Below, piece after piece: positions 1 through 64,000 of a stretch of 64,000 bases of DNA (positions are counted from its first letter, which is position 1; every line of letters begins with the position of its first letter). The stretch comes from Pseudomonadota bacterium. Its GTDB lineage: Bacteria > Pseudomonadota > Alphaproteobacteria > Rhizobiales > Beijerinckiaceae. The notes beneath the pieces are model-generated. The model saw only the letters and a program-made list of their open reading frames with translations, was not told where the DNA came from and did no database searches. The position numbers and the translations under genes are program-made. Where the stretch lies: the NCBI GenBank assembly GCA_021813805.1, contig JAKAJL010000020.1:1-64000 (forward strand), given 5' to 3'.

Positions 1-340
1 TTGACCACATCCCCACAGCAACAACAGATGACGAAACCTTTGGCTGCATGATAAAAGGACCCTTGAGCGGTCATGTTTCCAATTAAGAAACCGATTCAAG
101 CGGTCCCGCTGCGCGGGTCCATTTCACAATCAAGACTGGCTCAATGAAACGTACGGGATCGCGTTTGTAACGATTGACGAACTCTCCGAGCGTGCCGCGC
201 CCACATAAGCTGGCGTCAATAATTCCGAATTTCCAGTTTAATAGCGGGAATTGGCGAAATCGCGCCAGTGCGGCGCCTGGCAGCTTTCGAGCGGATTGCC
301 GCCATTCAATGAATTTCCGGTTCCCACACTCAAGCGCTCA
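1..340. other. Gene-poor leader, no convincing gene
   Basis: This stretch lies downstream of mtnA and looks less GC-rich than the rest of the window. On the minus strand an open frame runs from just after the mtnA stop down to about 86 and ends in TAA. It reads as plausible protein (for example TLGEFVNRYKRDPVRFIEP) but has no ATG, GTG or TTG near its beginning. It may be the remnant of a lost gene or chance. The first 51 bases of the plus strand are also open and end in TGA, too short to judge. No RNA gene or clear terminator was seen. Confidence 0.3.
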
Positions 341-1417
341 TCACGCCAGCCCCGCCAAACCCTCCCGGCTCGCCTCAAAAACGCCCTTCTCCGTAATAAT
401 CCCGCTGACCAGCCGGGCCGGGGTCACGTCGAAGGCGGGGTTGCGGGCCGGCGTGTCTTTTGGCGCGATGCGCACGGAAAAAACTTCGCCATTGTTGGCG
501 AGGCCGGGCATAAAAGTGACTTCCTCCGGCGCGCGCTCCTCAATCGGGATCAAGGCGCCCTGCTCAAGCGCGTAATCCAGCGTCGAGACCGGGGCGGCGA
601 CATAGAAAGGCAGGCCGCAGTCGCGCGCGGCGAGCGCCTTGAGATAAGTGCCGATCTTGTTGCAGACGTCGCCATTGGCGGCGATGCGGTCGGCGCCGAC
701 GATCGCCATGTCGATCTCGCCGCGCTGCATCAGATGGCCGCCGGCATTGTCCACGATCAGGGTGTGGGGCACCCGCTGCTGGCCGAGTTCGAAGGCTGTG
801 AGGGATGCGCCCTGGTTGCGCGGCCGGGTCTCGTCGACGAAGACATGGACCGGAATTCCGGCGGCTTGCGCCTTGTAGATCGGCGCGGTGGCGGTGCCCC
901 AATCGACGGTGGCGAGCCAGCCGGCGTTGCAATGGGTGAGGATGCGCACCGGCGCGCCGCCGCGCTTTTCGGCAATGGCGCGGATCAGGTCGAGGCCGTG
1001 GCCGCCGATCGCCTCGTTGCAGGCGACGTCCTTTTCGGCGAGGTGCTTGGCGAAGGCGAAGGCGGCGTCGCGGCGCAACTCTTCCGGCATGGGCTGGAGG
1101 AAGCCGGTCATCCGCGCCAGCGCCCAGGCGAGATTGACGGCGGTCGGCCGCGTCGCGCGCAAAACCTCGGCCGCCTTGGCCATGGCCGCGTCGGAAGGGT
1201 TTTCGCGCAGGGCCAGAGCCAGGCCATAGGCCGCCGTGACGCCGATCAGCGGCGCGCCGCGCACCAGCATGTCCTTGATCGCCCGCGCGGCGTCGGCGAG
1301 GTCGCGCAGCCGGACGGTCGCGACGACGTGGGGCAGGCGGGTCTGGTCGATGATATACACGCCCTGGCCTTCGGGATCGGGCCAGATCGCCGTGCGTTTT
1401 TCTCCATCGATCAGCAT
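341..1417 (-). CDS. mtnA: S-methyl-5-thioribose-1-phosphate isomerase
   Basis: This 358-residue protein matches the eIF2B-like aldose/ketose isomerase family. It converts methylthioribose-1-phosphate to methylthioribulose-1-phosphate in the methionine salvage pathway, in the cytoplasm. Supporting segments are DMLVRGAPLIGVTAAYG near residue 50, the ILTHCNAG stretch in the middle, and VDNAGGHLMQRGEIDMAIVG followed by GADRIAANGDVCNKIGT, which hold the catalytic Cys and Asp of the family. The ATG at 1417 gives the usual family length; a longer open frame to 1579 is the overlap with the upstream gene. Start and upstream stop overlap by 7 bases, so translation is probably coupled. No other salvage gene is adjacent. 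Confidence 0.93.
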   Translation of the reverse strand: MLIDGEKRTAIWPDPEGQGVYIIDQTRLPHVVATVRLRDLADAARAIKDMLVRGAPLIGVTAAYGLALALRENPSDAAMAKAAEVLRATRPTAVNLAWALARMTGFLQPMPEELRRDAAFAFAKHLAEKDVACNEAIGGHGLDLIRAIAEKRGGAPVRILTHCNAGWLATVDWGTATAPIYKAQAAGIPVHVFVDETRPRNQGASLTAFELGQQRVPHTLIVDNAGGHLMQRGEIDMAIVGADRIAANGDVCNKIGTYLKALAARDCGLPFYVAAPVSTLDYALEQGALIPIEERAPEEVTFMPGLANNGEVFSVRIAPKDTPARNPAFDVTPARLVSGIITEKGVFEASREGLAGLA

Positions 1418-2238
1418 GTCGGAATCCTTATCGGGTGGGACGGCTTCCGGCCGCCCGGGGTTTCGTGGAACAGGGTGGCGGCGATCCGGCCTTCGCGCAG
1501 GACGAGCAGGGCGCCCGGCTTGATCGCGGTCCAGGTCTCGTCGCTGGTGAGCGGCCCGGTGGCGACCACGGTGACGCAATCGTCCGGCCCGGTTTCTTCC
1601 GCGAAATTGACCTTGCGGTCGTCGTCGATCAGCGTCGCCTCGCCGAAGGGCGCGCGCCGGGTGAGGCAGGAGAGTTTCTTGCCGCAGAAGGCGTAAAGCG
1701 ACCGGCTGTCGCTGAGCAGCATGTTGAACACGCCGAGCCGCGCCAGCCGCGTGCTGAGCTGGAGGATTTCGCTGTCGAGTTCGCGGCAGGGCGGCAAAGC
1801 GGAGAAGCGCGACCGCAGCTGGTCGAGCATCCAGCAGAAGGCGTGTTCGCTGTCGGTTTCGCCGACCGGCGCGTAGAAATCGAGCGGCAGCGATTTCTTG
1901 CCGCGCAACTGGCCGTTATGGGCGAAGGTCCACATCCGGCCCCACAATTCGCGGGTGAAGGGATGGGTGTTGGCCAAAGCGACGCGTCCGCGATTGGCCT
2001 GCCGGATATGGGCGATGACGGTGCGGCTGCGGATCGGATGGGCGCCGAGGAAACGCGCGATGTCGGAGCTTGCCGCGGGTTCGGGATCGTGGAAGGCGCG
2101 CGCCGCCCGGCCTTCGTAAAACGCGACGCCCCAGCCGTCGCGATGCGGGCCGACGCCGCCGCCGCGCCGCGCGAGGCCGGCGAAGGAAAAGCGAATGTCG
2201 GTTGGAACATTCGCGCTCATTCCAAGCAATTCGCACAT
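1411..2238 (-). CDS. Class II glutamine amidotransferase (YafJ/EgtC-like)
   Basis: This 275-residue protein is an N-terminal-nucleophile glutaminase domain protein. The start at 2238 was chosen because it gives MCELLGMS, placing the catalytic Cys at position 2 after Met removal. Further family marks are DGWGVAFYEG, AHIRQANRG, NTHPF, TFAHNGQL and the GETDSEHAF segment. The domain releases ammonia from glutamine; the acceptor substrate cannot be read from the sequence, as the protein is a stand-alone glutaminase domain of the YafJ type. The gene sits directly upstream of mtnA with a 7-base overlap. That suggests co-translation, and a role linked to methionine salvage or removal of by-products is inference only. 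Confidence 0.85.
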   Translation of the reverse strand: MCELLGMSANVPTDIRFSFAGLARRGGGVGPHRDGWGVAFYEGRAARAFHDPEPAASSDIARFLGAHPIRSRTVIAHIRQANRGRVALANTHPFTRELWGRMWTFAHNGQLRGKKSLPLDFYAPVGETDSEHAFCWMLDQLRSRFSALPPCRELDSEILQLSTRLARLGVFNMLLSDSRSLYAFCGKKLSCLTRRAPFGEATLIDDDRKVNFAEETGPDDCVTVVATGPLTSDETWTAIKPGALLVLREGRIAATLFHETPGGRKPSHPIRIPTC

Positions 2239-2340
2239 CTCGATCGACGCCGGAGAGGTTTCATAGCCGGGCATAGCCAAACATGGCGCGCCCGCCAAGA
2301 TTTTTTCGCGCGGTTTCGGTGGAACGGCGCCGGCGACCGC

Positions 2341-2622
2341 CTATTCGCCCCCGTGGCGCGGCCTGATCCAGTTCAGCGCGGTGATCGAAAAGAATCCGCC
2401 GATCCACGAGCCGGCGGCGGCGAACAGGACATAGACCCAGTTCGAGGTGTAGCTGATTACCGCGAAGGCGGAGAGCAGATACCACAGGCTGCTCCAGCTC
2501 GCGGCGGCGAATCGCTTTCGTTCCGACACCGAGGCGTTGAACAGGACATAAACGGCGTCGGTCGCCGCGGTCGAGGCGACCACGCCGAGGGCGACCAGGG
2601 GATGGACGGAGGGAAGGATCAT
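2341..2622 (-). CDS. Small hypothetical membrane protein
   Basis: A 93-residue protein with an ATG start at 2622. Hydrophobic stretches around residues 8-30 and 42-82 (LWYLLSAFAVISYTSNWVYV, then LFAAAGSWIGGFFSITALNW) suggest two or three membrane helices. No catalytic or binding motif is evident and I do not recognise a named family. It lies about 100 bases upstream of the amidotransferase on the same strand and could share its transcript. Confidence 0.6.
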   Translation of the reverse strand: MILPSVHPLVALGVVASTAATDAVYVLFNASVSERKRFAAASWSSLWYLLSAFAVISYTSNWVYVLFAAAGSWIGGFFSITALNWIRPRHGGE

Positions 2623-2776
2623 GGCCCGACTCGCGATTCTGTTCCGCGCCCGCCTTTGCGACGGCGAAGCGGATGATAACCAAAAAAGCGCGGGCGTCGT
2701 GGCGTTAACCTTCTGGCAATCCTTCCGCGAAAAGCTATTTCATTGTTTGGGGCCATCGGAATGGTGGAGGAATCCC

Positions 2777-2953
2777 ATGGGCGCTTTCAAAAAAATCCTG
2801 CGCGCCATTTTCGAGGACGACGGCGCGCCGAGCCTTTATTCGGGACTGGTGGTTGGTTTGTCGGCGCCGGATCGGGCTCATGGAGCGAGCGCGCCCGCCG
2901 GGAGCCGGCGCGACGAGGCCGGGCCCAAGGCGCAGCCCAAACGGCGACCGTAA
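2777..2953 (+). CDS. Small hypothetical protein
   Basis: A possible 58-residue protein starting at the ATG at 2777, with a good GGAGG ribosome binding site at the right distance just upstream. It begins MGAFKKILRAIFEDDGAPSL, an amphipathic start with acidic residues, and ends in a Pro/Ala/Arg-rich low-complexity tail. No family is recognised. It lies alone between two minus-strand genes. The ribosome binding site is the main support; the C-terminal half could be chance open frame. Confidence 0.4.
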   Translation: MGAFKKILRAIFEDDGAPSLYSGLVVGLSAPDRAHGASAPAGSRRDEAGPKAQPKRRP

Positions 2954-2982
2954 GCGCAAAACCTTTCGGCCTGCGCGGAAAT

Positions 2983-5475
2983 TCAGGTTCCGCGCGGCTT
3001 GGCGCGGGTGGTCGGCGCGGCGCCGGCGGGGTCGTCAGGCCAGAGATGGCGCGGATAGCGGCCCTTCATTTCCGCCTTCACTGCCGCCCAGGAGCCGCGC
3101 CAGAACCCGGGCAGGTCGCGGGTGATCTGGATCGGGCGATGGGCCGGCGACAAAAGATGCAGGGTCAGCGGAACGCGGCCGCCGGCGAGACAGGGGTGGG
3201 TCGAAAGGCCATAGAACTCCTGCACCCGCGCCGCCAGAACCGGGCCTTCGGCGGCGCCGTAATCGAGCGCGATTCGTGAGCCGGCCGGGGTGACGAAATG
3301 GGTCGGCGCCTCTGCCTCCAGCCGCCGCGCCAGATCCCACGGAATGAGCGCGGACAGCGCGGCGTCGAAATTTTCGCCGTCGATTTCGTCGAGTTTTTGC
3401 CGCCCGAGAAGGAAAGGCGCGAGCCATTCCTCCGGATTTTTGGCGAGCGCCGCCTCGCTCAGATCGGGCCAGGGGTTGTCTTCGCCGGCGAAGGCTCCGG
3501 TGAAGGCTTGGCGCAAAAAGGCGACCCGCTCGCGCAATTGTCTCTGCGCCTTGCTCCAGTTGAGCCGGTCGATCCCGAAAGCCGCAGCGCCGCGCGCCAG
3601 GATTCTGGCGCTTTCGAGCGTCGGCTCGACCGCCAGATTGCGCTCGGCCAAGGTCAGCGCGCCGAAACGCCGGGCCTCGCGGCGGCGCAAAGACCCGCTC
3701 GCCGGGTCGAAACGCGTCTCGTCGCGCGTGAGGATCTCCGCGCCGAACAAAGCCTCGAATTCCGCTTCTTCCAGTTCTGCGGCGGCGACGATGCGGCTCG
3801 CGCCGGCGCGTCCCGCGATTTCCGCCACGCCCAGCATGGTTGCTTTCGCCAGCGGGAGGTGCGGTTCAAGGCTCGCGGCGCGGCCATTGGCCATGAGAAA
3901 ATCGCCCGGTTTTCCGCGCCCGCGCGCGACTCGGTCCGGGAAAGCCAGAGCGACAAGGGCGCCCGGCGATAGCGTTCTTTCCCCGCGCCTGTCGCCGAGT
4001 TCGCGCGCGGCGTCGCGCAAACCATGCTTCCAGCCATGGGCGAGGCGGCGGCCATCTTTTGCGCGCGGCGAATTTTCGCGAAGAAAACGTTCCAGCCGTT
4101 CGCCGAGATCGGGCGAATCGCCGCCGAGGCCCCGTTCGGTCAGGACAACCGCCAGTTCGCAGGCCTTTTCGCCCTGGCCGAAACTTTCCGCCTGAAGCGC
4201 CATGCGGGCGAGGCGCGGCGGCAGCGGCAGTCGCCGCATGGCTTTGCCGCGCGGCGTGATCGCGCCGTCGGCGTCCAAGGCGCCAAGCTCCTGCAATAAA
4301 GCGCGCCCCTCGGCGCAGGCGGGGGCGGGCGGCGGATCGAGCCATAAAAGTTCGTTGGGGTCGCGCGCGCCCCAGGCGGCGAGGTCGAGCAGCAGGCCGG
4401 ACAGATCGGCGGCGAGGATTTCCGGCTGCGCGAAAGCGGGCAGGGCGCCGGTCGCGGCCTCCTCCCATAGGCGGTAGCAGACGCCCGGCTGGGTGCGGCC
4501 GGCGCGTCCGCGCCTCTGGTCGGCGGCGGCGCGCGACACGCGCAGCGTTTCCAGCCGCGTGAGGCCGAGGTCCGGCTCGAAGCGCGGGGCGCGGACAAGG
4601 CCGCAGTCGATGACCACGCGCACCCCGTCGATGGTGATCGAGGTTTCGGCGATCGAGGTCGCCAGCACGATCTTGCGCCGGCCTTCCGGCGCAGGGCGGA
4701 TGGCGCGATCCTGCGCCGCGCGCTCCATCGAGCCGTAAAGCGGGCAGATCTCGACGCTTGGATCGTTCAGGCTTTCTTCGAGTTTTCCGGCCAGCCGCAG
4801 GATTTCTGCCTGGCCGGGCAGGAAAACCAGCAGCGAGCCCGGCTGTTCGGCCAAGGCCCGGCGTATGGCCCGGAAGCCGGCCTCCTCGATCCTTTCGCGC
4901 GGATCGCGGCCGAGATGAACGGTCTCGACCGGAAAGGCCCGGCCCTGCGATTCGACCACGGGCGCGTCCTGCATCAGCCTGGAGACCCGGGCGCCGTCAA
5001 GCGTCGCCGACATGACCAGCAGGCGCAGGTCGGGCCGCAGCGCCGCCTGCGCGTCCAGCGCTAGAGCAAGGCCGAGATCGGCGTCGAGCGAGCGTTCGTG
5101 AAATTCGTCGAAAAGCACCGCCGCCACGCCTTCGAGCGAAGGGTCGTCGAGGATCATCCGGGCGAAAACGCCCTCGGTGACCACTTCGATCCGAGTTTTC
5201 GGCCCGCTCAGCGACTGCATGCGCACTTTCAGGCCCACCGTCTCGCCGAGCCTGTCGCCGGCGAGGCTCGACATGCGCTCGGCGGCGGCGCGGGCGGCGA
5301 GGCGGCGCGGCTCCAGCACGACGATCTTGCCATCGCCCCGCCAGCCGCACTCGAGCAGGGCCAGCGGAACACGAGTGGTCTTGCCGGCGCCGGGCGGCGC
5401 CACGAGCACGGCCCGCGCGTTCTCCGCGAGCGTTTGGGCGAGGCGCGGCAGGGCTTCGTCGATCGGCAGGGTCAT
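2983..5475 (-). CDS. hrpB: ATP-dependent helicase HrpB
   Basis: An 830-residue DEAH-type RNA/DNA helicase of the HrpB family, full length for the family. Walker A is PPGAGKTTR near residues 27-35, the motif II variant is DEFHERS near 120, and motif III is SATLDG near 155. The helicase C-terminal domain contains LATSIAETSITIDGVRVVID and QRRGRAGRTQPGVCYRLW. The HrpB-specific C-terminal region ends with WPDDPAGAAPTTRAKPRGT. Its substrate is not established for most bacteria. The gene is divergent from kup with about 140 bases between, and no other gene appears to share its transcript. Confidence 0.95.
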   Translation of the reverse strand: MTLPIDEALPRLAQTLAENARAVLVAPPGAGKTTRVPLALLECGWRGDGKIVVLEPRRLAARAAAERMSSLAGDRLGETVGLKVRMQSLSGPKTRIEVVTEGVFARMILDDPSLEGVAAVLFDEFHERSLDADLGLALALDAQAALRPDLRLLVMSATLDGARVSRLMQDAPVVESQGRAFPVETVHLGRDPRERIEEAGFRAIRRALAEQPGSLLVFLPGQAEILRLAGKLEESLNDPSVEICPLYGSMERAAQDRAIRPAPEGRRKIVLATSIAETSITIDGVRVVIDCGLVRAPRFEPDLGLTRLETLRVSRAAADQRRGRAGRTQPGVCYRLWEEAATGALPAFAQPEILAADLSGLLLDLAAWGARDPNELLWLDPPPAPACAEGRALLQELGALDADGAITPRGKAMRRLPLPPRLARMALQAESFGQGEKACELAVVLTERGLGGDSPDLGERLERFLRENSPRAKDGRRLAHGWKHGLRDAARELGDRRGERTLSPGALVALAFPDRVARGRGKPGDFLMANGRAASLEPHLPLAKATMLGVAEIAGRAGASRIVAAAELEEAEFEALFGAEILTRDETRFDPASGSLRRREARRFGALTLAERNLAVEPTLESARILARGAAAFGIDRLNWSKAQRQLRERVAFLRQAFTGAFAGEDNPWPDLSEAALAKNPEEWLAPFLLGRQKLDEIDGENFDAALSALIPWDLARRLEAEAPTHFVTPAGSRIALDYGAAEGPVLAARVQEFYGLSTHPCLAGGRVPLTLHLLSPAHRPIQITRDLPGFWRGSWAAVKAEMKGRYPRHLWPDDPAGAAPTTRAKPRGT

Positions 5476-5615
5476 GCCGCCTCATGCCAGCAAATTCAAC
5501 GCGCCGCAACGCACCGCGCCGCGGGGTCGAAGGCGCCTCTTCTCTCGCGCGCGGGAAAGGTTTATAGGACTGCCCCGGTCGCGCCTCATTTCGAGGCGGC
5601 AGCCAGGATGGCCCC

Positions 5616-7556
5616 ATGTCGCAAGACACGATTCCCACGCCCGCCGCCGTCACCCCTTCCCCAGAATCCGTTACGCTGCCAGCCTTGCCGGACCCTGAGC
5701 ATCAGGGCGAAGGGTTCTGGACCCTGATGCTCGGCTCGATGGGCGTCGTCTATGGCGACATCGGCACCAGCCCGCTCTATGCGCTCCAGGCGGCGCTGGA
5801 CCATATGAAGACGGACGGCGTGGTCGAATCCGAGGTGATCGGCATCGTTTCGCTGCTGATCTGGGCCCTGTTCTTCGTCGTGACGGCCAAATATGTGTTC
5901 TTCCTGATGCGCGCGGACAACAAGGGCGAGGGCGGCACATTGTCGCTCATGGCCCTGGCGCAGAACGCCCTGGGGCGGCGCTCGCGATGGATTTTCCTGC
6001 TCGGCGTGGCCGGCGCGGCCCTGTTCTCCGGCGACGCGATCATCACGCCCGCGATTTCGGTGCTTTCGGCGGTCGAAGGCCTCAATACCGCGTCGAGCGC
6101 CTTCCAGCCCTATGTTCTCCCGATCGCTGTGGGCATTCTGGTCAGTCTTTTCGTGGTGCAAAGCGGCGGCACGGCCAAGGTCGCGACCTATTTCGGCCCG
6201 ATCATGGTGCTGTTTTTCGGCGTCATCGGCGCTTTGGGCCTTTATCATGTCGCCGACGCCCCGCGTGTCCTCAACGCTTTCAACCCCTTCCACGGCTTGA
6301 GATTCCTGTTCGGCCACGGCGCGACCGGCTTCGTCACCCTCGGCCTGATCTTCCTGGCGGTGACCGGGGCGGAGGCGCTTTACGCCGACATGGGCCATTT
6401 CGGCCGCAAGCCGATCCAGCTCGCCTGGCTGCTCTTCGTCCTGCCGTCGCTGGTCTGCAACTATCTCGGCCAGGGCGCCCTGGTGCTGAAAGACCATTCG
6501 GCGGTCGCCAATCCCTTCTATATGATGGCGCCGGCCTGGACGCTGATTCCCTTCGTCGTCCTGGCGACCGTGGCCACGATCATCGCCAGCCAGGCGGTGA
6601 TCACCGGGGCTTTCTCGTTGTCGCGCCAGGCGATCCAGCTCGGCCTGCTGCCGCGTCTCGAAATCCAGCACACCTCCGCCACCACCGAAGGGCAGATTTT
6701 CGTTCCGCGGGTCAATCGGACCCTGCTGCTCGGCGTTCTGCTGCTCGTCTTCCTGTTCCGCACCTCCTCCAATCTCGCCAACGCCTATGGCATAGCGGTG
6801 ACGGGGACCATGGTGGTGACGACCTCGTTGTCGTTCTTCGTGGTGTGGAAATTGTGGCGCTGGCCGCTGGCCGCCGCCATTCCCTTCGTCGGCATGTTCC
6901 TGATGATCGATCTGGCCTTCATGGCCGCCAATCTGGTGAAGGTGCTGGAAGGCGGCTGGGTGCCGCTGAGCCTCGCCGGCCTGTCGATGATCGTGATGTG
7001 GACCTGGGTGCGCGGCACCGAGCTTCTGGCGCGCAAGACCCATCGCGATTCGATCCCGACCGCCGACCTCATCCGCATGATGGAAAAATCCAGGCCGACG
7101 CGCGTGCCGGGCACGGCGGTGTTCCTGACCGGCGATCCCAATGTCGCGCCCTCGGCCCTGATGCATAATCTCAAGCACAACAAGGTGCTGCACGAGCGCA
7201 TCGTGATCATGAACGTGGTCACCAAGCCGACGCCGCGCGTGTCCGAGGCCAACCGGTTCGAACGCGAGAAGCTTTCGGAGGATTTCACCCGCGTGACGCT
7301 CTATTTCGGCTTCATGGAAACCCCGCGCGTGCCGGCGGCCATGGCCCTGATGCGCAAATGTGGGGTGAAGTTCGACATCATGACCACGTCCTTCTTCCTC
7401 GGCAAAAGGACGCTGAAATGCTCGCCGGCCTCCGGCATGCCGCAATGGCAGGACAAGCTGTTCGTCAACCTGTCGAAACAGGCGATCAACGCCACCGACT
7501 TCTTCTCCATTCCCTCCGACCGCGTGGTCGAAATGGGCGCGCAAGTGACGATTTGA
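5616..7556 (+). CDS. kup: KUP-family potassium uptake transporter
   Basis: A 646-residue inner-membrane protein of the Kup/HAK/KT family, which takes up potassium, probably with protons. The family signature GVVYGDIGTSPLYAL occurs near residues 45-60, after an N-terminal cytosolic segment rich in Pro. About twelve hydrophobic segments follow, including SGDAIITPAISVLSAVEG and VTGAEALYADMGHFG. The soluble C-terminal part of about 170 residues is present, so the gene looks intact. It starts at the ATG at 5616 and is divergent from hrpB. Nothing resembling a riboswitch was recognised upstream. Confidence 0.95.
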   Translation: MSQDTIPTPAAVTPSPESVTLPALPDPEHQGEGFWTLMLGSMGVVYGDIGTSPLYALQAALDHMKTDGVVESEVIGIVSLLIWALFFVVTAKYVFFLMRADNKGEGGTLSLMALAQNALGRRSRWIFLLGVAGAALFSGDAIITPAISVLSAVEGLNTASSAFQPYVLPIAVGILVSLFVVQSGGTAKVATYFGPIMVLFFGVIGALGLYHVADAPRVLNAFNPFHGLRFLFGHGATGFVTLGLIFLAVTGAEALYADMGHFGRKPIQLAWLLFVLPSLVCNYLGQGALVLKDHSAVANPFYMMAPAWTLIPFVVLATVATIIASQAVITGAFSLSRQAIQLGLLPRLEIQHTSATTEGQIFVPRVNRTLLLGVLLLVFLFRTSSNLANAYGIAVTGTMVVTTSLSFFVVWKLWRWPLAAAIPFVGMFLMIDLAFMAANLVKVLEGGWVPLSLAGLSMIVMWTWVRGTELLARKTHRDSIPTADLIRMMEKSRPTRVPGTAVFLTGDPNVAPSALMHNLKHNKVLHERIVIMNVVTKPTPRVSEANRFEREKLSEDFTRVTLYFGFMETPRVPAAMALMRKCGVKFDIMTTSFFLGKRTLKCSPASGMPQWQDKLFVNLSKQAINATDFFSIPSDRVVEMGAQVTI

Positions 7557-7722
7557 GGCGGCTGGACGAGCCGGAGCGCAGCGGCTTGTCCGATGGCGGT
7601 CGCCAACCCGCGCAGCGAGACTTTCTAAAAAAGAATTGTAAATCCGGACCAGTTTCAAGTCTGGACAAAGCTTGCCGCCCCGATAATCTGGCGCGGTCGC
7701 CCGTTTTCGGAGATTCGTCAGG

Positions 7723-8115
7723 ATGTTGCGCAAATCCCTCGTCTGGACAGCCCTCGCCGCGTCGCTCGCTCTTTCGGGCTGCGCCACTGTCAGCGCGCAG
7801 GACAGAGAGGACATGCTGACCGCCGCGCAATTCACGCGGAAACAGGCGGACACGCCCGCGAAACTGGCCAAGCTCAAGGCGATGCCGCAGAATGTGTTCG
7901 TCTATCAAAAAAGGAAGGGAGCCCGTTATTACGTTTACGCCGACGCCGCCGGCTGCGGCTGCCTTTATGTCGGCAACGAGACGGCCTATCAGCACTACCA
8001 GCAGATCAGGCTGGAAAAGCACATCGCCGACGAACAACTGGCGGCCGCGGAAATGCAGCAGGACGTCGCCATGGATTGGGGCATGTGGGGACCATGGGGG
8101 CCGGGTTTCTATTGA
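7723..8115 (+). CDS. Small predicted lipoprotein
   Basis: A 130-residue protein with a lipoprotein signal peptide: positively charged start MLRK, hydrophobic core, and lipobox LSGC with the acylated Cys at residue 20. The mature part has a Lys/Ala-rich helix, a YYVYADAAGCGCLYVG segment with two close cysteines, and a Met/Trp/Gly-rich C-terminus ending WGPGFY. It is probably anchored in the outer membrane. The family is not recognised beyond similarity in style to small alphaproteobacterial lipoproteins. It is monocistronic, 166 bases after kup. Confidence 0.7.
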   Translation: MLRKSLVWTALAASLALSGCATVSAQDREDMLTAAQFTRKQADTPAKLAKLKAMPQNVFVYQKRKGARYYVYADAAGCGCLYVGNETAYQHYQQIRLEKHIADEQLAAAEMQQDVAMDWGMWGPWGPGFY

Positions 8116-8379
8116 TCCCGAAGGCGGTGGATCTGGCGTCCGGTTTTAGGTTTCGGCGCTGACGACGCCATCGATACGGCGGTCTCGCCCGATCTGACCG
8201 GCGCGTCGAGCGGCCGGGCGTGGATGGACGCGACAAATCCCAGGGTCAAGCCCAGGGCCGGTCATGACGGTTAAGTCTCGGCGGTCAATGCCCTGAACGC
8301 ATCGGTCGGGATGGGGACCGCGCTGCGGCGCGAACCATCTCCGCTTCCCATTCCCCACCTCGCGCCCCATATTGCCCGC

Positions 8380-10944
<2,565 letters not shown>

Positions 10945-10972
10945 TCCCGAAAAAGCCTTCGGGAGGATCGTC

Positions 10973-12595
10973 ATGCTTGGCCTGATGCAGCGGCGCGAGC
11001 TGCTGATTTCATCGATCATCCAGCACGCGGCGCGCCACCACGGCGAGGCGGAAGTTGTGTCGCGGCGCGACGACGGCCGCATCGTCCGCACGACATACAA
11101 AGCGCTGGAAAAGCGGGCGCGAAAACTCATGGCGGCGCTGCGTGGCCTCGGCGCGGGTTTCGGCGATCGCGTCGCCACTCTGGCGATGAACAGCGACCGC
11201 CATCTCGAGCTTTATTACGCCATTTCCGGCATGGGCGCGGTCTGTCACACCATCAATCCGCGCCTGGCGCCGACGGACATCGCCTACATCATCGGCCATG
11301 CCGAAGACCGCGTGCTGTTCGTGGACGCCTGTTTCGCGCCGCTGGCCGCCGCGATCGCGCCCCATGTGGCCAATGTTTTGCGGACGATCGTGGTGCTGGC
11401 CGAACCGGGCGATATGAAAAAACTCGACCTGCCGCCGGGCGTGGCCCAGTTGGACTATGAGAGTCTGGTCGAGGCGGCGGACGAGCGGGACGATTGGCCG
11501 GTCTTCGACGAAAACGCCGCCTCCGGGCTCTGCTACACCTCCGGGACCACCGGCAAGCCCAAGGGCGTCCTCTATTCGCATCGCTCGTCGCTGCTTCACG
11601 CCTTGGCCGCCAACAGCGCCGACGTCATCGCGCTGCGCGCGACGACCCGGGTTCTGCCGGTTGTGCCGATGTTCCATGTCAACGCCTGGGGCCTGCCCTA
11701 TGCCGCGCCCATGGTCGGCGCCGCTCTGATCATGCCGGGGCGGCATCTCGATCCGGTCTCGCTGCTCGGCCTGATGGACGCCGAATCCGTCGATCTTTCG
11801 GTCGGCGTGCCGACGGTCTGGCTGGCTCTGGTCAATCACATGCGCCAGACCGGCGTGGGCTTCACGTCGCTGAAAAGAATCATGTCGGGCGGAGCGGCCC
11901 TGCCGCGCGCTTTGGTCGCCGCCTTCGCCGAACATGGCGTCGAGGCCTGTCAGGGCTGGGGCATGACAGAGACCAGCCCGGTGGTGACCTATAACGGACC
12001 CAAGCCCGCGACGGCCGCGCTCACCGGCGAGGCCAATTTCGACCATGCGGTCAGGCAGGGCCGCGCCTTGTTCGGCGTGGATGTCCGCGCCGTCGGCCCC
12101 GACGGCGCGGAGGCGCCTTGGGACGGAAAAAGCCAGGGCGACATCTCCTGTCGCGGCCACTGGATCGCCAAAGGCTATTTCCGCGCGCCGGAGAGCGAGA
12201 TCGCCGACGATGCCTGGTTCCCGACCGGCGATGTCGGATTGATCGACCCCGACGGCTTCCTGCTGCTCACCGACCGGTCGAAGGATCTGATCAAATCGGG
12301 GGGCGAATGGATCAGCTCGATCGAGCTGGAAAATATCGCGGTCGGCCATCCCGATGTCGCGGAGGCGGCGGCCATCGCCGCGCCAGACGAGAAATGGGGC
12401 GAAAGGCCGCTGCTGATCGTCGTCCCGCGTCAGGGCCGCGAGCCGCGGCCGGAAGACCTGCGCGCCTTTTTCAAGGGCAAGGTCGCCAATTTCGCCATCC
12501 CCGACCGGGTGGTCGTCGCCGACGAACTGCCCCACGGAGCGACCGGCAAGATTCTCAAGCACGAATTGCGGCGGCTCTACGGCGGAGGCAAATGA
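10973..12595 (+). CDS. Medium/long-chain acyl-CoA ligase (AMP-forming)
   Basis: A 540-residue ANL-superfamily ligase that activates a fatty acid to acyl-AMP and then acyl-CoA. It has the P-loop [16 protein letters not shown] near residues 184-199, the GWGMTETSP motif near 325, and the hinge and A8 region [20 protein letters not shown] near 430. The C-terminal lysine motif is in [13 protein letters not shown] near residue 528. The ATG at 10973 follows a GGGAGG ribosome binding site by a good distance; a longer frame reaches back into uvrB. Chain length cannot be read reliably; the sequence resembles AlkK/FadD-like enzymes. It follows uvrB by 28 bases. Confidence 0.88.
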
Positions 12596-12736
12596 ATCGA
12601 ACCGCCGCGAGGCGCGGTCGCAAAAAGGACACAGAACCGGGGAAATTGCGCGAAGGCCGGCGAAAAGCCTGGCAAAGGCGTCGCGTTCATTCTTATCATC
12701 CCGACAGGACGACGCCTTTCAGGAAAATGGCGAATC

Positions 12737-14263
12737 ATGTGGCGCGTGCAAAAAACTCCGGCTCTTGTTCTGGCCGTCATGCTCGGCGTAGCGCCTTTCG
12801 CGCCGGCGGCCTCCTGGGCGCAGAGTCCGCTGTCGCCCGAGCCGATGGCGAACCAGCCCCCGGCGTCGGCGCAGCTTCCGGCCGCGCCGGATATCGATTC
12901 GTCGCCCTTGCCGCCGCCGGCGGCCGCCCCGGCGTCTCCCGCTCCCGCCGCGCCCAAGGCCGAGGCGCCCAAGGCCGAAGTTCCGAAAACCGAAGCCCCG
13001 AACCCCGCGGCGCCGAGTTCCGCAGGCCAAGCGAATCCGCCTGGAGCGGCGCCGGCGCAGGCAGCCGCCGCCAAGCCCAAGCCAGCGCCCAAGCCGCGCC
13101 CAAAACCGGTTCCGCGCGAAATGGCCTTGTCGGACGATCCGACCCCCGTCCTCCAGCCGGAAACCTTCTTCACCACCGCCAAGGCGTCGGAGCGTTACGC
13201 GGCGATCGCGGACTCCGGCGGATGGCCGGTCGTTCCTGGCGACTTGCGGCCCGGCGCGCGCGGTCCGGCGGTCGAGATCCTGCGCCGCCGCCTCGCCATC
13301 GAGGGCGATCTCGTCGGCGCGGAGGCCAATGGAACGCGCTGGACCCCCGCGCTCACGGCGGCGGTCAAGAGATTCCAGTTCCGCAACGGCTTGCGGCAGA
13401 CTGGCGTCGTCGCCGGCATGACGCTGCGCGCGATGAACGTGCCGGCCAATGTTCGGTTCAAGCAGCTCGCCTCAAGCGCGCAGCGGCTCGCGGGGCTGAA
13501 TTTCCCCTTCGGCGACAAATATGTGGCGGTGAACATCCCGTCCCTGGCGGTCGATGCGGTCGAGAACGGCCGCGTCTTCCGTCGCTTCGCTGTGATCGTC
13601 GGCGAGCCGGATCATCAGTCGCCGCAGCTCACGGCGAAAATCATTGCGGTCAATCTCAATCCGACCTGGACGGTGCCGGTCTCGATCATCAAGAACGAGA
13701 TCATTCCGAAAATGCGCAAACAGCCGAATTATCTGGCGCGCGCCCATATCCGCATCTTCAGCTACCAGGGCAAGGAGATCAATCCGGCCTCGATCGACTG
13801 GAATTCGGACAAGGCGACGAATTACATCCTTCGGCAGGATTCCGGCAAGGGCAATGCGCTCGGCCTGATCCGCCTCCAGATGCCCAATCCCGACTCGGTC
13901 TATATGCACGACACGCCGACGCGAAACCTGTTCGCCAATGACTACCGCTTCCTGTCCCATGGCTGCGTGCGGGTGCAGGGCGTCTACGACCTCGCCGCCT
14001 GGGTGCTCGAGGGCGTGCCGGTGACCGCGCCGCCAGCGACGGTCGCGATGGCGGGGCCGGCGCCCGTCACGAGCATATCACCCGATCTCGGCGTGTGGAC
14101 CGCGCAGCTGATCCAGCAAAGAATCGCCAGCGGCGTGCGCGAGGACATCAAGCTGCCCAGGCCCGTCCCGGTGGTCTGGGTCTATATGACCGGCTGGGCC
14201 TCCGCCGACGGCATGGTCCATTTCCGCGACGACGTCTACAACATCGACACGGTCGGCGGTTGA
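12737..14263 (+). CDS. Exported L,D-transpeptidase with peptidoglycan-binding domain
   Basis: A 508-residue periplasmic protein of the YcbB/YkuD type, which forms L,D cross-links in peptidoglycan. It has a signal peptide ending at ASWAQS, then a long Ala/Pro/Lys-rich linker to about residue 135. A PG_binding_1 domain follows (GPAVEILRRRLAIEGDL to QTGVVAGMTLRAMN), then the catalytic domain. The active site is SHGCVRVQ, with the nucleophile Cys at about residue 410 and the conserved His two residues before. The Pro/Ala linker probably spans the periplasm. The gene stands alone between the acyl-CoA ligase and the convergent dnaJ-like gene. Confidence 0.9.
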   Translation: MWRVQKTPALVLAVMLGVAPFAPAASWAQSPLSPEPMANQPPASAQLPAAPDIDSSPLPPPAAAPASPAPAAPKAEAPKAEVPKTEAPNPAAPSSAGQANPPGAAPAQAAAAKPKPAPKPRPKPVPREMALSDDPTPVLQPETFFTTAKASERYAAIADSGGWPVVPGDLRPGARGPAVEILRRRLAIEGDLVGAEANGTRWTPALTAAVKRFQFRNGLRQTGVVAGMTLRAMNVPANVRFKQLASSAQRLAGLNFPFGDKYVAVNIPSLAVDAVENGRVFRRFAVIVGEPDHQSPQLTAKIIAVNLNPTWTVPVSIIKNEIIPKMRKQPNYLARAHIRIFSYQGKEINPASIDWNSDKATNYILRQDSGKGNALGLIRLQMPNPDSVYMHDTPTRNLFANDYRFLSHGCVRVQGVYDLAAWVLEGVPVTAPPATVAMAGPAPVTSISPDLGVWTAQLIQQRIASGVREDIKLPRPVPVVWVYMTGWASADGMVHFRDDVYNIDTVGG

Positions 14264-14289
14264 AGCCGCGGGCTTTACTTGCCCGAGTT

Positions 14290-15279
14290 TTACTTGGCCA
14301 GCTCATTGCGTGGATTATAGGGGGAGTCGGCGCGCATCTTCCGCGCCAGTTCCTCAAGCTCGGTCTGGGCGCCTTCGGGCAGGACGATGCGCAAGGTCAC
14401 CAGCAGATCGCCGGCCGGCTTGCCCCCGATGGCGGGCAGCCCCTTGCCGCGCAGACGAAGCGTGCGGCCGGAATTGCTGTGCGGCGGCAGGTTCAGCTCT
14501 ACCTTGCCGCTCAAGGTGGGCGCTTCGACTTTCGCGCCCAGCACCGCCTCGTAAAGCGCGATCGGCAGGTCGAGCCGCAAATCGCGTCCATCGATGCGGA
14601 ACAGGCCGTGTTTCTCGAAACGCACGGTCACCAGCGCGTCGCCCGCCGGACCGCCGCCAGCGCCGGGCTGGCCCTGGCCGCGCAGACGAATCACTTTGCC
14701 TTCCTCGATGCCGGCCGGGACATTGACTTCCAGCGTGCGGCCATTGGGCGTCAGCACCCGCGCCTTGCCGCCGTGGATGGCGGTTTCGAGAGTAATGGCG
14801 GCTTCGAGCGCGACATCGCCGCCAGTCTCGCGCGCCTGCCGCGCGCCGCCGCCGAAGCCGGCGCGTCCCGCGCCCCGCCCGCCGCTGAACAGATCGGCGA
14901 AAATGTCCGCCGCCTCGAAGCCGCGGCCGCCGCCGAAATTGAATTCGAAATGCTCGCCACCGGGCCCGCCGCCGCGCCGGAATCCGCCAGTTCCAAACCC
15001 TCCTGGACCCGCGCCGGCGCCAAAACCCTCGAAACCGGGATGGCGTGGCTTGCCTTCGGCGTCGATCTCGCCGCGGTCGAACTGGGCGCGCTTCTTTTCG
15101 TCGCCGACGATCTCGTAGGCGGCGTTGATCTCGGCGAATTTTTCCTTCGCCTTGGGATCCTTGGGGTTCTGGTCGGGATGGTGCTGTTTTGCGAGCTTGC
15201 GGAAGGCCTTTTTGACATCGGCCTGCGTGGCGCCCTTGCCGACGCCGAGAACTTGGTAGGGATCGCGCATTCTCGTCAT
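14290..15279 (-). CDS. DnaJ-like chaperone without zinc fingers (CbpA type)
   Basis: A 329-residue J-domain co-chaperone that stimulates DnaK ATPase. The J domain occupies residues 1-70 and carries the HPD motif in KQHHPDQNPKD. A Gly/Phe-rich region with GGGRGFEAADIFADLFSGG runs to about residue 135, and two C-terminal substrate-binding beta domains follow. The CXXCXGXG zinc fingers of true DnaJ are absent, so it is the CbpA-like class. An internal ATG three codons downstream (15270, giving MRDPYQVLG) is an equally good start by family comparison. It converges with the L,D-transpeptidase gene. Confidence 0.88.
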   Translation of the reverse strand: MTRMRDPYQVLGVGKGATQADVKKAFRKLAKQHHPDQNPKDPKAKEKFAEINAAYEIVGDEKKRAQFDRGEIDAEGKPRHPGFEGFGAGAGPGGFGTGGFRRGGGPGGEHFEFNFGGGRGFEAADIFADLFSGGRGAGRAGFGGGARQARETGGDVALEAAITLETAIHGGKARVLTPNGRTLEVNVPAGIEEGKVIRLRGQGQPGAGGGPAGDALVTVRFEKHGLFRIDGRDLRLDLPIALYEAVLGAKVEAPTLSGKVELNLPPHSNSGRTLRLRGKGLPAIGGKPAGDLLVTLRIVLPEGAQTELEELARKMRADSPYNPRNELAK

Positions 15280-15331
15280 AAGCCCATTTCACCGGCGGCC
15301 CCCGCGAGGCGCCGCCGCCATGTCTTCGCCT

Positions 15332-15859
15332 CTATTTGGGCGAGAGATGGGCTTCGCGCAAGGGGGCGGCCGCTTTCGGCGGCTGAAGCTCCGCGATTTT
15401 CCATTGCGCGTTCTTGTCGCGGCAGGCCGAACCCTCCTCGACATGGGCGCTGGCCTGGATCTCGAATCGGGCCGAGAATCGGCGGCAGATCAGATCCTTC
15501 GACGGAAACGCGAAGCCGATCGGGGTGATGTCGCCATGTGCTTTGCTCATCGGGTTGTCCCAGCGCACTGACGCGCCGTTGCCCTGGGGGTCGAGCGCGA
15601 TGGCCAAAGCGCCGAGGACACGGCGGCGGTCTTCTTCGTCGAGCGCGGCCGGCAGATGGGACGCGGCGTCGCCCTGGGGCGGCGGCGCCGAAATCGAGCC
15701 GGTCGGCTGGGTGTCGATTCCCCCTTCCAGCGGCGTCGCCACAGCGCAGGCCGCGAGGCCCTGGCACAGCACGGCGCAGCCGATCAGGCGACGCAAGAGC
15801 GGAAAATCTTGCTGCCCGCGCGACGGCGATTCACTATGCTGGAACAGGGGCAGACGCAA
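15332..15859 (-). CDS. Predicted surface lipoprotein (RT0821/Lpp0805-like)
   Basis: A protein of up to 175 residues. The open frame begins with a TTG at 15859. A second TTG at 15796 would give a compact signal peptide [17 protein letters not shown] with lipobox LAAC and is arguably the better start. The mature part includes the [21 protein letters not shown] and [19 protein letters not shown] segments, similar to the RT0821/Lpp0805 surface protein family. It is probably outer-membrane anchored. It diverges from pdxH, and the long start would overlap possible upstream pdxH starts. Confidence 0.65.
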
Positions 15860-15904
15860 GCGGGCGCGATCCGTACCAAAGAACTCCGGGAAGGCTATAT
15901 TCCA

Positions 15905-16519
15905 ATGAACGCATTAACGGGGCGTAACCACAGGCCCGCCCACGAGCCTTTCGCCTTGTTCAAAAACTGGATGGACGAGGCGGAAAAACACGAGATCAAC
16001 GATCCCAACGCCATGTGCCTCGCCACGGTGGACGCGAAAGGACTTCCCAACGCCCGTATGGTGCTGCTGAAGGGTTTCGACGACGACGGTTTCGTTTTCT
16101 ATACCAATCGCGAAAGCGTCAAGGGAAACGAACTGGCGGCGCATCCAAGCGCGGCGGGGGTGCTGCACTGGAAGAGCCTGCGCCGGCAGTTTCGCTTTCG
16201 CGGCCTGGTCGAACTGGTCGACGACGCCGAATCGGACGCCTATTTCGCCAGCCGCGCGCGCGACAGCCGCATCGGCGCCTGGGCGAGCCTTCAATCGCGG
16301 ACGCTGGAAAGTCGCTTCGCGCTGGAAAAGGCGGTCGCGCTCCAGGCCGCGCGCTTCAATATCGGGCCGGTGCCGCGCCCGCCATACTGGGGCGGCTACC
16401 GCATCCGTCCGGTCGAGATCGAATTCTGGTCGGACAAGCCGTTCCGCCTGCACGAGCGCATCCGCTACACGCGGGCAAAGCCGGAGGGCGACTGGGTGAG
16501 CGAGGGGCTCTATCCGTGA
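15905..16519 (+). CDS. pdxH: Pyridoxamine 5'-phosphate oxidase
   Basis: A 204-residue FMN enzyme that oxidises pyridoxine or pyridoxamine 5'-phosphate to pyridoxal 5'-phosphate, the last step of vitamin B6 synthesis and salvage. Family marks are [11 protein letters not shown], the FMN-binding [40 protein letters not shown], and the C-terminal [19 protein letters not shown] with RLHERIRY. The start at 15905 has a GGGAAGG site upstream. An in-frame ATG at 15836 would add 23 residues (TKELREGY) resembling the N-terminus of some family members, so that start remains possible. The stop overlaps the next start (GTGA). Confidence 0.93.
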
Positions 16520-16962
16520 GCCCGTCCCGCCGCCTCTACCCGGCGCAACCTGCTCTCGCCGTCAGCATCGCGGTGTTCCGCGAAGGGAAGGTGCTGCTGG
16601 CGAGCCGCTCCGAGGCGCCTTACCGGCGCATGTTCACCCTCCCGGGCGGGCTCGTCGAGACCGGCGAGACGGTCGAAGCCGCCGCCTTGCGGGAATTGCG
16701 CGAGGAGACCGGGGTTCTGGCGCGCCTCGTCGGATTCAACCAGATTTTCCAGCACATCGCCCGCGACGGCGCCGGCAGGGTCGAGCGCCATTACGTCATT
16801 CTCTCCTTCGTCGCCCGTTGGCTGGCGGGCGAGGGGGCGGCCGGTCCCGAAGTCGCCGAGGCGCTTTGGCGCGCGCCGGGCGATTACGAGGGTCTTTCGC
16901 TGACCCCCGGCCTAACCCATATTGTCGCCGACGCCCAACGAATCGTGGAAACTGCGCAATGA
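16516..16962 (+). CDS. NUDIX hydrolase
   Basis: A 148-residue NUDIX protein starting with GTG at 16516, which overlaps the pdxH stop codon by four bases. The NUDIX box is complete: [20 protein letters not shown] followed by ETGV, at about residues 43-66. It hydrolyses a nucleoside diphosphate linked to another group; the substrate is not identifiable, although the compact form resembles ADP-ribose pyrophosphatase or MutT-like enzymes. The overlap on both sides (with pdxH and with the next gene) points to a translationally coupled operon of three genes. Confidence 0.88.
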
Positions 16963-17585
16963 AGGCGATATCGCGACGGTCGCGACCGGGTCTGCTCGTC
17001 CTGGGCCTGTTGGCCGGGGCGGTCGGCTTCGCCGCGCAATCGGGGGAGCCGGCGCGCGCGCAGTTCTTCTTTCCCTTTTTCGACAACCGCCCGACCACCG
17101 CGCCGAACGCGGGTCACGGCGGGCGGGGCCGCGCCGGCGAAGTCCATCGCAAGCCCAAGACCCATAAGAAGCGGAACGCCGCCGACAAGAACGCCAAGTC
17201 TCCCGAAGCGGCCAAACAGGAGGCCGCCAAGGCCGCTGCCGGCGCCAGTCCGGCGCCGCAGGCCGAGGCGCCGCCGCCGCCCTACGAGCCGCAATTGCTG
17301 CGCCTTTCGGAAATCATGGGCGCCCTGAGCTATTTGCAGCCGCTTTGCGGGGCGTCGGCCGCGAAGAATGCGCCCTGGCGCGCCGAGATGGAAAATCTGA
17401 TGAACGCCGAGGACGCCGGGCCGTCGCGGCGGGAAAAGCTCGCCGGCGCCTTCAATCGCGGCCTGCGCGGCTATGAATACGCCTATCATGCCTGCACGCC
17501 CAGCGCGCGTCTGGTCAGCGCGCGTTTTCTCGACGAAGGCGCGCGGATCGCCCACGAGATATCAGCGCGATATCGCGCCAATTGA
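16959..17585 (+). CDS. Exported protein, TIGR02301 family
   Basis: A 208-residue protein with a signal peptide (start [11 protein letters not shown], cleavage near PARAQF), a Lys/Ala-rich linker, and a conserved C-terminal domain from PYEPQLLRLSEIMGALSYLQ through FNRGLRGYEYAYHACTPSA. That domain matches the TIGR02301 family of Rhizobiales periplasmic proteins of unknown function. Two cysteines (PLCGA and HACTP) may form a disulfide. The ATG overlaps the NUDIX stop (ATGA), so it is the third gene of the pdxH operon. Confidence 0.78.
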   Translation: MKAISRRSRPGLLVLGLLAGAVGFAAQSGEPARAQFFFPFFDNRPTTAPNAGHGGRGRAGEVHRKPKTHKKRNAADKNAKSPEAAKQEAAKAAAGASPAPQAEAPPPPYEPQLLRLSEIMGALSYLQPLCGASAAKNAPWRAEMENLMNAEDAGPSRREKLAGAFNRGLRGYEYAYHACTPSARLVSARFLDEGARIAHEISARYRAN

Positions 17586-17683
17586 CCTGCCGAAGAAACG
17601 GCGACGAATCGTAGAGTCCCGTTAACCCTTTCTTAAGACGCAACTCGCTTCGCGCCGCCTCTGCCGGTAAAGTCAGTTCCGTC

Positions 17684-17941
17684 ATGACCTTTCCCGCGAG
17701 TCCATTCCCCGAACTCTCCAGCGCCGAAGACGAGCGCCGCGCGGCCCTGGCCTTTGTCACCGAGGCTTTCGCCGAGGCGATTCTGGCAGGAATCGAGAGC
17801 GAGAATTTCGCCCACGCCGCTCTGTTCGCGGCCTTGCAGGAACTGGTTGAAACCTATGGCGAGGACGCCGTCGCCGATTTCGCCGGGCGCTTGCCCGAGC
17901 GCATCAAGGCCGGCGAATTCACCGTCGCGGTGAAGCATTGA
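17684..17941 (+). CDS. Small conserved hypothetical protein
   Basis: An 85-residue acidic, helix-rich protein with no signal peptide or membrane segment. It has the pattern LAFVTEAFAEAILAGIESEN followed by HAALFAALQELVETYGEDAV. This looks like a real folded helical protein of the kind conserved in Hyphomicrobiales, but I do not know its function. It is followed after 28 bases by the convergent sigma/anti-sigma-like gene. Confidence 0.65.
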   Translation: MTFPASPFPELSSAEDERRAALAFVTEAFAEAILAGIESENFAHAALFAALQELVETYGEDAVADFAGRLPERIKAGEFTVAVKH

Positions 17942-17969
17942 ATTTTTACGGAACGTGGGGCGCGGCTCG

Positions 17970-18824
17970 TTAGGCGGGCGCGGCGAACAAAGCGCCGAGA
18001 CGGCGAAAAACGCCACGCCCCGGCGCGGCGCGCCGGCGTGGCTGCGAAAAAGCCTCCGGCGCGGCGAAATCCAGCGACGGGGGCAGGGGCAGCGCCATCA
18101 AGGGGGCGAAAGCGCCGCGCAGGCGCTCGCTCTGGCGGCGCCATTCGGCGACGCGCCGGGCCGCCTCGGGGCTGGTTTCGAGGAAGGCGGCGATCTCGGC
18201 GCCTCGGGCCTCGTCCAGCAGATCGTCGGCATAGCGATGGAGGTCGCTTTCAGATTCTTTCCGGCCGCCTGGGACGAATGCGACCAGATGCGGGCGGCGG
18301 GCGCCGGAAATTTCGCTCGCCAGCCGCGCGCGCGCCACGGCCAGTCGCGCCAGCGCGCGCTCTTCGGGAATGTCGAGCGCGCGGCCTGCCTCGGCATAGC
18401 TCAAGCGCTCCAGCGCGACCAAGGCGAGAATCGCGCGCAGGTCGAGGGGAAGGCGGGGCAGGGCGCGCGCTTCGGGAGCCCAGGCAAAATGGCGCGATGA
18501 GAAATGGCTTGGCGAGTCGCCGGAAACAGCTTCCTCGCGGAGATGGCCGCCGCCGGCGAGGATTTGCACCGCCTTGTCGGCGACATGCCGGCGCGCCAGG
18601 ACCGTGGCGCGGCGGAACAGGACGGCGTCGCACGGCGGGCCGGCGGCGGAGCCTTCCCGCCGGACGTCAAGGAGGGATTTTTGAGCGAGGTCGTCGGCGT
18701 CCTGGTCGGCGCGCGGCGAAAGACCGCCGTCGCCGCGCGGCCAGGCGGCCAGGAGCGCGTGGACATAGCGCCGCAGTCGCGGCGCAGCGCCGACAATCGC
18801 CTCGCAGACAAACGCCTCGCACAT
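17970..18824 (-). CDS. Sigma-factor-like protein fused to anti-sigma-like domain
   Basis: A 284-residue protein with an unusual composition. Residues 12-55 resemble sigma-70 region 2 of ECF factors (APRLRRYVHALLAAW, then DADDLAQKSLLDV). Residues 124-172 resemble region 4 (LPLDLRAILALVALERLSYA, EAGRALDIPEERALARL). Residues 193-245 resemble the N-terminal part of anti-sigma factors of the RsiW/ChrR style (DLHRYADDLLDEARGAEIAA, then EAARRVAEWRRQSERLRGAF). The His/Cys zinc ligands of typical anti-sigma domains are absent, and no membrane helix is seen. A strong AGGAGG site precedes the ATG at 18824. It could be a self-inhibited sigma factor or a degenerate regulator; function unproven. Confidence 0.65.
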   Translation of the reverse strand: MCEAFVCEAIVGAAPRLRRYVHALLAAWPRGDGGLSPRADQDADDLAQKSLLDVRREGSAAGPPCDAVLFRRATVLARRHVADKAVQILAGGGHLREEAVSGDSPSHFSSRHFAWAPEARALPRLPLDLRAILALVALERLSYAEAGRALDIPEERALARLAVARARLASEISGARRPHLVAFVPGGRKESESDLHRYADDLLDEARGAEIAAFLETSPEAARRVAEWRRQSERLRGAFAPLMALPLPPSLDFAAPEAFSQPRRRAAPGRGVFRRLGALFAAPA

Positions 18825-19069
18825 GGCGATCGCGCCTCCTTATTGACCCGCGCGTCGGGGACCGGATGGTCAATTCTTGTTAACGACTATTAACCGTTTC
18901 TGTTCACCCTGAACAGGGCGGAAGCGCGCGGGTCCCTCACTTTCGCGCCGTCTTCAACAGGATTTTCGCCGGCGCCCCCGTTTCGCGGCCCGCTGGCTCA
19001 ACTTGGCGGGCTCTTGCCTCCGGGGCGCGCCAAGGCTAAATGGCCCGACACGCCATGTTGGGACAGACG

Positions 19070-19924
<855 letters not shown>

Positions 19925-19932
19925 TCGCCCCC

Positions 19933-20538
19933 ATGGCCGCTGGTTCCGCGCCGCGCCTGTTTTTCGTGCGTCATGGCGAGACCGACTGGAACGTGGAAGG
20001 CCGGCTGCAGGGCCGGCAGGATATTCCGCTCAACGGGGTCGGCCGCGAACAGTCCGCGCGCGCCGGGCGCAAGCTGAAGGATCTTCTGGCTTCGGCGGGC
20101 CTGCGGCCGGAGGAGACGCCCTTTCAATCCTCGCCGCTGGGTCGCGCCCGGGAAACGCTGGAAATCGCGCGGCGCGCCATGGGCCTGCACGGGGAAGGCT
20201 GTGCTTTCGACGACAGATTGCTGGAATTCACGTTTGGACGCTGGGAGGGCCTGACATGGCCCGAAGTCTGCGCCCGCGATCCCGACCTCGCGGCGGCGCG
20301 CGCCGCCGACAAGTGGAATTTTTGCCCGCCGGGCGGTGAGAGCTACGCCCAACTGGCTGAAAGGCTCGCGCCCTGGCTGGCCGAGCAGGACCGCCCGAGC
20401 GTGGTCGTTTCCCACGGCGGCGTCGCCCGCGCCCTGATGCGCATGATCGGGAGCTTGAGCGAGCAGCGCGCCCCGGTCGTGAATGTCTGGCAGGGCCGGG
20501 TGCTGGTTTTTTCGAGGGACCGGTTCGATTGGGTGTGA
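19933..20538 (+). CDS. Histidine phosphatase family protein
   Basis: A 201-residue protein of the phosphoglycerate mutase-like superfamily. The catalytic motif FVRHGETDWN lies near residues 11-20, the second conserved Arg is in SSPLGRARETLEIA, the acid/base Glu region is LLEFTFGRWEGLTWPEV, and the second catalytic His is in VVSHGGVARALMRM. It is probably a phosphatase (GpmB/CobC-like) rather than a glycolytic mutase; the substrate is unknown. It lies 8 bases downstream of fabI and is probably co-transcribed. Confidence 0.85.
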   Translation: MAAGSAPRLFFVRHGETDWNVEGRLQGRQDIPLNGVGREQSARAGRKLKDLLASAGLRPEETPFQSSPLGRARETLEIARRAMGLHGEGCAFDDRLLEFTFGRWEGLTWPEVCARDPDLAAARAADKWNFCPPGGESYAQLAERLAPWLAEQDRPSVVVSHGGVARALMRMIGSLSEQRAPVVNVWQGRVLVFSRDRFDWV

Positions 20539-20836
20539 GGCGGCGGGCTTCGAAAAACCTGTCGTCGCGCGTCATTGCGAGAGAAGCGATGACATTTTTC
20601 GTTGTCGTTAGCCCGAATAATCGTACGGTTTAATCCTCATCACGCGGTGTTTCCAATGGCACGCAAAAAATGGTTGGCCTTCAAGTCCCCTTCCCAGCCA
20701 ACCTTGCCGGACTCGGAAAATCCGCCCAAATTCGATTCGCCGGAGCGTCGCACTTCGCCCTGGACGCTCGCGGGGCGCGACTATCATCCAGATCGAAGCG
20801 GAGCATGATCCGGAGGCGTCCGACGCGCCGGATGAA
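20539..20836. other. Intergenic stretch before the broken decarboxylase gene
   Basis: About 300 bases with no convincing gene. It contains a CGTCATTGCGAG-type motif near 20570-20600 of the sort found in dispersed repeats of proteobacterial genomes, but only one copy was seen in this window. A short plus-strand open frame at 20602-20808 has no recognisable protein character. Confidence 0.3.
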
Positions 20837-21652
20837 ATGGCCCAGTCTCCGCTTGCGGGCGGTGACCACGGTCCTTGCACGATCGTGCGAAAAACGGCCG
20901 GGCAGTTGGGATTCCCGCCCTTGCGCAATAGCGCGAAGCGCAACGCCTTGAGCCACCGAATGATGGATGAGCGGGCGGTCGCGCTGAGCGATTTCGCGCA
21001 AGAGAAAATTCGCGTCGCGATCCTGCGGGCGGAGCCCGGCGCCCCAGTATGGTCGGCGGGCCACGACATCTCGGAACTCCCGGTCTGCGGGGCCGACCCG
21101 CCGCGTGACGCGGATCCGATGGAGGCGATCTTGCGCGCGGTCCGAAGCTTTCCGGGACCTGCGATCGCCATGGCGCACGGCTCCGCCTGAGGCGGCGCCT
21201 TCGACCTGGTCTTGAGCTGCGACATCGTCATCGCCGATCCTACGGCGAGTTTCGCCATCACGCCGGTCAATCTCGGTTTGCCATACTTTACGACCGGCCT
21301 GCTGCACTTCATCGGGCGCCTGCATCTCATTATCGTCAAAGAGCTGTTCTTCATCGCCGCGCCGATCAATGCCGATGACGCGGTCAAACATGGCGTGATC
21401 AATCATCTTGTCGAGGAAAGCGAGCTCGATACCTATAGCTTGGCGCTGGCGTATAAAATTGCGCTCAAGGCCCCGCTCGCCATGGCGGTCATCAAGGAGC
21501 GGTTGCGGGTTCTGAGCGACTATCACCCCATCGCCGCACAGACGTTCGAGCGTCTCCAGGACATGCGCCGGATGGTCTGCGACAGCGCCGACTATCGCGA
21601 AGGAATCCGCGCCTTTCAGGAAAAGCGCGCGCCCTGTTTTACGGGCCAGTAA
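20837..21652 (+). pseudogene. Methylmalonyl-CoA decarboxylase (ScpB/YgfG-like), in-frame TGA
   Basis: Two open segments in one frame (20837-21190 and 21191-21652), separated only by the TGA at 21188-21190, together make a crotonase-fold protein that aligns with ScpB/YgfG over its length. Landmarks are KRNALS, WSAGHDISELP, then after the stop GGAFDLVLSCDIVIADPTAS, FAITPVNLGLPY, VKELFFIAAPI, PLAMAVIKERLRVL and DYREGIRAFQEKRAP. The family has Trp-Gly-Gly-Ala at the stop position, so a single TGG-to-TGA change explains it. It is probably a recent pseudogene; the 3' part stays open and well conserved. The intact enzyme would decarboxylate methylmalonyl-CoA to propionyl-CoA. Confidence 0.8.
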
Positions 21653-21801
21653 ACGCCGCTCTCGCCGCGGTCTTGCGGCGCCCGGCCCTTCGGGAATCGG
21701 ACGAGGCGACTTGTCAAAGGCCGCGACTTGGCGGAGAAGTTGCGTTTCATTCGGGCCTTCCCGGCGCCCGGTCGGTCGAACACAGCGAAGAATTGAGCCT
21801 T

Positions 21802-22959
21802 ATGACAAAACCTCTCCTGGGCGCGATATCCGATGATTTCGAGGTGCAGCCTCCGCCGGCGGGCCAATCGGAGCGCCTCCACGGCATTGACGCGCTCAGA
21901 GGCCTCGCCGCCTGCGGCATCGTGATCCTGCACTCCGCGTTCATTCGCCCTTTCGGGGCTCCAGGTTCGCTCGGCTACCTCGCCTTGGGCGTCCCGCTTT
22001 TTTTCATCATCAGCGCATTTTCGCTTTCCTTTGCCTATGATGGACGCTTGCGGTCCCGGGACGATGTCATTGGATACGGCATCAAGCGCTACGCTCGCAT
22101 CGCGCCGCTGTTTTATGTCATGCTTCTGGCCTGGGTGATCGCCTTGTTCATCCTGAACCACCGATTGCCGGCGTTCCCCATCATCTTGCTCAGCGCCACC
22201 TTCCTGTTTGGCCTCGATCCACACACCCAGGGCAGCTTCGTTCCCGCTGGCTGGTCGATCGGCGTCGAAATGCTGTTTTACGCTTGTTTTGCCGTCATTA
22301 TCCGGATTCAGTCGCTCAAGGGTCACGCCCTCTTGCTCGCTGGAAGCTTATTGCTTTCCGGCTTGTTCAATTCCATCCCCTGGACCAAGGCGCCCGACTA
22401 TTTTTACTATACCCATTTCTTAACCAACGCCCCGTACTTCGCCTTCGGTCTCGTGGGTTACCGGGTCTATCGGGCGATTCCGCCGGTTCACCGCAGAATC
22501 ATCGGCCACGCTTGCCTCGTCGCCGGGTTCGCCCTGATCGGCGCCATGATCTTTTGGGGCCCGCAGCTAGGCCCCGCCGCCAGCACCAGGGTTCCGACCG
22601 GTTTGATCGCGGGCTGGGGGCTGGCCTTCTTCTCTTTGGTGCTGTCCCAGGCGCTATGGCCAAACCCGGTTCTTTCCAATCCGACGACGTTGTTTCTGGG
22701 CCGGATTAGCTACAGCATCTATCTCGTTCACCCGCTACTGATCTATTTTTCGCCTCTCACGCCCTGGCTTTCCCGCCCCGACATTTCGTGGCGAGTGAAG
22801 TTGTTCGGCGCTTTGTCCTTTGCGCTGCCGGCTGCGATCCTCTGCGGCGGGATCTTGTATCATGTCGTCGAGAAGCCGGGGCAGAACCTTGGACGACGGC
22901 TGTCGATCAGGCTCAATGAGGCGCTTTTCCGGAGCAAGCCCCGCGCCATCCGGCTTTGA
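21802..22959 (+). CDS. Acyltransferase family 3 membrane protein (OafA/YrhL-like)
   Basis: A 385-residue polytopic membrane protein of the acyltransferase-3 family, which moves acetyl or other acyl groups onto surface polysaccharides or similar acceptors. The family start RLHGIDALRGLAACGIVILH carries the Arg and His of the active site near residues 28-46. The GWSIGVEMLFYACF motif lies near 155, and about ten hydrophobic helices follow. The end has ISYSIYLVHPLLI and the Glu-containing YHVVEKPGQNLGRR. Start 21802 was chosen over an upstream frame from 21673. Base composition seems less GC-rich than neighbouring genes, hinting at transfer; the acceptor is unknown. Confidence 0.85.
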   Translation: MTKPLLGAISDDFEVQPPPAGQSERLHGIDALRGLAACGIVILHSAFIRPFGAPGSLGYLALGVPLFFIISAFSLSFAYDGRLRSRDDVIGYGIKRYARIAPLFYVMLLAWVIALFILNHRLPAFPIILLSATFLFGLDPHTQGSFVPAGWSIGVEMLFYACFAVIIRIQSLKGHALLLAGSLLLSGLFNSIPWTKAPDYFYYTHFLTNAPYFAFGLVGYRVYRAIPPVHRRIIGHACLVAGFALIGAMIFWGPQLGPAASTRVPTGLIAGWGLAFFSLVLSQALWPNPVLSNPTTLFLGRISYSIYLVHPLLIYFSPLTPWLSRPDISWRVKLFGALSFALPAAILCGGILYHVVEKPGQNLGRRLSIRLNEALFRSKPRAIRL

Positions 22960-22974
22960 CGCGCGGGCGCCGTC

Positions 22975-23775
22975 TCATTCCGGCGCTGGCCCGCCGTTCC
23001 GCTCCAACGCCTCAGCCAGATCCGCCGCCAATGCGAAAAAGCGGCGACGCACGTCGGGGGCAAAAGGATTCATCCGCTCGATGGCGTAAAAAACTTCCGG
23101 CGCGTCATGGCGGACCATGTCCACCGCGCGCAGAAGCAGGTCGAAGCTGGCGGTGGTCATGTTGCGGGGCAGGGGCTCCATTTCGACCAGGACCTTGGCG
23201 ATGAGATGGGTCAGGCCCTGCACCATGGCCGCTTCGCGGTCGTGCTCCTCGGGCGTGGCGAGGATCGCATTCAGCCCGAAAGTCTTGCGCATATAAGCCG
23301 CGAGCGGGCGGGCGCCGGACCCGCGGATCGGGCAGATCACGATCTTCAGCCCCTTGATCCCGCCGCGCGCGCTTTGCGGGCCGAACATCGGATGAGTGCC
23401 GATAATGTCCACATGATCCGGCAGTTCGGCCCGCATGGTCTCCGCCGGCGCCACTTTCACCGAACAGACGTCGAGCACGGTCGCGCCGGGGCGCAGATGC
23501 GGGCGGATGGCGGCGATGGCCGCGCTCAGGCGCGGCACGGGCATCGCGAGGATCACCAGGTCGCAGGCGGCGGCCGTCGCCGCGTCGCAAAGGGTCACGC
23601 CGCGAACGGTGGTCCTGCAGGGCTCTGGATCGGTCGCGCAGGCCGGGTCATAGGCGAAAACCGGGAACAAGGGCGCTAGATGCGACGCGGCGAGACGGCC
23701 GAAGGCGCCATAGCCGATCAGGCCGATCGTGGTCCGCGGCCTCGCTCCGGGCCGCCGTGTCGGGCGCTCGCTCAC
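22975..23775 (-). CDS. tyrA: Prephenate (or arogenate) dehydrogenase
   Basis: A 266-residue TyrA-family dehydrogenase that produces 4-hydroxyphenylpyruvate or tyrosine in aromatic amino acid synthesis. The NAD(P)-binding motif GLIGYGAFGRLAASHL lies near residues 18-33. Other marks are LVILAMPVPRLSAAI, VLDVCSVKVAP, DIIGTHPMFGPQS with the conserved catalytic-region His, and EEHDREAAMVQGLTHLIAK. The start is a GTG at 23775. It is short compared with bifunctional forms and has no ACT or chorismate mutase domain. A tiny lipoprotein gene lies 22 bases upstream on the same strand. Confidence 0.88.
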   Translation of the reverse strand: MSERPTRRPGARPRTTIGLIGYGAFGRLAASHLAPLFPVFAYDPACATDPEPCRTTVRGVTLCDAATAAACDLVILAMPVPRLSAAIAAIRPHLRPGATVLDVCSVKVAPAETMRAELPDHVDIIGTHPMFGPQSARGGIKGLKIVICPIRGSGARPLAAYMRKTFGLNAILATPEEHDREAAMVQGLTHLIAKVLVEMEPLPRNMTTASFDLLLRAVDMVRHDAPEVFYAIERMNPFAPDVRRRFFALAADLAEALERNGGPAPE

Positions 23776-23797
23776 GTTCCGCTCCCGCCGCGCAGCC

Positions 23798-23926
23798 TTA
23801 CTTCACCTGGTCGTAGGAGCAGGCGCCGGGAAATTTGTTGAATTTGATTCCGCCGCCGCAGGGATCGCAGCCGGCCACGAGGGCGCAGAGCGCGAGAATG
23901 GCGCCGAGCCGAAAACAAGTCTTCAC
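23798..23926 (-). CDS. Very small lipoprotein (42 residues)
   Basis: A 42-residue peptide starting with GTG at 23926, preceded by a strong AGGAGG ribosome binding site. It has a classical lipoprotein signal: MKTCFRLG, a hydrophobic core, and lipobox LVAGC at about residues 16-20. The mature peptide is only about 23 residues and starts CDPCGGGIKFNKFPGACSY, with three cysteines. The function is unknown; small lipoproteins of this size are often lost in annotation. It precedes tyrA by 22 bases. Confidence 0.7.
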   Translation of the reverse strand: MKTCFRLGAILALCALVAGCDPCGGGIKFNKFPGACSYDQVK

Positions 23927-24469
23927 GATCCCCTCCTGTCGCGATGGCCTTCCTTGTGTCGCTCCGGGCGCGAAAGTCAAGCCTTGGCAATGCCGCCGCC
24001 ACGTTCTCCTTCGAGATGCGAAGCGTGAGGAACCTCAACCCGCGGGCGTTTCTTCCTTGGAATAATCGCAAGGCGTGGGCGGCCTCGCGACCGTCTGGAG
24101 TTCGGCAACGAAGGCTTCCGTCCGAGCGTGATGGCGACGGCAACGCCCTCGCCATGCCGAATTCTCGACAATGCCCGCGCGAAGCGGGTGGAAAAGACGG
24201 TGACGAACCAGACCGGCTCGCCCGTTTGCCGCATGGCGCGCTCCAATTCGTTTGGCTTGCGTTCAGGTTGCAAATCGTAGACTTCCCATATGGCGCCGCA
24301 CGCGGGTGACGGATTCCGTCGCTTGCCCAAATGCCGGACAGGCTTTTCGGCTCCACGACTAAGGACGGCGCCCCCGGCGCCGCCACGGGTAGGACGGCGG
24401 GCGATCCTGTGCTATGGCGAAGCCGGCCGGCGGAGGGCGGAGCGCCATCGGCGCGAGAGAGATCAGGCG
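23927..24469. other. Divergent intergenic region
   Basis: Over 500 bases between the tiny lipoprotein (minus) and the Pls-like gene (plus). No clear gene is present. A minus-strand frame from about 24330 to 23977 has only a TTG or an internal ATG (24234) as start. It contains protein-like text (GEPVWFVTVFSTRFARALSR) but ends in a low-complexity Arg/Pro/Gly tail. It could be a decayed gene. Promoters for both flanking genes must lie here, but no convincing -35/-10 pair was identified. Confidence 0.3.
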
Positions 24470-27400
24470 ATGACGGACAGCGATACGGAACTCTTGGTGA
24501 AGGAGCAGCCCGCGCCGGCGCGCCCGCCGCGCGCGCTGTCGGCGTTGCGCGGGGCCGTCCGTCCCGATCTGATCCGCGACGAACTGCTCGCCGAAATCTT
24601 CGCCGCCACAGTCGCGGCCGCGCCGCACGCCGTCGCCATGATGACCATGGAGCGCAAGCTGACCTACGCCCAGGTCGATCACGAGGCCTCGTCGATCGCG
24701 CGCGGCCTGGTTCGGCGCGGAATCGGCCCCGGCGACGTCGTCGGCCTGTGGGGGGCGCGCGGGCCGGAGCTTCTGATCTGCCAGATCGCCATCGCCAAGA
24801 CCGGAGCGGCCTGGTTGCCTTTCGACGCCGATGCGCCGCTCGACCGCATCGAAATCTCCCTGCTTGACGCCGAGGCCAAGGCCCTGCTGACCTCGGAAAG
24901 CTTCGCCGCCAAGGCGCGCGGCGCGATCACCGCGCCGGTGGTGACCGAAATCGACCTGATCGACCGCGTTGACCAGACGCCGCTCGATCCGCGCAAGGCG
25001 GGCGCGACGCCCGACACGCCCGCTTATCTCATCTACACCTCCGGTTCGACCGGGACGCCCAAGGGCATCGTCATCACCGGGCGCAACATCTGCCATTACC
25101 TTCGCTCGGCCAACGAAACATACAGGGTCAACAGGTCCGATATCGTCTTCCAGGGCGCCTCGATCGCCTTCGACCTGTCGATGGAGGAAATCTGGATTCC
25201 CTATCTCGTCGGCGCGACCCTTTTCGTCGCCACGCCCACGGTGATGGGCGAGGCCGAGGCGTTGCCCGAACTGATGGAGGAAGTCGGCGTCACCGTGCTC
25301 GACACGGTGCCCACCCTGTTGTCGCTGATGCCGCGCGACATCAAATCCTTGCGCGTCATCATTCTGGGCGGCGAGGCCTGCCCGCCGGCGGTCGCCGCGC
25401 GCTGGAGCAAGCCCGGCCGCACCATCTTCAACTCCTACGGTCCGACCGAAGCGACGGTGGTGGCGACCGTGGCGGAAGTGCGGCCGGACGAGCCGGTCAC
25501 CATCGGCGGGCCGATCGCCAATTACACCTGTTATGTCGCGGACGAGGCCAGCAACCTGCTCGAACGCGGGGTCGAAGGCGAACTTCTCATCGGCGGGCCG
25601 GGCGTGGCGCGCGGCTATCTCAGGCGCGACGCGCTGACGGCGGAAAAATTCATCGCCAATCCGTTCGATTCGACGGGGAGCGACCCGATTCTCTATCGCT
25701 CCGGCGACGCAGTGGTGATGGAGGCCGACGGCAAGATCGCCTTCCATGGCCGCATCGACGATCAAATCAAGATTCGCGGCTTTCGCGTCGAACTGGGCGA
25801 GATCGAGGCCAAGCTCTCCGGCCAGCCGGGCGTCAGCCAGGCGGCGGTGGTGCTGCGCAACGACGACGGTCTCGACCAACTCGTCGCCTTCCTCGTCGCC
25901 GACAAGGGCGAGGCGCTCGAGGCGAAGACATTGCGCGCCGCGCTGCGTGGCGTCCTGCCGCCCTACATGGTGCCGTCGCGCTATGAAACCCTCGACGCCC
26001 TGCCGCGCCTCGCCTCGGGCAAGGTCAATCGCAACGCCCTGAAGAAGGAGCAGTTGACCGCTCCGGCCGCCGCCGAGGCGCAGGAGGATCCCGAGACAGA
26101 AACCGAGCGCGTCCTGCTCGACGCCGCGCAAAAGGTCCTGCCGCCGCAGACCATCCCGCTGGAGGCCGATTTCTTCACCGATCTTGGCGGCCATTCGCTG
26201 CTTGCGGCGCGTTTCGTCTCGATCGTGCGCCAGACCCAGGACCTGGCGGGGATCACTCTTCAAGACGTTTACAACGGGCGATCCTTGCGCGCGATCGCCG
26301 CGATTCTCGACGAAAAGGCGGCGGAAACCGGCGGGCCAAAAGACCTCTCGTTCACGCCGCCGCCGCTCTACCGGCGCTTTCTGTGCGGCCTGGCGCAGGC
26401 TGCGGTCCTGCCCTTCCTGCTGGCGCTGTCCACCGCGCAATGGCTGAGCATTTTCGTCTCCTACATGCTGCTGACCGACACCGACGCCTCGATCTGGCAG
26501 GAAATCGCCGCCCTGCTCAGCGTCTATGTCTCGGTCAATATCGCCACCGTTCTGCTCGCCATCGCCGCCAAATGGCTGGTGATCGGCCGCTTCAGGCCCG
26601 GCCGCTATCCCATTTGGGGCGTCTATTATTTCCGCTGGTGGCTGGTCCAGCGCATGCTGACGCTGACCCATATCAAATGGTTCCAGGGCTCTCCGCTGAT
26701 GCGCCTCTATCTCATGGCCCTCGGGGTGAAAGTCGGCCAGGACGCCAATATTTCCGAGCTGGAGATCGGCGCCACCGATCTCCTGTCGATCGGCGCGCGG
26801 ACGACCGTCGGCGCCCGCGCCAATTTCTCCAATGTCAGCTTCATCGGCGCCGACATGATCGTTGGCAAGATCGAGGTCGGCCCGGAATGCAATATCGGTT
26901 CATCCTGCGTGCTCGAAAACGACGTCGTGATGGAGGAGGGCGCCGAGTTGCGCGACCTCACGGCGCTCGCGCCCTTCACCCGGGTCAACGCCTGGGAGAT
27001 CTGGGACGGCTCGCCCGGCCGTTTCGTCGGTTCGGTGGACAAGGAGACGCTCCGCCCCTTCCCCGAGGTTTCGGCGGCCAGGCGCGCCGTGCAGACCTTC
27101 CTCTATACCGTGATGCTGCTGGCGATCCCGCCGGTCGGCCTTCTGCCGCTGTTCCCGGCCTTCTGGGTGTTCGACCGCATCGACGAAACTCTCGGCCTCG
27201 CCGCCATGAGCCGCATGGCCTATATGGCCGCGATCCCGGTCATGGCATGGCCGACCTCCTTCGTCATGGTGCTGGTGACGGTCGGTTTCATCGCGGTCGT
27301 GCGCTGGACCGTGCTGCCGCGCGTGCGCGAAGGGCTCTATTCGGTCTTTTCCTGGTTCTACTTGCGCAAATGGGCGGTGGCGCTGGCGACCGAGATCACG

Positions 27401-28525
27401 CTCGAAACGCTGTCCTCGCTCTACGCCACCATCTATATGCGGGCGTGGTACCGGCTGATGGGCGCCAAGATCGGCAAGGATTCGGAGATTTCGACCAATC
27501 TCGCCGGCCGCTACGATCTGGTCGAGATCGGCGAGAAATGTTTCATCGCCGACGAGGTCATCCTCGGCGACGAGGAGGTGCGCCGCGGCTGGATGCGGCT
27601 GGAAAAGCTGCGCACCGGCTCGCGGGTGTTCATCGGCAATGACGGCGTGACGCCGCCCGGCGCCGACATCCCCGACGACACGCTGATCGGCATCAAGTCG
27701 AAGCCGCCGGCCAATGACGAGATTTCGCCCGGCGACACCTGGTTCGGCTCGCCGCCGATCAAACTGCCTGTGCGCCAGAAATTCGACGGCGGCGGCTCGA
27801 CGTGGACCTATGAGGCGCCGCGCTGGAAGAAATTCGCCCGCGCCGTCTTCGAGGCGGTTCACATCTCCTTGCCGACGATGCTGTTCATCACTTTCGGCAC
27901 CTGGGCGATCGAATGGTTCGGTCCGGCCATGCTGGAGGGCGCCTATCTTCGGGTGTTCTGGATGTTCGTCGCCGCCTCGACGGTGATCGCGGCGGTGATG
28001 ACCCTGATCGTCATCGGGGTGAAATGGGCGACCATGGGCCGCTACCAGCCGGTGACCAAGCCGATGTGGTCGTGGTGGGCGATGCGCACCGAGGCGGTGG
28101 CCGTGCTCTATTGGGGCCTCGCCGGCAAGGTCCTCCTCGACCATTTGCGCGGCACGCCCTTCCTGCCGTGGTTCCTGCGCCTGTTCGGCGCGAAATTCGG
28201 CCGGGGCTGCGTGCTCGACATGACCGACATCACCGAATTCGACTGTATCGAGGTCGGCGATTTCTGCAATCTCAACACGCTCTGCGCCCTGCAGACCCAT
28301 CTTTACGAAGACCGCGTGATGAAGGTCGGACGGGTCAGGCTCGGCTCGGGCGTCACCGTCGGCGCGGGCTCGACCGTTCTCTATGATTCCCACGTCGGCG
28401 ATTACGCCCGGCTCGGGCCGCTGACCATTGTGATGAAGGGCGAATCCATTCCCGCCCACACCGAATGGTCCGGCGCTCCCGCCGCGCCGACCCGGCATGT
28501 GACGCCGGGCTGTCCGGCGGCGTGA
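24470..28525 (+). CDS. Pls/PosA-type amino acid adenylating membrane synthetase
   Basis: A 1351-residue protein resembling epsilon-poly-L-lysine synthetase. The adenylation domain (about 45-520) has YTSGSTGTPKG (189-199), NSYGPTEATV near 320, YRSGD near 408, GRIDDQIKIRGFRVELGEIE near 426, and the catalytic Lys518 in ASGKVNRNAL. A carrier domain follows, with phosphopantetheine Ser576 in DLGGHSLLAARF. The rest repeats three times: membrane helices followed by a left-handed beta-helix (hexapeptide) domain, about residues 630-850, 870-1100 and 1125-1340. Pls has three tandem soluble domains flanked by membrane helices, so the layout agrees. No condensation or thioesterase domain is present. It probably makes isopeptide-linked homopolymers or dipeptides at the membrane; the product is unknown. 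Start 24470 was chosen over 24290. Confidence 0.85.
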   Translation: MTDSDTELLVKEQPAPARPPRALSALRGAVRPDLIRDELLAEIFAATVAAAPHAVAMMTMERKLTYAQVDHEASSIARGLVRRGIGPGDVVGLWGARGPELLICQIAIAKTGAAWLPFDADAPLDRIEISLLDAEAKALLTSESFAAKARGAITAPVVTEIDLIDRVDQTPLDPRKAGATPDTPAYLIYTSGSTGTPKGIVITGRNICHYLRSANETYRVNRSDIVFQGASIAFDLSMEEIWIPYLVGATLFVATPTVMGEAEALPELMEEVGVTVLDTVPTLLSLMPRDIKSLRVIILGGEACPPAVAARWSKPGRTIFNSYGPTEATVVATVAEVRPDEPVTIGGPIANYTCYVADEASNLLERGVEGELLIGGPGVARGYLRRDALTAEKFIANPFDSTGSDPILYRSGDAVVMEADGKIAFHGRIDDQIKIRGFRVELGEIEAKLSGQPGVSQAAVVLRNDDGLDQLVAFLVADKGEALEAKTLRAALRGVLPPYMVPSRYETLDALPRLASGKVNRNALKKEQLTAPAAAEAQEDPETETERVLLDAAQKVLPPQTIPLEADFFTDLGGHSLLAARFVSIVRQTQDLAGITLQDVYNGRSLRAIAAILDEKAAETGGPKDLSFTPPPLYRRFLCGLAQAAVLPFLLALSTAQWLSIFVSYMLLTDTDASIWQEIAALLSVYVSVNIATVLLAIAAKWLVIGRFRPGRYPIWGVYYFRWWLVQRMLTLTHIKWFQGSPLMRLYLMALGVKVGQDANISELEIGATDLLSIGARTTVGARANFSNVSFIGADMIVGKIEVGPECNIGSSCVLENDVVMEEGAELRDLTALAPFTRVNAWEIWDGSPGRFVGSVDKETLRPFPEVSAARRAVQTFLYTVMLLAIPPVGLLPLFPAFWVFDRIDETLGLAAMSRMAYMAAIPVMAWPTSFVMVLVTVGFIAVVRWTVLPRVREGLYSVFSWFYLRKWAVALATEITLETLSSLYATIYMRAWYRLMGAKIGKDSEISTNLAGRYDLVEIGEKCFIADEVILGDEEVRRGWMRLEKLRTGSRVFIGNDGVTPPGADIPDDTLIGIKSKPPANDEISPGDTWFGSPPIKLPVRQKFDGGGSTWTYEAPRWKKFARAVFEAVHISLPTMLFITFGTWAIEWFGPAMLEGAYLRVFWMFVAASTVIAAVMTLIVIGVKWATMGRYQPVTKPMWSWWAMRTEAVAVLYWGLAGKVLLDHLRGTPFLPWFLRLFGAKFGRGCVLDMTDITEFDCIEVGDFCNLNTLCALQTHLYEDRVMKVGRVRLGSGVTVGAGSTVLYDSHVGDYARLGPLTIVMKGESIPAHTEWSGAPAAPTRHVTPGCPAA

Positions 28526-28549
28526 TCGGGGCTGGAAATTCGGGCGCGA

Positions 28550-28603
28550 CGGACCCGGGGCCGCGCTTGCGGCGGGGCCGTCCGCCGGTTAACGTGATTT
28601 TTT
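28550..28603 (+). terminator. Possible weak terminator after the Pls-like gene
   Basis: An imperfect GC hairpin (outer CGGAC/GTCCG at 28550-28554 and 28580-28584, inner CCGC/GCGG around a GCTT loop) is followed after 13 bases by a run of six T. The gap before the T run makes a strong intrinsic terminator unlikely. The T run is also part of the promoter region of the following MarR gene. Confidence 0.3.
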
Positions 28604-28634
28604 AAACCAATCGACAACAAAACCAGGCGACAGA

Positions 28635-29102
28635 ATGTCCAACGAAATTGACGCGATGCGGGTCTGGTTTCGACTCATTCGCCTTCATACCCGGTCCAGG
28701 GTCGCAATCGCGAACCGGCTGCGCGCCTTCGATCTTTCCGTCCCGCAATGCGACGTGCTCACCACCTTGACCGAGAAGGAAGGCCTGTCGCAGCAGGAGC
28801 TCGCCGCCCGGCTCTATGTCACCAAGGGCAATATTTCCGGCCTGGTCGATCGGCTCGTCGCCAATGGGCTGGTCGAGCGCCGCTCCTTCGCCGGCGACCG
28901 GCGCTCCCATGCGATTCATCTGACGCCGGCCGGACGCGATCTCGCCCAGCGGGCGATCGAGGCGCAGAGGAAATTTGTCGCCGAGACTTTCGGTCAGTTG
29001 CCGCCCCAGCGTCTCGCGGAATTCGAGCAACTGCTGGTCGAGGCGCGCGACTTGGTCCGCGCGCGCGGCGGCGCGGCGTCGCCCGAGGGGGTCGAAGCGT
29101 GA
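28635..29102 (+). CDS. MarR family transcriptional regulator
   Basis: A 155-residue winged-helix regulator. The helix-turn-helix is EKEGLSQQELAARLYVTKGN followed by ISGLVDRLVANGLVERR, and the wing is RRSFAGDRRSHAIHLTPAGR, typical of MarR. Such proteins repress their target until a small ligand or oxidant binds. There is no Cys in the DNA-binding part. The gene starts 109 bases after the Pls-like gene and is followed after 30 bases by an amidase, so these two probably form an operon. Control of the Pls-like gene is an inference from position only. Confidence 0.85.
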   Translation: MSNEIDAMRVWFRLIRLHTRSRVAIANRLRAFDLSVPQCDVLTTLTEKEGLSQQELAARLYVTKGNISGLVDRLVANGLVERRSFAGDRRSHAIHLTPAGRDLAQRAIEAQRKFVAETFGQLPPQRLAEFEQLLVEARDLVRARGGAASPEGVEA

Positions 29103-29132
29103 GTTCCGCCAGCGTGTCTGGGCGGTGAGCGA

Positions 29133-30575
29133 ATGGCGGCGGCGGGTTTCGACGAATCCTTTTTCGCAGCTTCTGCGTGCAAGTGGCGGCGCGGTCTACA
29201 AAAAGGCGACTATTCTCCGCGCGAACTTCTGGGCGCGGTGTGGGAGCGGATTCTCCAGCGCAATCCCCGGATCAACGCGCTCGCCGCCTATGATCACGAC
29301 TCCGCCCTGCGCCAGGCGGACGAGGCCGAAAGGCTTTTCGCGCGCGGCGAATCGCGGCCGCTGGAGGGCCTGCCGATCACCGTCAAGGACAGTTTCGAGA
29401 CGGCGGGACTGCTGACGACCTGCGGCGCCGAAACGCTCGCCGAATATGTCCCGCGCGAGGACGCCGAGGCGGTCGCCCGTCTGCGCGCCGCCGGGGCGAT
29501 CATTCTCGCCAAGACCAATGTCCCGCGCCTCACCGCTGATTTCCAGACCTTCAACGCGCTGTTCGGCGTGACCTGCAATCCCTGGGACGAGAGGCTCACG
29601 CCGGGCGGTTCGTCGGGCGGCGCGGCGGCGGCGGTCGCATTGGGTTTCGGCGCTTTCGACCTCGCCTCCGACCTTGGCGGCTCGATCCGCTGGCCCGCCC
29701 AGGCCTGCGGCGTCTTCGGGCTCAAGCCGAGCTGGGGGCAGGTTTCGCTCGCCGGCCATATCCCGCCGCTGCCGCCGCTGCGATTGAAAAATCCGCCCGA
29801 TCTCGCGGTCGCGGGACCCCTGGCGCGCTCGGCGGCGGACCTCGATCTGGTCCTGTCGCTCGCGGAGAATCCAAGCCATGCAGGCGCGGCGCCGCGCAGG
29901 AAAAATCCCGCGGACCTCAGGCTCGCGCTCTGGCTCGATCCGGATTTCGCGCCGGTCGATCCTGATGTGGAGGCCGGCGTGCGGTTGGCGGCGCGGATTT
30001 TCCACGACGCCGGCGCCATGGTGGCTGAGGCCGCGCCCGCCTTCGCCTTCGCCGAGGCCTTCGAAATATACGTGACGCTCAACTTCGCCATCGGCTTCGC
30101 CGGAGCGCCACAGGAAAAAGCGCGCTTCGCGGCCGAGGCGGAAAAATTCGACCGCGACGATCGCTCCTATCCCGCCTTGCGCGCGCGGGCCGCGAAGCTG
30201 GACGCGGCGACCTTTTCCGTTCTGGCCGAGCGCAGAAAAGCGATCGGCGCAGCCTTTGCCCGTTTTTTCGAGCGTTTCGACGCGATCCTCTGCCCGCCCG
30301 CGCCCTGCCTGGCCTTCCCGCACGATTTTTCGCCCGACCCCTTTTCGCGCCGTCTTCCCGTCGGCGCAGGCGCCTTGCCCTATCATGACCTGCTGAAATG
30401 GGCGGGCCTTGCCTCGCTCGCCCTGCTGCCGGCGGCGGTGGCGCCGGTCGCGCTGACCCCGAGGGGCCAACCGACCGGGGTCCAGATTATTTCCGCGCGC
30501 GGCGAGGATCGGATGGCCGTCGGGCTCGCCGGCATGATCGAACAGGCGACCGGCGGTTTTCGCGCCCCGAAGTGA
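29133..30575 (+). CDS. Amidase (amidase-signature family)
   Basis: A 480-residue amidase-signature hydrolase. The Ser-cisSer-Lys triad is visible: Lys85 in PITVKDSFE, Ser160 in the GGSSGGAAAAVALG signature, and the nucleophile Ser184 in DLGGSIRWPAQACG. The C-terminal part has ILCPPAPCLAFPHD and GLASLALLPAAVAPVALTP. It would hydrolyse a C-N amide bond; the substrate is not readable, and GatA is unlikely because gatB and gatC are absent nearby. It follows the MarR gene by 30 bases. Position beside the Pls-like synthetase makes an amide or polypeptide substrate worth testing. Confidence 0.85.
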   Translation: MAAAGFDESFFAASACKWRRGLQKGDYSPRELLGAVWERILQRNPRINALAAYDHDSALRQADEAERLFARGESRPLEGLPITVKDSFETAGLLTTCGAETLAEYVPREDAEAVARLRAAGAIILAKTNVPRLTADFQTFNALFGVTCNPWDERLTPGGSSGGAAAAVALGFGAFDLASDLGGSIRWPAQACGVFGLKPSWGQVSLAGHIPPLPPLRLKNPPDLAVAGPLARSAADLDLVLSLAENPSHAGAAPRRKNPADLRLALWLDPDFAPVDPDVEAGVRLAARIFHDAGAMVAEAAPAFAFAEAFEIYVTLNFAIGFAGAPQEKARFAAEAEKFDRDDRSYPALRARAAKLDAATFSVLAERRKAIGAAFARFFERFDAILCPPAPCLAFPHDFSPDPFSRRLPVGAGALPYHDLLKWAGLASLALLPAAVAPVALTPRGQPTGVQIISARGEDRMAVGLAGMIEQATGGFRAPK

Positions 30576-30714
30576 ATCGTCAAAACAGGACAGGTTTTTT
30601 CCGCGGGCTTAACGCGGAATTTATCTTGGCGGCGCAAATTCGGGATTGGAGTTCAGCGGTCGTCAACCATGCGCCGCGATTTTCCCGGTTGGTTCGCGTC
30701 GAAAGAGTCTGGTC

Positions 30715-30906
30715 ATGAGCGAGCAAGAGATTATCCTTCCGCCGTCGCAGCCGCGCCGCGAGGACGCGCGCGACCTGCAAACGCGCCTTTATCGGGAAAT
30801 CGCCCTCGCCGCCGTCGAGGCGGCCCTGTTCGCGACCGACGCGACCGACGAGCTTCGCGCCGAGCGCGCGGCCGAACCGGTCCGGGTCCGGCGCGACGCC
30901 GCCTGA
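30715..30906 (+). CDS. Small hypothetical protein
   Basis: A possible 63-residue acidic and Ala/Arg-rich protein, MSEQEIILPPSQPRREDARD onward, with no signal peptide or membrane segment. It sits between the amidase and a metallophosphoesterase gene on the same strand. No family is recognised. The N-terminal half has protein-like composition; the C-terminal half is low complexity. Confidence 0.45.
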   Translation: MSEQEIILPPSQPRREDARDLQTRLYREIALAAVEAALFATDATDELRAERAAEPVRVRRDAA

Positions 30907-31001
30907 ACGCCGGACGCTTTCCCGCCTTGCGAAGAGGATGGCCGGCGCCTATCTGGGCAGGAGCCGGATCGGACGCGGCCGATCGCGACAGGGCGAGGGA
31001 A

Positions 31002-31955
31002 ATGATCGATCGTCGCCGTTTTCTCGCCCGCGGCCTCTCCGGGGGGCTGGCGCTTCCCCTGATCGGCGCGGCCACGGGCGTCTACGCCATCGGCGTCGAG
31101 CCGAATTTCATCCTCCGGATCAAACGCTATTCGCTGACGCCACCGGGCTGGCCGGCGTCCTTTCGCTTGCGTTTCGCGGTTATTTCCGACATTCACGCCG
31201 GCGAGCCCTTCATGGGCGCCGCGCGCATCCGCCGCATCGCCGAGGCCGCCAACGCCCTCGATCCCGACGCGATTCTTCTGCTGGGCGATTACAACGCCGG
31301 CCATTTCTTCGTCACCAGGGCGGTCGAGCCCCAGCAGATCGGCGAGGCTTTTTCGGTGTTGCGCGCGCCGCTCGGCTGCTTCGCCATATTGGGCAATCAT
31401 GACTGGTGGCACGGCCCCCTCCTGACCTCGCCCTCGGACGGCACGGTCGCGATCCGCCGGGCGCTGCGCCAGGCGGGGATCGTCGTGCTCGAAAATGATG
31501 CGGTCGCGCTCGCCAAGGACGGCCAGCGATTTTGGATCGTCGGCCTCGCCGACCAGCTCATCGACGCCATGGCGCAGATCGACGCCAATGCCCGGAAACT
31601 CGGCGGCGACGATCTCGATGGCGCGCTCGCCCAGGTGAGCGACGACGCCCCGGCGATCCTGCTTGCCCACGAGCCCTTCGTCTTCTCCACCGTGCCCGAC
31701 CGAGTCGCTTTGACCCTGTGCGGCCATACTCATGGCGGGCAGGTCAATCTGCCCCTTCTTGGCCCAGTCGTCGGCGATCTGCGATTCGGCCCGAAACATG
31801 TCTACGGTCATGTCGCGCAGGACGGCCGGCATATGATCATTTCCGGCGGGCTCGGGGAATCGGTCGCGCCGGTCCGTCTGCTGCGCCCGCCGGAAATTGT
31901 CGAGATCGAACTGGGCGCGCCGGCCGATGAAGCCGCCCTGTCGCCGGGTCTCTAG
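31002..31955 (+). CDS. Tat-exported metallophosphoesterase
   Basis: A 317-residue calcineurin-like phosphoesterase. The N-terminus has a twin-arginine signal (DRRRFLARG followed by a hydrophobic core). The metal site motifs are present in order: FAVISDIHAG near residue 65, LLLGDYNAG, ILGNHDWWHG near 130, AHEPFVF, and CGHTHGGQVNLPL near 245. This resembles the YaeI-type phosphodiesterase family. The substrate could be a phospholipid headgroup such as UDP-diacylglucosamine, but that is not established. Start 31002 follows a GAGGGA site. It converges with the histone-deacetylase-like gene with only 9 bases between the stops. Confidence 0.85.
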   Translation: MIDRRRFLARGLSGGLALPLIGAATGVYAIGVEPNFILRIKRYSLTPPGWPASFRLRFAVISDIHAGEPFMGAARIRRIAEAANALDPDAILLLGDYNAGHFFVTRAVEPQQIGEAFSVLRAPLGCFAILGNHDWWHGPLLTSPSDGTVAIRRALRQAGIVVLENDAVALAKDGQRFWIVGLADQLIDAMAQIDANARKLGGDDLDGALAQVSDDAPAILLAHEPFVFSTVPDRVALTLCGHTHGGQVNLPLLGPVVGDLRFGPKHVYGHVAQDGRHMIISGGLGESVAPVRLLRPPEIVEIELGAPADEAALSPGL

Positions 31956-31964
31956 GCTATAATC

Positions 31965-32897
31965 TTACGCGACGCCCATCAGGGTGAGGACATGGGCCGC
32001 GACCGACCGCGACAGCCCGTCGAGATCATAGCCGCCTTCGAGGACGGAAACGACGCGCCCGCCGCAATTGCGGTCCGCGGCGTCCATCAGTTTCGCCGTG
32101 GCCCAGGCGAAATCGGCCTCGACCAGATTGATATTGGCGAGCGGATCTCGGCGGTGGGCGTCAAATCCGGCGGAAATGATCAGCAGGTCGGGCCGGAACC
32201 GATCCAGCCGGGGCAGGATCGCCACCTCCATCGCCTCGCGGAACTGGGGGCCAGAGTCTCCCGCGCAGAGCGGCGCATTGACGATATTGTTGTATTCGCC
32301 GCGCTCCGCAATCGATCCCGTGCCGGGATAGAGCGGCATTTCATGGGTCGAAAGATACATGACATTGGGGTCGGACCAGAAAATGTCCTGGGTCCCGTTG
32401 CCATGGTGGACGTCGAAATCCATGATCGCGACACGGCCCGCGCCGTGGACGGCGATGGCGTGGCGGGCGGCGACGGCGGCGTTGTTGAAGAAGCAGAAGC
32501 CCATCGGCGTGGCGCGTTCGGCGTGATGGCCCGGCGGCCTCATGGCGACGAAGGCGTTGTCCACTTCGCGGCGCATCACCTCGTCGACGGCCTGACAGGC
32601 GCCGCCGATCGCGCGGAAGGCGGCCGCCAGCGTGCCGGAGCTCATCGTGGTGTCGCTGTCGAGCCGGGCAAGGCCGTCGCGCGGCGACACCTCCTCCAGC
32701 GCCTGGATATATGATTCGGGGTGGACCCGAAGCGCCATTTCGCGCGTGCCGTTCGCGGCCTGGGCGCGAATCAGCGTCATGAATTTTTCATGTTCCAGTA
32801 TGCGTTCGATGACCCGAACACGATCAGGCCGCTCGGGATGGCCGGGTCCGTTGTCGTGAGAAAGGCCAGCGGGATGGGTAAGCAGCAAAGTGTTCAA
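31965..32897 (-). CDS. Histone deacetylase family protein (AcuC/APAH-like)
   Basis: A zinc-dependent deacetylase-fold hydrolase of about 310 residues. Family marks are LLLTHPAGLSHDNGPGHPER near the N-terminus, MRPPGHHAE with the catalytic His pair, the zinc ligands in DFDVHHGNGTQD, and SAGFDAHRRDPL. It would act on acetylated amines, polyamines or protein lysines in the cytoplasm. The start is uncertain: the TTG at 32897 fits the family start, while the open frame extends to another TTG at 33011, giving 348 residues with a basic leader. There is no ATG in a good position. Confidence 0.85.
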   Translation of the reverse strand: MNTLLLTHPAGLSHDNGPGHPERPDRVRVIERILEHEKFMTLIRAQAANGTREMALRVHPESYIQALEEVSPRDGLARLDSDTTMSSGTLAAAFRAIGGACQAVDEVMRREVDNAFVAMRPPGHHAERATPMGFCFFNNAAVAARHAIAVHGAGRVAIMDFDVHHGNGTQDIFWSDPNVMYLSTHEMPLYPGTGSIAERGEYNNIVNAPLCAGDSGPQFREAMEVAILPRLDRFRPDLLIISAGFDAHRRDPLANINLVEADFAWATAKLMDAADRNCGGRVVSVLEGGYDLDGLSRSVAAHVLTLMGVA

Positions 32898-33126
32898 TTC
32901 TGGCTCACAAACAGGAACAGTCGTTTTCGGCCCGAAAACCGCCTTCGAAGACTTAGCGAGGGCGGCGGCTGACGCCCGGATCCTTTTCTTTCGTTGCGAA
33001 CATCGCGCCAATCGGCGCGCCTGTCCAACAAAGTTTAGGCCTTAGACCGAAAGTTTTAGCTTTCGGCGCTCCTCATCGAAATTTGATCGCCTTTTCGACC
33101 TCTTGACTATAGCGTGGCCGCGCCAC

Positions 33127-33144
33127 TGTTGCCGAGTGGCAACA
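33127..33144. promoter_or_regulatory. Perfect inverted repeat upstream of L,D-transpeptidase
   Basis: TGTTGCC, four bases, GGCAACA: a perfect 7-base palindrome about 125 bases upstream of the L,D-transpeptidase lipoprotein gene. It may be an operator or a small hairpin. It lies close to a TTGACTATAG-type sequence at about 33102-33113 that could be part of a promoter. The regulator is unknown. Confidence 0.35.
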
Positions 33145-33269
33145 AAAGTCGTTAATCTGTTCGACCTTTGCCGCGGCGCACCTCGACGGGCGTGACGATC
33201 CGGACGATTATGGTAATTATGGAGTGAAAGTTGGCCGCTGCGGCGGCGTGGGCGATTCGGGGCGATTTG

Positions 33270-33890
33270 ATGAAACTGCGGGCGATTATAGGCATTGCGT
33301 TGGTTTCGGCGGCTCTTGCCGGCTGTAACATGGAAACCACTCCCGATCCGACGTTGAGCGGGAAGGATCGCGAATTCATGTCTCTCGCGCCGGCCGGCCA
33401 GCCGCCGGGAGATTATCGCCGCTATATCGTCGACGATCCTACCGGCCAGAAGCCGGGCACGATCACCATCGACACTTTCAAGAACTTTCTTTATTACTCG
33501 CTGCCGAACCACAAGGCGATCCGTTATGGCGTCGCCACCGGCAACGAAGCGAGCGGCTGGACCGGCGAGGCCACCATCGGCAAGATGGCGGAATGGCCGC
33601 ACTGGATGCCCCCAAGCGACATGCTCGAACGCTGGCCTCACTTGCGGCCGACGGCGGAAGCGGGCGGTCTGCCGGGCGGTCCCGACAATCCGCTCGGCGC
33701 GCGCGCCATGTATCTGTTCCAGGGCAGCAAGGACACGATGTACCGCATCCACGGCACCAATGAGCCGGAGCTGATCGGTCAGCACGTCTCCTCGGGCTGC
33801 ATCCGCATGCGCGACATCGACGCCATCGATCTTTACAATCGCGTCCATCTCGGCACCAAGGTCATCGTCACCGACAGGCCGGTGACCTGA
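33270..33890 (+). CDS. L,D-transpeptidase lipoprotein (YkuD domain)
   Basis: A 206-residue protein with a lipoprotein signal, MKLRAIIGIALVSAALAGC, and a YkuD catalytic domain. The active site is YRIHGTNEPELIGQHVSSGC followed by IRMRDIDAIDL, with the conserved His and the nucleophile Cys about 17 residues apart. It would make L,D cross-links or attach proteins to peptidoglycan from the membrane. It is much shorter than the YcbB-like protein at 12.7 kb and lacks a peptidoglycan-binding domain. An upstream TTG/GTG-type start at 33231 would add 13 residues, but the lipoprotein signal supports 33270. Confidence 0.88.
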   Translation: MKLRAIIGIALVSAALAGCNMETTPDPTLSGKDREFMSLAPAGQPPGDYRRYIVDDPTGQKPGTITIDTFKNFLYYSLPNHKAIRYGVATGNEASGWTGEATIGKMAEWPHWMPPSDMLERWPHLRPTAEAGGLPGGPDNPLGARAMYLFQGSKDTMYRIHGTNEPELIGQHVSSGCIRMRDIDAIDLYNRVHLGTKVIVTDRPVT

Positions 33891-34372
33891 GGTCTTGGGC
33901 GAAAGCCCGTCCTGGCGCGGACGGCTCCACGCCTATGCGCGCGCTATCCGGGCGCGGCGACGGTTTTCGACCTCGCCGCCCTCTTTGCGTTTGACTCGGC
34001 GAAAATCGCAATGCAGTCCTGCCCCGCGCCAGAAGCGCGGTTCGAGCTGGCGCTCTGGGGCGCGAACTTCTCTCAATGCGTTCATAAAGTATACGCTTGC
34101 AGAAGGATGAAACGCGACGCCGGGCTGTTCGGCTGCTCGTCTAATAATTTATAAAAATACGAAACATTCTTCTCATTAAAATGAATACGAAATAAATCGA
34201 ACCTTTATTAATTGAAGCACAAATCATCTTTGTTAATTTACGTTACGTCGGCGAACAGAATGCCGCAAGGGCGCCAACGAGCGCGACTTTCATCAGGGAA
34301 GCGAAAGACTGCCCGGAACGAGGCCGTCGCCCGAAATCCGGTTTTCCGTCGCTTTCCTCAGGGAGAGATGCG
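33891..34372. other. Long intergenic region with AT-rich island
   Basis: About 480 bases without a convincing gene. The first half is GC-rich. A sharply AT-rich island runs from about 34140 to 34240, with TAATAATTTATAAAAATACG, a CATTAAAATG palindrome and TTTATTAATTG. It is the most AT-rich DNA in this part of the window and probably contains the promoter region for the downstream small membrane protein and the suf genes. No tRNA-like fold was recognised. Confidence 0.4.
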
Positions 34373-34582
34373 ATGCCCCGCTTCCTTTTGCACTTCCCGG
34401 ACGAGGTCAGCCCCAAGCCGAAATGGCGCGCGCGCCTGGACGCGATCTCCGCCGTTGGCAGGACCGCCGTCCCGCTCGTCTTTCTCGCGCTCACGCTCGT
34501 TGTTCTTTTTCAGATCACGGGCGGCGATTGGAGCGTGAGCCGCTTACGGGAAATGATTCCTTCCGCCGTAAAAGCCGGTTGA
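34373..34582 (+). CDS. Small single-span membrane protein
   Basis: A 69-residue protein starting MPRFLLHFPDEVSPKPKWRA, with one hydrophobic helix around residues 31-48 (AVPLVFLALTLVVLFQITGG). A GGGAGAG ribosome binding site precedes the ATG. The function is unknown. It lies 54 bases upstream of the cysteine desulfurase gene and may be the first gene of the suf transcript. Confidence 0.6.
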   Translation: MPRFLLHFPDEVSPKPKWRARLDAISAVGRTAVPLVFLALTLVVLFQITGGDWSVSRLREMIPSAVKAG

Positions 34583-34636
34583 AGCCGCAGTCCGGGTGCG
34601 GGATAAGGCCCGTCTGTCGCCACCGGTCCATTTTCG

Positions 34637-35770
34637 ATGCGCCGCATCTATTTCGACTACAACGCCACCGCGCCGCTGCGCGCGACCGCGCGCGACGCGG
34701 TTGTCCGCGCGCTCGACGTTGGCAATCCGTCGAGCGTCCATTCGGAAGGCCGCGCCGCGCGCGCTGTGGTCGAGGGCGCCCGCGCCACTGTGGCGCGGGC
34801 GCTGGGGGCGCCGGCGGACCAGGTGATCTTCGTCTCCGGCGCGACGGAGGCCGCCGCCGCCGCCTTGCGGCCTGGCGCCGGCGAGCGCCTGCTGATTGGC
34901 GGCGGCGAGCATGTCTGCGTGCAGAGCGGACATTCCTTCCCGGCCGGCGCAGTCTCGACTGTGGGTCTCGATCGGCAGGGTCGGCTCAATCTCGACGCTC
35001 TGCGCGTCCGTCTCGCTGAGTCGTCCGGCGCGCGGGCGATGCTGGCGCTCCAGGCGGCCAACAATGAAACGGGCAGCGTCCAGCCGGTCGCGGAAGCCGC
35101 CGAAATCGTCCACGCGACGGGCGGCGTCCTCGTCTGCGACGCTGTCCAGGCATTCGCCCGCATTCCTTGTACCTTCGCCGCGACCGGCGCCGATGTTCTG
35201 TTCCTTTCCAGCCACAAGCTCGGCGGGCCGAAAGGGGCGGGCGCGCTCGCGTATCTGCGGCGCGACCTCATGCCGGAAAAGGCCTTTATCCGCGGCGGCG
35301 GGCAGGAGCGGAGCTTTCGCGGCGGCACGGAAAATGTCGCCGCCATAGCCGGCTTCGCGGCCGCGCTTGCCGAGGCCGAGGCTCAACGCGAGGCGGAAAT
35401 GGCGCGGCTCGGGCGTTTGCGCGACTTTTTGCAAGCCGGCGTTCTGGAAATCGCGCCGGAGGCCGCCATATTGGGGGCAGAGGCGGCGCGCGTCGCCAAT
35501 ACGCTCGCTTTCGCTTTGCCGGGGCTTGCCGCCGAAACCTTGGTCGCGGCTTTCGATGTCGAAGGCGTGGCCTTGTCGTCCGGCTCGGCCTGCTCCTCAG
35601 GGAAAGTGACGCCGTCCCATGTGCTGGCCGCCATGGGCGCGGCGCCGGAACTGGCGCGATCAGCGTTGCGGGTCAGCCTGGGTTGGGACTCGACGCAAGA
35701 AGAGGGGGTGCGCTTTCTCGAAATATTCGCTAAAGTGCATGAACGAATGCGGAGAAGGCTCCGGACCTGA
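34637..35770 (+). CDS. Cysteine desulfurase, IscS/NifS type
   Basis: A 377-residue PLP enzyme of group I (IscS/NifS). The start MRRIYFDYNATAPLR is typical. The PLP lysine lies in FLSSHKLGGPKGAGAL, and the active-site Cys is at about residue 319 in LSSGSACSSGKVTPSHVL on the flexible loop characteristic of group I. It removes sulfur from cysteine for Fe-S cluster or thiolation pathways. It heads the suf operon, 62 bases before sufB, and so adds a second desulfurase besides SufS; this arrangement occurs in alphaproteobacteria. Confidence 0.9.
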   Translation: MRRIYFDYNATAPLRATARDAVVRALDVGNPSSVHSEGRAARAVVEGARATVARALGAPADQVIFVSGATEAAAAALRPGAGERLLIGGGEHVCVQSGHSFPAGAVSTVGLDRQGRLNLDALRVRLAESSGARAMLALQAANNETGSVQPVAEAAEIVHATGGVLVCDAVQAFARIPCTFAATGADVLFLSSHKLGGPKGAGALAYLRRDLMPEKAFIRGGGQERSFRGGTENVAAIAGFAAALAEAEAQREAEMARLGRLRDFLQAGVLEIAPEAAILGAEAARVANTLAFALPGLAAETLVAAFDVEGVALSSGSACSSGKVTPSHVLAAMGAAPELARSALRVSLGWDSTQEEGVRFLEIFAKVHERMRRRLRT

Positions 35771-35832
35771 CCCGCTTCACCATATAACTCAACCAGCGGG
35801 CCTTGAACCCGCGTTAGGCTGGGAGAAAATCG

Positions 35833-37314
35833 ATGGCGGCTGTCCAGGAGACTGTCGACAAAGTCAGAACGCTTGACGTTGACGCGTATAAATACGGATT
35901 CACCACCGATATCGAATCGGAAAAGGCTCCCAAGGGTCTGAACGAGGATATCGTTCGCTTCATCTCAGCCAAGAAGAACGAGCCGGAATGGCTGACCGAT
36001 TGGCGGCTCGACGCCTTTCGCCGCTGGCGGACGATGGCCGAGCCGAAATGGGCGCGGGTTCATTACCCGCCGATCGACTATCAGGACCTTTATTATTACG
36101 CGGCGCCAAAAACCGCGGAAGGGCCCAAGTCGCTCGACGAGGTCGATCCCGAACTTTTGCGCACCTATGAAAAGCTCGGCATTCCGCTGCGCGAGCAGGA
36201 AATCCTCGCCGGCGTCCAGGCCGATCCCAACGCGCGCAAGGTCGCGGTGGACGCGGTGTTCGATTCCGTTTCGGTCGCCACCACCTTCAAGGCGGAGCTG
36301 GCCAAGGCGGGGGTGATCTTCTGCCCGATTTCCGAAGCGGTGCAAACCCACCCCGAACTGGTGAAGAAATATCTCGGCTCGGTCGTGCCGGTGACCGACA
36401 ATTATTTCGCCACCCTCAATTCGGCGGTCTTTTCCGACGGCTCCTTCGTCTATATTCCGCCGGGCGTGCGCTGCCCGATGGAGCTTTCGACCTATTTCCG
36501 CATCAACGAGCGCAACACCGGCCAGTTCGAGCGCACGCTGATCATCGCCGACAAGGGCTCCTATGTTTCCTATCTCGAAGGCTGCACCGCGCCGCAGCGC
36601 GACGAGAACCAGCTTCACGCGGCGGTGGTCGAACTCATCGCGATGGAAGACGCCGAGATCAAATATTCGACGGTGCAGAACTGGTATCCCGGCGACAGCG
36701 AGGGCAAGGGCGGCATCTATAATTTCGTCACCAAACGCGGCGATTGCCGGGGCGACCGCTCGAAAATCTCTTGGACCCAGGTCGAGACCGGCTCGGCCAT
36801 CACCTGGAAATATCCATCCTGCATTTTACGCGGCGAATCTTCACGCGGCGAGTTCTACTCGATCGCGATCTCGAACGGCTATCAGCAGGTCGATTCCGGC
36901 ACCAAGATGCTGCATCTCGGCGCCAACACGTCGAGCCGGGTGATCTCCAAGGGCATTTCCGCCGGCCATTCGCAGAACACCTATCGCGGCCAGATTTCTG
37001 CGCATCGCAAAGCGAAAAACGCGCGAAATTTCACCAATTGCGACTCGCTCCTGATCGGCAATTCCTGCGGCGCCCACACCGTGCCCTATATCGAGGCGAA
37101 GAATTCCTCCGCCGTGTTCGAGCACGAGGCGACCACCTCGAAAATCTCCGACGACCAGCTGTTCTACTGCATGCAGCGCGGGCTTTCGGCGGAAGAGGCG
37201 ACGGCGCTGATCGTCAACGGATTCGTCCGCGACGTGCTGCAGCAGCTGCCGATGGAGTTCGCCGTCGAGGCCCAGAAGCTCATCGCCATTTCGCTTGAGG
37301 GCAGCGTCGGCTGA
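35833..37314 (+). CDS. sufB: Fe-S cluster assembly scaffold SufB
   Basis: A 493-residue SufB, the scaffold on which Fe-S clusters are built with SufC and SufD. It aligns through [94 protein letters not shown] and [19 protein letters not shown]. The C-terminal conserved Cys and the His of the SufB-SufD interface are present. Length is normal for the family. It is followed by sufC after 42 bases. Confidence 0.96.
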
Positions 37315-37356
37315 CGCCGGTTGCTCTTGCGTTCCCCTTTTCTCAAGGTTTTCACC

Positions 37357-38106
37357 ATGCTCGAAATCGAAAATCTCCACGTCTCCGTCGCCGGCAAGAA
37401 GATCCTCGACGGTCTCACCCTCAAAGTCGCGGATGGCGAGGTCGCCGCGATCATGGGGCCGAACGGCTCCGGAAAATCGACTCTGTCCTATGTCGTCGCC
37501 GGCCGTTCGGATTATGAAGTCACCGAAGGCTCGATCAAACTCGACGGCGTCGATCTGGCGGAAAAATCGCCGGCTGAGCGCGCCGCGCTCGGTCTGTTCC
37601 TGGTGTTCCAATATCCGCTGGAAATTCCCGGCGTTACCACCATGACCTTCCTCAAAGCGGCGATCAACGCCCAGCGCAAGGCGCGCGGCGAGGAGGAGCT
37701 GGCGACGCCGGATTTCATGCGACGCGTGCGCGACGCGGCGAAAAAGCTCAATATCTCGCAGGACATGCTCAAGCGCCCGGTCAATTTCGGCTTTTCCGGC
37801 GGCGAGAAAAAGCGCATGGAAATCCTGCAGATGGCGCTGCTGGAGCCGAAATTCGCCATTCTCGACGAGATGGATTCCGGCCTCGACATCGACGCCTTGC
37901 GCGTCTGCGCCGAGGGCGTCAACGCGCTGCGCTCGAAGGAGCGCGGCCTGCTGGTCATCACCCATTACCAGCGCCTGCTCGACTATATCGCGCCCGACAC
38001 CGTACATGTGATGCACAAGGGAAGGATCGTGCGCAGCGGCGGGCCTGAACTGGCGCTCGAACTCGAAAAGAGCGGCTATGCCGATTATGCCGAAGAGGCC
38101 GCGTGA
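37357..38106 (+). CDS. sufC: Fe-S cluster assembly ATPase SufC
   Basis: A 249-residue ABC-type ATPase of the SufBC2D complex, cytoplasmic. Walker A is GPNGSGKSTLSY near residue 37, the Q-loop region is FLVFQYPLEIPGV, the signature is SGGEKKRMEILQMALLEPK, and Walker B is FAILDEMDSGLDIDAL. The ATG at 37357 gives the family start MLEIENLHVSVAGKK; a TTG at 37321 would add 12 residues. The TGA overlaps the ATG of sufD (TGATG), so the two are coupled. Confidence 0.96.
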   Translation: MLEIENLHVSVAGKKILDGLTLKVADGEVAAIMGPNGSGKSTLSYVVAGRSDYEVTEGSIKLDGVDLAEKSPAERAALGLFLVFQYPLEIPGVTTMTFLKAAINAQRKARGEEELATPDFMRRVRDAAKKLNISQDMLKRPVNFGFSGGEKKRMEILQMALLEPKFAILDEMDSGLDIDALRVCAEGVNALRSKERGLLVITHYQRLLDYIAPDTVHVMHKGRIVRSGGPELALELEKSGYADYAEEAA

Positions 38107-39389
38107 TGGGCGCGATCCTGCAAAATCCGACCCAGGCCGAGCAGGACCTGCTCGCGAGCTTCACCGCCGGGAAGGCGGAGCGCGAGCGCAAGGCGGCCTT
38201 CGACCGTTTCGCCAATCTCGGCCTGCCGTCGCGCCGCGTCGAGTCCTGGCATTACACCGACCTGCGGGCCAAACTGCGCGCCGCTCCGCCGCCCGCAAAA
38301 AAGCCCGACGCGGCGGCTCTGGCGCAAGCCAGGGACAGGCTCGGGCCGGTTGATCGCCTGCGGATCGTGACGGTGGACGGCTTTTTCAGCCGCGAATTGT
38401 CGGATGAATTGTCCACCGTGCCCGGCGTCCGCCTTCGTCCCCTCCTGGAGGACGATGTCCGGCTGAAGCGACTGGTCGAGGGGGCGGGCGATGCCCTGCT
38501 CGATCTCAACGGCGCCTTCGCGGAGGGCGGCTTCGTGCTGGAAATCGCGCCCGGCGGCCGCGTGGACGCCGCATTCGAACTGGTCGCGCTTGACGGGGGG
38601 ACCGGCGCGCGAGGCCGTTTCGGCCGAGGCATGGTCATACTGGGGGAAGATTCGCGCGCCACGTTTCTGGAGACGCGCGGCGAGAGCGGCGAAGGCTTCA
38701 GCGACAGCGCGCTTTTCCTGTCGCTGGGGCGCGGCTCCGAACTGGATTACGCCTGCCGCTCGACCGGCGGCGCGTCGGTCGAAGTGCAGACTTTTGTCGC
38801 GCGACTGGAGCAGGACGCGCGGCTGCGCGCGACCGCTTTTGTCGCCGGCGCGCCTTTCCTGCGCCGCCAGCTTTTCGTCTCCTGCGCCGGGGAGAACGCC
38901 GAAGCCCATCTGTCCGGCGGCGCCCTTCTGCGCGGGCGCGAACACGTGGACACAACGCTGACGCTCACCCATGACGCGCCGTCCTGCATCAGCCGGGAAA
39001 CCTTCAAATATGTCCTCGCGGATCAGGCGGAAGGTGTATTCCAGGGCAAGATTATAGTGCCTCCGCATGCACAGAAAACCGACGGCAAGATGCTGTGCCG
39101 CGGCCTGCTGCTGTCGGACGAAGCCTCCATGTCGTCCAAGCCGGAACTGGAGATTTTCGCCGACGATGTCGCTTGCGGCCATGGCGCGGCCTGCGCGCGT
39201 CTCGACGAAAGCCAGCTTTTTTACATGGAATCGCGCGGCATCCCGCGCGTCCAGGCTCAGGCCATTCTCGTCGAGGCCTTTGCCGCGGACGCTTTCGACA
39301 TCATCGACGACGAGGATTTGCGCGACCTCCTCAAGCTTGACCTCAAGCGCCTGCTCGGGACGAATTTCCCCTGGGGGGCTTTTTCATGA
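38106..39389 (+). CDS. sufD: Fe-S cluster assembly protein SufD
   Basis: A 427-residue SufD, partner of SufB. The N-terminal part has RRVESWHYTDLRAKL, and the beta-helix core contains LEQDARLRATAF, LTLTHDAPSCISRETFKYVL, FQGKIIVPPHAQKTDGKMLC and LEIFADDVACGHGAACARLD, the last being the SufD-specific SufB-interface motif. A GTG at 38103 would add one residue; the ATG at 38106 was chosen. Its last four bases overlap the sufS start (ATGA). Confidence 0.95.
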   Translation: MGAILQNPTQAEQDLLASFTAGKAERERKAAFDRFANLGLPSRRVESWHYTDLRAKLRAAPPPAKKPDAAALAQARDRLGPVDRLRIVTVDGFFSRELSDELSTVPGVRLRPLLEDDVRLKRLVEGAGDALLDLNGAFAEGGFVLEIAPGGRVDAAFELVALDGGTGARGRFGRGMVILGEDSRATFLETRGESGEGFSDSALFLSLGRGSELDYACRSTGGASVEVQTFVARLEQDARLRATAFVAGAPFLRRQLFVSCAGENAEAHLSGGALLRGREHVDTTLTLTHDAPSCISRETFKYVLADQAEGVFQGKIIVPPHAQKTDGKMLCRGLLLSDEASMSSKPELEIFADDVACGHGAACARLDESQLFYMESRGIPRVQAQAILVEAFAADAFDIIDDEDLRDLLKLDLKRLLGTNFPWGAFS

Positions 39390-40627
39390 ACCAGCCGGTG
39401 AAGATCCCTGTCCTCGACATCGAGAAAATCCGCGCCGATTTCCCCATTCTTGGCGAGAAGCCCTATGGCAAGACGCTGGTCTATCTCGACAATGCGGCCT
39501 CGGCGCAGAAGCCGCGCGCGGTGATCGAGCGAATGGTCCGCGCCTATGAGCACGAATACGCCAATGTCCATCGCGGCTTGCATTTCCTGGCCAACGCCGC
39601 GACCGACGCCTATGAGGGCGCGCGCGAGAAAATGCGCGCCTTTCTCAACGCCGGCTCCAGCGAAGAAATCATTTTTACCCGCGGCGCCACCGAGGCGCTG
39701 AATCTGGTCGCTTCCTCCTTCGGCCTCGCCCATATCGGCGAGGGCGACGAGATCGTGTTGTCGATCATGGAGCATCATTCCAATATCGTGCCCTGGCATT
39801 TTCTGCGCGAACGCAAGGGCGCGAAGCTGAAATGGGTCGATGTCGAGGACGACGGCTCGTTCTCGCTCGCCAAATTCGCCGACGCGCTGACCGAGAAAAC
39901 GAAGATCGTCGCGATCACCCATATGTCCAACGTTCTGGGCACGGTGACGCCGGTGAAGGAGATCGTCGGCCTCGCCCATGAGCGCGGGATTCCGGTACTG
40001 ATCGACGGCTCGCAGGGGGCGGTCCATTGCGATGTGGACGTGCGCGATCTCGATGTCGATTTCTATGTCGTCACCGGCCACAAGCTTTACGGCCCGACCG
40101 GGATCGGCGCCCTTTACGGCAAGCGGGAATGGCTCGAAAAGCTGCCGCCCTTCGCCGGCGGCGGCGAGATGATCGAGACGGTGACGCTCGACAATGTGAC
40201 CTATGGCGTTCCGCCGCAGCGTTTCGAAGCCGGCACGCCGCCGATCGTCCAGGCGGCGGGGCTTGGGGCCGCGCTCGATTATATGGAAGGCGTCGGCCGC
40301 GCCGCGATCCACGCCCATGAGGCCGACCTTGCCGCCTATGCCGCGAAGCGCCTCGGCGAACTGCCTTACCTGCGGATGATCGGCAATGCGCCGGGCAAGG
40401 GGGCTCTGTTCTCCTTCGAAATGAAGGGCGCGCACGCCCATGACGTCGCCACGGTGATCGACCGTTCCGGCGTCGCGGTGCGCGCCGGCACCCATTGCGC
40501 TCAGCCGCTTTTGGCGCGTTTCGGCGCGACCTCGACATGCCGGGCGAGTTTCGCGCTCTACAACACGCGCGCGGAAGTAGATGCTCTTGTCGCGGCGCTG
40601 GAGCGCGCCGCCCATCTTTTTGCCTGA
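39386..40627 (+). CDS. sufS: Cysteine desulfurase SufS
   Basis: A 413-residue group II cysteine desulfurase that supplies sulfur to SufBCD. The start IEKIRADFPILGEKPYGKTL and LVYLDNAASAQKPRAVIE are characteristic. The PLP lysine lies in VVTGHKLYGPTGIGALY and the active-site Cys at about residue 371 in RAGTHCAQPLLARFG, inside the tightly ordered loop of group II. Translation is coupled to sufD by an ATGA overlap. No sufE gene is seen, so the sulfur acceptor partner is elsewhere or missing. Confidence 0.95.
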   Translation: MNQPVKIPVLDIEKIRADFPILGEKPYGKTLVYLDNAASAQKPRAVIERMVRAYEHEYANVHRGLHFLANAATDAYEGAREKMRAFLNAGSSEEIIFTRGATEALNLVASSFGLAHIGEGDEIVLSIMEHHSNIVPWHFLRERKGAKLKWVDVEDDGSFSLAKFADALTEKTKIVAITHMSNVLGTVTPVKEIVGLAHERGIPVLIDGSQGAVHCDVDVRDLDVDFYVVTGHKLYGPTGIGALYGKREWLEKLPPFAGGGEMIETVTLDNVTYGVPPQRFEAGTPPIVQAAGLGAALDYMEGVGRAAIHAHEADLAAYAAKRLGELPYLRMIGNAPGKGALFSFEMKGAHAHDVATVIDRSGVAVRAGTHCAQPLLARFGATSTCRASFALYNTRAEVDALVAALERAAHLFA

Positions 40628-40640
40628 ACGGAATCACGCG

Positions 40641-41024
40641 ATGAACCAGCACGCCGAAGCCGAAATTCAGCCGAATCGCCCCGCTTTCGCGGTGAAGGAC
40701 GCCATGTCGCCGGAAGAGCTCGACAGGCTCACCGATGGCATCATCGCCGCGCTCAAGACAGTGTTCGACCCGGAAATCCCGGCCGACATCTATGAACTCG
40801 GCCTGATCTATCGCGTCGATATCGATGGAAGCCGTTTCGTCACCATCGACATGACCCTGACCGCGCCCGGTTGCCCGGTGGCGGGCGAAATGCCGGTCTG
40901 GGTGCGCAATGCGGTCTCCGCCGTGCCTGGCGTCGCCGGGGTCGAAGTCAATATGGTGTTCGACCCGCCGTGGGATCAAAGCCGCATGTCGGAGGAAGCG
41001 AGAATCGCGCTGGATATGTGGTGA
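40641..41024 (+). CDS. SUF-associated MIP18/DUF59 protein (SufT-like)
   Basis: A 127-residue MIP18-family protein. The conserved region is VFDPEIPADIYELGLIYRVD, then MTLTAPGCPVAGEMPVWVRN with the key Cys, and VEVNMVFDPPWDQSRMSEEA. In suf operons such proteins are called SufT and take part in Fe-S cluster maturation or transfer. It starts 13 bases after sufS and appears to end the operon: no sufA follows, and the next 188 bases hold no gene. Confidence 0.88.
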   Translation: MNQHAEAEIQPNRPAFAVKDAMSPEELDRLTDGIIAALKTVFDPEIPADIYELGLIYRVDIDGSRFVTIDMTLTAPGCPVAGEMPVWVRNAVSAVPGVAGVEVNMVFDPPWDQSRMSEEARIALDMW

Positions 41025-41212
41025 ACCGCCTCCGCGGGCGGCGCTCGAGCGGTGAACACCCTACGCTTGGCGTCCGGCTAGACGAACCCGTCGGGCGGAG
41101 AGCGGAAGTTCCCAACCGCGTGGGGGCGGAGGGTTAGAGGCAAAGTCCGAGCTCTCTCCGAGGTCGCATAAGCGGTGTCAGCTTCGACGCGCGTCAGCCT
41201 TCATCAGGCTGA

Positions 41213-41497
41213 TCAACTCCAGTGATAACCGTGAACTGGCTGATCATCGACTGAACGTCCCGGCTCCCGAGCGTTCAGCATGCGCTCATGGGCGGCGCGC
41301 GCGAAAGGCGCCAGCCACCACGCGACCGGCGTCGACACAATCAGTGACGCCGCAACCACGAAAGGCATCAATGTCATGGCGAGATTCGAAAGCGGCGTCG
41401 CCAAAACCAGGACCGCGCCAATGCCGAAAACGACCGCCTGCACCATCATGAAAATCACGAGTGCGATAGTCGTGCGATTTGACATGTGATGGGTCAT
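41213..41497 (-). CDS. Small two-helix membrane protein
   Basis: A 94-residue protein starting at the ATG at 41497, with a GGGAGG ribosome binding site just upstream. Two hydrophobic segments, TTIALVIFMMVQAVVFGIGA and MTLMPFVVAASLIVSTPVAW, form probable membrane helices, with His/Met-rich ends. The function is unknown. It converges with the suf operon. The longer open frame back to 41689 has no protein-like character, so the short start is preferred. Confidence 0.7.
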   Translation of the reverse strand: MTHHMSNRTTIALVIFMMVQAVVFGIGAVLVLATPLSNLAMTLMPFVVAASLIVSTPVAWWLAPFARAAHERMLNAREPGRSVDDQPVHGYHWS

Positions 41498-41710
41498 TTC
41501 GGCCTCCCAAATTTGCTCGCGACTCCTCTGGCCTAGAACGCGCAGAGATCGGACCGAGTTCCTTTTCAGGACGATTTTCGCGCTACCCGTTTCGCGCTGT
41601 CGTCTTTTTTCCAATGGAATGTCGGCGTCCGACGCCAATGAACAATGGATGTCCGCTTCGAGCCGGAAGTTTGCCGATTTCGCGGTCATTCACGAACGGG
41701 AGCCAAGCCG

Positions 41711-42394
41711 CTAGGGCGCAGCCTTTCGATAAAGTCCTGAAAAAGATACGTTCATCCCGCCGCAGACATCGTTGTCGCGCACGAACAGGAAATCCCCCGA
41801 GCGGACGAGTTTCAGATTGCAGCCGCTGACGGAATCGTCGTCCACGATCCTGCCCTGGCCGTTTTTGAGTGCGAGCGGGCCGGAAAATGAGCCGGAATTG
41901 ATCGCGCCGCGCTTGACCCGCTCGGGGTCGAGCGCGCCATAGGTCGCCTCGCCGCTCGCCCTCAGCCCGTCCTTGGCCTGTTCGATGGCGATGTCGGCCT
42001 CGACGCGCTTCCAGCCGCCGACCCATGCGGCGGGATCGTTAGCCAGCGGGGCCGGTTCGAGCGTGGCGGAAGGCAGCCAGCCGCCGCGGCTCCCCTTGCC
42101 GTCGTCGTAATCGACGCAGACGAAATCGCCCCTTTTGCCGCCGAGCACGACCAGATCGCCGGGAACGAGATAAGCCTTGTCCTGGCATTGCGGCGCGACG
42201 GAAGGGCAGGGGCTTTTGCGGCCGCCATTTTTGCGGAAAAAAACTTTGCCCGCATCCGTCTTGATCCGGCCGATGACAAGATCGGGCGTATCGGCAAAGC
42301 CGACGCCCGAGCAGAAGCTTTCGCTATTTCCCGCCCGCGCGGCGAGAGGCGGAAGGAAAAGCGCCGTCGCGCCGATGAGGGCAAGGCGGCGCAT
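41711..42394 (-). CDS. Exported hypothetical protein with SH3-like part
   Basis: A 227-residue periplasmic protein with a clear signal peptide (MRRLALIGATALFLPPLAARA). It has several cysteines: SFCSGVGF, SPCPSVAPQCQDK, FVCVDYDD, SGCNLKLV and NDVCGGMN, probably disulfide bonded. The middle (YLVPGDLVVLGGKRGDFVCV, then GGWLPSATLEP) looks like an SH3-like fold. The function is unknown. A GTG at 42403 overlapping the pyrE stop (GTGA) is an alternative start and would couple it to pyrE. Confidence 0.7.
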   Translation of the reverse strand: MRRLALIGATALFLPPLAARAGNSESFCSGVGFADTPDLVIGRIKTDAGKVFFRKNGGRKSPCPSVAPQCQDKAYLVPGDLVVLGGKRGDFVCVDYDDGKGSRGGWLPSATLEPAPLANDPAAWVGGWKRVEADIAIEQAKDGLRASGEATYGALDPERVKRGAINSGSFSGPLALKNGQGRIVDDDSVSGCNLKLVRSGDFLFVRDNDVCGGMNVSFSGLYRKAAP

Positions 42395-42399
42395 CCGGC

Positions 42400-43107
42400 T
42401 CACGCTTTTTGACCGAATTCGCTGGCCCCGCCGTGCGCGGCGGACCATTCGGCGGGGGCGCGCAGGAATTTCTCCACCTCGTCCAAAGTCGCGTCGGGCA
42501 GATATTTCGTCCGGCGCGCGACCTTCAGCACGTCCCACCACGTCGTGAGTTGATGAAGCACGATATTCTCTTTCCCCAGCTCGGCGCGAGCCTGCGGGAA
42601 AATGTCATAGAAAAAGAACACGAAGGTATGGCCGCAGCTCTGGCCCGCCTCGCGGATCGCCGAGATGAAATTGACCTTCGAGGCGCCGTCGGTCGCGAGG
42701 TCTTCGACCAGCAAAGTGCGGGCGCCGTCGCGCACCTCGCCCTCGATCCGGGCGTTGCGGCCGAAACCCTTGGGTTTTTTCCGCACATATTGCATCGGCA
42801 GCGACAGCCGGTCGGAAATCCAGGCGGCGAAGGGAATGCCCGCCGTCTCGCCGCCGGCGATGATGTCGAGGCTTTCGTAGCCGATCTCGCGCTGGATGGT
42901 TTTCACCGCGAAATCCATCAGAACATTGCGCAGGCGGGGAAAGGCGATCAGCTTGCGCATGTCCGTATAGACTGGGCTCGCCCAGCCCGATGTGAAGATG
43001 AAGGGCTTTTCCGCATTGAACAGGACGGCGCCGACCTCCAGAAGCATTTTGGCGGTTTCTTCGGCGATCAGCTGCTTTTCCAGAGCGGCGGGGGAAAGGT
43101 CGGACAT
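42400..43107 (-). CDS. pyrE: Orotate phosphoribosyltransferase
   Basis: A 235-residue enzyme converting orotate and PRPP to orotidine 5'-monophosphate in pyrimidine synthesis. The phosphoribosyltransferase signature is [17 protein letters not shown] near residues 130-146. [20 protein letters not shown] and [19 protein letters not shown] are also typical, as is [10 protein letters not shown]. It is divergent from rarA, and its stop overlaps a possible start of the exported protein downstream. Confidence 0.94.
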
Positions 43108-43201
43108 CGTTCACCTCTTGGCTTTGGCGCTGGTTTGAACCGGATGGGCGCCAAGGTCAATCGGCTGTTGCCCGAACCCTGCAGAAGCGCGAAAAGAGGC
43201 C

Positions 43202-44512
43202 ATGACCGATCTCTTCGCCAGCGCCGGACTGGACAAGGACGCGCCGCGCCCGCTGGCGGAGCGCTTGCGGCCCAAGACTCTTGCCGAAGTCGCCGGGCAG
43301 GACCATCTGCTCGGTCCCCATGGCGCGCTGACCCGGCTCATCGAATCGGGGTCTTTGGGCAGCCTGATCTTCTGGGGGCCTCCCGGCACGGGAAAGACCA
43401 CGGTCGCCCGCCTGCTGGCCAACGAGACGAGACTTCATTTCGTCCAGGCTTCGGCGATTTTTTCCGGCGTCGGCGAATTGAAAAGGATTTTCGACGAGGC
43501 GCGCGGGCGCCGCGCCGTCGGGCAAGGGACGCTGCTGTTTGTCGATGAAATCCACCGCTTCAACCGCGCCCAGCAGGATTCCTTTCTTCCTGTCATGGAG
43601 GACGGCACGATCACCCTGATAGGCGCCACCACCGAAAACCCGTCCTTCGAGCTCAACGCCGCGCTCTTGTCGCGCGCCCGAGTCCTGACGTTTCACAGCC
43701 TCGACGCCGAGGCGATCGAAAAGCTTTGCGCGCGCGCCGAAGCGGAGGAGGGCAAAAAGCTGCCGCTCGACGAGGAGGCGCGCGCGGCTTTGGTCAATAT
43801 GGCCGATGGCGACGGCCGCGCCGCGCTCACTCTGGTCGAGGAAATTTTTCGCGCCGCGCGGCCGGACGAGATTTTCGATGTCAAAGGCTTGAGCGAGATC
43901 GTCCAACGCCGGGCGCCGATTTACGACAAGGGCCAGGAGGGCCATTACAATCTCATCAGCGCCCTGCACAAGACGGTGCGCGGCTCCGATCCCGACGCCG
44001 CGCTCTATTATCTGGCGCGCATGTTCGACGCCGGCGAGGACCCGCTTTTCATCGCCCGCCGGGTGGTGCGCATGGCGGTCGAGGACATCGGCCTCGCCGA
44101 CCCGCAGGCGTTGGCGATCGCCAACGCCGCCAAGGACGCCTATGATTTTTTAGGCAGCCCCGAGGGCGAACTGGCGATCGCTCACGCCGTGGTCTATTGC
44201 GCGACCGCGCCCAAATCCAACGCCAATTATCTCGCCTACAAGGCGGCGCAAAAGCTCGCCCGCGAACACGGCTCGCTCATGCCGCCGAAGACCATACTCA
44301 ACGCCCCGACAAAGCTGATGAAATCCGAAGGCTATGGCGCCGGCTATTTCTATGACCACGACGCCCCCGACGCCTTTTCCGGCCAGAACTATTGGCCTGA
44401 GGCGTTAGGCCGGCAAAAGCTCTACGAACCCGTCGAACGCGGCTTCGAGCGCGAAATACGCAAGAGGCTGGAATATTGGGAGAAATTGCGGCGGGAGCGG
44501 GGGGGCGCCTGA
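43202..44512 (+). CDS. rarA: Replication-associated recombination protein RarA
   Basis: A 436-residue AAA+ ATPase of the RarA/MgsA/WRNIP1 family, acting at stalled replication forks. It starts with PLAERLRPKTLAEVAGQDHL. Walker A is FWGPPGTGKTTVARLLA near residue 60, Walker B is LLFVDEIHRFNRAQQD, and sensor 1 is IGATTENPSFELNAALLSRA. The C-terminal part, with HYNLISALHKTVRGSDPDAA, is the tetramerisation region. Length is normal for the family. Confidence 0.94.
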   Translation: MTDLFASAGLDKDAPRPLAERLRPKTLAEVAGQDHLLGPHGALTRLIESGSLGSLIFWGPPGTGKTTVARLLANETRLHFVQASAIFSGVGELKRIFDEARGRRAVGQGTLLFVDEIHRFNRAQQDSFLPVMEDGTITLIGATTENPSFELNAALLSRARVLTFHSLDAEAIEKLCARAEAEEGKKLPLDEEARAALVNMADGDGRAALTLVEEIFRAARPDEIFDVKGLSEIVQRRAPIYDKGQEGHYNLISALHKTVRGSDPDAALYYLARMFDAGEDPLFIARRVVRMAVEDIGLADPQALAIANAAKDAYDFLGSPEGELAIAHAVVYCATAPKSNANYLAYKAAQKLAREHGSLMPPKTILNAPTKLMKSEGYGAGYFYDHDAPDAFSGQNYWPEALGRQKLYEPVERGFEREIRKRLEYWEKLRRERGGA

Positions 44513-44582
44513 GAGTGCAGATTTCAGTTGCCGCGTCCATTCGGTGGATGACGCCGGGCCGCGCCTTGGCTATAGAGGGGCC

Positions 44583-44966
44583 ATGCAGGCCTATCTTCTC
44601 GTCTTTCTCGGCGCCGGGCTCGGCGGCACATTGCGGCACACCGTGAATCTTCTCGCGGCGCGGCTGTTGGGCACAAATTTTCCCTGGGGGACGTTTCTGA
44701 TCAATATTTCCGGTTCGCTGGTCATGGGCCTGCTCGCCGGCTTTCTCGCCTTCCGCACGGGCGCCAACTGGACGCAGCACGCCCGCCTGTTCCTGCTGAC
44801 CGGCGTTTTGGGCGGCTACACCACCTTCTCCGCTTATTCGCTCGATTCGGCGTTGCTGTTCGAGCGCGGCGAGCTTTTGATGGCGGCTGCTTATGTCGGC
44901 GGTACGGTCGCTCTGGCGATGGCCGGCGTGTTCAGCGGCCTGTTCATCGCGCGGGCGCTGTCGTGA
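44583..44966 (+). CDS. crcB: Fluoride channel CrcB/Fluc
   Basis: A 127-residue four-helix membrane protein that exports fluoride as a dual-topology dimer. Marks are LVFLGAGLGGTLRHTVNLLA, the NFPWGTFLINISGSLVMGLL segment, and GVLGGYTTFSAYSLDSALLF with the phenylalanine-box and Na+ site region. No fluoride riboswitch was recognised upstream. The stop overlaps the start of the pseudouridine synthase gene (GTGA). Confidence 0.93.
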   Translation: MQAYLLVFLGAGLGGTLRHTVNLLAARLLGTNFPWGTFLINISGSLVMGLLAGFLAFRTGANWTQHARLFLLTGVLGGYTTFSAYSLDSALLFERGELLMAAAYVGGTVALAMAGVFSGLFIARALS

Positions 44967-46120
44967 AAAGTCCGCGCGCCGGATCGCCGGCCAAGCCTTT
45001 AGCCCCCAAGCCTCCCACTCCCAAAAAAGGGCCGGAAAATGACGCCCAGTCGCTCGGCGTGCAAAATCTGCTCGTGACCGAGGACGAGGACGGGATGCGC
45101 CTGGACCGCTGGTTCAAGCGCCGAATCCCGACCCTCGCGCTCTCGCATTTGGCGAAAATCTGCCGCAAGGGCGAGGTGCGTCTCGACGGCAAGCGCGTCG
45201 AGACTTCCGCGCGAGTCGCGGCGGGCCAAAAGGTTCGCGTGCCGCCGCTCAATGTCGAGGCGCCCAAGGCGCCGGCGGTGAAGCGCCCGGAGCAGGCCGA
45301 GGCGGACGCCCGCGCGATACGCGACATGGTCCTGCTCGACGACCGCGACCTGATGGTGCTCAACAAGCCGTTCGGCCTCGCGGTTCAGGGAGGTTCGGGA
45401 ACCAAAATCCATCTCGACGGCATGCTGCAATCCCTGGCCAATGCGCGCGGCGAGCGCCCGGTTCTGGTCCATCGCCTCGACCGCGACACGTCCGGCGTGC
45501 TGCTGGTCGCCAAGACCCGGAAAATGGCCGCCGATCTCGGCGAAATTTTTCGCTCGCGCGCGGCGAAGAAAATTTACTGGGCGCTGGTGGAAGGCGTGCC
45601 GCGCCCGGCGCAGGGCCGCATTTCGCTCTATCTCGCCAAGGGCGAGGGGATGGGCGATAACCGCCCGCCGCGCGGGCGCCACGGCATGGAGGCGCGGCGC
45701 GACATCGAGAAAATGCGCGTCGCCAAACATGGCGACGAGGACGCCCAGCATTCGGTGACCTATTACGCCGTGGTGGACAAGCTGGCGCCGCGTCTCGCCT
45801 GGCTGTCGATGAAGCCGCTGACCGGCCGCACCCATCAATTGCGCGCCCATGCCGAGGCCATCGGCTGCCCGATCGTCGGCGACCCCAAATATGGCCACGG
45901 CGACGAAGACCGCCGCCGCCGCGCCGACCCGAACCGCAACATTCCCGACGGCGTCGAGAACAAGCTGCACCTGCTCGCCCGCCGCCTGATCCTGCCGCAC
46001 CCGAAAGGCGGCGCGCTCGACGTGACCGCGCCGCTGCCGCCGCATATGCGCAAAAGCTGGGAAATGTTCGGCTTCGACGTCAACCAGCGCGACCCGATTC
46101 TGGACGCGCCGGAGGAATAG
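44963..46120 (+). CDS. RluC/RluD-type ribosomal pseudouridine synthase
   Basis: A 385-residue RluA-family pseudouridine synthase acting on 23S rRNA. After a basic leader, an S4 RNA-binding domain occupies about residues 30-95 (GMRLDRWFKRRIPTLALSHL). The catalytic domain has VLVHRLDRDTSGVLLVAKT with the catalytic Asp near residue 172, KIYWALVEGVPRPAQG, and MKPLTGRTHQLRAHAEAIGC. It resembles RluC, but the exact target uridines cannot be fixed by eye. The GTG start overlaps the crcB stop, and the end converges on the CobW gene with 4 bases between. Confidence 0.9.
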   Translation: MKSPRAGSPAKPLAPKPPTPKKGPENDAQSLGVQNLLVTEDEDGMRLDRWFKRRIPTLALSHLAKICRKGEVRLDGKRVETSARVAAGQKVRVPPLNVEAPKAPAVKRPEQAEADARAIRDMVLLDDRDLMVLNKPFGLAVQGGSGTKIHLDGMLQSLANARGERPVLVHRLDRDTSGVLLVAKTRKMAADLGEIFRSRAAKKIYWALVEGVPRPAQGRISLYLAKGEGMGDNRPPRGRHGMEARRDIEKMRVAKHGDEDAQHSVTYYAVVDKLAPRLAWLSMKPLTGRTHQLRAHAEAIGCPIVGDPKYGHGDEDRRRRADPNRNIPDGVENKLHLLARRLILPHPKGGALDVTAPLPPHMRKSWEMFGFDVNQRDPILDAPEE

Positions 46121-46124
46121 GACG

Positions 46125-47228
46125 TTATTGCGGAAGATACGCCGCGCAGGCCTCGAAACCCGCGCGCAATTCGTTTTCCTTGAGCTTGCGGCCGATGAAG
46201 ACGATGCGGCTGGAACGCTTTTCGTCGGCCTTCCAGTCGCGCTGGAGATCGCCGTCCAGGATCATGTGGACGCCTTGGAAGACATAGCGCTTCGGCTCGT
46301 CGGGGAAGGCGAGAATCCCCTTCGAGCGCAGGATGTCCGGCCCGTCGCGCTGAACCACCTCGTTGATCCATGGCATGAAAAGATCGGGATCGACCGGGCC
46401 GTCGATCTGGATGGCGACCGAGCGAACTTCCTCGTCATGAAGCACTTTTGGCGCGTGATGATGATCGTGGCTGTGATGATGATCGTGGCTGTGATGGTCG
46501 TGGTCGCAACCTGGGCCGCATTCGTGATCGTGATCATGATGGTGGTGATCATGATCATGATGATCGTGGTCGTGGTCTTCCGTCTCGAGGAACTCAGGCT
46601 CCAGTTCGAGGATGCGGTCGAGATCGAAGGCCTTGCGGTCGAGCACGGCCTCCAGCGGCACGTCGCATTTCCTTGTGTGGTGGATTTTGGCATAGGGATT
46701 GAGGCCGCGAATACGGGCCTCGACCTCTTCCCGTTCCTCCTCGCTCACCAGGTCGATCTTGTTGAGCAGGACGACGTCAGCGAAGGCGATCTGGTTTTTG
46801 GCTTCCGGCGCGTCCTTGAGCCGGGCGGCCAGGAATTTGGCGTCGGCGACGGTGACGATGGCGTCGAGCCTGGTCTGGTTCTGGACCTCGGCGTCCACGA
46901 AAAAGGTCTGGGCGACCGGCGCCGGGTCGGCGAGGCCGGTGGTTTCGACCAGGATCGCGTCGAATCTGCCCTTGCGGCGCATCAGGCCCTCGATGATGCG
47001 GATGAGGTCGCCGCGCACGGTGCAGCAGATGCAGCCGTTGTTCATTTCGAAAACTTCCTCGTCGGCGTCCACGACGAGTTCATTGTCGATGCCGATCTCG
47101 CCGAACTCGTTGACGATCACGGCGAATTTCCGGCCATGGTCTTCGGTAAGGATGCGGTTGAGCAAGGTGGTTTTTCCCGCCCCGAGATAGCCGGTGAGGA
47201 CGGTGACGGGAATTTTTTCTGACGACAT
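46125..47228 (-). CDS. CobW/COG0523-family zinc GTPase with His-rich insert
   Basis: A 367-residue metal-handling GTPase. The P-loop [17 protein letters not shown] lies near residues 11-27. The COG0523 metal motif CICC is at 65-68 in [14 protein letters not shown], the switch [11 protein letters not shown] follows, and the NKIDL guanine motif is near 155. Between the GTPase and the CobW C-terminal domain lies a segment of about 45 residues, roughly 218-262, made mostly of His and Asp with CGPGC, a likely zinc buffer. It lies upstream in order of znuB-znuA on the same strand (12 bases after znuA), so a zinc chaperone role is likely. Confidence 0.9.
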
Positions 47229-47239
47229 GCGAACTCCGG

Positions 47240-48130
47240 TCAGTTGCTGGGCGCGAGGGCCTTCTTCAACTCGATGATATTGTGCTTCATCATGGCAATG
47301 TAAGTGGCGGCGGGGCCGTTTGGCTGCGAAAGCGAGTCGGAAAAAAGCTCGCCGCCGATTTTCGCCCCGGATTCCTGGGCGATGCGCTCCATGAGCCGAG
47401 GGTCGGAAATATTCTCCAGGAACACCGCCGGCGCCCGTTCCCGTCTGATCTGCGCGATGAGCGCGGCGACTTGCCGGGCGGATGGCTCCGATTCGGTCGA
47501 GAAGCCTTGGGGCGCGATGAATTCGAAGCCATAGGCCGCCGCGAAATAGCCGAAGGCGTCGTGGGTGGTGATGATTTTGCGCGCCTGGGGTGGGATGGCG
47601 GCGATGGTGGCGCGCACGTCCTTTTCGGTCGCGTCGAGCGCCGCGTCGTAGTTCTTGGCGCGGGCGCGAAAATAATCGGCGTCAGTGGGATCGACGGCGA
47701 TCAGGCCGGCGAGAATATTGGCGACATAGAGTCTGGCGTTGGCGATGCTCTGCCAGGCGTGGGGATCGACGCCTTTTTCGCCTTGGCGCGGGGTGATTCC
47801 CCTGGTGGCGACGACAACCGGCGCGCGGGCGCCCGAGGCCGCGATCAGCCGCGCCATCCAGCCTTCGAGATGGAGGCCGTTGACGACGATCAACTTGGCC
47901 GTGCTCAAGCTTTGGGCGTCGGCCGGGCTCGGCTCATAGACATGAACGTCGCCATTGGGGCCGACCAGCGCCTTGACCTCGACCTTGTCGCCGCCGATCT
48001 GGCGCGCGAAATCGGCGAGGATCGAGAAGCTGGCGACGACCGGAAGTCGTGGCGTCTCCGCCGAGGCGGGCAGGGGCGCGAAGGCCAAAACGAAGGACAG
48101 GGCCAAAACGAGGCGTATTTGCAGGCGCAT
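47240..48130 (-). CDS. znuA: Zinc ABC transporter substrate-binding protein
   Basis: A 296-residue periplasmic cluster A-I binding protein with signal peptide (cleavage near LPASAE). Candidate metal ligands are His63 in [13 protein letters not shown], His124 in [16 protein letters not shown], His190 in [17 protein letters not shown] and an acidic residue near 265. The long His-rich loop of typical ZnuA is absent, so a high-capacity binding loop is missing, or the ligand may be zinc or manganese. The ATG at 48130 follows an AGGAG site. It lies between znuB and the CobW gene. Confidence 0.88.
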
Positions 48131-48156
48131 GAGCGCTCCTGTTCCGGGCCGGGGCG

Positions 48157-49026
48157 TCAGCCCCTGAGATGCGAACGCGGCGTGATCCTGCATAGCAGGC
48201 CTCCCGCCGGGCCGGCGACGAGCGAGACCAGATAAAGGACTCCGCAGGCGAGAATGATCAATGGGCCGGAGGGCAGGCCCCAGTAGAAGGACGCCAGGAG
48301 CCCGCCATAGGCGCCTGCCACGCCGAACAGGATGCTGAGCAGGATCATCCAGGTGACGTCCTGAGTCCACAGCCGGGCGCTGATCGCCGGCAGCATCATC
48401 GCGCCGACGGCGAGAAGCGTGCCCAACGCCTGAAATCCGGCGACCAGATTGAGCGCGATCAGGCCGAGGAAGGCGGCATGAGTCCAGGCGCCGGCGCGGC
48501 TGACCGAGGACAGAAAGCCGGGGTCGAGCGTGTCCAGCACCAGCGGGCGGTAGATCAGGGCGAGGCCGATCAGGGTCAGACTGGAGATCGTGGCCAGAAG
48601 GATGAGCGCGGAATTGTCGAGCGCCAGCACACTGCCGAACAGGACATGGATGAGATCGACATTGGAGCCGCGCGCCGAGATGAGGACGACGCCGAGCGCC
48701 AGCGACAGCAGATAGAAGGCGGCAAGGGAAGCGTCCTCGCGCAGGGCGGTGGCGCGGGCGACCAGGCCGGAGCCGACCGCGACCGCGAAACCGGCGAGCA
48801 GGCCGCCGATCGTCATGGCCGGCAGCGACAGGCCGGCGACGAGATAGCCGAGCGCGGCGCCGGGCAGGATGCCGTGCGAAATGGCGTCGCCGGACAGCGA
48901 CATGCGCCGCAGGATCAGGAAAACGCCGAGCGGCGCCCCGGCGAGCGCCAGGGCCATGGCGCCGACAAGGGCGCGCCGCATGAATTCGTAGTCGAGGAAG
49001 GGGCCGAAGAGCCAAGAGAGCAGCAT
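48157..49026 (-). CDS. znuB: Zinc/manganese ABC transporter permease (ABC-3 family)
   Basis: A 289-residue membrane protein with about eight helices. Family marks are LGVFLILRRMSLSGDAISHG (the region that contacts the ATPase), ILPGAALGYLVAGLSLPAMT, and LLAVGAMMLPAISARLWT near residue 215. It is the channel of the transporter whose binding protein is encoded just downstream. No ATPase gene (znuC) is seen in the window, so the system as shown is incomplete. Confidence 0.9.
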   Translation of the reverse strand: MLLSWLFGPFLDYEFMRRALVGAMALALAGAPLGVFLILRRMSLSGDAISHGILPGAALGYLVAGLSLPAMTIGGLLAGFAVAVGSGLVARATALREDASLAAFYLLSLALGVVLISARGSNVDLIHVLFGSVLALDNSALILLATISSLTLIGLALIYRPLVLDTLDPGFLSSVSRAGAWTHAAFLGLIALNLVAGFQALGTLLAVGAMMLPAISARLWTQDVTWMILLSILFGVAGAYGGLLASFYWGLPSGPLIILACGVLYLVSLVAGPAGGLLCRITPRSHLRG

Positions 49027-49068
49027 GGCTCATGTTTACCGGCAAAGCGCGGCGAAGTCATCGTGGCG

Positions 49069-49106
49069 CGGGCGCCGGCCTCTTTTGGCCGCCGGGCCGG
49101 CGCCCG
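49069..49106 (-). terminator. GC-rich perfect hairpin between TadG-like gene and znuB
   Basis: CGGGCGCCGGCC at 49069-49080 pairs perfectly with GGCCGGCGCCCG at 49095-49106 around a 14-base loop. It sits in the 132-base gap between two minus-strand genes, so it may terminate the TadG-like transcript or shield the znuB mRNA. There is no clear T run, so an intrinsic terminator is not assured. Confidence 0.4.
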
Positions 49107-49158
49107 GGGGCATAATGTCGCGCATGACGCTTTCCGCGCGTGTCGCGCGGAATCCGCA

Positions 49159-50676
49159 TCATTGGACGAGACGGCTTCTCTGCAGCAGCTTGGTGAAGAT
49201 ATTTTGCAGCGCCTGCGAGATGTTGCCGCCGACCGCGACCTTCTGAAAGAGGTCCGGCGAACTTGCGCAGGACTGCATGGCCGCGGCAAGCTGGTCGTTG
49301 GCGCCTCCCGGATTATAGGGCGCGACATGCTGCATGTAGAAGGAATTGTTCGGGATCGGATAATAGGTCGTGTACAGGGTCGCGACCTGAACGCCGGCGT
49401 TCTTGAGCGACGTGCACAGGGCGGTGTTGATCGGCGCGATCACGCGCGAACCATTGCGGTATTCATCGGTCACGCCGTCCGAGACGATGATCACATATTC
49501 CTGCGCCGAAGCCTGGCTCGTGCCGTCGCCGGGCGCGGGCAGAAGCTTTTGCAGGGCCGGCACGACGGTGTCGAACGAGGTGTCCTGGTCGCCATATTGG
49601 TTCTGGTAATCCGTCGCCATCAGGTCGAGCGCCCCCACCTGGGTCGCGAGGGCCCCAGTGTCGCCGCTGACGCTGGCGTCGGCGTTGCAGGGTGTGCTCA
49701 AGCTCGTGCTCGGCGGCGCGACCTTGGCGAGCGCGCAGGTTTGCTCGGCGTTCGCGCTAGCGCCGAACGAATAGATGGCGAACTGGAGTTCGTTGGGAAT
49801 GTGGTTGGCGGTCTCGATGTTCGCGGCAAGGCTCATCAAACTCTGGGTCGCCTGCCGCAGCGCGTCGATGCGCAGCGTGACATTGTTGTTCCGCGCCAGG
49901 GTCAGGTAATCGAATTTGGGCGCGTAGACATTGGTCTCGTAATAGGTCTTTGACTGTTGCGTCGAGCCGCAGCCGCTCGGCGGCGAAGACGCCGAACAGG
50001 GGTGGACCTCATGGCAGGCGAAGCCGCAGGCCGCTTCATTCGGGTTCTGGTAGGTTGTTCCGTTGACGGTTGCGGTCAGGTTGGTCGTCAGATTGATCAG
50101 ATTCTGAATGTCGGCCGATGTCGCGCCGACGCCCATCGACGGCGTATTGTCGAGCAGCAAGAAGAAATTGGCGTAGGCCGGAAGTTTTTCCTGAGCAATG
50201 CTTGCATTGCTGTCCATTTGCGAAATATTCATCGTCGGGCTGCTGGCGAGCGCGCCGAACAGATTGGGCGAGTAAGCCTGAAAGCCGACAGTTGCGACGA
50301 CGTTCAGGCCATTGACCGTGACAGTGATGCACGGATTGCCGCAGGTCGCGCCGGACCCTGCCGGCGCGAGTTCGGAATAATATTTGCCGGCATTGGCGAC
50401 AAAAGCGAGATTGGCCGCTGTTTTCGCGTCCTGGATCATCTGGGCGGAGCCGACATTGTTGACATAATCGCTTTCCGCCGCGCTGAGCGCCGCCAGCGCG
50501 GCGGCGTCGGCGGCGGATTTCAGGGCGGTTTTGGCCTGGAGCGCCCGGCTGTAATCCAGGGTCAATCCGACGGCCAAAGCGATGCCGATCAGGACCAGCG
50601 CGAACATGATCGCCACCACGCCCCGTTTGTCCTGCATGAATCCGTTCGCTGTCCGCCGGAAATGATCGAGTCGCAC
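49159..50676 (-). CDS. TadG-like pilus assembly/VWA protein
   Basis: A 505-residue envelope protein. The N-terminal region QDKRGVVAIMFALVLIGIAL and AVGLTLDYSRALQAKTALKS is the TadE/TadG-type membrane segment. The large periplasmic part contains a von Willebrand A-like domain with a MIDAS-like FFLLLDNTPSMGVGA near 175, and several Cys pairs. The VWA part ends with EYVIIVSDGVTDEYRNGSRV and NQYGDQDTSFDT-like text. It may help assemble Flp/Tad pili, but no other tad gene is in the window. The start is the GTG at 50676, preceded by a GGAG; an ATG at 50637 is the alternative. Confidence 0.78.
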   Translation of the reverse strand: MRLDHFRRTANGFMQDKRGVVAIMFALVLIGIALAVGLTLDYSRALQAKTALKSAADAAALAALSAAESDYVNNVGSAQMIQDAKTAANLAFVANAGKYYSELAPAGSGATCGNPCITVTVNGLNVVATVGFQAYSPNLFGALASSPTMNISQMDSNASIAQEKLPAYANFFLLLDNTPSMGVGATSADIQNLINLTTNLTATVNGTTYQNPNEAACGFACHEVHPCSASSPPSGCGSTQQSKTYYETNVYAPKFDYLTLARNNNVTLRIDALRQATQSLMSLAANIETANHIPNELQFAIYSFGASANAEQTCALAKVAPPSTSLSTPCNADASVSGDTGALATQVGALDLMATDYQNQYGDQDTSFDTVVPALQKLLPAPGDGTSQASAQEYVIIVSDGVTDEYRNGSRVIAPINTALCTSLKNAGVQVATLYTTYYPIPNNSFYMQHVAPYNPGGANDQLAAAMQSCASSPDLFQKVAVGGNISQALQNIFTKLLQRSRLVQ

Positions 50677-50744
50677 AGGCCTGTCTCCGTCCGCCGCCGC
50701 CCGCGCCGGATGATGTGGCGCTGGCCCTCGGTCGAGAACTACGG

Positions 50745-50793
50745 GAATTTTGTTGAAATTTATCGAAATCGATGGTTCGAATTTTATCGAAAT
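50745..50793. repeat. Three iterated 15-base motifs in a divergent promoter region
   Basis: The sequences at 50745-50759, 50755-50769 and 50779-50793 follow one pattern, GAAWTTTNTYGAAAT. The second and third share the perfect 12-base unit TTTATCGAAATC, 24 bases apart. They lie between the divergent TadG-like and uvrD genes, in an AT-rich patch inside GC-rich DNA. This looks like a regulator-binding array. Confidence 0.45.
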
Positions 50794-50889
50794 CTCCCTT
50801 GTGCGAGGCTTGGCCCCGGATTCGACAAGGGCTTCGTCAAGGACCACATTGCAGGCGACGATTCGATAGCGTTCGCGTGAGGCCGCCTG

Positions 50890-53226
50890 TTGAAGGAACC
50901 ATTTCAGCCCTATGACGACGAACCTGCGCTTCCCAGACCGGGAGGCGTCGCCGCGCGCGCCCTGGCGGCGGCGCGGGCGCCGGACTGGCTCGCCGCCCTC
51001 AACCCCGAACAGCGCGAGGCGGTGGAGGCGCTCGACGGGCCGGTGCTGGTGCTGGCCGGCGCGGGCACCGGCAAGACGCGGGTGCTGACCTCGCGCATCG
51101 CTCATATTCTCGCGATGGGACGCGCCCGGCCGCATGAAATCCTCGCCGTGACCTTCACGAACAAGGCCGCGCGCGAGATGCGCGAGCGCATCTCGCTGCT
51201 GATCGGCCCCGCCGCCGAGGGCATGGGGTGGCTCGGCACCTTTCACGCCATTTCCGCGAAAATCCTGCGCCGCCACGCCGAACTGATCGATCTTAAATCC
51301 AACTTCACCATTCTCGATACGGACGACCAGATCCGCCTGCTGAAACAGGTGCTGAAGGCGGAGAACATCGACGAAAAACGCTGGACCGCCCGCGCGCTCG
51401 CCTTTCTGATCGACAACTGGAAGAACCGCGGTCTCGACCCGAAACATGTTCCGGCGGGCGAGGCGCAGGCCTTCGCCAATGGCAGGGGCGCGGCGCTCTA
51501 TACGCTTTACCAGGAGCGGTTGAAGACGCTGAATGCGGTCGATTTCGGCGATCTTCTGCTCGAAACCCTGCGCCTTTTGCGCGAGAACCCTGACGTTCTG
51601 CGGGAGTATCAGCAGCGTTTCAAATATATTGTGGTGGACGAGTATCAGGACACCAACGCGGCGCAATATCTCTGGCTGCGGCTTTTGACCCAGCGCGCCG
51701 ATTCGGCCCAGCCGAGGAACCTGTGCTGCGTCGGCGACGACGATCAGTCGATCTATGGCTGGCGCGGCGCCGACGTGGACAATATCCTGCGTTTCGAAAA
51801 GGATTTCGCAAGCGCCAAGGTGGTGCGGCTGGAGCGCAACTACCGCTCGACCGGCCATATCCTCGCCGCCGCCTCGCATCTCATCGCCCGCAACCGCGAC
51901 CGGCTCGGGAAAACCCTGTTCACCGACGGCGAATGGGGCGAGAAGGTCAAGGTCGCCGGCGTCTGGGATTCCGAGGAGGAGGCGCGCGTCGTCGGTGAGG
52001 AGATCGAGCAATTGCAGCGCCAGGGGGCGTCTCTCGACGACATGGCTATATTGGTGCGCGCCTCGTTCCAGATGCGCGAATTCGAGGAGCGGTTCATCAG
52101 CCTCGGCCTGCCCTACAAGGTGATCGGGGGTCCGCGCTTCTATGAGCGGCTCGAAATCCGCGACGCCCTGGCTTATCTGCGCTGCATCGCCCAGCCCGCC
52201 GACGATCTCGCCTTCGAGCGCATCGTCAACACGCCCAAGAGGGGCCTGGGCGAAAGCACGGTCCAGACCGTGCACGGCTATGCGCGGGCGAGGCGCATTC
52301 CGCTGATGCAGGCGGCGCGCGCTCTGGTCGAGACTGAGGAGCTCAAGCCCAAACCGCGCGGGGCGCTGCGGGCGCTGCTCGCCGATTTCGCGCGGTGGTC
52401 GGCCCTGGCGGGCGAGAAGCCGCATGCTGAACTCGCCGAGCAGGTTCTGGAGGAGGCCGGCTATACCGATTTCTGGAAACAGGAGCGTACGGCCGAGGCC
52501 GAGGGCCGGCTGGAAAACCTGAAAGAGCTGATCCGCTCGATGGAGGAATTCCCCGATCTCGGCGCCTTCCTGGAACATGTCTCGCTGGTGATGGACGCCG
52601 AAGCCCAAGAGGGCGGCGCGCGGGTCTCGATCATGACCCTGCACGGGGCCAAGGGGCTCGAATTCGACACGGTCTTTCTGCCCGGCTGGGAGGAGGGGCT
52701 TTTCCCCCACCAGCGCTCGCTCGACGAGAACGGCCGCGCCGGGCTCGAAGAAGAGCGCCGCCTCGCGTATGTCGGCGTGACACGGGCGCGGCGGCGGGCG
52801 AAAATCCTGTTCGCCGGCAATCGCCGCATCCACGGCCTGTGGCAGAGCACCGTTCCGTCGCGCTTCATCGACGATTTGCCGGCCGATCATGTCGAAGTGG
52901 TGGACGAGGCGAAAAGCGGCGGCTCCTATGGCGCCTATGCCCGGTCGCGCTTCGCCAATCTCGACGCCTTCGGCTCGACCTATGAAACGCCGGGCTGGAA
53001 GCGGGCGCAAGCGCGGGCAGGCGAGCCGCGCGGGCCGAAAACCATCGAGGGTGAAGTTTTTTCGCGCGGGACGGCGGCGGGCAAATTCGCCCCGGGCGCG
53101 CGCGTTTTTCACCAGAAATTCGGCCCTGGATCGGTCGCAGCCGTCGATGGCGCGAAGCTGACGATTGACTTCGACAAGGCGGGCCGCAAATTGGTGCTCG
53201 ATGCTTTTGTCGAGTTGCGGGGCTGA
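50890..53226 (+). CDS. uvrD: ATP-dependent DNA helicase UvrD/PcrA
   Basis: A 778-residue superfamily 1A helicase for mismatch and excision repair. It begins with a TTG in the sequence shown. Motif I is LVLAGAGTGKTRVLTSRIAH near residue 55, motif II DEYQDTN near 252, and the following motifs include GDDDQSIYGWRGAD, LERNYRSTGHILAAAS, TLHGAKGLEFDTVFLPGWEE and LAYVGVTRARRRAKIL. The C-terminal Tudor-like domain is VFHQKFGPGSVAAVDGAKLT. It is followed by an AsmA-family gene after 17 bases. Confidence 0.95.
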   Translation: MKEPFQPYDDEPALPRPGGVAARALAAARAPDWLAALNPEQREAVEALDGPVLVLAGAGTGKTRVLTSRIAHILAMGRARPHEILAVTFTNKAAREMRERISLLIGPAAEGMGWLGTFHAISAKILRRHAELIDLKSNFTILDTDDQIRLLKQVLKAENIDEKRWTARALAFLIDNWKNRGLDPKHVPAGEAQAFANGRGAALYTLYQERLKTLNAVDFGDLLLETLRLLRENPDVLREYQQRFKYIVVDEYQDTNAAQYLWLRLLTQRADSAQPRNLCCVGDDDQSIYGWRGADVDNILRFEKDFASAKVVRLERNYRSTGHILAAASHLIARNRDRLGKTLFTDGEWGEKVKVAGVWDSEEEARVVGEEIEQLQRQGASLDDMAILVRASFQMREFEERFISLGLPYKVIGGPRFYERLEIRDALAYLRCIAQPADDLAFERIVNTPKRGLGESTVQTVHGYARARRIPLMQAARALVETEELKPKPRGALRALLADFARWSALAGEKPHAELAEQVLEEAGYTDFWKQERTAEAEGRLENLKELIRSMEEFPDLGAFLEHVSLVMDAEAQEGGARVSIMTLHGAKGLEFDTVFLPGWEEGLFPHQRSLDENGRAGLEEERRLAYVGVTRARRRAKILFAGNRRIHGLWQSTVPSRFIDDLPADHVEVVDEAKSGGSYGAYARSRFANLDAFGSTYETPGWKRAQARAGEPRGPKTIEGEVFSRGTAAGKFAPGARVFHQKFGPGSVAAVDGAKLTIDFDKAGRKLVLDAFVELRG

Positions 53227-53243
53227 GGCGAACCGATCGGGCG

Positions 53244-56200
53244 ATGCGCGATTTCCTGACCTATATCGGCGTCGCCCTGATCGCCCTCCTCAGCGCGATC
53301 TTCGCCGCGCCTTATGTCGTCGATTTCAACGCCTTGCGCCCCAATATCGCCGCCGAACTGTCGCGGATGGCCGGCGCGCGCGTGCGGCTTGACGGGCCCA
53401 TAGCGTTGCAATTCCTTCCCACCCCGCGTTTCAGCGCCGAAGACATTGATCTATCCGGCGATTTCGGGCGAGTTCACGCGAAAAATGCGGTTTTCATGCT
53501 CGCGGCGCCGGGTCTGCTGAAGGGCAAGCTGCAATTTGTTCGCGCCGAGTTCGACGACGCCGACGTCGCGCTCGACGCCGACCGATCCGTCGCGCCGGCG
53601 CTGGCGGGCGACATGCAGTTCGACGATTTCGCCCTCCGGCGCGCCGACGTGACCCTCCGGCGCGGCGGTGTCGCGGCGGTCCGGATCGAGGGCCTCGACC
53701 TCGACGCGCGGATTCCCGGTCCGCAGGGGCCGTTCGACGCGCGCGGGACCTTCGACTGGCGGGGGCGGCGGCTTGCTTTCGCTCTGGCCACCGACGTTCG
53801 GACGAACGACGTCCTGCCGCTCAAGGCCAATCTGATCTGGCCCGAAGACACGGGCCGCGTCGACTTCGACGGCCGCCTCGATTTTTCCGCATCGGCCTTC
53901 GAAGGCGACGCCAGGGCCGGGGGCAAGGCGGCGCCGGGGCCGTGGACGGCGCGCGCCTCGGCGCGCGTGTCGCTCGACGGCGCCGAGGCGCGCGAGGTCT
54001 CGGCGCGGCTCGGCGACGGACCGCTGGCGGATCGCCTGTCCGGCAGTCTCGGCTATCGAACGGGCGACGGACGAATCGTCGTGGCGTTGGAGTCGTCGCA
54101 TCTTTCCCAGGACTGGGCGGAATTTTTCGCCGCCCATTTGGCGCATTCGCGGCGCCTGGCGCTCGCGGCGAAAGGCGGGGCGCCCTTCGATCTGCGCCTG
54201 GGCGTCGCGGACCTGACCTGGCGCGGCGCGTCCTGGTCGGGCGCGCGGCTTAACTGGAAGACGGGCGCGGCCGCCGAATTCCACGCGACGGGTCCGGGCG
54301 AGGCGCGGATCGACATTTCGGCAGCGCCGGAAAATGGCGTCTGGCGCGGCAAGGCGCGCCTACAGTCCAAGGATTTTTCAAGTTTAGCGGCGGCTTTTCT
54401 GGCCTCGGCGCCCAGCGCCGGCGCGGCGCTGACGCCAGGCGGCGTCCACGCGGTCGAGGCCAGCGGCGATTTCACCGCTTCGCCCCAGGAATGGGCGCTG
54501 AACCGCGGCGAATTCCTGTTCGGCCGCAATCGCTTTTTCGGCGCGCTCTGGTTCCATCCGGCGGCGGCGGGCGCTGCGCCGGAATTGATCGCCAATCTGT
54601 CGTCGGAGGCGCTCGATCTCGACTCCGCGCCGGATCTCGCCTTCGGGGGATTCGGCGGGCTCGATCTCGACCTTTCGCTGCATGCGCGGACCCTGAAATC
54701 GGCGCGGGCCGGCGTCCTGTCGCGCGAAGGCGGCCGGATCGACGCCCATCTGCTGCGCCGGGGCGACGCGGTGCGGCTGGAGCGGCTGGACATGAGCCGC
54801 ATCGGCGGCGCCGATCTCTTCGCCGCCGCAGACTGGAGCGGGAATTTCGCCGGACTGCGCGGCGAGGCGCGGCTCAGGGCCGGCGATCTCCGCCCGCTCG
54901 CCAAGGCTTTGGCCCGGCTGTGGCCCGACGCTCTGACCCGCGCGCTCGCAGCGCGGGCGAAAATCCTTTCCCCCGCCGATCTCGCCGGCAAGGCGGCGGA
55001 CGGCGGCTTTTTTGTCGATGGAACGCTCGGGGCGACGAAAATCGCCGTGACTTTTCCCCCCGCGAACGGCGCTGGGACGGTTGCGGTCGATCTGAGCGCG
55101 CCCGAAGGCGCGACGCTGCTCGGGCAGCTCGGCGCGCCAGTGGTCTGGACGCAAGACCTCGGCCCCGCGCGCCTGTCCGCGCGCGCCGAACCCGATGGAT
55201 CGCTGCCGGGAGCGAGAAAGCTCGCCGCTTCGGTCGATCTAGCCGGGCTCCACGGCCAATTTCACGGGCGTCTCGGCGACGATTTCGCGCTCGATGGCGA
55301 GGCGAGGCTCTCCGGCGACGCCGAGGCGGCCCTCGCCCTTTATTCCCTCTCGTCCGGTCCCGCGCCCCTCCGCCTGTCCGCCCACGCTGCGTGGCGCGAC
55401 GGCGCCCTCGCCCTGAATGGTCTGGCCGGCGACTGGCAGGGCGTCCGGCTCGCGGGCGATCTCTCCGCCGATTCGTCTGGCTTGAAAGGGGCGCTGCGCT
55501 GCGGCCGGCTCCCGGGCGCGGCGCTTTTCGCGCTCGTGCTCGGCCCGCCGCCGCCGGCCAGGGCCGGCGTGCTCTGGTCGAGCCTGTCCTTCGCGCCGGT
55601 CCTGATCGACCCGCCGCCCGCGCAACTGTCGGTGGCGACCGACGACCTCGAACCTTTCGGCGGCAAGGCCCATTTCGATCTTTCGCTCACGCCAGGCGCG
55701 CTCTCGGTCTCGCGGGGCGAGGCCGCCGTGCTCGGCGGATTGGCGCGCGGCCGCTTCGATCTGCGCCGCGACGGGCGGCAAGCCTCGCTGAGCGGCGCGA
55801 TCGAGGTCAACGATCTCGCGCTCGAGAATCCGGCCTTTTCGGCGCGGCTCGACGGCAGGATGACATTCGCCGGCGGCGGCGTCAGCGCGGCGGCGCTCGC
55901 CGCGTCGCTCTCGGGCGAAGGCGCCGTCCGGCTGCGCGATCTCGTGATCCGGGAGGCCGCGCCCGACGCGGCCGACGCCGCGCTTCGAGCCAGCGAGACC
56001 AATGCGGAGCCTTTCGACGCCACGGCGGTCGCCAAAAATCTCGACGCCGCTTTCGCCCGGGCGCCGTTGCGACGCCCCGACGCCGGTTTTACCGCCCGGC
56101 TCGCCGATGGCCGATTGGCGCTGGCGCCGACGGATGAGGGCGGAAAGGGGATCGACGCCGAATTCGACCTGCGCGACGCGGCCCTGTCGCTGGTTTTTTC

Positions 56201-56450
56201 CGCCACCGCCCATGATCTCCCCGCCGGCTGGACCGCTCCGGCGCCCCGCGGGTCGGCGGTCTGGGCTGGTCCATGGCGCGCGCCGGCGCGAAAGGTGGAC
56301 GCCGCCGCCTTCGTCGACGCCGTCGCCACGCGCGCGCTGGAGCGCGAGCACGCGCGGATCGAGAAACAGAAAGCGGAAGACAGGGAAAGGCTGCGCGCCC
56401 TCTCAGCGCCGCCGGGGGCGAATCAGAGCGAAGAGGCTTTTCCCCGGTAA
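53244..56450 (+). CDS. AsmA-family membrane-anchored protein
   Basis: A 1068-residue protein of the AsmA family, thought to help lipid transport or outer membrane assembly from the inner membrane. The N-terminus has one hydrophobic anchor (MRDFLTYIGVALIALLSAIF, residues 1-25) and then the AsmA start YVVDFNALRPNIAAELSRMA. The rest is a long periplasmic beta-rich region of repeated Leu/Asp/Gly patterns, such as FGGLDLDLSLHARTLKSARA, ending in a charged coiled tail (REHARIEKQKAEDRERLRAL). The 3' end overlaps the convergent RHH gene by 28 bases. Confidence 0.85.
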   Translation: MRDFLTYIGVALIALLSAIFAAPYVVDFNALRPNIAAELSRMAGARVRLDGPIALQFLPTPRFSAEDIDLSGDFGRVHAKNAVFMLAAPGLLKGKLQFVRAEFDDADVALDADRSVAPALAGDMQFDDFALRRADVTLRRGGVAAVRIEGLDLDARIPGPQGPFDARGTFDWRGRRLAFALATDVRTNDVLPLKANLIWPEDTGRVDFDGRLDFSASAFEGDARAGGKAAPGPWTARASARVSLDGAEAREVSARLGDGPLADRLSGSLGYRTGDGRIVVALESSHLSQDWAEFFAAHLAHSRRLALAAKGGAPFDLRLGVADLTWRGASWSGARLNWKTGAAAEFHATGPGEARIDISAAPENGVWRGKARLQSKDFSSLAAAFLASAPSAGAALTPGGVHAVEASGDFTASPQEWALNRGEFLFGRNRFFGALWFHPAAAGAAPELIANLSSEALDLDSAPDLAFGGFGGLDLDLSLHARTLKSARAGVLSREGGRIDAHLLRRGDAVRLERLDMSRIGGADLFAAADWSGNFAGLRGEARLRAGDLRPLAKALARLWPDALTRALAARAKILSPADLAGKAADGGFFVDGTLGATKIAVTFPPANGAGTVAVDLSAPEGATLLGQLGAPVVWTQDLGPARLSARAEPDGSLPGARKLAASVDLAGLHGQFHGRLGDDFALDGEARLSGDAEAALALYSLSSGPAPLRLSAHAAWRDGALALNGLAGDWQGVRLAGDLSADSSGLKGALRCGRLPGAALFALVLGPPPPARAGVLWSSLSFAPVLIDPPPAQLSVATDDLEPFGGKAHFDLSLTPGALSVSRGEAAVLGGLARGRFDLRRDGRQASLSGAIEVNDLALENPAFSARLDGRMTFAGGGVSAAALAASLSGEGAVRLRDLVIREAAPDAADAALRASETNAEPFDATAVAKNLDAAFARAPLRRPDAGFTARLADGRLALAPTDEGGKGIDAEFDLRDAALSLVFSATAHDLPAGWTAPAPRGSAVWAGPWRAPARKVDAAAFVDAVATRALEREHARIEKQKAEDRERLRALSAPPGANQSEEAFPR

Positions 56451-56656
56451 TGGTCGAGCAGCCGCACCCGCAGGGCCGAGGAGAGATTGGCCTCGCCGCG
56501 CGTCGCGTCGACCTCCGCAACCAAAGCGGCGACGCTCGTTCCGCGCTCCTGCGCCCATTCGCGTAAGGCGTCCCAGAACGCGGATTCGAGCGAGACGCTG
56601 GTGTTGTGGCCGGCGATGACCAGGGAATGTTTCCGGATTTGGCCGGGCGCCGTCAT
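56423..56656 (-). CDS. Ribbon-helix-helix domain protein (RHH_4-like)
   Basis: A 77-residue protein with a ribbon-helix-helix-like fold: KHSLVIAGHNTSVSLESAFW, then the helices ALREWAQERGTSVAALVAEV and ANLSSALRVRLLDHYRGKA. It is similar to the small RHH_4 proteins that accompany DUF4169 and SspB in Hyphomicrobiales. The target is unknown. Its ATG overlaps the DUF4169 stop (ATGA at 56653-56656). Confidence 0.8.
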   Translation of the reverse strand: MTAPGQIRKHSLVIAGHNTSVSLESAFWDALREWAQERGTSVAALVAEVDATRGEANLSSALRVRLLDHYRGKASSL

Positions 56657-56853
56657 GACTCTTCGCGGTCGCCGGGCGTCTCGTCCAGGCGATGGCCTTC
56701 GAGTCGGCGTTCCGCGAGCGATCGGCTCTTGTCCGCCAGATCCCGCTCCGCCTTGCTCAGGCCGAATCGCAGGCGGTTTTCCTGCGCCTTCTCATCGTCC
56801 CTGACGCGCGCGCGCGCCTTCCGGGCGCGACGCAGATTGACGATCTCGCCCAA
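56653..56853 (-). CDS. DUF4169 family protein
   Basis: A 66-residue very charged protein beginning MGEIVNLRRARKARARVRDD, with the rest rich in Arg, Glu and Asp (LSKAERDLADKSRSLAERRL). It is the typical DUF4169 small protein of unknown function. It lies 15 bases after sspB and overlaps the RHH gene, so it is part of the sspB-DUF4169-RHH operon. Confidence 0.8.
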   Translation of the reverse strand: MGEIVNLRRARKARARVRDDEKAQENRLRFGLSKAERDLADKSRSLAERRLEGHRLDETPGDREES

Positions 56854-56868
56854 GTTTGGGGCCTTCTT

Positions 56869-57540
56869 TCAGGTTTTCTTGCGGAAAGCGTCGATCGAGA
56901 CGACTTTCGATCCGTCGCTTTCGGCGGCGGGCGCCGGCGCGGCGGGTTTTTGCTCCGCGGCTTTGGGGGGCTTGTCGTCTCTGATCTTGTCGCTCTGGGC
57001 CTTGGCGGGCTTGCCGCGCGCCGGCTCGGCGGACGCGGCCTTGGCATGAACCACGGCCGGCTCCGATCCGGCGCCGCGGGGCTTAGGCTTTTCGGCTTCC
57101 GGCGCCGCGCGCGGAAGGTTGGCGACCGGGCCGGGCGCGGTTTCCTCGACTTCTTCGGCGTCCTCGTCGATTGCGTCCTCCTCGTCGGTCAGCTCGAATT
57201 TCAGGCCGAACTGCACCGAGGGGTCATAGAAACCGGTGATCGCCTCGAACGGAACATGAAGGCGCTCGGGAATGTTCTTGAAATGCAGGCCGACGTCAAA
57301 GCCTTCTTCATCGACCTGCAGATCCCAGAACTGATATTGCAGGATGATGGTCATTTCGTTGGGATATTGCTCGCGCAGCCGGTCGGAGAGTCTGACCCCG
57401 GGCGCCTGAGTGCGGAAGGTAATGTAGAAATGATGCTCGCCGGGCAGGCCCTCGCGGGCGGCGTCCGCCAGCACCTTGCGCACCACGCCGCGCAACGCGT
57501 CCTGAACTTGAAGATCGTAGCGTATCAAATCTGTCGGCAT
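56869..57540 (-). CDS. sspB: SspB, ClpXP adaptor for tmRNA-tagged proteins
   Basis: A 223-residue SspB of the alphaproteobacterial type, which delivers ssrA-tagged proteins to ClpXP. The folded domain is in residues 1-125: LQVQDALRGVVRKVLADAAR, FYITFRTQAPGVRLSDRLRE, MTIILQYQFWDLQVDEEGFD and GLHFKNIPERLHVPFEAI. An acidic then Ala/Pro/Lys-rich linker follows, ending in SKVVSIDAFRKKT. That tail is conserved and may be the ClpX-docking motif (inference). The tmRNA gene lies directly upstream on the same strand. Confidence 0.93.
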   Translation of the reverse strand: MPTDLIRYDLQVQDALRGVVRKVLADAAREGLPGEHHFYITFRTQAPGVRLSDRLREQYPNEMTIILQYQFWDLQVDEEGFDVGLHFKNIPERLHVPFEAITGFYDPSVQFGLKFELTDEEDAIDEDAEEVEETAPGPVANLPRAAPEAEKPKPRGAGSEPAVVHAKAASAEPARGKPAKAQSDKIRDDKPPKAAEQKPAAPAPAAESDGSKVVSIDAFRKKT

Positions 57541-57583
57541 GGACCGCGTCGCATCGGTTTTCGCCGCCGCCGCGCGCCGGCAT

Positions 57584-57619
57584 CAAAGAAAGTGGAGGCT
57601 TCTGTTGCCAGGCGCCTCC
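57584..57619 (-). terminator. Intrinsic terminator after ssrA
   Basis: On the minus strand GGAGGC, a 14-base loop, GCCTCC is followed by ACTTTCTTT, the U-rich tail. In forward coordinates the arms are 57594-57599 and 57614-57619, with the run at 57584-57590. It lies directly after the tmRNA coding piece and before sspB, as expected for the end of the ssrA transcript. Confidence 0.75.
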
Positions 57620-57900
57620 GAGCCCCGCCTGAAGCGGCTAAGCCTCAGGGCTTTGATTTCGGTCCAATCACCGCATTACGCGGCGACGGCGACCGGAGCA
57701 TAGTTGTCGTTGGCAACTATAAGGTTGACCCGATAACGGCGGTATCATGCCGGACAGCAAGCAAAACCTTTCAGCCCACGTCGATCCTATTTCGGGCCCG
57801 CCGCAACCTTCCCGGAAAAGCAGGAAAGGCTGGGGTGGACCCGCCCGGTACCGCCCCGGGGTCCGTAAAACCTAGTGAGTTTAGCCGTCTACCGTCATAG
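57620..57900 (-). ncRNA. ssrA: Two-piece (circularly permuted) tmRNA
   Basis: The tag reading frame at 57714-57676 (minus) reads ANDNYAPVAVAA then TAA, the typical alphaproteobacterial ssrA tag. The coding-piece 5' end is GGGCCCG at 57799-57793, followed by AGGATCGACG, which resembles the conserved GGATTCGACG of tmRNA. Its partner strand CGGGTCC at 57843-57837 lies upstream on the same strand, pairing over seven bases with one G-U, and is followed by A-C-C at the 3' end. A T-stem CCCGG/CCGGG with a 7-base loop adjoins it. The acceptor piece thus lies 5' of the coding piece, so the gene is permuted as in other alphaproteobacteria. tmRNA rescues stalled ribosomes and tags the peptides. The outer ends are approximate. 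Confidence 0.85.
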
Positions 57901-57921
57901 TCATCCGAGGATGACGAAGGG

Positions 57922-57950
57922 AATATACGGATTCGCCGCGCCCACGACAA
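57922..57950 (-). promoter_or_regulatory. Promoter of ssrA
   Basis: On the minus strand -35 TTGTCG (57950-57945) and -10 TATATT (57927-57922) are separated by 17 bases, close to the sigma-70 consensus. It would start transcription near 57915, a few bases before the acceptor piece of the tmRNA. Confidence 0.65.
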
Positions 57951-57974
57951 GATGACGGCGACAGGTTATCCGAG

Positions 57975-58166
57975 TCATTCGAATGTTTCGCGCCGCGTTC
58001 GCCCGGTCCGCAGGCGGGCGACCACGGCGTTGGCGGCGCGGATGGCGCGGCCTTCGTCGCCCGTTTCGGCCAGGACCTTGTTGGCGACTTCCGCCCAGAC
58101 CTCGCAGAGATCCTGGGTGTCGGCCTTGTGGGTGTGGCGCGGCGCGTCTTCCGGCGTCCAGGGCAT
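57975..58166 (-). CDS. Small conserved hypothetical protein
   Basis: A 63-residue protein starting MPWTPEDAPRHTHKADTQDL, a pattern common in small alphaproteobacterial proteins, followed by EVWAEVANKVLAETGDEGRA and IRAANAVVARLRT. No function is known. The ATG at 58166 follows a GGAGAG site, while the open frame extends to 58214. It lies just upstream of the ssrA promoter on the same strand. Confidence 0.75.
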   Translation of the reverse strand: MPWTPEDAPRHTHKADTQDLCEVWAEVANKVLAETGDEGRAIRAANAVVARLRTGRTRRETFE

Positions 58167-58329
58167 TCGTCGGCTCTCCGGGCCTGAGATTAGACTGGCG
58201 GCGGCCTGGCGCAAGGGCGAGTCGAAGCGACCGCTCGGACGCCGGGTCGTGATTGACAGCGCGCGCCGCCCAAGTCAAAGCCTTGCGATGGCGCAGGCCG
58301 CGATTTCAAACGGAGAGGGGCTCCTCGAC

Positions 58330-59442
58330 ATGGACTCGTCGAACGCCGCCCATGGCGGCGGCTGGATTTTCTGGTCGAAAACGGTGGTCGCGCCGGTCGC
58401 GGCGCTGAGTGTCGTAGCGCTGGAACATGCGCATCTGATCGACGCCGAAGGCGTGGCGCTCGTCTCGATCGCCGCCGTTCTGCTGTTCGCCTCGGTTTTC
58501 GCCGCGGTGCATCACGCCGAAACGGTGGCGCTCAAAGTCGGCGAGCCGATGGGCTCGATCTTGCTCGCGCTGGCCGTGACCGCGATCGAAACCTCGTTGA
58601 TCGTCGCCGCCATGGCCGGCTCGGCCTCCGGGGACAATGCGCTGGCGCGGGACACGGTGTTCTCGGCGCTGTCGATCGTGCTCAACGGCGTGGTGGGTTT
58701 GTGCGTCCTCGTCGGGGCCGCGCGCTACCGCGAACAGGGCTTCCGTGTCCATGGCACGGTTTCGGCCCTGAGCGTGCTCGCGACCCTGGCGATCGTGACG
58801 CTGATTCTGCCCAATTTCACGGTCAGCCGGCTCGGGCCGCAATATTCTCCGACGCAACTGGCCTTCGTCGGCGTCCTGTCGCTCGTGCTCTATGGCGTCT
58901 TCGTCTTCGTGCAGTCGATCCGCCACCGCGATTATTTTCTTGCCGACAGCGGCGACGGCGGCGAGGCGGCCCATGCGCCGCCCTCGGCCGGCGTCACGGC
59001 CTTCAGCGGGCTCATGCTGCTTCTGTCGCTGGCGGGCGTGGTCCTGCTTGCCGAGACCCTGTCGCCGTCGCTCGAACATGCGATTCGCGCGGCGGGCCTG
59101 CCGGTGTCTTTTCTCGGCGTGGTCATCGCGACGCTCGTCCTGCTGCCGGAGAGCGCCGCGGCGATCGCCGCGGCGCGGGCCGACAAACTGCAGATCAGCC
59201 TCAATCTCGCGCTCGGTTCGGCCATCGCCAGCATCGGCCTGACCATTCCCGCCGTCGGCGCTGTGTCGCTTTATTATGGGAAGGAATTGACGCTGGGTCT
59301 CGACGCCGAGGGCATAACCCTGCTGATGCTGACCCTGTTCGTCAGCACGCTCACGCTGGCGACGGGGCGCGCCACCATCCTTCAAGGCGCCGTCCATCTG
59401 GTGTTGTTCGGCGTGTTCCTGCTGTTCTCCGCCGTGCCGTGA
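58330..59442 (+). CDS. Calcium/proton (or sodium) antiporter, ChaA-like
   Basis: A 370-residue membrane protein of the Ca2+:cation antiporter superfamily, with two sodium/calcium exchanger domains of about five helices each. The two alpha repeats with the ion-binding Glu are visible: LALAVTAIETSLIVAAMAGS near residue 85, and IATLVLLPESAAAIAAARAD near 270. No large cytosolic loop is present. It probably exports Ca2+ or Na+ in exchange for H+. The ATG at 58330 follows a GGAGAGGGG site; an ATG at 58288 in frame lacks one. Confidence 0.88.
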   Translation: MDSSNAAHGGGWIFWSKTVVAPVAALSVVALEHAHLIDAEGVALVSIAAVLLFASVFAAVHHAETVALKVGEPMGSILLALAVTAIETSLIVAAMAGSASGDNALARDTVFSALSIVLNGVVGLCVLVGAARYREQGFRVHGTVSALSVLATLAIVTLILPNFTVSRLGPQYSPTQLAFVGVLSLVLYGVFVFVQSIRHRDYFLADSGDGGEAAHAPPSAGVTAFSGLMLLLSLAGVVLLAETLSPSLEHAIRAAGLPVSFLGVVIATLVLLPESAAAIAAARADKLQISLNLALGSAIASIGLTIPAVGAVSLYYGKELTLGLDAEGITLLMLTLFVSTLTLATGRATILQGAVHLVLFGVFLLFSAVP

Positions 59443-59457
59443 CCGGGCCATTCACGA

Positions 59458-59862
59458 TCAAATAACCTCGATCGGCCCGTTGGCGGCCTTCCAAGCCTCG
59501 AATCCGCCGGCGAGATTGAATATCCTGTCGAAGTCATAGCCCATGTCCACCAGCAATTTGGCGGCAAGGGCCGAGCGCCCGCCAGTGGCGCAATAGAGGA
59601 TGATTTTTTCGGCCCGCGCCATTTCCGGCTTGTGCATGGTCGATTCTGGATCGGCGAAAAACTCCAGAAAGCCGCGGGCGGCGTGGAGCGCGCCCTCGAT
59701 CTCGCCCTTCTCGAGTTCGAACGCCTCGCGCACATCGAGGAAGAGCACGGATTTCAGGCCCACGAGGGGGAGGGCGTCATGGACGGAGATGGTCTCGATG
59801 AACGCATTGGCCTCGGCGAGCATCTGTTTGAAGCCCTTTTTCAACGGCTGCTGCAAGGTCAT
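59458..59862 (-). CDS. Rhodanese-domain sulfurtransferase
   Basis: A 134-residue single rhodanese domain. The catalytic Cys is in IILYCATGGRSALAAKLLVD near residue 90, and the conserved N-terminal part is VLFLDVREAFELEKGEIEGA. Such enzymes carry persulfide sulfur. The start abuts the stop of the ArsR-type gene with no gap, so the two are translated together. The pairing of a rhodanese with a Cys-containing ArsR regulator suggests sulfide or persulfide handling. Confidence 0.9.
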   Translation of the reverse strand: MTLQQPLKKGFKQMLAEANAFIETISVHDALPLVGLKSVLFLDVREAFELEKGEIEGALHAARGFLEFFADPESTMHKPEMARAEKIILYCATGGRSALAAKLLVDMGYDFDRIFNLAGGFEAWKAANGPIEVI

Positions 59863-60204
59863 TCACGCTTTCCTTCGTTGTCGTTCTGGCGGCGCGGCGG
59901 CGCAGAAGGTTTCCGCGAGGGTCGATACGAATTTGCCGACATTGGCGCCGCTCAGGGAATAGAACACGGTCTGCCGGGAGCGGCGCGTCTTGACGATCCG
60001 GTCCTTGCGCAGCAAGGCGAGGTGACGCGATATGGTCGAGATCGGAACTTCCGCGGCTTCGGCCAGCGCCGTGACATTGCATTCGCGTCCGGAGAGGGCG
60101 CAGACGATGCGCAGACGCGCCGGATGGGCCAGCGCCTTGATCAGATCGCAAGCCTCGTCCGCCGCCGAATCAATAAGGTCGATATCGAGCCCCTTGACAT
60201 CCAT
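59863..60204 (-). CDS. ArsR-family repressor (BigR/SqrR-like)
   Basis: A 113-residue winged-helix repressor of the ArsR/SmtB fold. The recognition helix region is ECNVTALAEAAEVPISTISRHL, and ALAHPARLRIVCALSGR is typical. Cysteines are at 19, 35, 42 and 101; Cys42 and Cys101 lie near the two redox cysteines of BigR and SqrR (42 and about 108), which sense sulfide through a disulfide or tetrasulfide bridge. The metal motif ELCVCDL of ArsR is absent. A palindromic operator lies 8 bases upstream. It is divergent from the RND pump, which it probably controls along with its own rhodanese operon. Confidence 0.82.
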   Translation of the reverse strand: MDVKGLDIDLIDSAADEACDLIKALAHPARLRIVCALSGRECNVTALAEAAEVPISTISRHLALLRKDRIVKTRRSRQTVFYSLSGANVGKFVSTLAETFCAAAPPERQRRKA

Positions 60205-60212
60205 GAGTCACT

Positions 60213-60240
60213 ATTTGCATATATTTGAATATATGTAAAT
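60213..60240. promoter_or_regulatory. Palindromic operator between repressor and RND genes
   Basis: ATTTGCATATA (60213-60223), six bases, TATATGTAAAT (60230-60240): an 11-base inverted repeat with one mismatch, in AT-rich DNA. It lies 8 bases before the repressor start and 40 bases before the pump operon start, so it could block both divergent promoters. The form fits ArsR-type operators. Confidence 0.65.
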
Positions 60241-60280
60241 CTTAATTTGCGCGCCGCCCCGCGCGCTTGCAGGGACCACC

Positions 60281-61321
60281 GTGACCACGAGCAGTTTCAT
60301 GTGCAGACGAAAAATCTTCTCCCTTCTTGGCCTGATCCTTGGCGCCATCGCCGCCGGCGCGGCGTTTTCCGGCGCGGCGCGGGCGGGAGCGTTTGTCGTC
60401 GAAAAGCGCGCCATCACCGACATGAAAGCGATGTTCGGCCAGGTCGAAAGCCGCGATATCGTGCCGGCGCGCACCCGGATCGGCGGGGTTCTGGCGAGCC
60501 GCACCGTGGACGAGGGAACGCTGGTCAAGGCGGGAGACGTCATCGCGACCGTGGCCGACGAAAAGCTGGCCTTGCAGGCGCAATCGCTTGACGGCCAGAT
60601 CAAGGCGCTGCAATCGCAGCTCGACAACGCCAATGTCGCCTTGAAGCGGGCGCAAGACCTTCTGCCGCGCGGCTTCGTCACCAAGGCGGCTTTCGATCAA
60701 GCCAAGACCAATGTCGACGTTCTGCAGCACCAGGTCGATTCGATGCGCTCGCAGCGCGACGTCGTCCAGCAGCAGATGAGCGAGGGCAATGTTCTGGCGC
60801 CCAAGGACGGGCGGGTGCTGACGATCTCAGTGGTCACCGGCTCGGTGGTCATGCCGGGCGAGGCGATCGCGCGGATCGCGGCGGGACCGCTCTTCCTGCG
60901 CCTCAGCCTGCCGGAGCGCCACGCGGCGCTGCTGAAGCTCGGCTCGCAGGTCGCGCTCACGCCGCGCGGCGAGGACGCCGGCGCCGACGTCGCGACGGGT
61001 CTCGCCGCGATGCGCAAGGGAAAGATCGTGAAAATCTACCCCGAGATCGAAAACGGCCGAGTCCTCGCCGACGCGGAAGTCAGCAAACTCGACGATTATT
61101 TCGTCGGCGAACGTGTGCAGGTCTATGCGCCGGTGGGCGAGCGCGAGGCGATTCTGGTGCCTCGTTCGGCGGTGACCACCCGCTCGGGCGTCGATTACGT
61201 GCGCGTGTTGCGTTCCGAAGGGCCGCTCGCTGTCGCGGTGGTCTTCGCCGAGTCCTCGGAGCCGGGCATGGTTGAAATTCTCACCGGCCTCGCCCCCGGC
61301 GACAAGGTGCAGGTTCCATGA
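60281..61321 (+). CDS. RND efflux periplasmic adaptor subunit
   Basis: A 346-residue membrane-fusion protein with an N-terminal export signal (FSLLGLILGAIAAGAAFSGA). It has the lipoyl half-motif VDEGTLVKAGDVIATVADEK and GNVLAPKDGRVLTISVVTGS, with a coiled-coil hairpin between (QIKALQSQLDNANVALKRAQ, QVDSMRSQRDVVQQQ), then beta-barrel domains. It links the inner-membrane pump to an outer-membrane channel not seen in the window. The start is a GTG at 60281; an ATG at 60299 is possible. Its last codon overlaps the pump start (ATGA). Confidence 0.88.
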   Translation: MTTSSFMCRRKIFSLLGLILGAIAAGAAFSGAARAGAFVVEKRAITDMKAMFGQVESRDIVPARTRIGGVLASRTVDEGTLVKAGDVIATVADEKLALQAQSLDGQIKALQSQLDNANVALKRAQDLLPRGFVTKAAFDQAKTNVDVLQHQVDSMRSQRDVVQQQMSEGNVLAPKDGRVLTISVVTGSVVMPGEAIARIAAGPLFLRLSLPERHAALLKLGSQVALTPRGEDAGADVATGLAAMRKGKIVKIYPEIENGRVLADAEVSKLDDYFVGERVQVYAPVGEREAILVPRSAVTTRSGVDYVRVLRSEGPLAVAVVFAESSEPGMVEILTGLAPGDKVQVP

Positions 61322-64000
61322 GTCCCGCGCCGACGAGTTCCGACACTATGAACGAGACCAAACCTCAAAACCCGCACGCCGGGGCCGAACCTTCACGCGC
61401 CCGCTCCCTCGGGATCGCCGGGTCGCTGACCAAATCCTTCATCACCTCGCCCCTGACGCCGCTGCTGCTGATCGCGGCCCTGGCGCTCGGCCTGATCGCC
61501 CTGGTGACGCTGCCGCGCGAGGAAGAGCCGCAGATCGCCGTGCCAATGGTCGACATCGTCGTCCAGGCCAATGGCCTGAAGGCGGCCGACGCGGTCAAGC
61601 TGGTGACCGAGCCCCTGGAGACTATCGTCAAGGGCATCAACGGCGTCGAGCATGTCTATTCCAAGACATATGACGACCGGGCGATCGTCACGGTGCGCTT
61701 TCTGGTCGGCTCCTCGACCGACGCCGCGATCCTGCGCGTGCATGACAAGGTGCGCGCCAATATGGACAAGATCCCGGCCGGCGTCCCGGAGCCTCTGATC
61801 GTCGGGCGCGGCATCGACGACGTCGCCATCGTGGTCCTCACCCTGTCGCCCAAGCCCGACGTGGCGTCGCGCTGGAGCGCGGACGGTCTGACGGCGGTCG
61901 CGCGCGAATTGCGCACCGATATTTCCAAGCTCGACAATGTCGGCCTGACCTATCTCGTCGGCGATCAGGCCGACGAACTGAGGGTGGAGCCAAATCCCGA
62001 AGCGCTCGCCAAATACGGCGTGACGCTGCAGCAACTGGCGGCCAAGGTCCAGGGGGCGAACAGCGCCTTCCGCGCCGGCCTCATCCGCGACAACGGCCTG
62101 CAGATCGAGACGGTCGCCGGCCGCACCCTGCAGACGATTCCGCAGATCGGCAACCTCCTGATCACCACCCGCGACAATCGTCCGGTCTATCTGCGCGACG
62201 TGGCCAGGGTCGAGATCGTTGGCGAGCCCAACGAGACGCGGGTCGGCCGTTTCATCAAGGACGGCAAGGGGTCCTTGAGCGGAACGCCGGCGGTGTCGGT
62301 GGCCATCGCCAAGCGCCAGGGCGCCAATGCGGTGCTGATCGCCCAGCAGATCATCGACCATCTCGCCACGATCAAGGGAACGGTGGTCCCGAACGACATC
62401 AATGTCGAAGTCTCGCGCAACTACGGACAGACCGCCAACGAAAAGGCCAACGAGCTTTTGTTCCATCTGGGGCTGGCGACGATTTCGATCGTGGCCCTGG
62501 TGGTCTTCGCCATCGGCTGGCGCGAGGGCCTGGTCGTGGCGATCGTCATTCCGACGACCATCCTGCTGACCTTGTTCGCCGCGCGGATGATGGGCTACAC
62601 GCTCAACCGCGTCAGCCTTTTCGCGTTGATCTTCTCCATCGGCATTCTCGTCGACGACGCCATCGTCGTCATCGAGAACATCGCGCGGCATTGGGCGATG
62701 CATGACGGGCGGTCGCGCATCCAGGCCGCGATCGACGGCGTGGCCGAGGTCGGCAATCCGACCATCGTCGCGACCTTGACCGTGGTCGCGGCGCTGCTGC
62801 CCATGCTGTTCGTGTCGGGCCTGATGGGGCCCTACATGAGCCCGATCCCGTCCAACGCCTCCGCCGCGATGGTGTTTTCCTTCTTCGTCGCGGTGATCCT
62901 CACGCCCTGGCTGATGATCAAGATCGCCGGCAAGGCGCCGCCCGCCCATCACGAGGCAAGCGACGGCGGCAAGCTCGGCGATCTCTACCGCGTCTTCGCC
63001 ACCCCGGTTTTACGCACACGGGAGTCAGCCAGGAAATTCCTGATCGTCGTCGGCGTGGCGACCCTCGCCTCGCTCAGCCTGTTCTATTTCAAGCTGGTGA
63101 CGGTGAAGCTTCTGCCATTCGACAACAAGTCGGAGATCGCCATCGTCGCCGACCTGCCGTTCGGAACCTCGGTCGAGGAGACCAACCGGGTATTGCGGGC
63201 GGCGATCGAACGGGTGCGTGACATTCCCGAAATCACCTCCTTCGAGATCTATGCCGGAACGGCGGCGCCCTTCAATTTCAACGGCTTGGTGCGCCATTAC
63301 TACATGCGCAGCTCGCCGGAAATGGGCGACGTGCAGATCAACCTGACCTCCAAGGACGAGCGCTCGCGTTCCAGCCATGACATCGCTCTGGAGATCCGCC
63401 ATCGTCTCGAAGGGCTCAAAATGCCGCCGCATGGCTCGGTGAAGGTGGTCGAGCCGCCGCCCGGGCCGCCGGTTCTGGCGACGCTGCTGGCGGAAATCTA
63501 CGGCCCGGACGCCGAAACCCGCCGCGCGGTCGCGGCGCAGGTGCGCAAGGCCTTCGAAAGCGCGTCCTTCATCGTGGACGTCGACGATTCCTACGGCGTC
63601 CAGGCGCCGCGCAAGCGCATCGAGATCGACCAGGACTCGCTCGAATTCTTCGGCGTCCAGCAGAGCGACGTGTTCCAGACGCTCAGCCTGCTCTACGGCG
63701 ACACGGTGGTCGGCTATTCGCATCGCGGCGGCGGGCGCGAGCCCCTGCCGATCCGGCTGGCGCTCGCCAAGAACGAGCGCAGGCTCGACGAAGCGGCGCT
63801 GACGACGCCGGTTCCCGCCAACACCTTACCGGGCAGCCGCTCGGTGGTGGAACTGGGCGACGTCGTGCGGGTCGTCGACGAAAAATCGTCCTTCCCGATT
63901 TTCCGCCACAACGGCCGCTTCGCCGAAATGGTGACGGCGGAACTCGCCGGGACCTACGAGGCGCCGCTTTACGGCATGCTGGCGGTGGACAAGAAGCTGG
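61318..64000 (+). CDS. RND efflux transporter permease subunit (partial)
   Basis: At least 894 residues, cut by the window end; the family has about 1030-1050. It is an AcrB-type proton-driven inner-membrane pump. Marks are the first helix FITSPLTPLLLIAALALGLI, the porter domain (LRVEPNPEALAKYGVTLQQL), the helix 4 acidic pair region LIFSIGILVDDAIVVIENIA near residue 440, and a second porter half. Translation is coupled to the adaptor gene by the ATGA overlap. The start at 61318 (MSPAPTSSDTM) was chosen for that overlap; an in-frame ATG at 61348 is possible. The substrate cannot be read, but the divergent sulfur-type repressor suggests a link to sulfide or reactive sulfur stress. Confidence 0.88.
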   Translation, partial: MSPAPTSSDTMNETKPQNPHAGAEPSRARSLGIAGSLTKSFITSPLTPLLLIAALALGLIALVTLPREEEPQIAVPMVDIVVQANGLKAADAVKLVTEPLETIVKGINGVEHVYSKTYDDRAIVTVRFLVGSSTDAAILRVHDKVRANMDKIPAGVPEPLIVGRGIDDVAIVVLTLSPKPDVASRWSADGLTAVARELRTDISKLDNVGLTYLVGDQADELRVEPNPEALAKYGVTLQQLAAKVQGANSAFRAGLIRDNGLQIETVAGRTLQTIPQIGNLLITTRDNRPVYLRDVARVEIVGEPNETRVGRFIKDGKGSLSGTPAVSVAIAKRQGANAVLIAQQIIDHLATIKGTVVPNDINVEVSRNYGQTANEKANELLFHLGLATISIVALVVFAIGWREGLVVAIVIPTTILLTLFAARMMGYTLNRVSLFALIFSIGILVDDAIVVIENIARHWAMHDGRSRIQAAIDGVAEVGNPTIVATLTVVAALLPMLFVSGLMGPYMSPIPSNASAAMVFSFFVAVILTPWLMIKIAGKAPPAHHEASDGGKLGDLYRVFATPVLRTRESARKFLIVVGVATLASLSLFYFKLVTVKLLPFDNKSEIAIVADLPFGTSVEETNRVLRAAIERVRDIPEITSFEIYAGTAAPFNFNGLVRHYYMRSSPEMGDVQINLTSKDERSRSSHDIALEIRHRLEGLKMPPHGSVKVVEPPPGPPVLATLLAEIYGPDAETRRAVAAQVRKAFESASFIVDVDDSYGVQAPRKRIEIDQDSLEFFGVQQSDVFQTLSLLYGDTVVGYSHRGGGREPLPIRLALAKNERRLDEAALTTPVPANTLPGSRSVVELGDVVRVVDEKSSFPIFRHNGRFAEMVTAELAGTYEAPLYGMLAVDKKL

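Follow-up and report, generated by a model that had tools for sequence, protein, structure and literature searches.

The gene at positions 24470–28525, on the forward strand of the window (the whole 64,000-nucleotide stretch that was analyzed), encodes a 1351-residue NRPS-like synthetase of the Pls/PosA family, in which an adenylation domain and a carrier domain precede a membrane domain of three homologous units. The letters of its substrate pocket support accommodation of a basic amino acid, and the protein is probably a cationic homopoly(amino acid) synthetase whose substrate, linkage, active site, chain length, and role in the cell we infer. The architecture, the family membership, the pocket letters, and the conservation of the pocket and of a patch in the third unit were established by computation. 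In the proposed mechanism, the adenylation domain would activate a basic L-amino acid with ATP, the activated amino acid would be loaded onto the phosphopantetheine arm at Ser576, and the membrane domain (three fused units, each a helix pair and a left-handed β-helix) would join the activated units into a short polycation. By analogy to characterized relatives, linkage would be via the side-chain amines; joining would probably take place at one active site of the third unit, around His1277, Glu1280, and Glu1208.

Gene limits, domain order, and known relatives

The gene was delimited using its open reading frame, the TIGR02353 match, and alignment to homologues. The frame is open over all 1351 codons from the ATG at 24470. 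Starting at an alternative in-frame ATG (24290) would lengthen the protein by 60 residues; the alignments to the nearest homologues (L032, L033, and L034) begin at residue 1 of the 24470 start. Pfam matches over cut-off were AMP-binding (residues 45–384), AMP-binding_C (444–518), and PP-binding (549–612), and Hexapep and DCTN5 were matched below cut-off only. No condensation or thioesterase family was found in the 1351-residue protein by the Pfam search.

The adenylation domain (about residues 36–530; 24575–26059, forward strand, as are all features below) was placed using Pfam, an alignment to PosA, and an AlphaFold2 model. The best PDB match of this model in Foldseek was PosA (8g95; 44% identity, rmsd 1.8 Å, TM 0.95 by target length). 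The carrier domain (26114–26305) was located by Pfam and alignment, and its Ser576 (26195–26197) is identical in all ten aligned sequences (the window's and nine others). The membrane domain (26393–28483) was matched by NCBIfam TIGR02353 (NRPS_term_dom) over residues 642–1338, with 596.1 bits against a cut-off of 423.1. A preliminary description, made from the letters alone, had proposed this same order (adenylation, carrier with Ser576, three membrane/β-helix units, and neither condensation nor thioesterase domain); Pfam, AlphaFold2, and profile comparison agree with it. Its term “Pls-like” holds at the family level, given the TIGR02353 score, the models, and the structural match to PosA.

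Two characterized enzymes served for comparison. PosA is the δ-poly-L-ornithine synthetase of Acinetobacter baumannii (PDB 8G95–8G98; PMC10522769), and Pls is the ε-poly-L-lysine synthetase of Streptomyces albulus (adenylation domain, PDB 7WEW). The window's protein has the architecture of Pls as described in PMC10522769 and a homologous adenylation domain; 7WEW was ranked 43rd by Foldseek, at 37% identity to the adenylation model.

The substrate pocket

A gap-free alignment to the structure sequence of PosA gave the pocket code D-L-E-D-I-G-S-V-V-K. The PosA alignment and code extraction yielded Asp235, Leu236, and Glu239 (25172–25186), Asp278 (25301–25303; His260 in PosA), Ser322 (25433–25435), and Val330 and Val331 (25457–25462). 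Ile298 and Gly300 (25361–25369; GrsA positions 299 and 301) were read in the same way, and Lys518 (26021–26023; GrsA 517) from code extraction and sequence alignment. The code proposed earlier, D-L-E-D-I-L-S-V-V-K, agrees with this reading at all but one of the ten positions: residue six is Gly, not Leu. Structural alignment had been named at that time as the check, with a hydrophobic pocket counting against the proposal; read against PosA, the code fits a basic amino acid.

Asp235 and Glu239, pocket residues expected of the Pls/PosA family (TIGR02353, CHPA synthetases), are both present. In PosA, loss of the equivalent of either abolished activity, and Glu221 (the equivalent of Glu239), an essential residue, binds the amine of the side chain (PMC10522769). 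The earlier argument that acidic residues at 239 and 278 would suit a basic substrate is thus upheld for Glu239 and weakened for position 278, where His260 of PosA makes no ligand contact (PMC10522769). The combination of Glu239 with Asp278 is found in Lys, Orn/Lys, and Arg domains already described (PMC12283262), so the acidic pair does not select one substrate; arginine had been left out of the earlier candidates (lysine, ornithine, or diaminobutyrate), of which the basic character fits and diaminobutyrate is the less likely.

L-ornithine is tentatively preferred on the pocket letters and their relatives. The window's enzyme shares with PosA the domain order, the residues at 235, 239, 301, 330, and 517, and a hydroxyl residue at 322. 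Over residues 180–525, adenylation identity was 45.6–57.1% to six sequences with PosA-type pockets, the three with DMEHNGTVSK being highest, and 45.0–47.8% to five of the Lys type. The code DLEDVGSVVK, present in Methylosinus loci, is separated by two substitutions in ten positions from DMEDVGSVDK, which is among the Orn codes and is said to accept Lys as well (PMC12283262). The code of PosA itself is DMEHNGTVSK, as opposed to DLEDIGSVVK in the window (Met/Leu, His/Asp, Asn/Ile, Thr/Ser, and Ser/Val). Position 331 is Val in place of PosA Ser313, loss of which lowers efficiency 183-fold (PMC10522769), and 236, 278, 299, and 322 also depart from PosA; the pocket is therefore not that of PosA in the strict sense, though ornithine may still be the substrate.

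L-lysine is a possible but weaker second candidate. Pls has Ala at 236 (PMC10522769), whereas the window has Leu, which would crowd lysine; in the lysine homopolymer enzymes, lysine meets Ala at this place. The strict Pls pocket is thus absent, though lysine may still be accepted.

A nearly identical published code is that of the “D L E D I G T V T/V/I K” homologues from archaea, rhizobia, Methylobacterium, and others (PMC10522769), to which the window conforms at nine of ten positions, with Ser for Thr at 322. The assays described in the Results of that paper include no enzyme from this class.

L-arginine, or another guanidino or modified diamino acid, would be a quite unlikely third candidate. 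Arginine has no free side-chain amine through which an isopeptide chain could form and would give an α-linked oligo-arginine or an arginyl conjugate. The published Arg domains cluster on Asp235, Ala/Val236, Glu239, Asp278, Ile/Val/Leu299, Gly301, Ala322, Val/Ile330, and Thr/Asp331 (PMC12283262); the window shares Glu239, Asp278, the aliphatic residue at 299, and Gly301, but departs at Leu236, Ser322, and Val331, and its nearest solved relative is PosA. Within the family, an enzyme with the code DSECYGGVTK had modest activity with Arg and none with the diamino acids tried (PMC10522769).

Leu236 is bulkier than the Ala of the lysine enzymes, as a pocket for 2,4-diaminobutyrate or 2,3-diaminopropionate might have it. 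The PDAP/PDAB synthetases, which have the same family and architecture, are however marked by Phe at 236 (PMC10522769), and 14 of 15 sequences with Phe or Tyr there fall in a separate branch; the DFE/DYE sequences listed have membrane-domain identities to the window of 22.6–29.8%. A search of the window's own genome for the transaminase route found no TIGR00709 diaminobutyrate transaminase over cut-off (best, 123.4 of 401.6 bits). Such substrates are considered very unlikely.

The membrane domain and a candidate active site

The three units, each a membrane helix pair and a β-helix, were delimited by the AlphaFold2 model (pLDDT 91.8, pTM 0.91) and profile comparison as C1 (26354–27061), C2 (27068–27781), and C3 (27809–28489). 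Compared pairwise as profiles in hhalign, they gave probabilities of 100, 100, and 99.7, and one column-shuffled control gave 0.6. A hydropathy scan detected five of the six long helices; the one it missed is helix 1 of C3. PDB matches to the membrane-domain model were partial and comprised hexapeptide acetyltransferases, γ-carbonic anhydrases, and relatives.

Among 49 aligned membrane domains, 26 positions are invariant, 14 of them in the third unit, including Glu1208, Thr1229, Gln1275, His1277, Glu1280, Lys1285, Tyr1305, and Lys1323. The invariant polar residues are concentrated there, with a Gln-x-His-x-x-Glu motif; in the window's profile alignments, the counterpart of His1277 is Val in the first unit and Glu in the second. 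Polar residues are invariant in the first unit too (Gln643, Lys701, and Asp770), and some of the invariant residues may be structural. Conservation marks the motif as a candidate active site, in a patch (28292–28324) of Gln1275, His1277, Glu1280, and Lys1285, each identical in all 49 sequences. These third-unit residues offer concrete targets for amide-bond formation without a condensation domain, a question left open by PMC10522769.

The DLED branch and its genomic setting

In the membrane-domain tree, the DLED-type pocket marks one well-supported branch; the tree comprised 68 of 160 rows and was built by a quick method, and long-branch rows (L161, L143, L139, L132, and others) are of unsure placement. 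Ser and Thr at 322 both occur in the window's branch, and rows with PosA-type pockets lie outside it (PosA itself is not a tree row). The pocket was retained in 96 of 100 family loci (two differ and two are unreadable) and in six of six genomes drawn from the genus, and in relatives the gene is often at the same chromosomal place. The identity/pocket table omits the window's own row (L001) and two fragments (L147 and L162); the pockets of L116, L117, L136, and L141 were unreadable. A 3474-residue open frame at L141 (genome G391) was rejected as a megasynthetase, as it crosses masked Ns. A DNA pattern for the pocket (10 of 199) was set aside as an underestimate, only TCN serine codons having been allowed. 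That the gene is decayed or silent and its product inactive is highly improbable given the open frame, the retained pocket, and 79–84% identity to R. acidophilus and Rhodoblastus sp. BP08.

PPTase-like genes adjoin the synthetase gene in seven DLED-branch genomes (confirmed by Pfam for L168 and L173 only) and also adjoin PosA-type and Lys-type synthetase genes. The window's own genome has two ACPS-family genes, and no PPTase gene is close to its synthetase gene. L169 (masked) was set aside from the neighbor clustering. Frequent downstream neighbors were histone-deacetylase-like and L,D-transpeptidase genes, for which no functional link is claimed. A VirJ-like gene beside a DLED synthetase was dropped, being confined to one genome (G340; L163 and L131).

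In an alternative reading, an acceptor in the membrane or envelope (e.g., a lipid or amino-hopanoid) would receive a single amino acid or a few from the enzyme, which would not polymerize them. Its membrane-bound domain, the partial fold matches to acyltransferases, and its wide distribution, in many cases at a constant chromosomal place, which suggests a structural or housekeeping role, are consistent with this. The characterized relatives, on the other hand, produce homopolymers (PMC10522769), and among the identified recurring neighbors no lipid-modifying enzyme except fabI was found. Squalene-hopene cyclase (E up to 1e-60) was unmatched in 44 of 97 carrier genomes of the family and matched in 19 of 52 others (odds ratio 2.1, Fisher p = 0.04, kinship ignored). 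This association is weak at most, and a hopanoid link as the general function was dropped. Transfer to an acceptor is thus considered unlikely, and homopolymer synthesis is the preferred reading.

An almost identical pocket, from rhizobia, Methylobacterium, and others, appeared in a 2023 listing as a substrate-unassigned type (PMC10522769), so the idea is not new; new here are the link between pocket and branch, the conservation counts, and the frequently constant chromosomal place. In the literature searched, neither a product nor an assay or expression result is reported for a DLED-branch member. A word search for DLEDIG had no occurrence, although PMC10522769 prints codes with spaces, which such a search can miss.

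The conserved pocket and the often shared chromosomal place suggest that the product serves a constant function in the cell more than it acts as an occasional antibiotic. A broader and more doubtful proposal is that the DLED branch would make a polycation (from ornithine, lysine, or an unreported substrate) as a standing, vertically inherited cell component in alphaproteobacteria that are purple, methanotrophic, or nitrogen-fixing, rather than as an occasional antibiotic, and that the membrane domain would be an amide-bond-forming pseudo-trimer whose single catalytic histidine site lies in the third unit. ε-Poly-lysine, the best-known product of Pls/PosA-type enzymes, is a food preservative. 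The window's gene is a purple-bacterium member of this known kind of enzyme, in a branch carried by many relatives. Should that branch prove active, polycation production would be common among methanotrophs, purple bacteria, Azospirillum, and relatives of Methylobacterium.

The synthetase gene and its substrate pocket

The open frame proposed at window positions 24470-28525 (+) in the preliminary description was found to be real and encodes 1351 residues. The start at 24470 was chosen over that at 24290 because the closest homologues align from the first residue of the former. AMP-binding, AMP-binding_C, and PP-binding were over their Pfam cut-offs, and the Pfam search of the synthetase detected no condensation or thioesterase family, bearing out the domain content described earlier; Hexapep fell under its Pfam cut-off. 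NCBIfam assigned the protein to the Pls/PosA family (Pls, epsilon-poly-L-lysine synthetase; PosA, delta-poly-L-ornithine synthetase) at 596 bits vs. a cut-off of 423. The synthetase was the sole match to this family in its own 3.67-Mb genome. The closest named homologues, from Rhodoblastus sp. BP08 and R. acidophilus, have 84% and 79-80% identity, respectively.

The adenylation domain was modeled with AlphaFold2 (pLDDT 85.4, 16-row alignment), and the best PDB match of the model was PosA (8g95; 44% identity, rmsd 1.8 Å, 406 columns). The pocket stretch aligned without gaps to the PosA crystal sequence, yielding the code D-L-E-D-I-G-S-V-V-K. All letters of the code read previously were correct except the sixth, which is Gly in the PosA alignment; overall, the earlier interpretation had the right kind of enzyme and fell short in precision. 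PosA requires Asp217 and Glu221 (GrsA positions 235 and 239); Thr304 and Ser313 (322 and 331) are helpful, the preference for chain length is affected by Met218 (236), and His260 (278) makes no ligand contact (PMC10522769). The synthetase retains both essential acids and a hydroxyl at 322, whereas the hydroxyl at 331 is lost and 278 is Asp. Among the codes in PMC12283262, DGEDHGTVVK is a lysine code, DMEDVGSVDK is grouped with ornithine domains and reportedly accepts lysine too, and there are codes of an arginine cluster; all have Glu239 and Asp278. Methylosinus loci carry DLEDVGSVVK, two letters from DMEDVGSVDK. On the basis of the comparison with PosA and the printed codes, the predicted substrates were ranked as ornithine, then lysine, then arginine. 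No diaminobutyrate transaminase (TIGR00709) was over the cut-off in the synthetase's own genome. The pocket class was already in print in 2023 (PMC10522769); no assay of it was found in the text of that paper or in literature searches.

Units of the membrane domain

The model of the membrane domain (pLDDT 91.8, pTM 0.91; 49-row alignment) predicts three units, in each of which long helices precede a beta-helix. Profile comparisons between units (E-values of 3e-42, 1e-40, and 1e-26; probability of 0.6% in one column-shuffled control) agree with the model, and the three repeated units proposed earlier are thus upheld. All Foldseek matches were partial (best E 5e-5; TM by query 0.09-0.15 among the 50 rows listed). 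They comprised acetyltransferases for serine and maltose, gamma-carbonic anhydrases, and relatives of these; a solved structure of the complete domain was therefore not among them.

A PosA domain model with approximate three-fold symmetry was published earlier (PMC10522769, section 13); the count of conserved positions by unit is new relative to it. Twenty-six positions were identical in 49/49 rows. Unit 3 has 14 of them (including Glu1208, Thr1229, Gln1275, His1277, Glu1280, Lys1285, Tyr1305, and Lys1323), unit 1 has 7 (including Gln643, Lys701, Trp724, and Asp770), and unit 2 has the remaining 5. In the profile alignment, His1277 is paired with Val (unit 1) and Glu (unit 2). From this pattern, we infer a single candidate active site, in unit 3.

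Neighboring genes

In 41 of the 80 named loci, a same-strand histidine-phosphatase gene was located upstream at a distance of no more than 400 bases, with fabI also upstream in 33 of the 41; distances were taken between stop-to-stop frames, and loci short of upstream DNA were scored as misses. Histone-deacetylase-like (31/80) and L,D-transpeptidase (24/80) genes were also nearby. The window has the same genes, with the phosphatase ca. 3.7 kb from the synthetase and enoyl-CoA hydratase, acyltransferase_3, and prephenate-dehydrogenase-like genes between them. In Azospirillum loci, a fumarase gene is found downstream instead. Our guess is that the histone-deacetylase-family gene (31965-33011, -) may encode an acetylpolyamine amidohydrolase. 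A MarR-type regulator and an amidase (28635-30575, +) are directly downstream of the synthetase, as in four Rhodoblastus loci (L032, L033, L034, and L059). In one genome only (G340, locus L163), a VirJ-family gene is right downstream of a synthetase with a similar pocket code (DLED type). VirJ and AcvB are reportedly termed lysyl-phosphatidylglycerol hydrolases in paper titles.

A phosphopantetheinyl-transferase-like gene was the sole plausible functional partner recurring across branches. It adjoins the synthetase gene in seven DLED-branch genomes (G122, G199, G233, G250, G268, G329, and G383), and such genes also adjoin PosA-type, Lys-type, and DFE-type synthetase genes. These neighbors were found with a profile built from such neighbors; Pfam was run on two (L168 and L173), and both agreed. 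Loci with lysine-type pockets that have such a gene nearby were L137, L138, and, weakly, L145. None was seen near the window's synthetase; two ACPS-family genes are on other contigs of its genome.

Distribution of the pocket type and its branch

Of 149 Beijerinckiaceae genomes, 99 had a match over the cut-off to the family membrane domain, TIGR02353. Among the 100 loci so matched, 96 had DLED[ILV]G[ST]VVK, two had DFEAL codes, and two (G105 and G134), cut by contig ends, were unreadable. All six genomes sampled from the window's genus, one of them its own, carried DLEDIGSVVK. The order draw had 31/199 genomes over the cut-off, seven of them Beijerinckiaceae; in the remaining 24, the first locus was DLED (7), DMEH (PosA-type; 2), DAES (3), DFE/DYE (8), DGES (1), or unreadable (3; L116, L117, and L136). 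For the class draw, the count was 9/289, four being Beijerinckiaceae and the other five loci DLED (1), DAES (2), DFEH (1), or masked (1); for the phylum draw, it was 24/299. From these draws, the DLED type is common within Beijerinckiaceae and rare outside. The 80 named loci were found via a pattern including the pocket letters AFDLSMEE and are unusable for code counts; carriers among them include Methylosinus, Methylocella, Methylocapsa, Beijerinckia, Methylobacterium, Bosea, Chelatococcus, Azospirillum, and Telmatospirillum.

Other pockets were also encountered. The code at L132 (G150, same order), DGESVSVVNK, is one letter from that of epsilon-poly-beta-lysine synthetase (DGESISVVNK; PMC10522769). 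At L161 (G806, same class), where the membrane domain is under the TIGR02353 cut-off, the code DSECYGGVTK is identical to that of an enzyme from Bdellovibrionales for which activity on arginine is reported (PMC10522769). An Ala236 lysine-type pocket (DAESVGTVVK or DAESIGTVIK) was present at L137, L138, L140, L144, and L145, in same-order or same-class genomes.

An unrooted tree was calculated by a quick method from the membrane domain only (residues 625-1340; 68 of 160 rows). All 37 DLED rows were on one side of a branch (SH-aLRT 99), together with L141 (masked) and L136 (truncated), whose pockets are unreadable. Three DLED label changes were counted, two of them extra because L141 and L136 were labeled "other". 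Outside the branch were PosA-type, Lys-type, and DFE-type rows, the PosA-type rows not forming one group. Pocket and membrane domain have thus stayed together.
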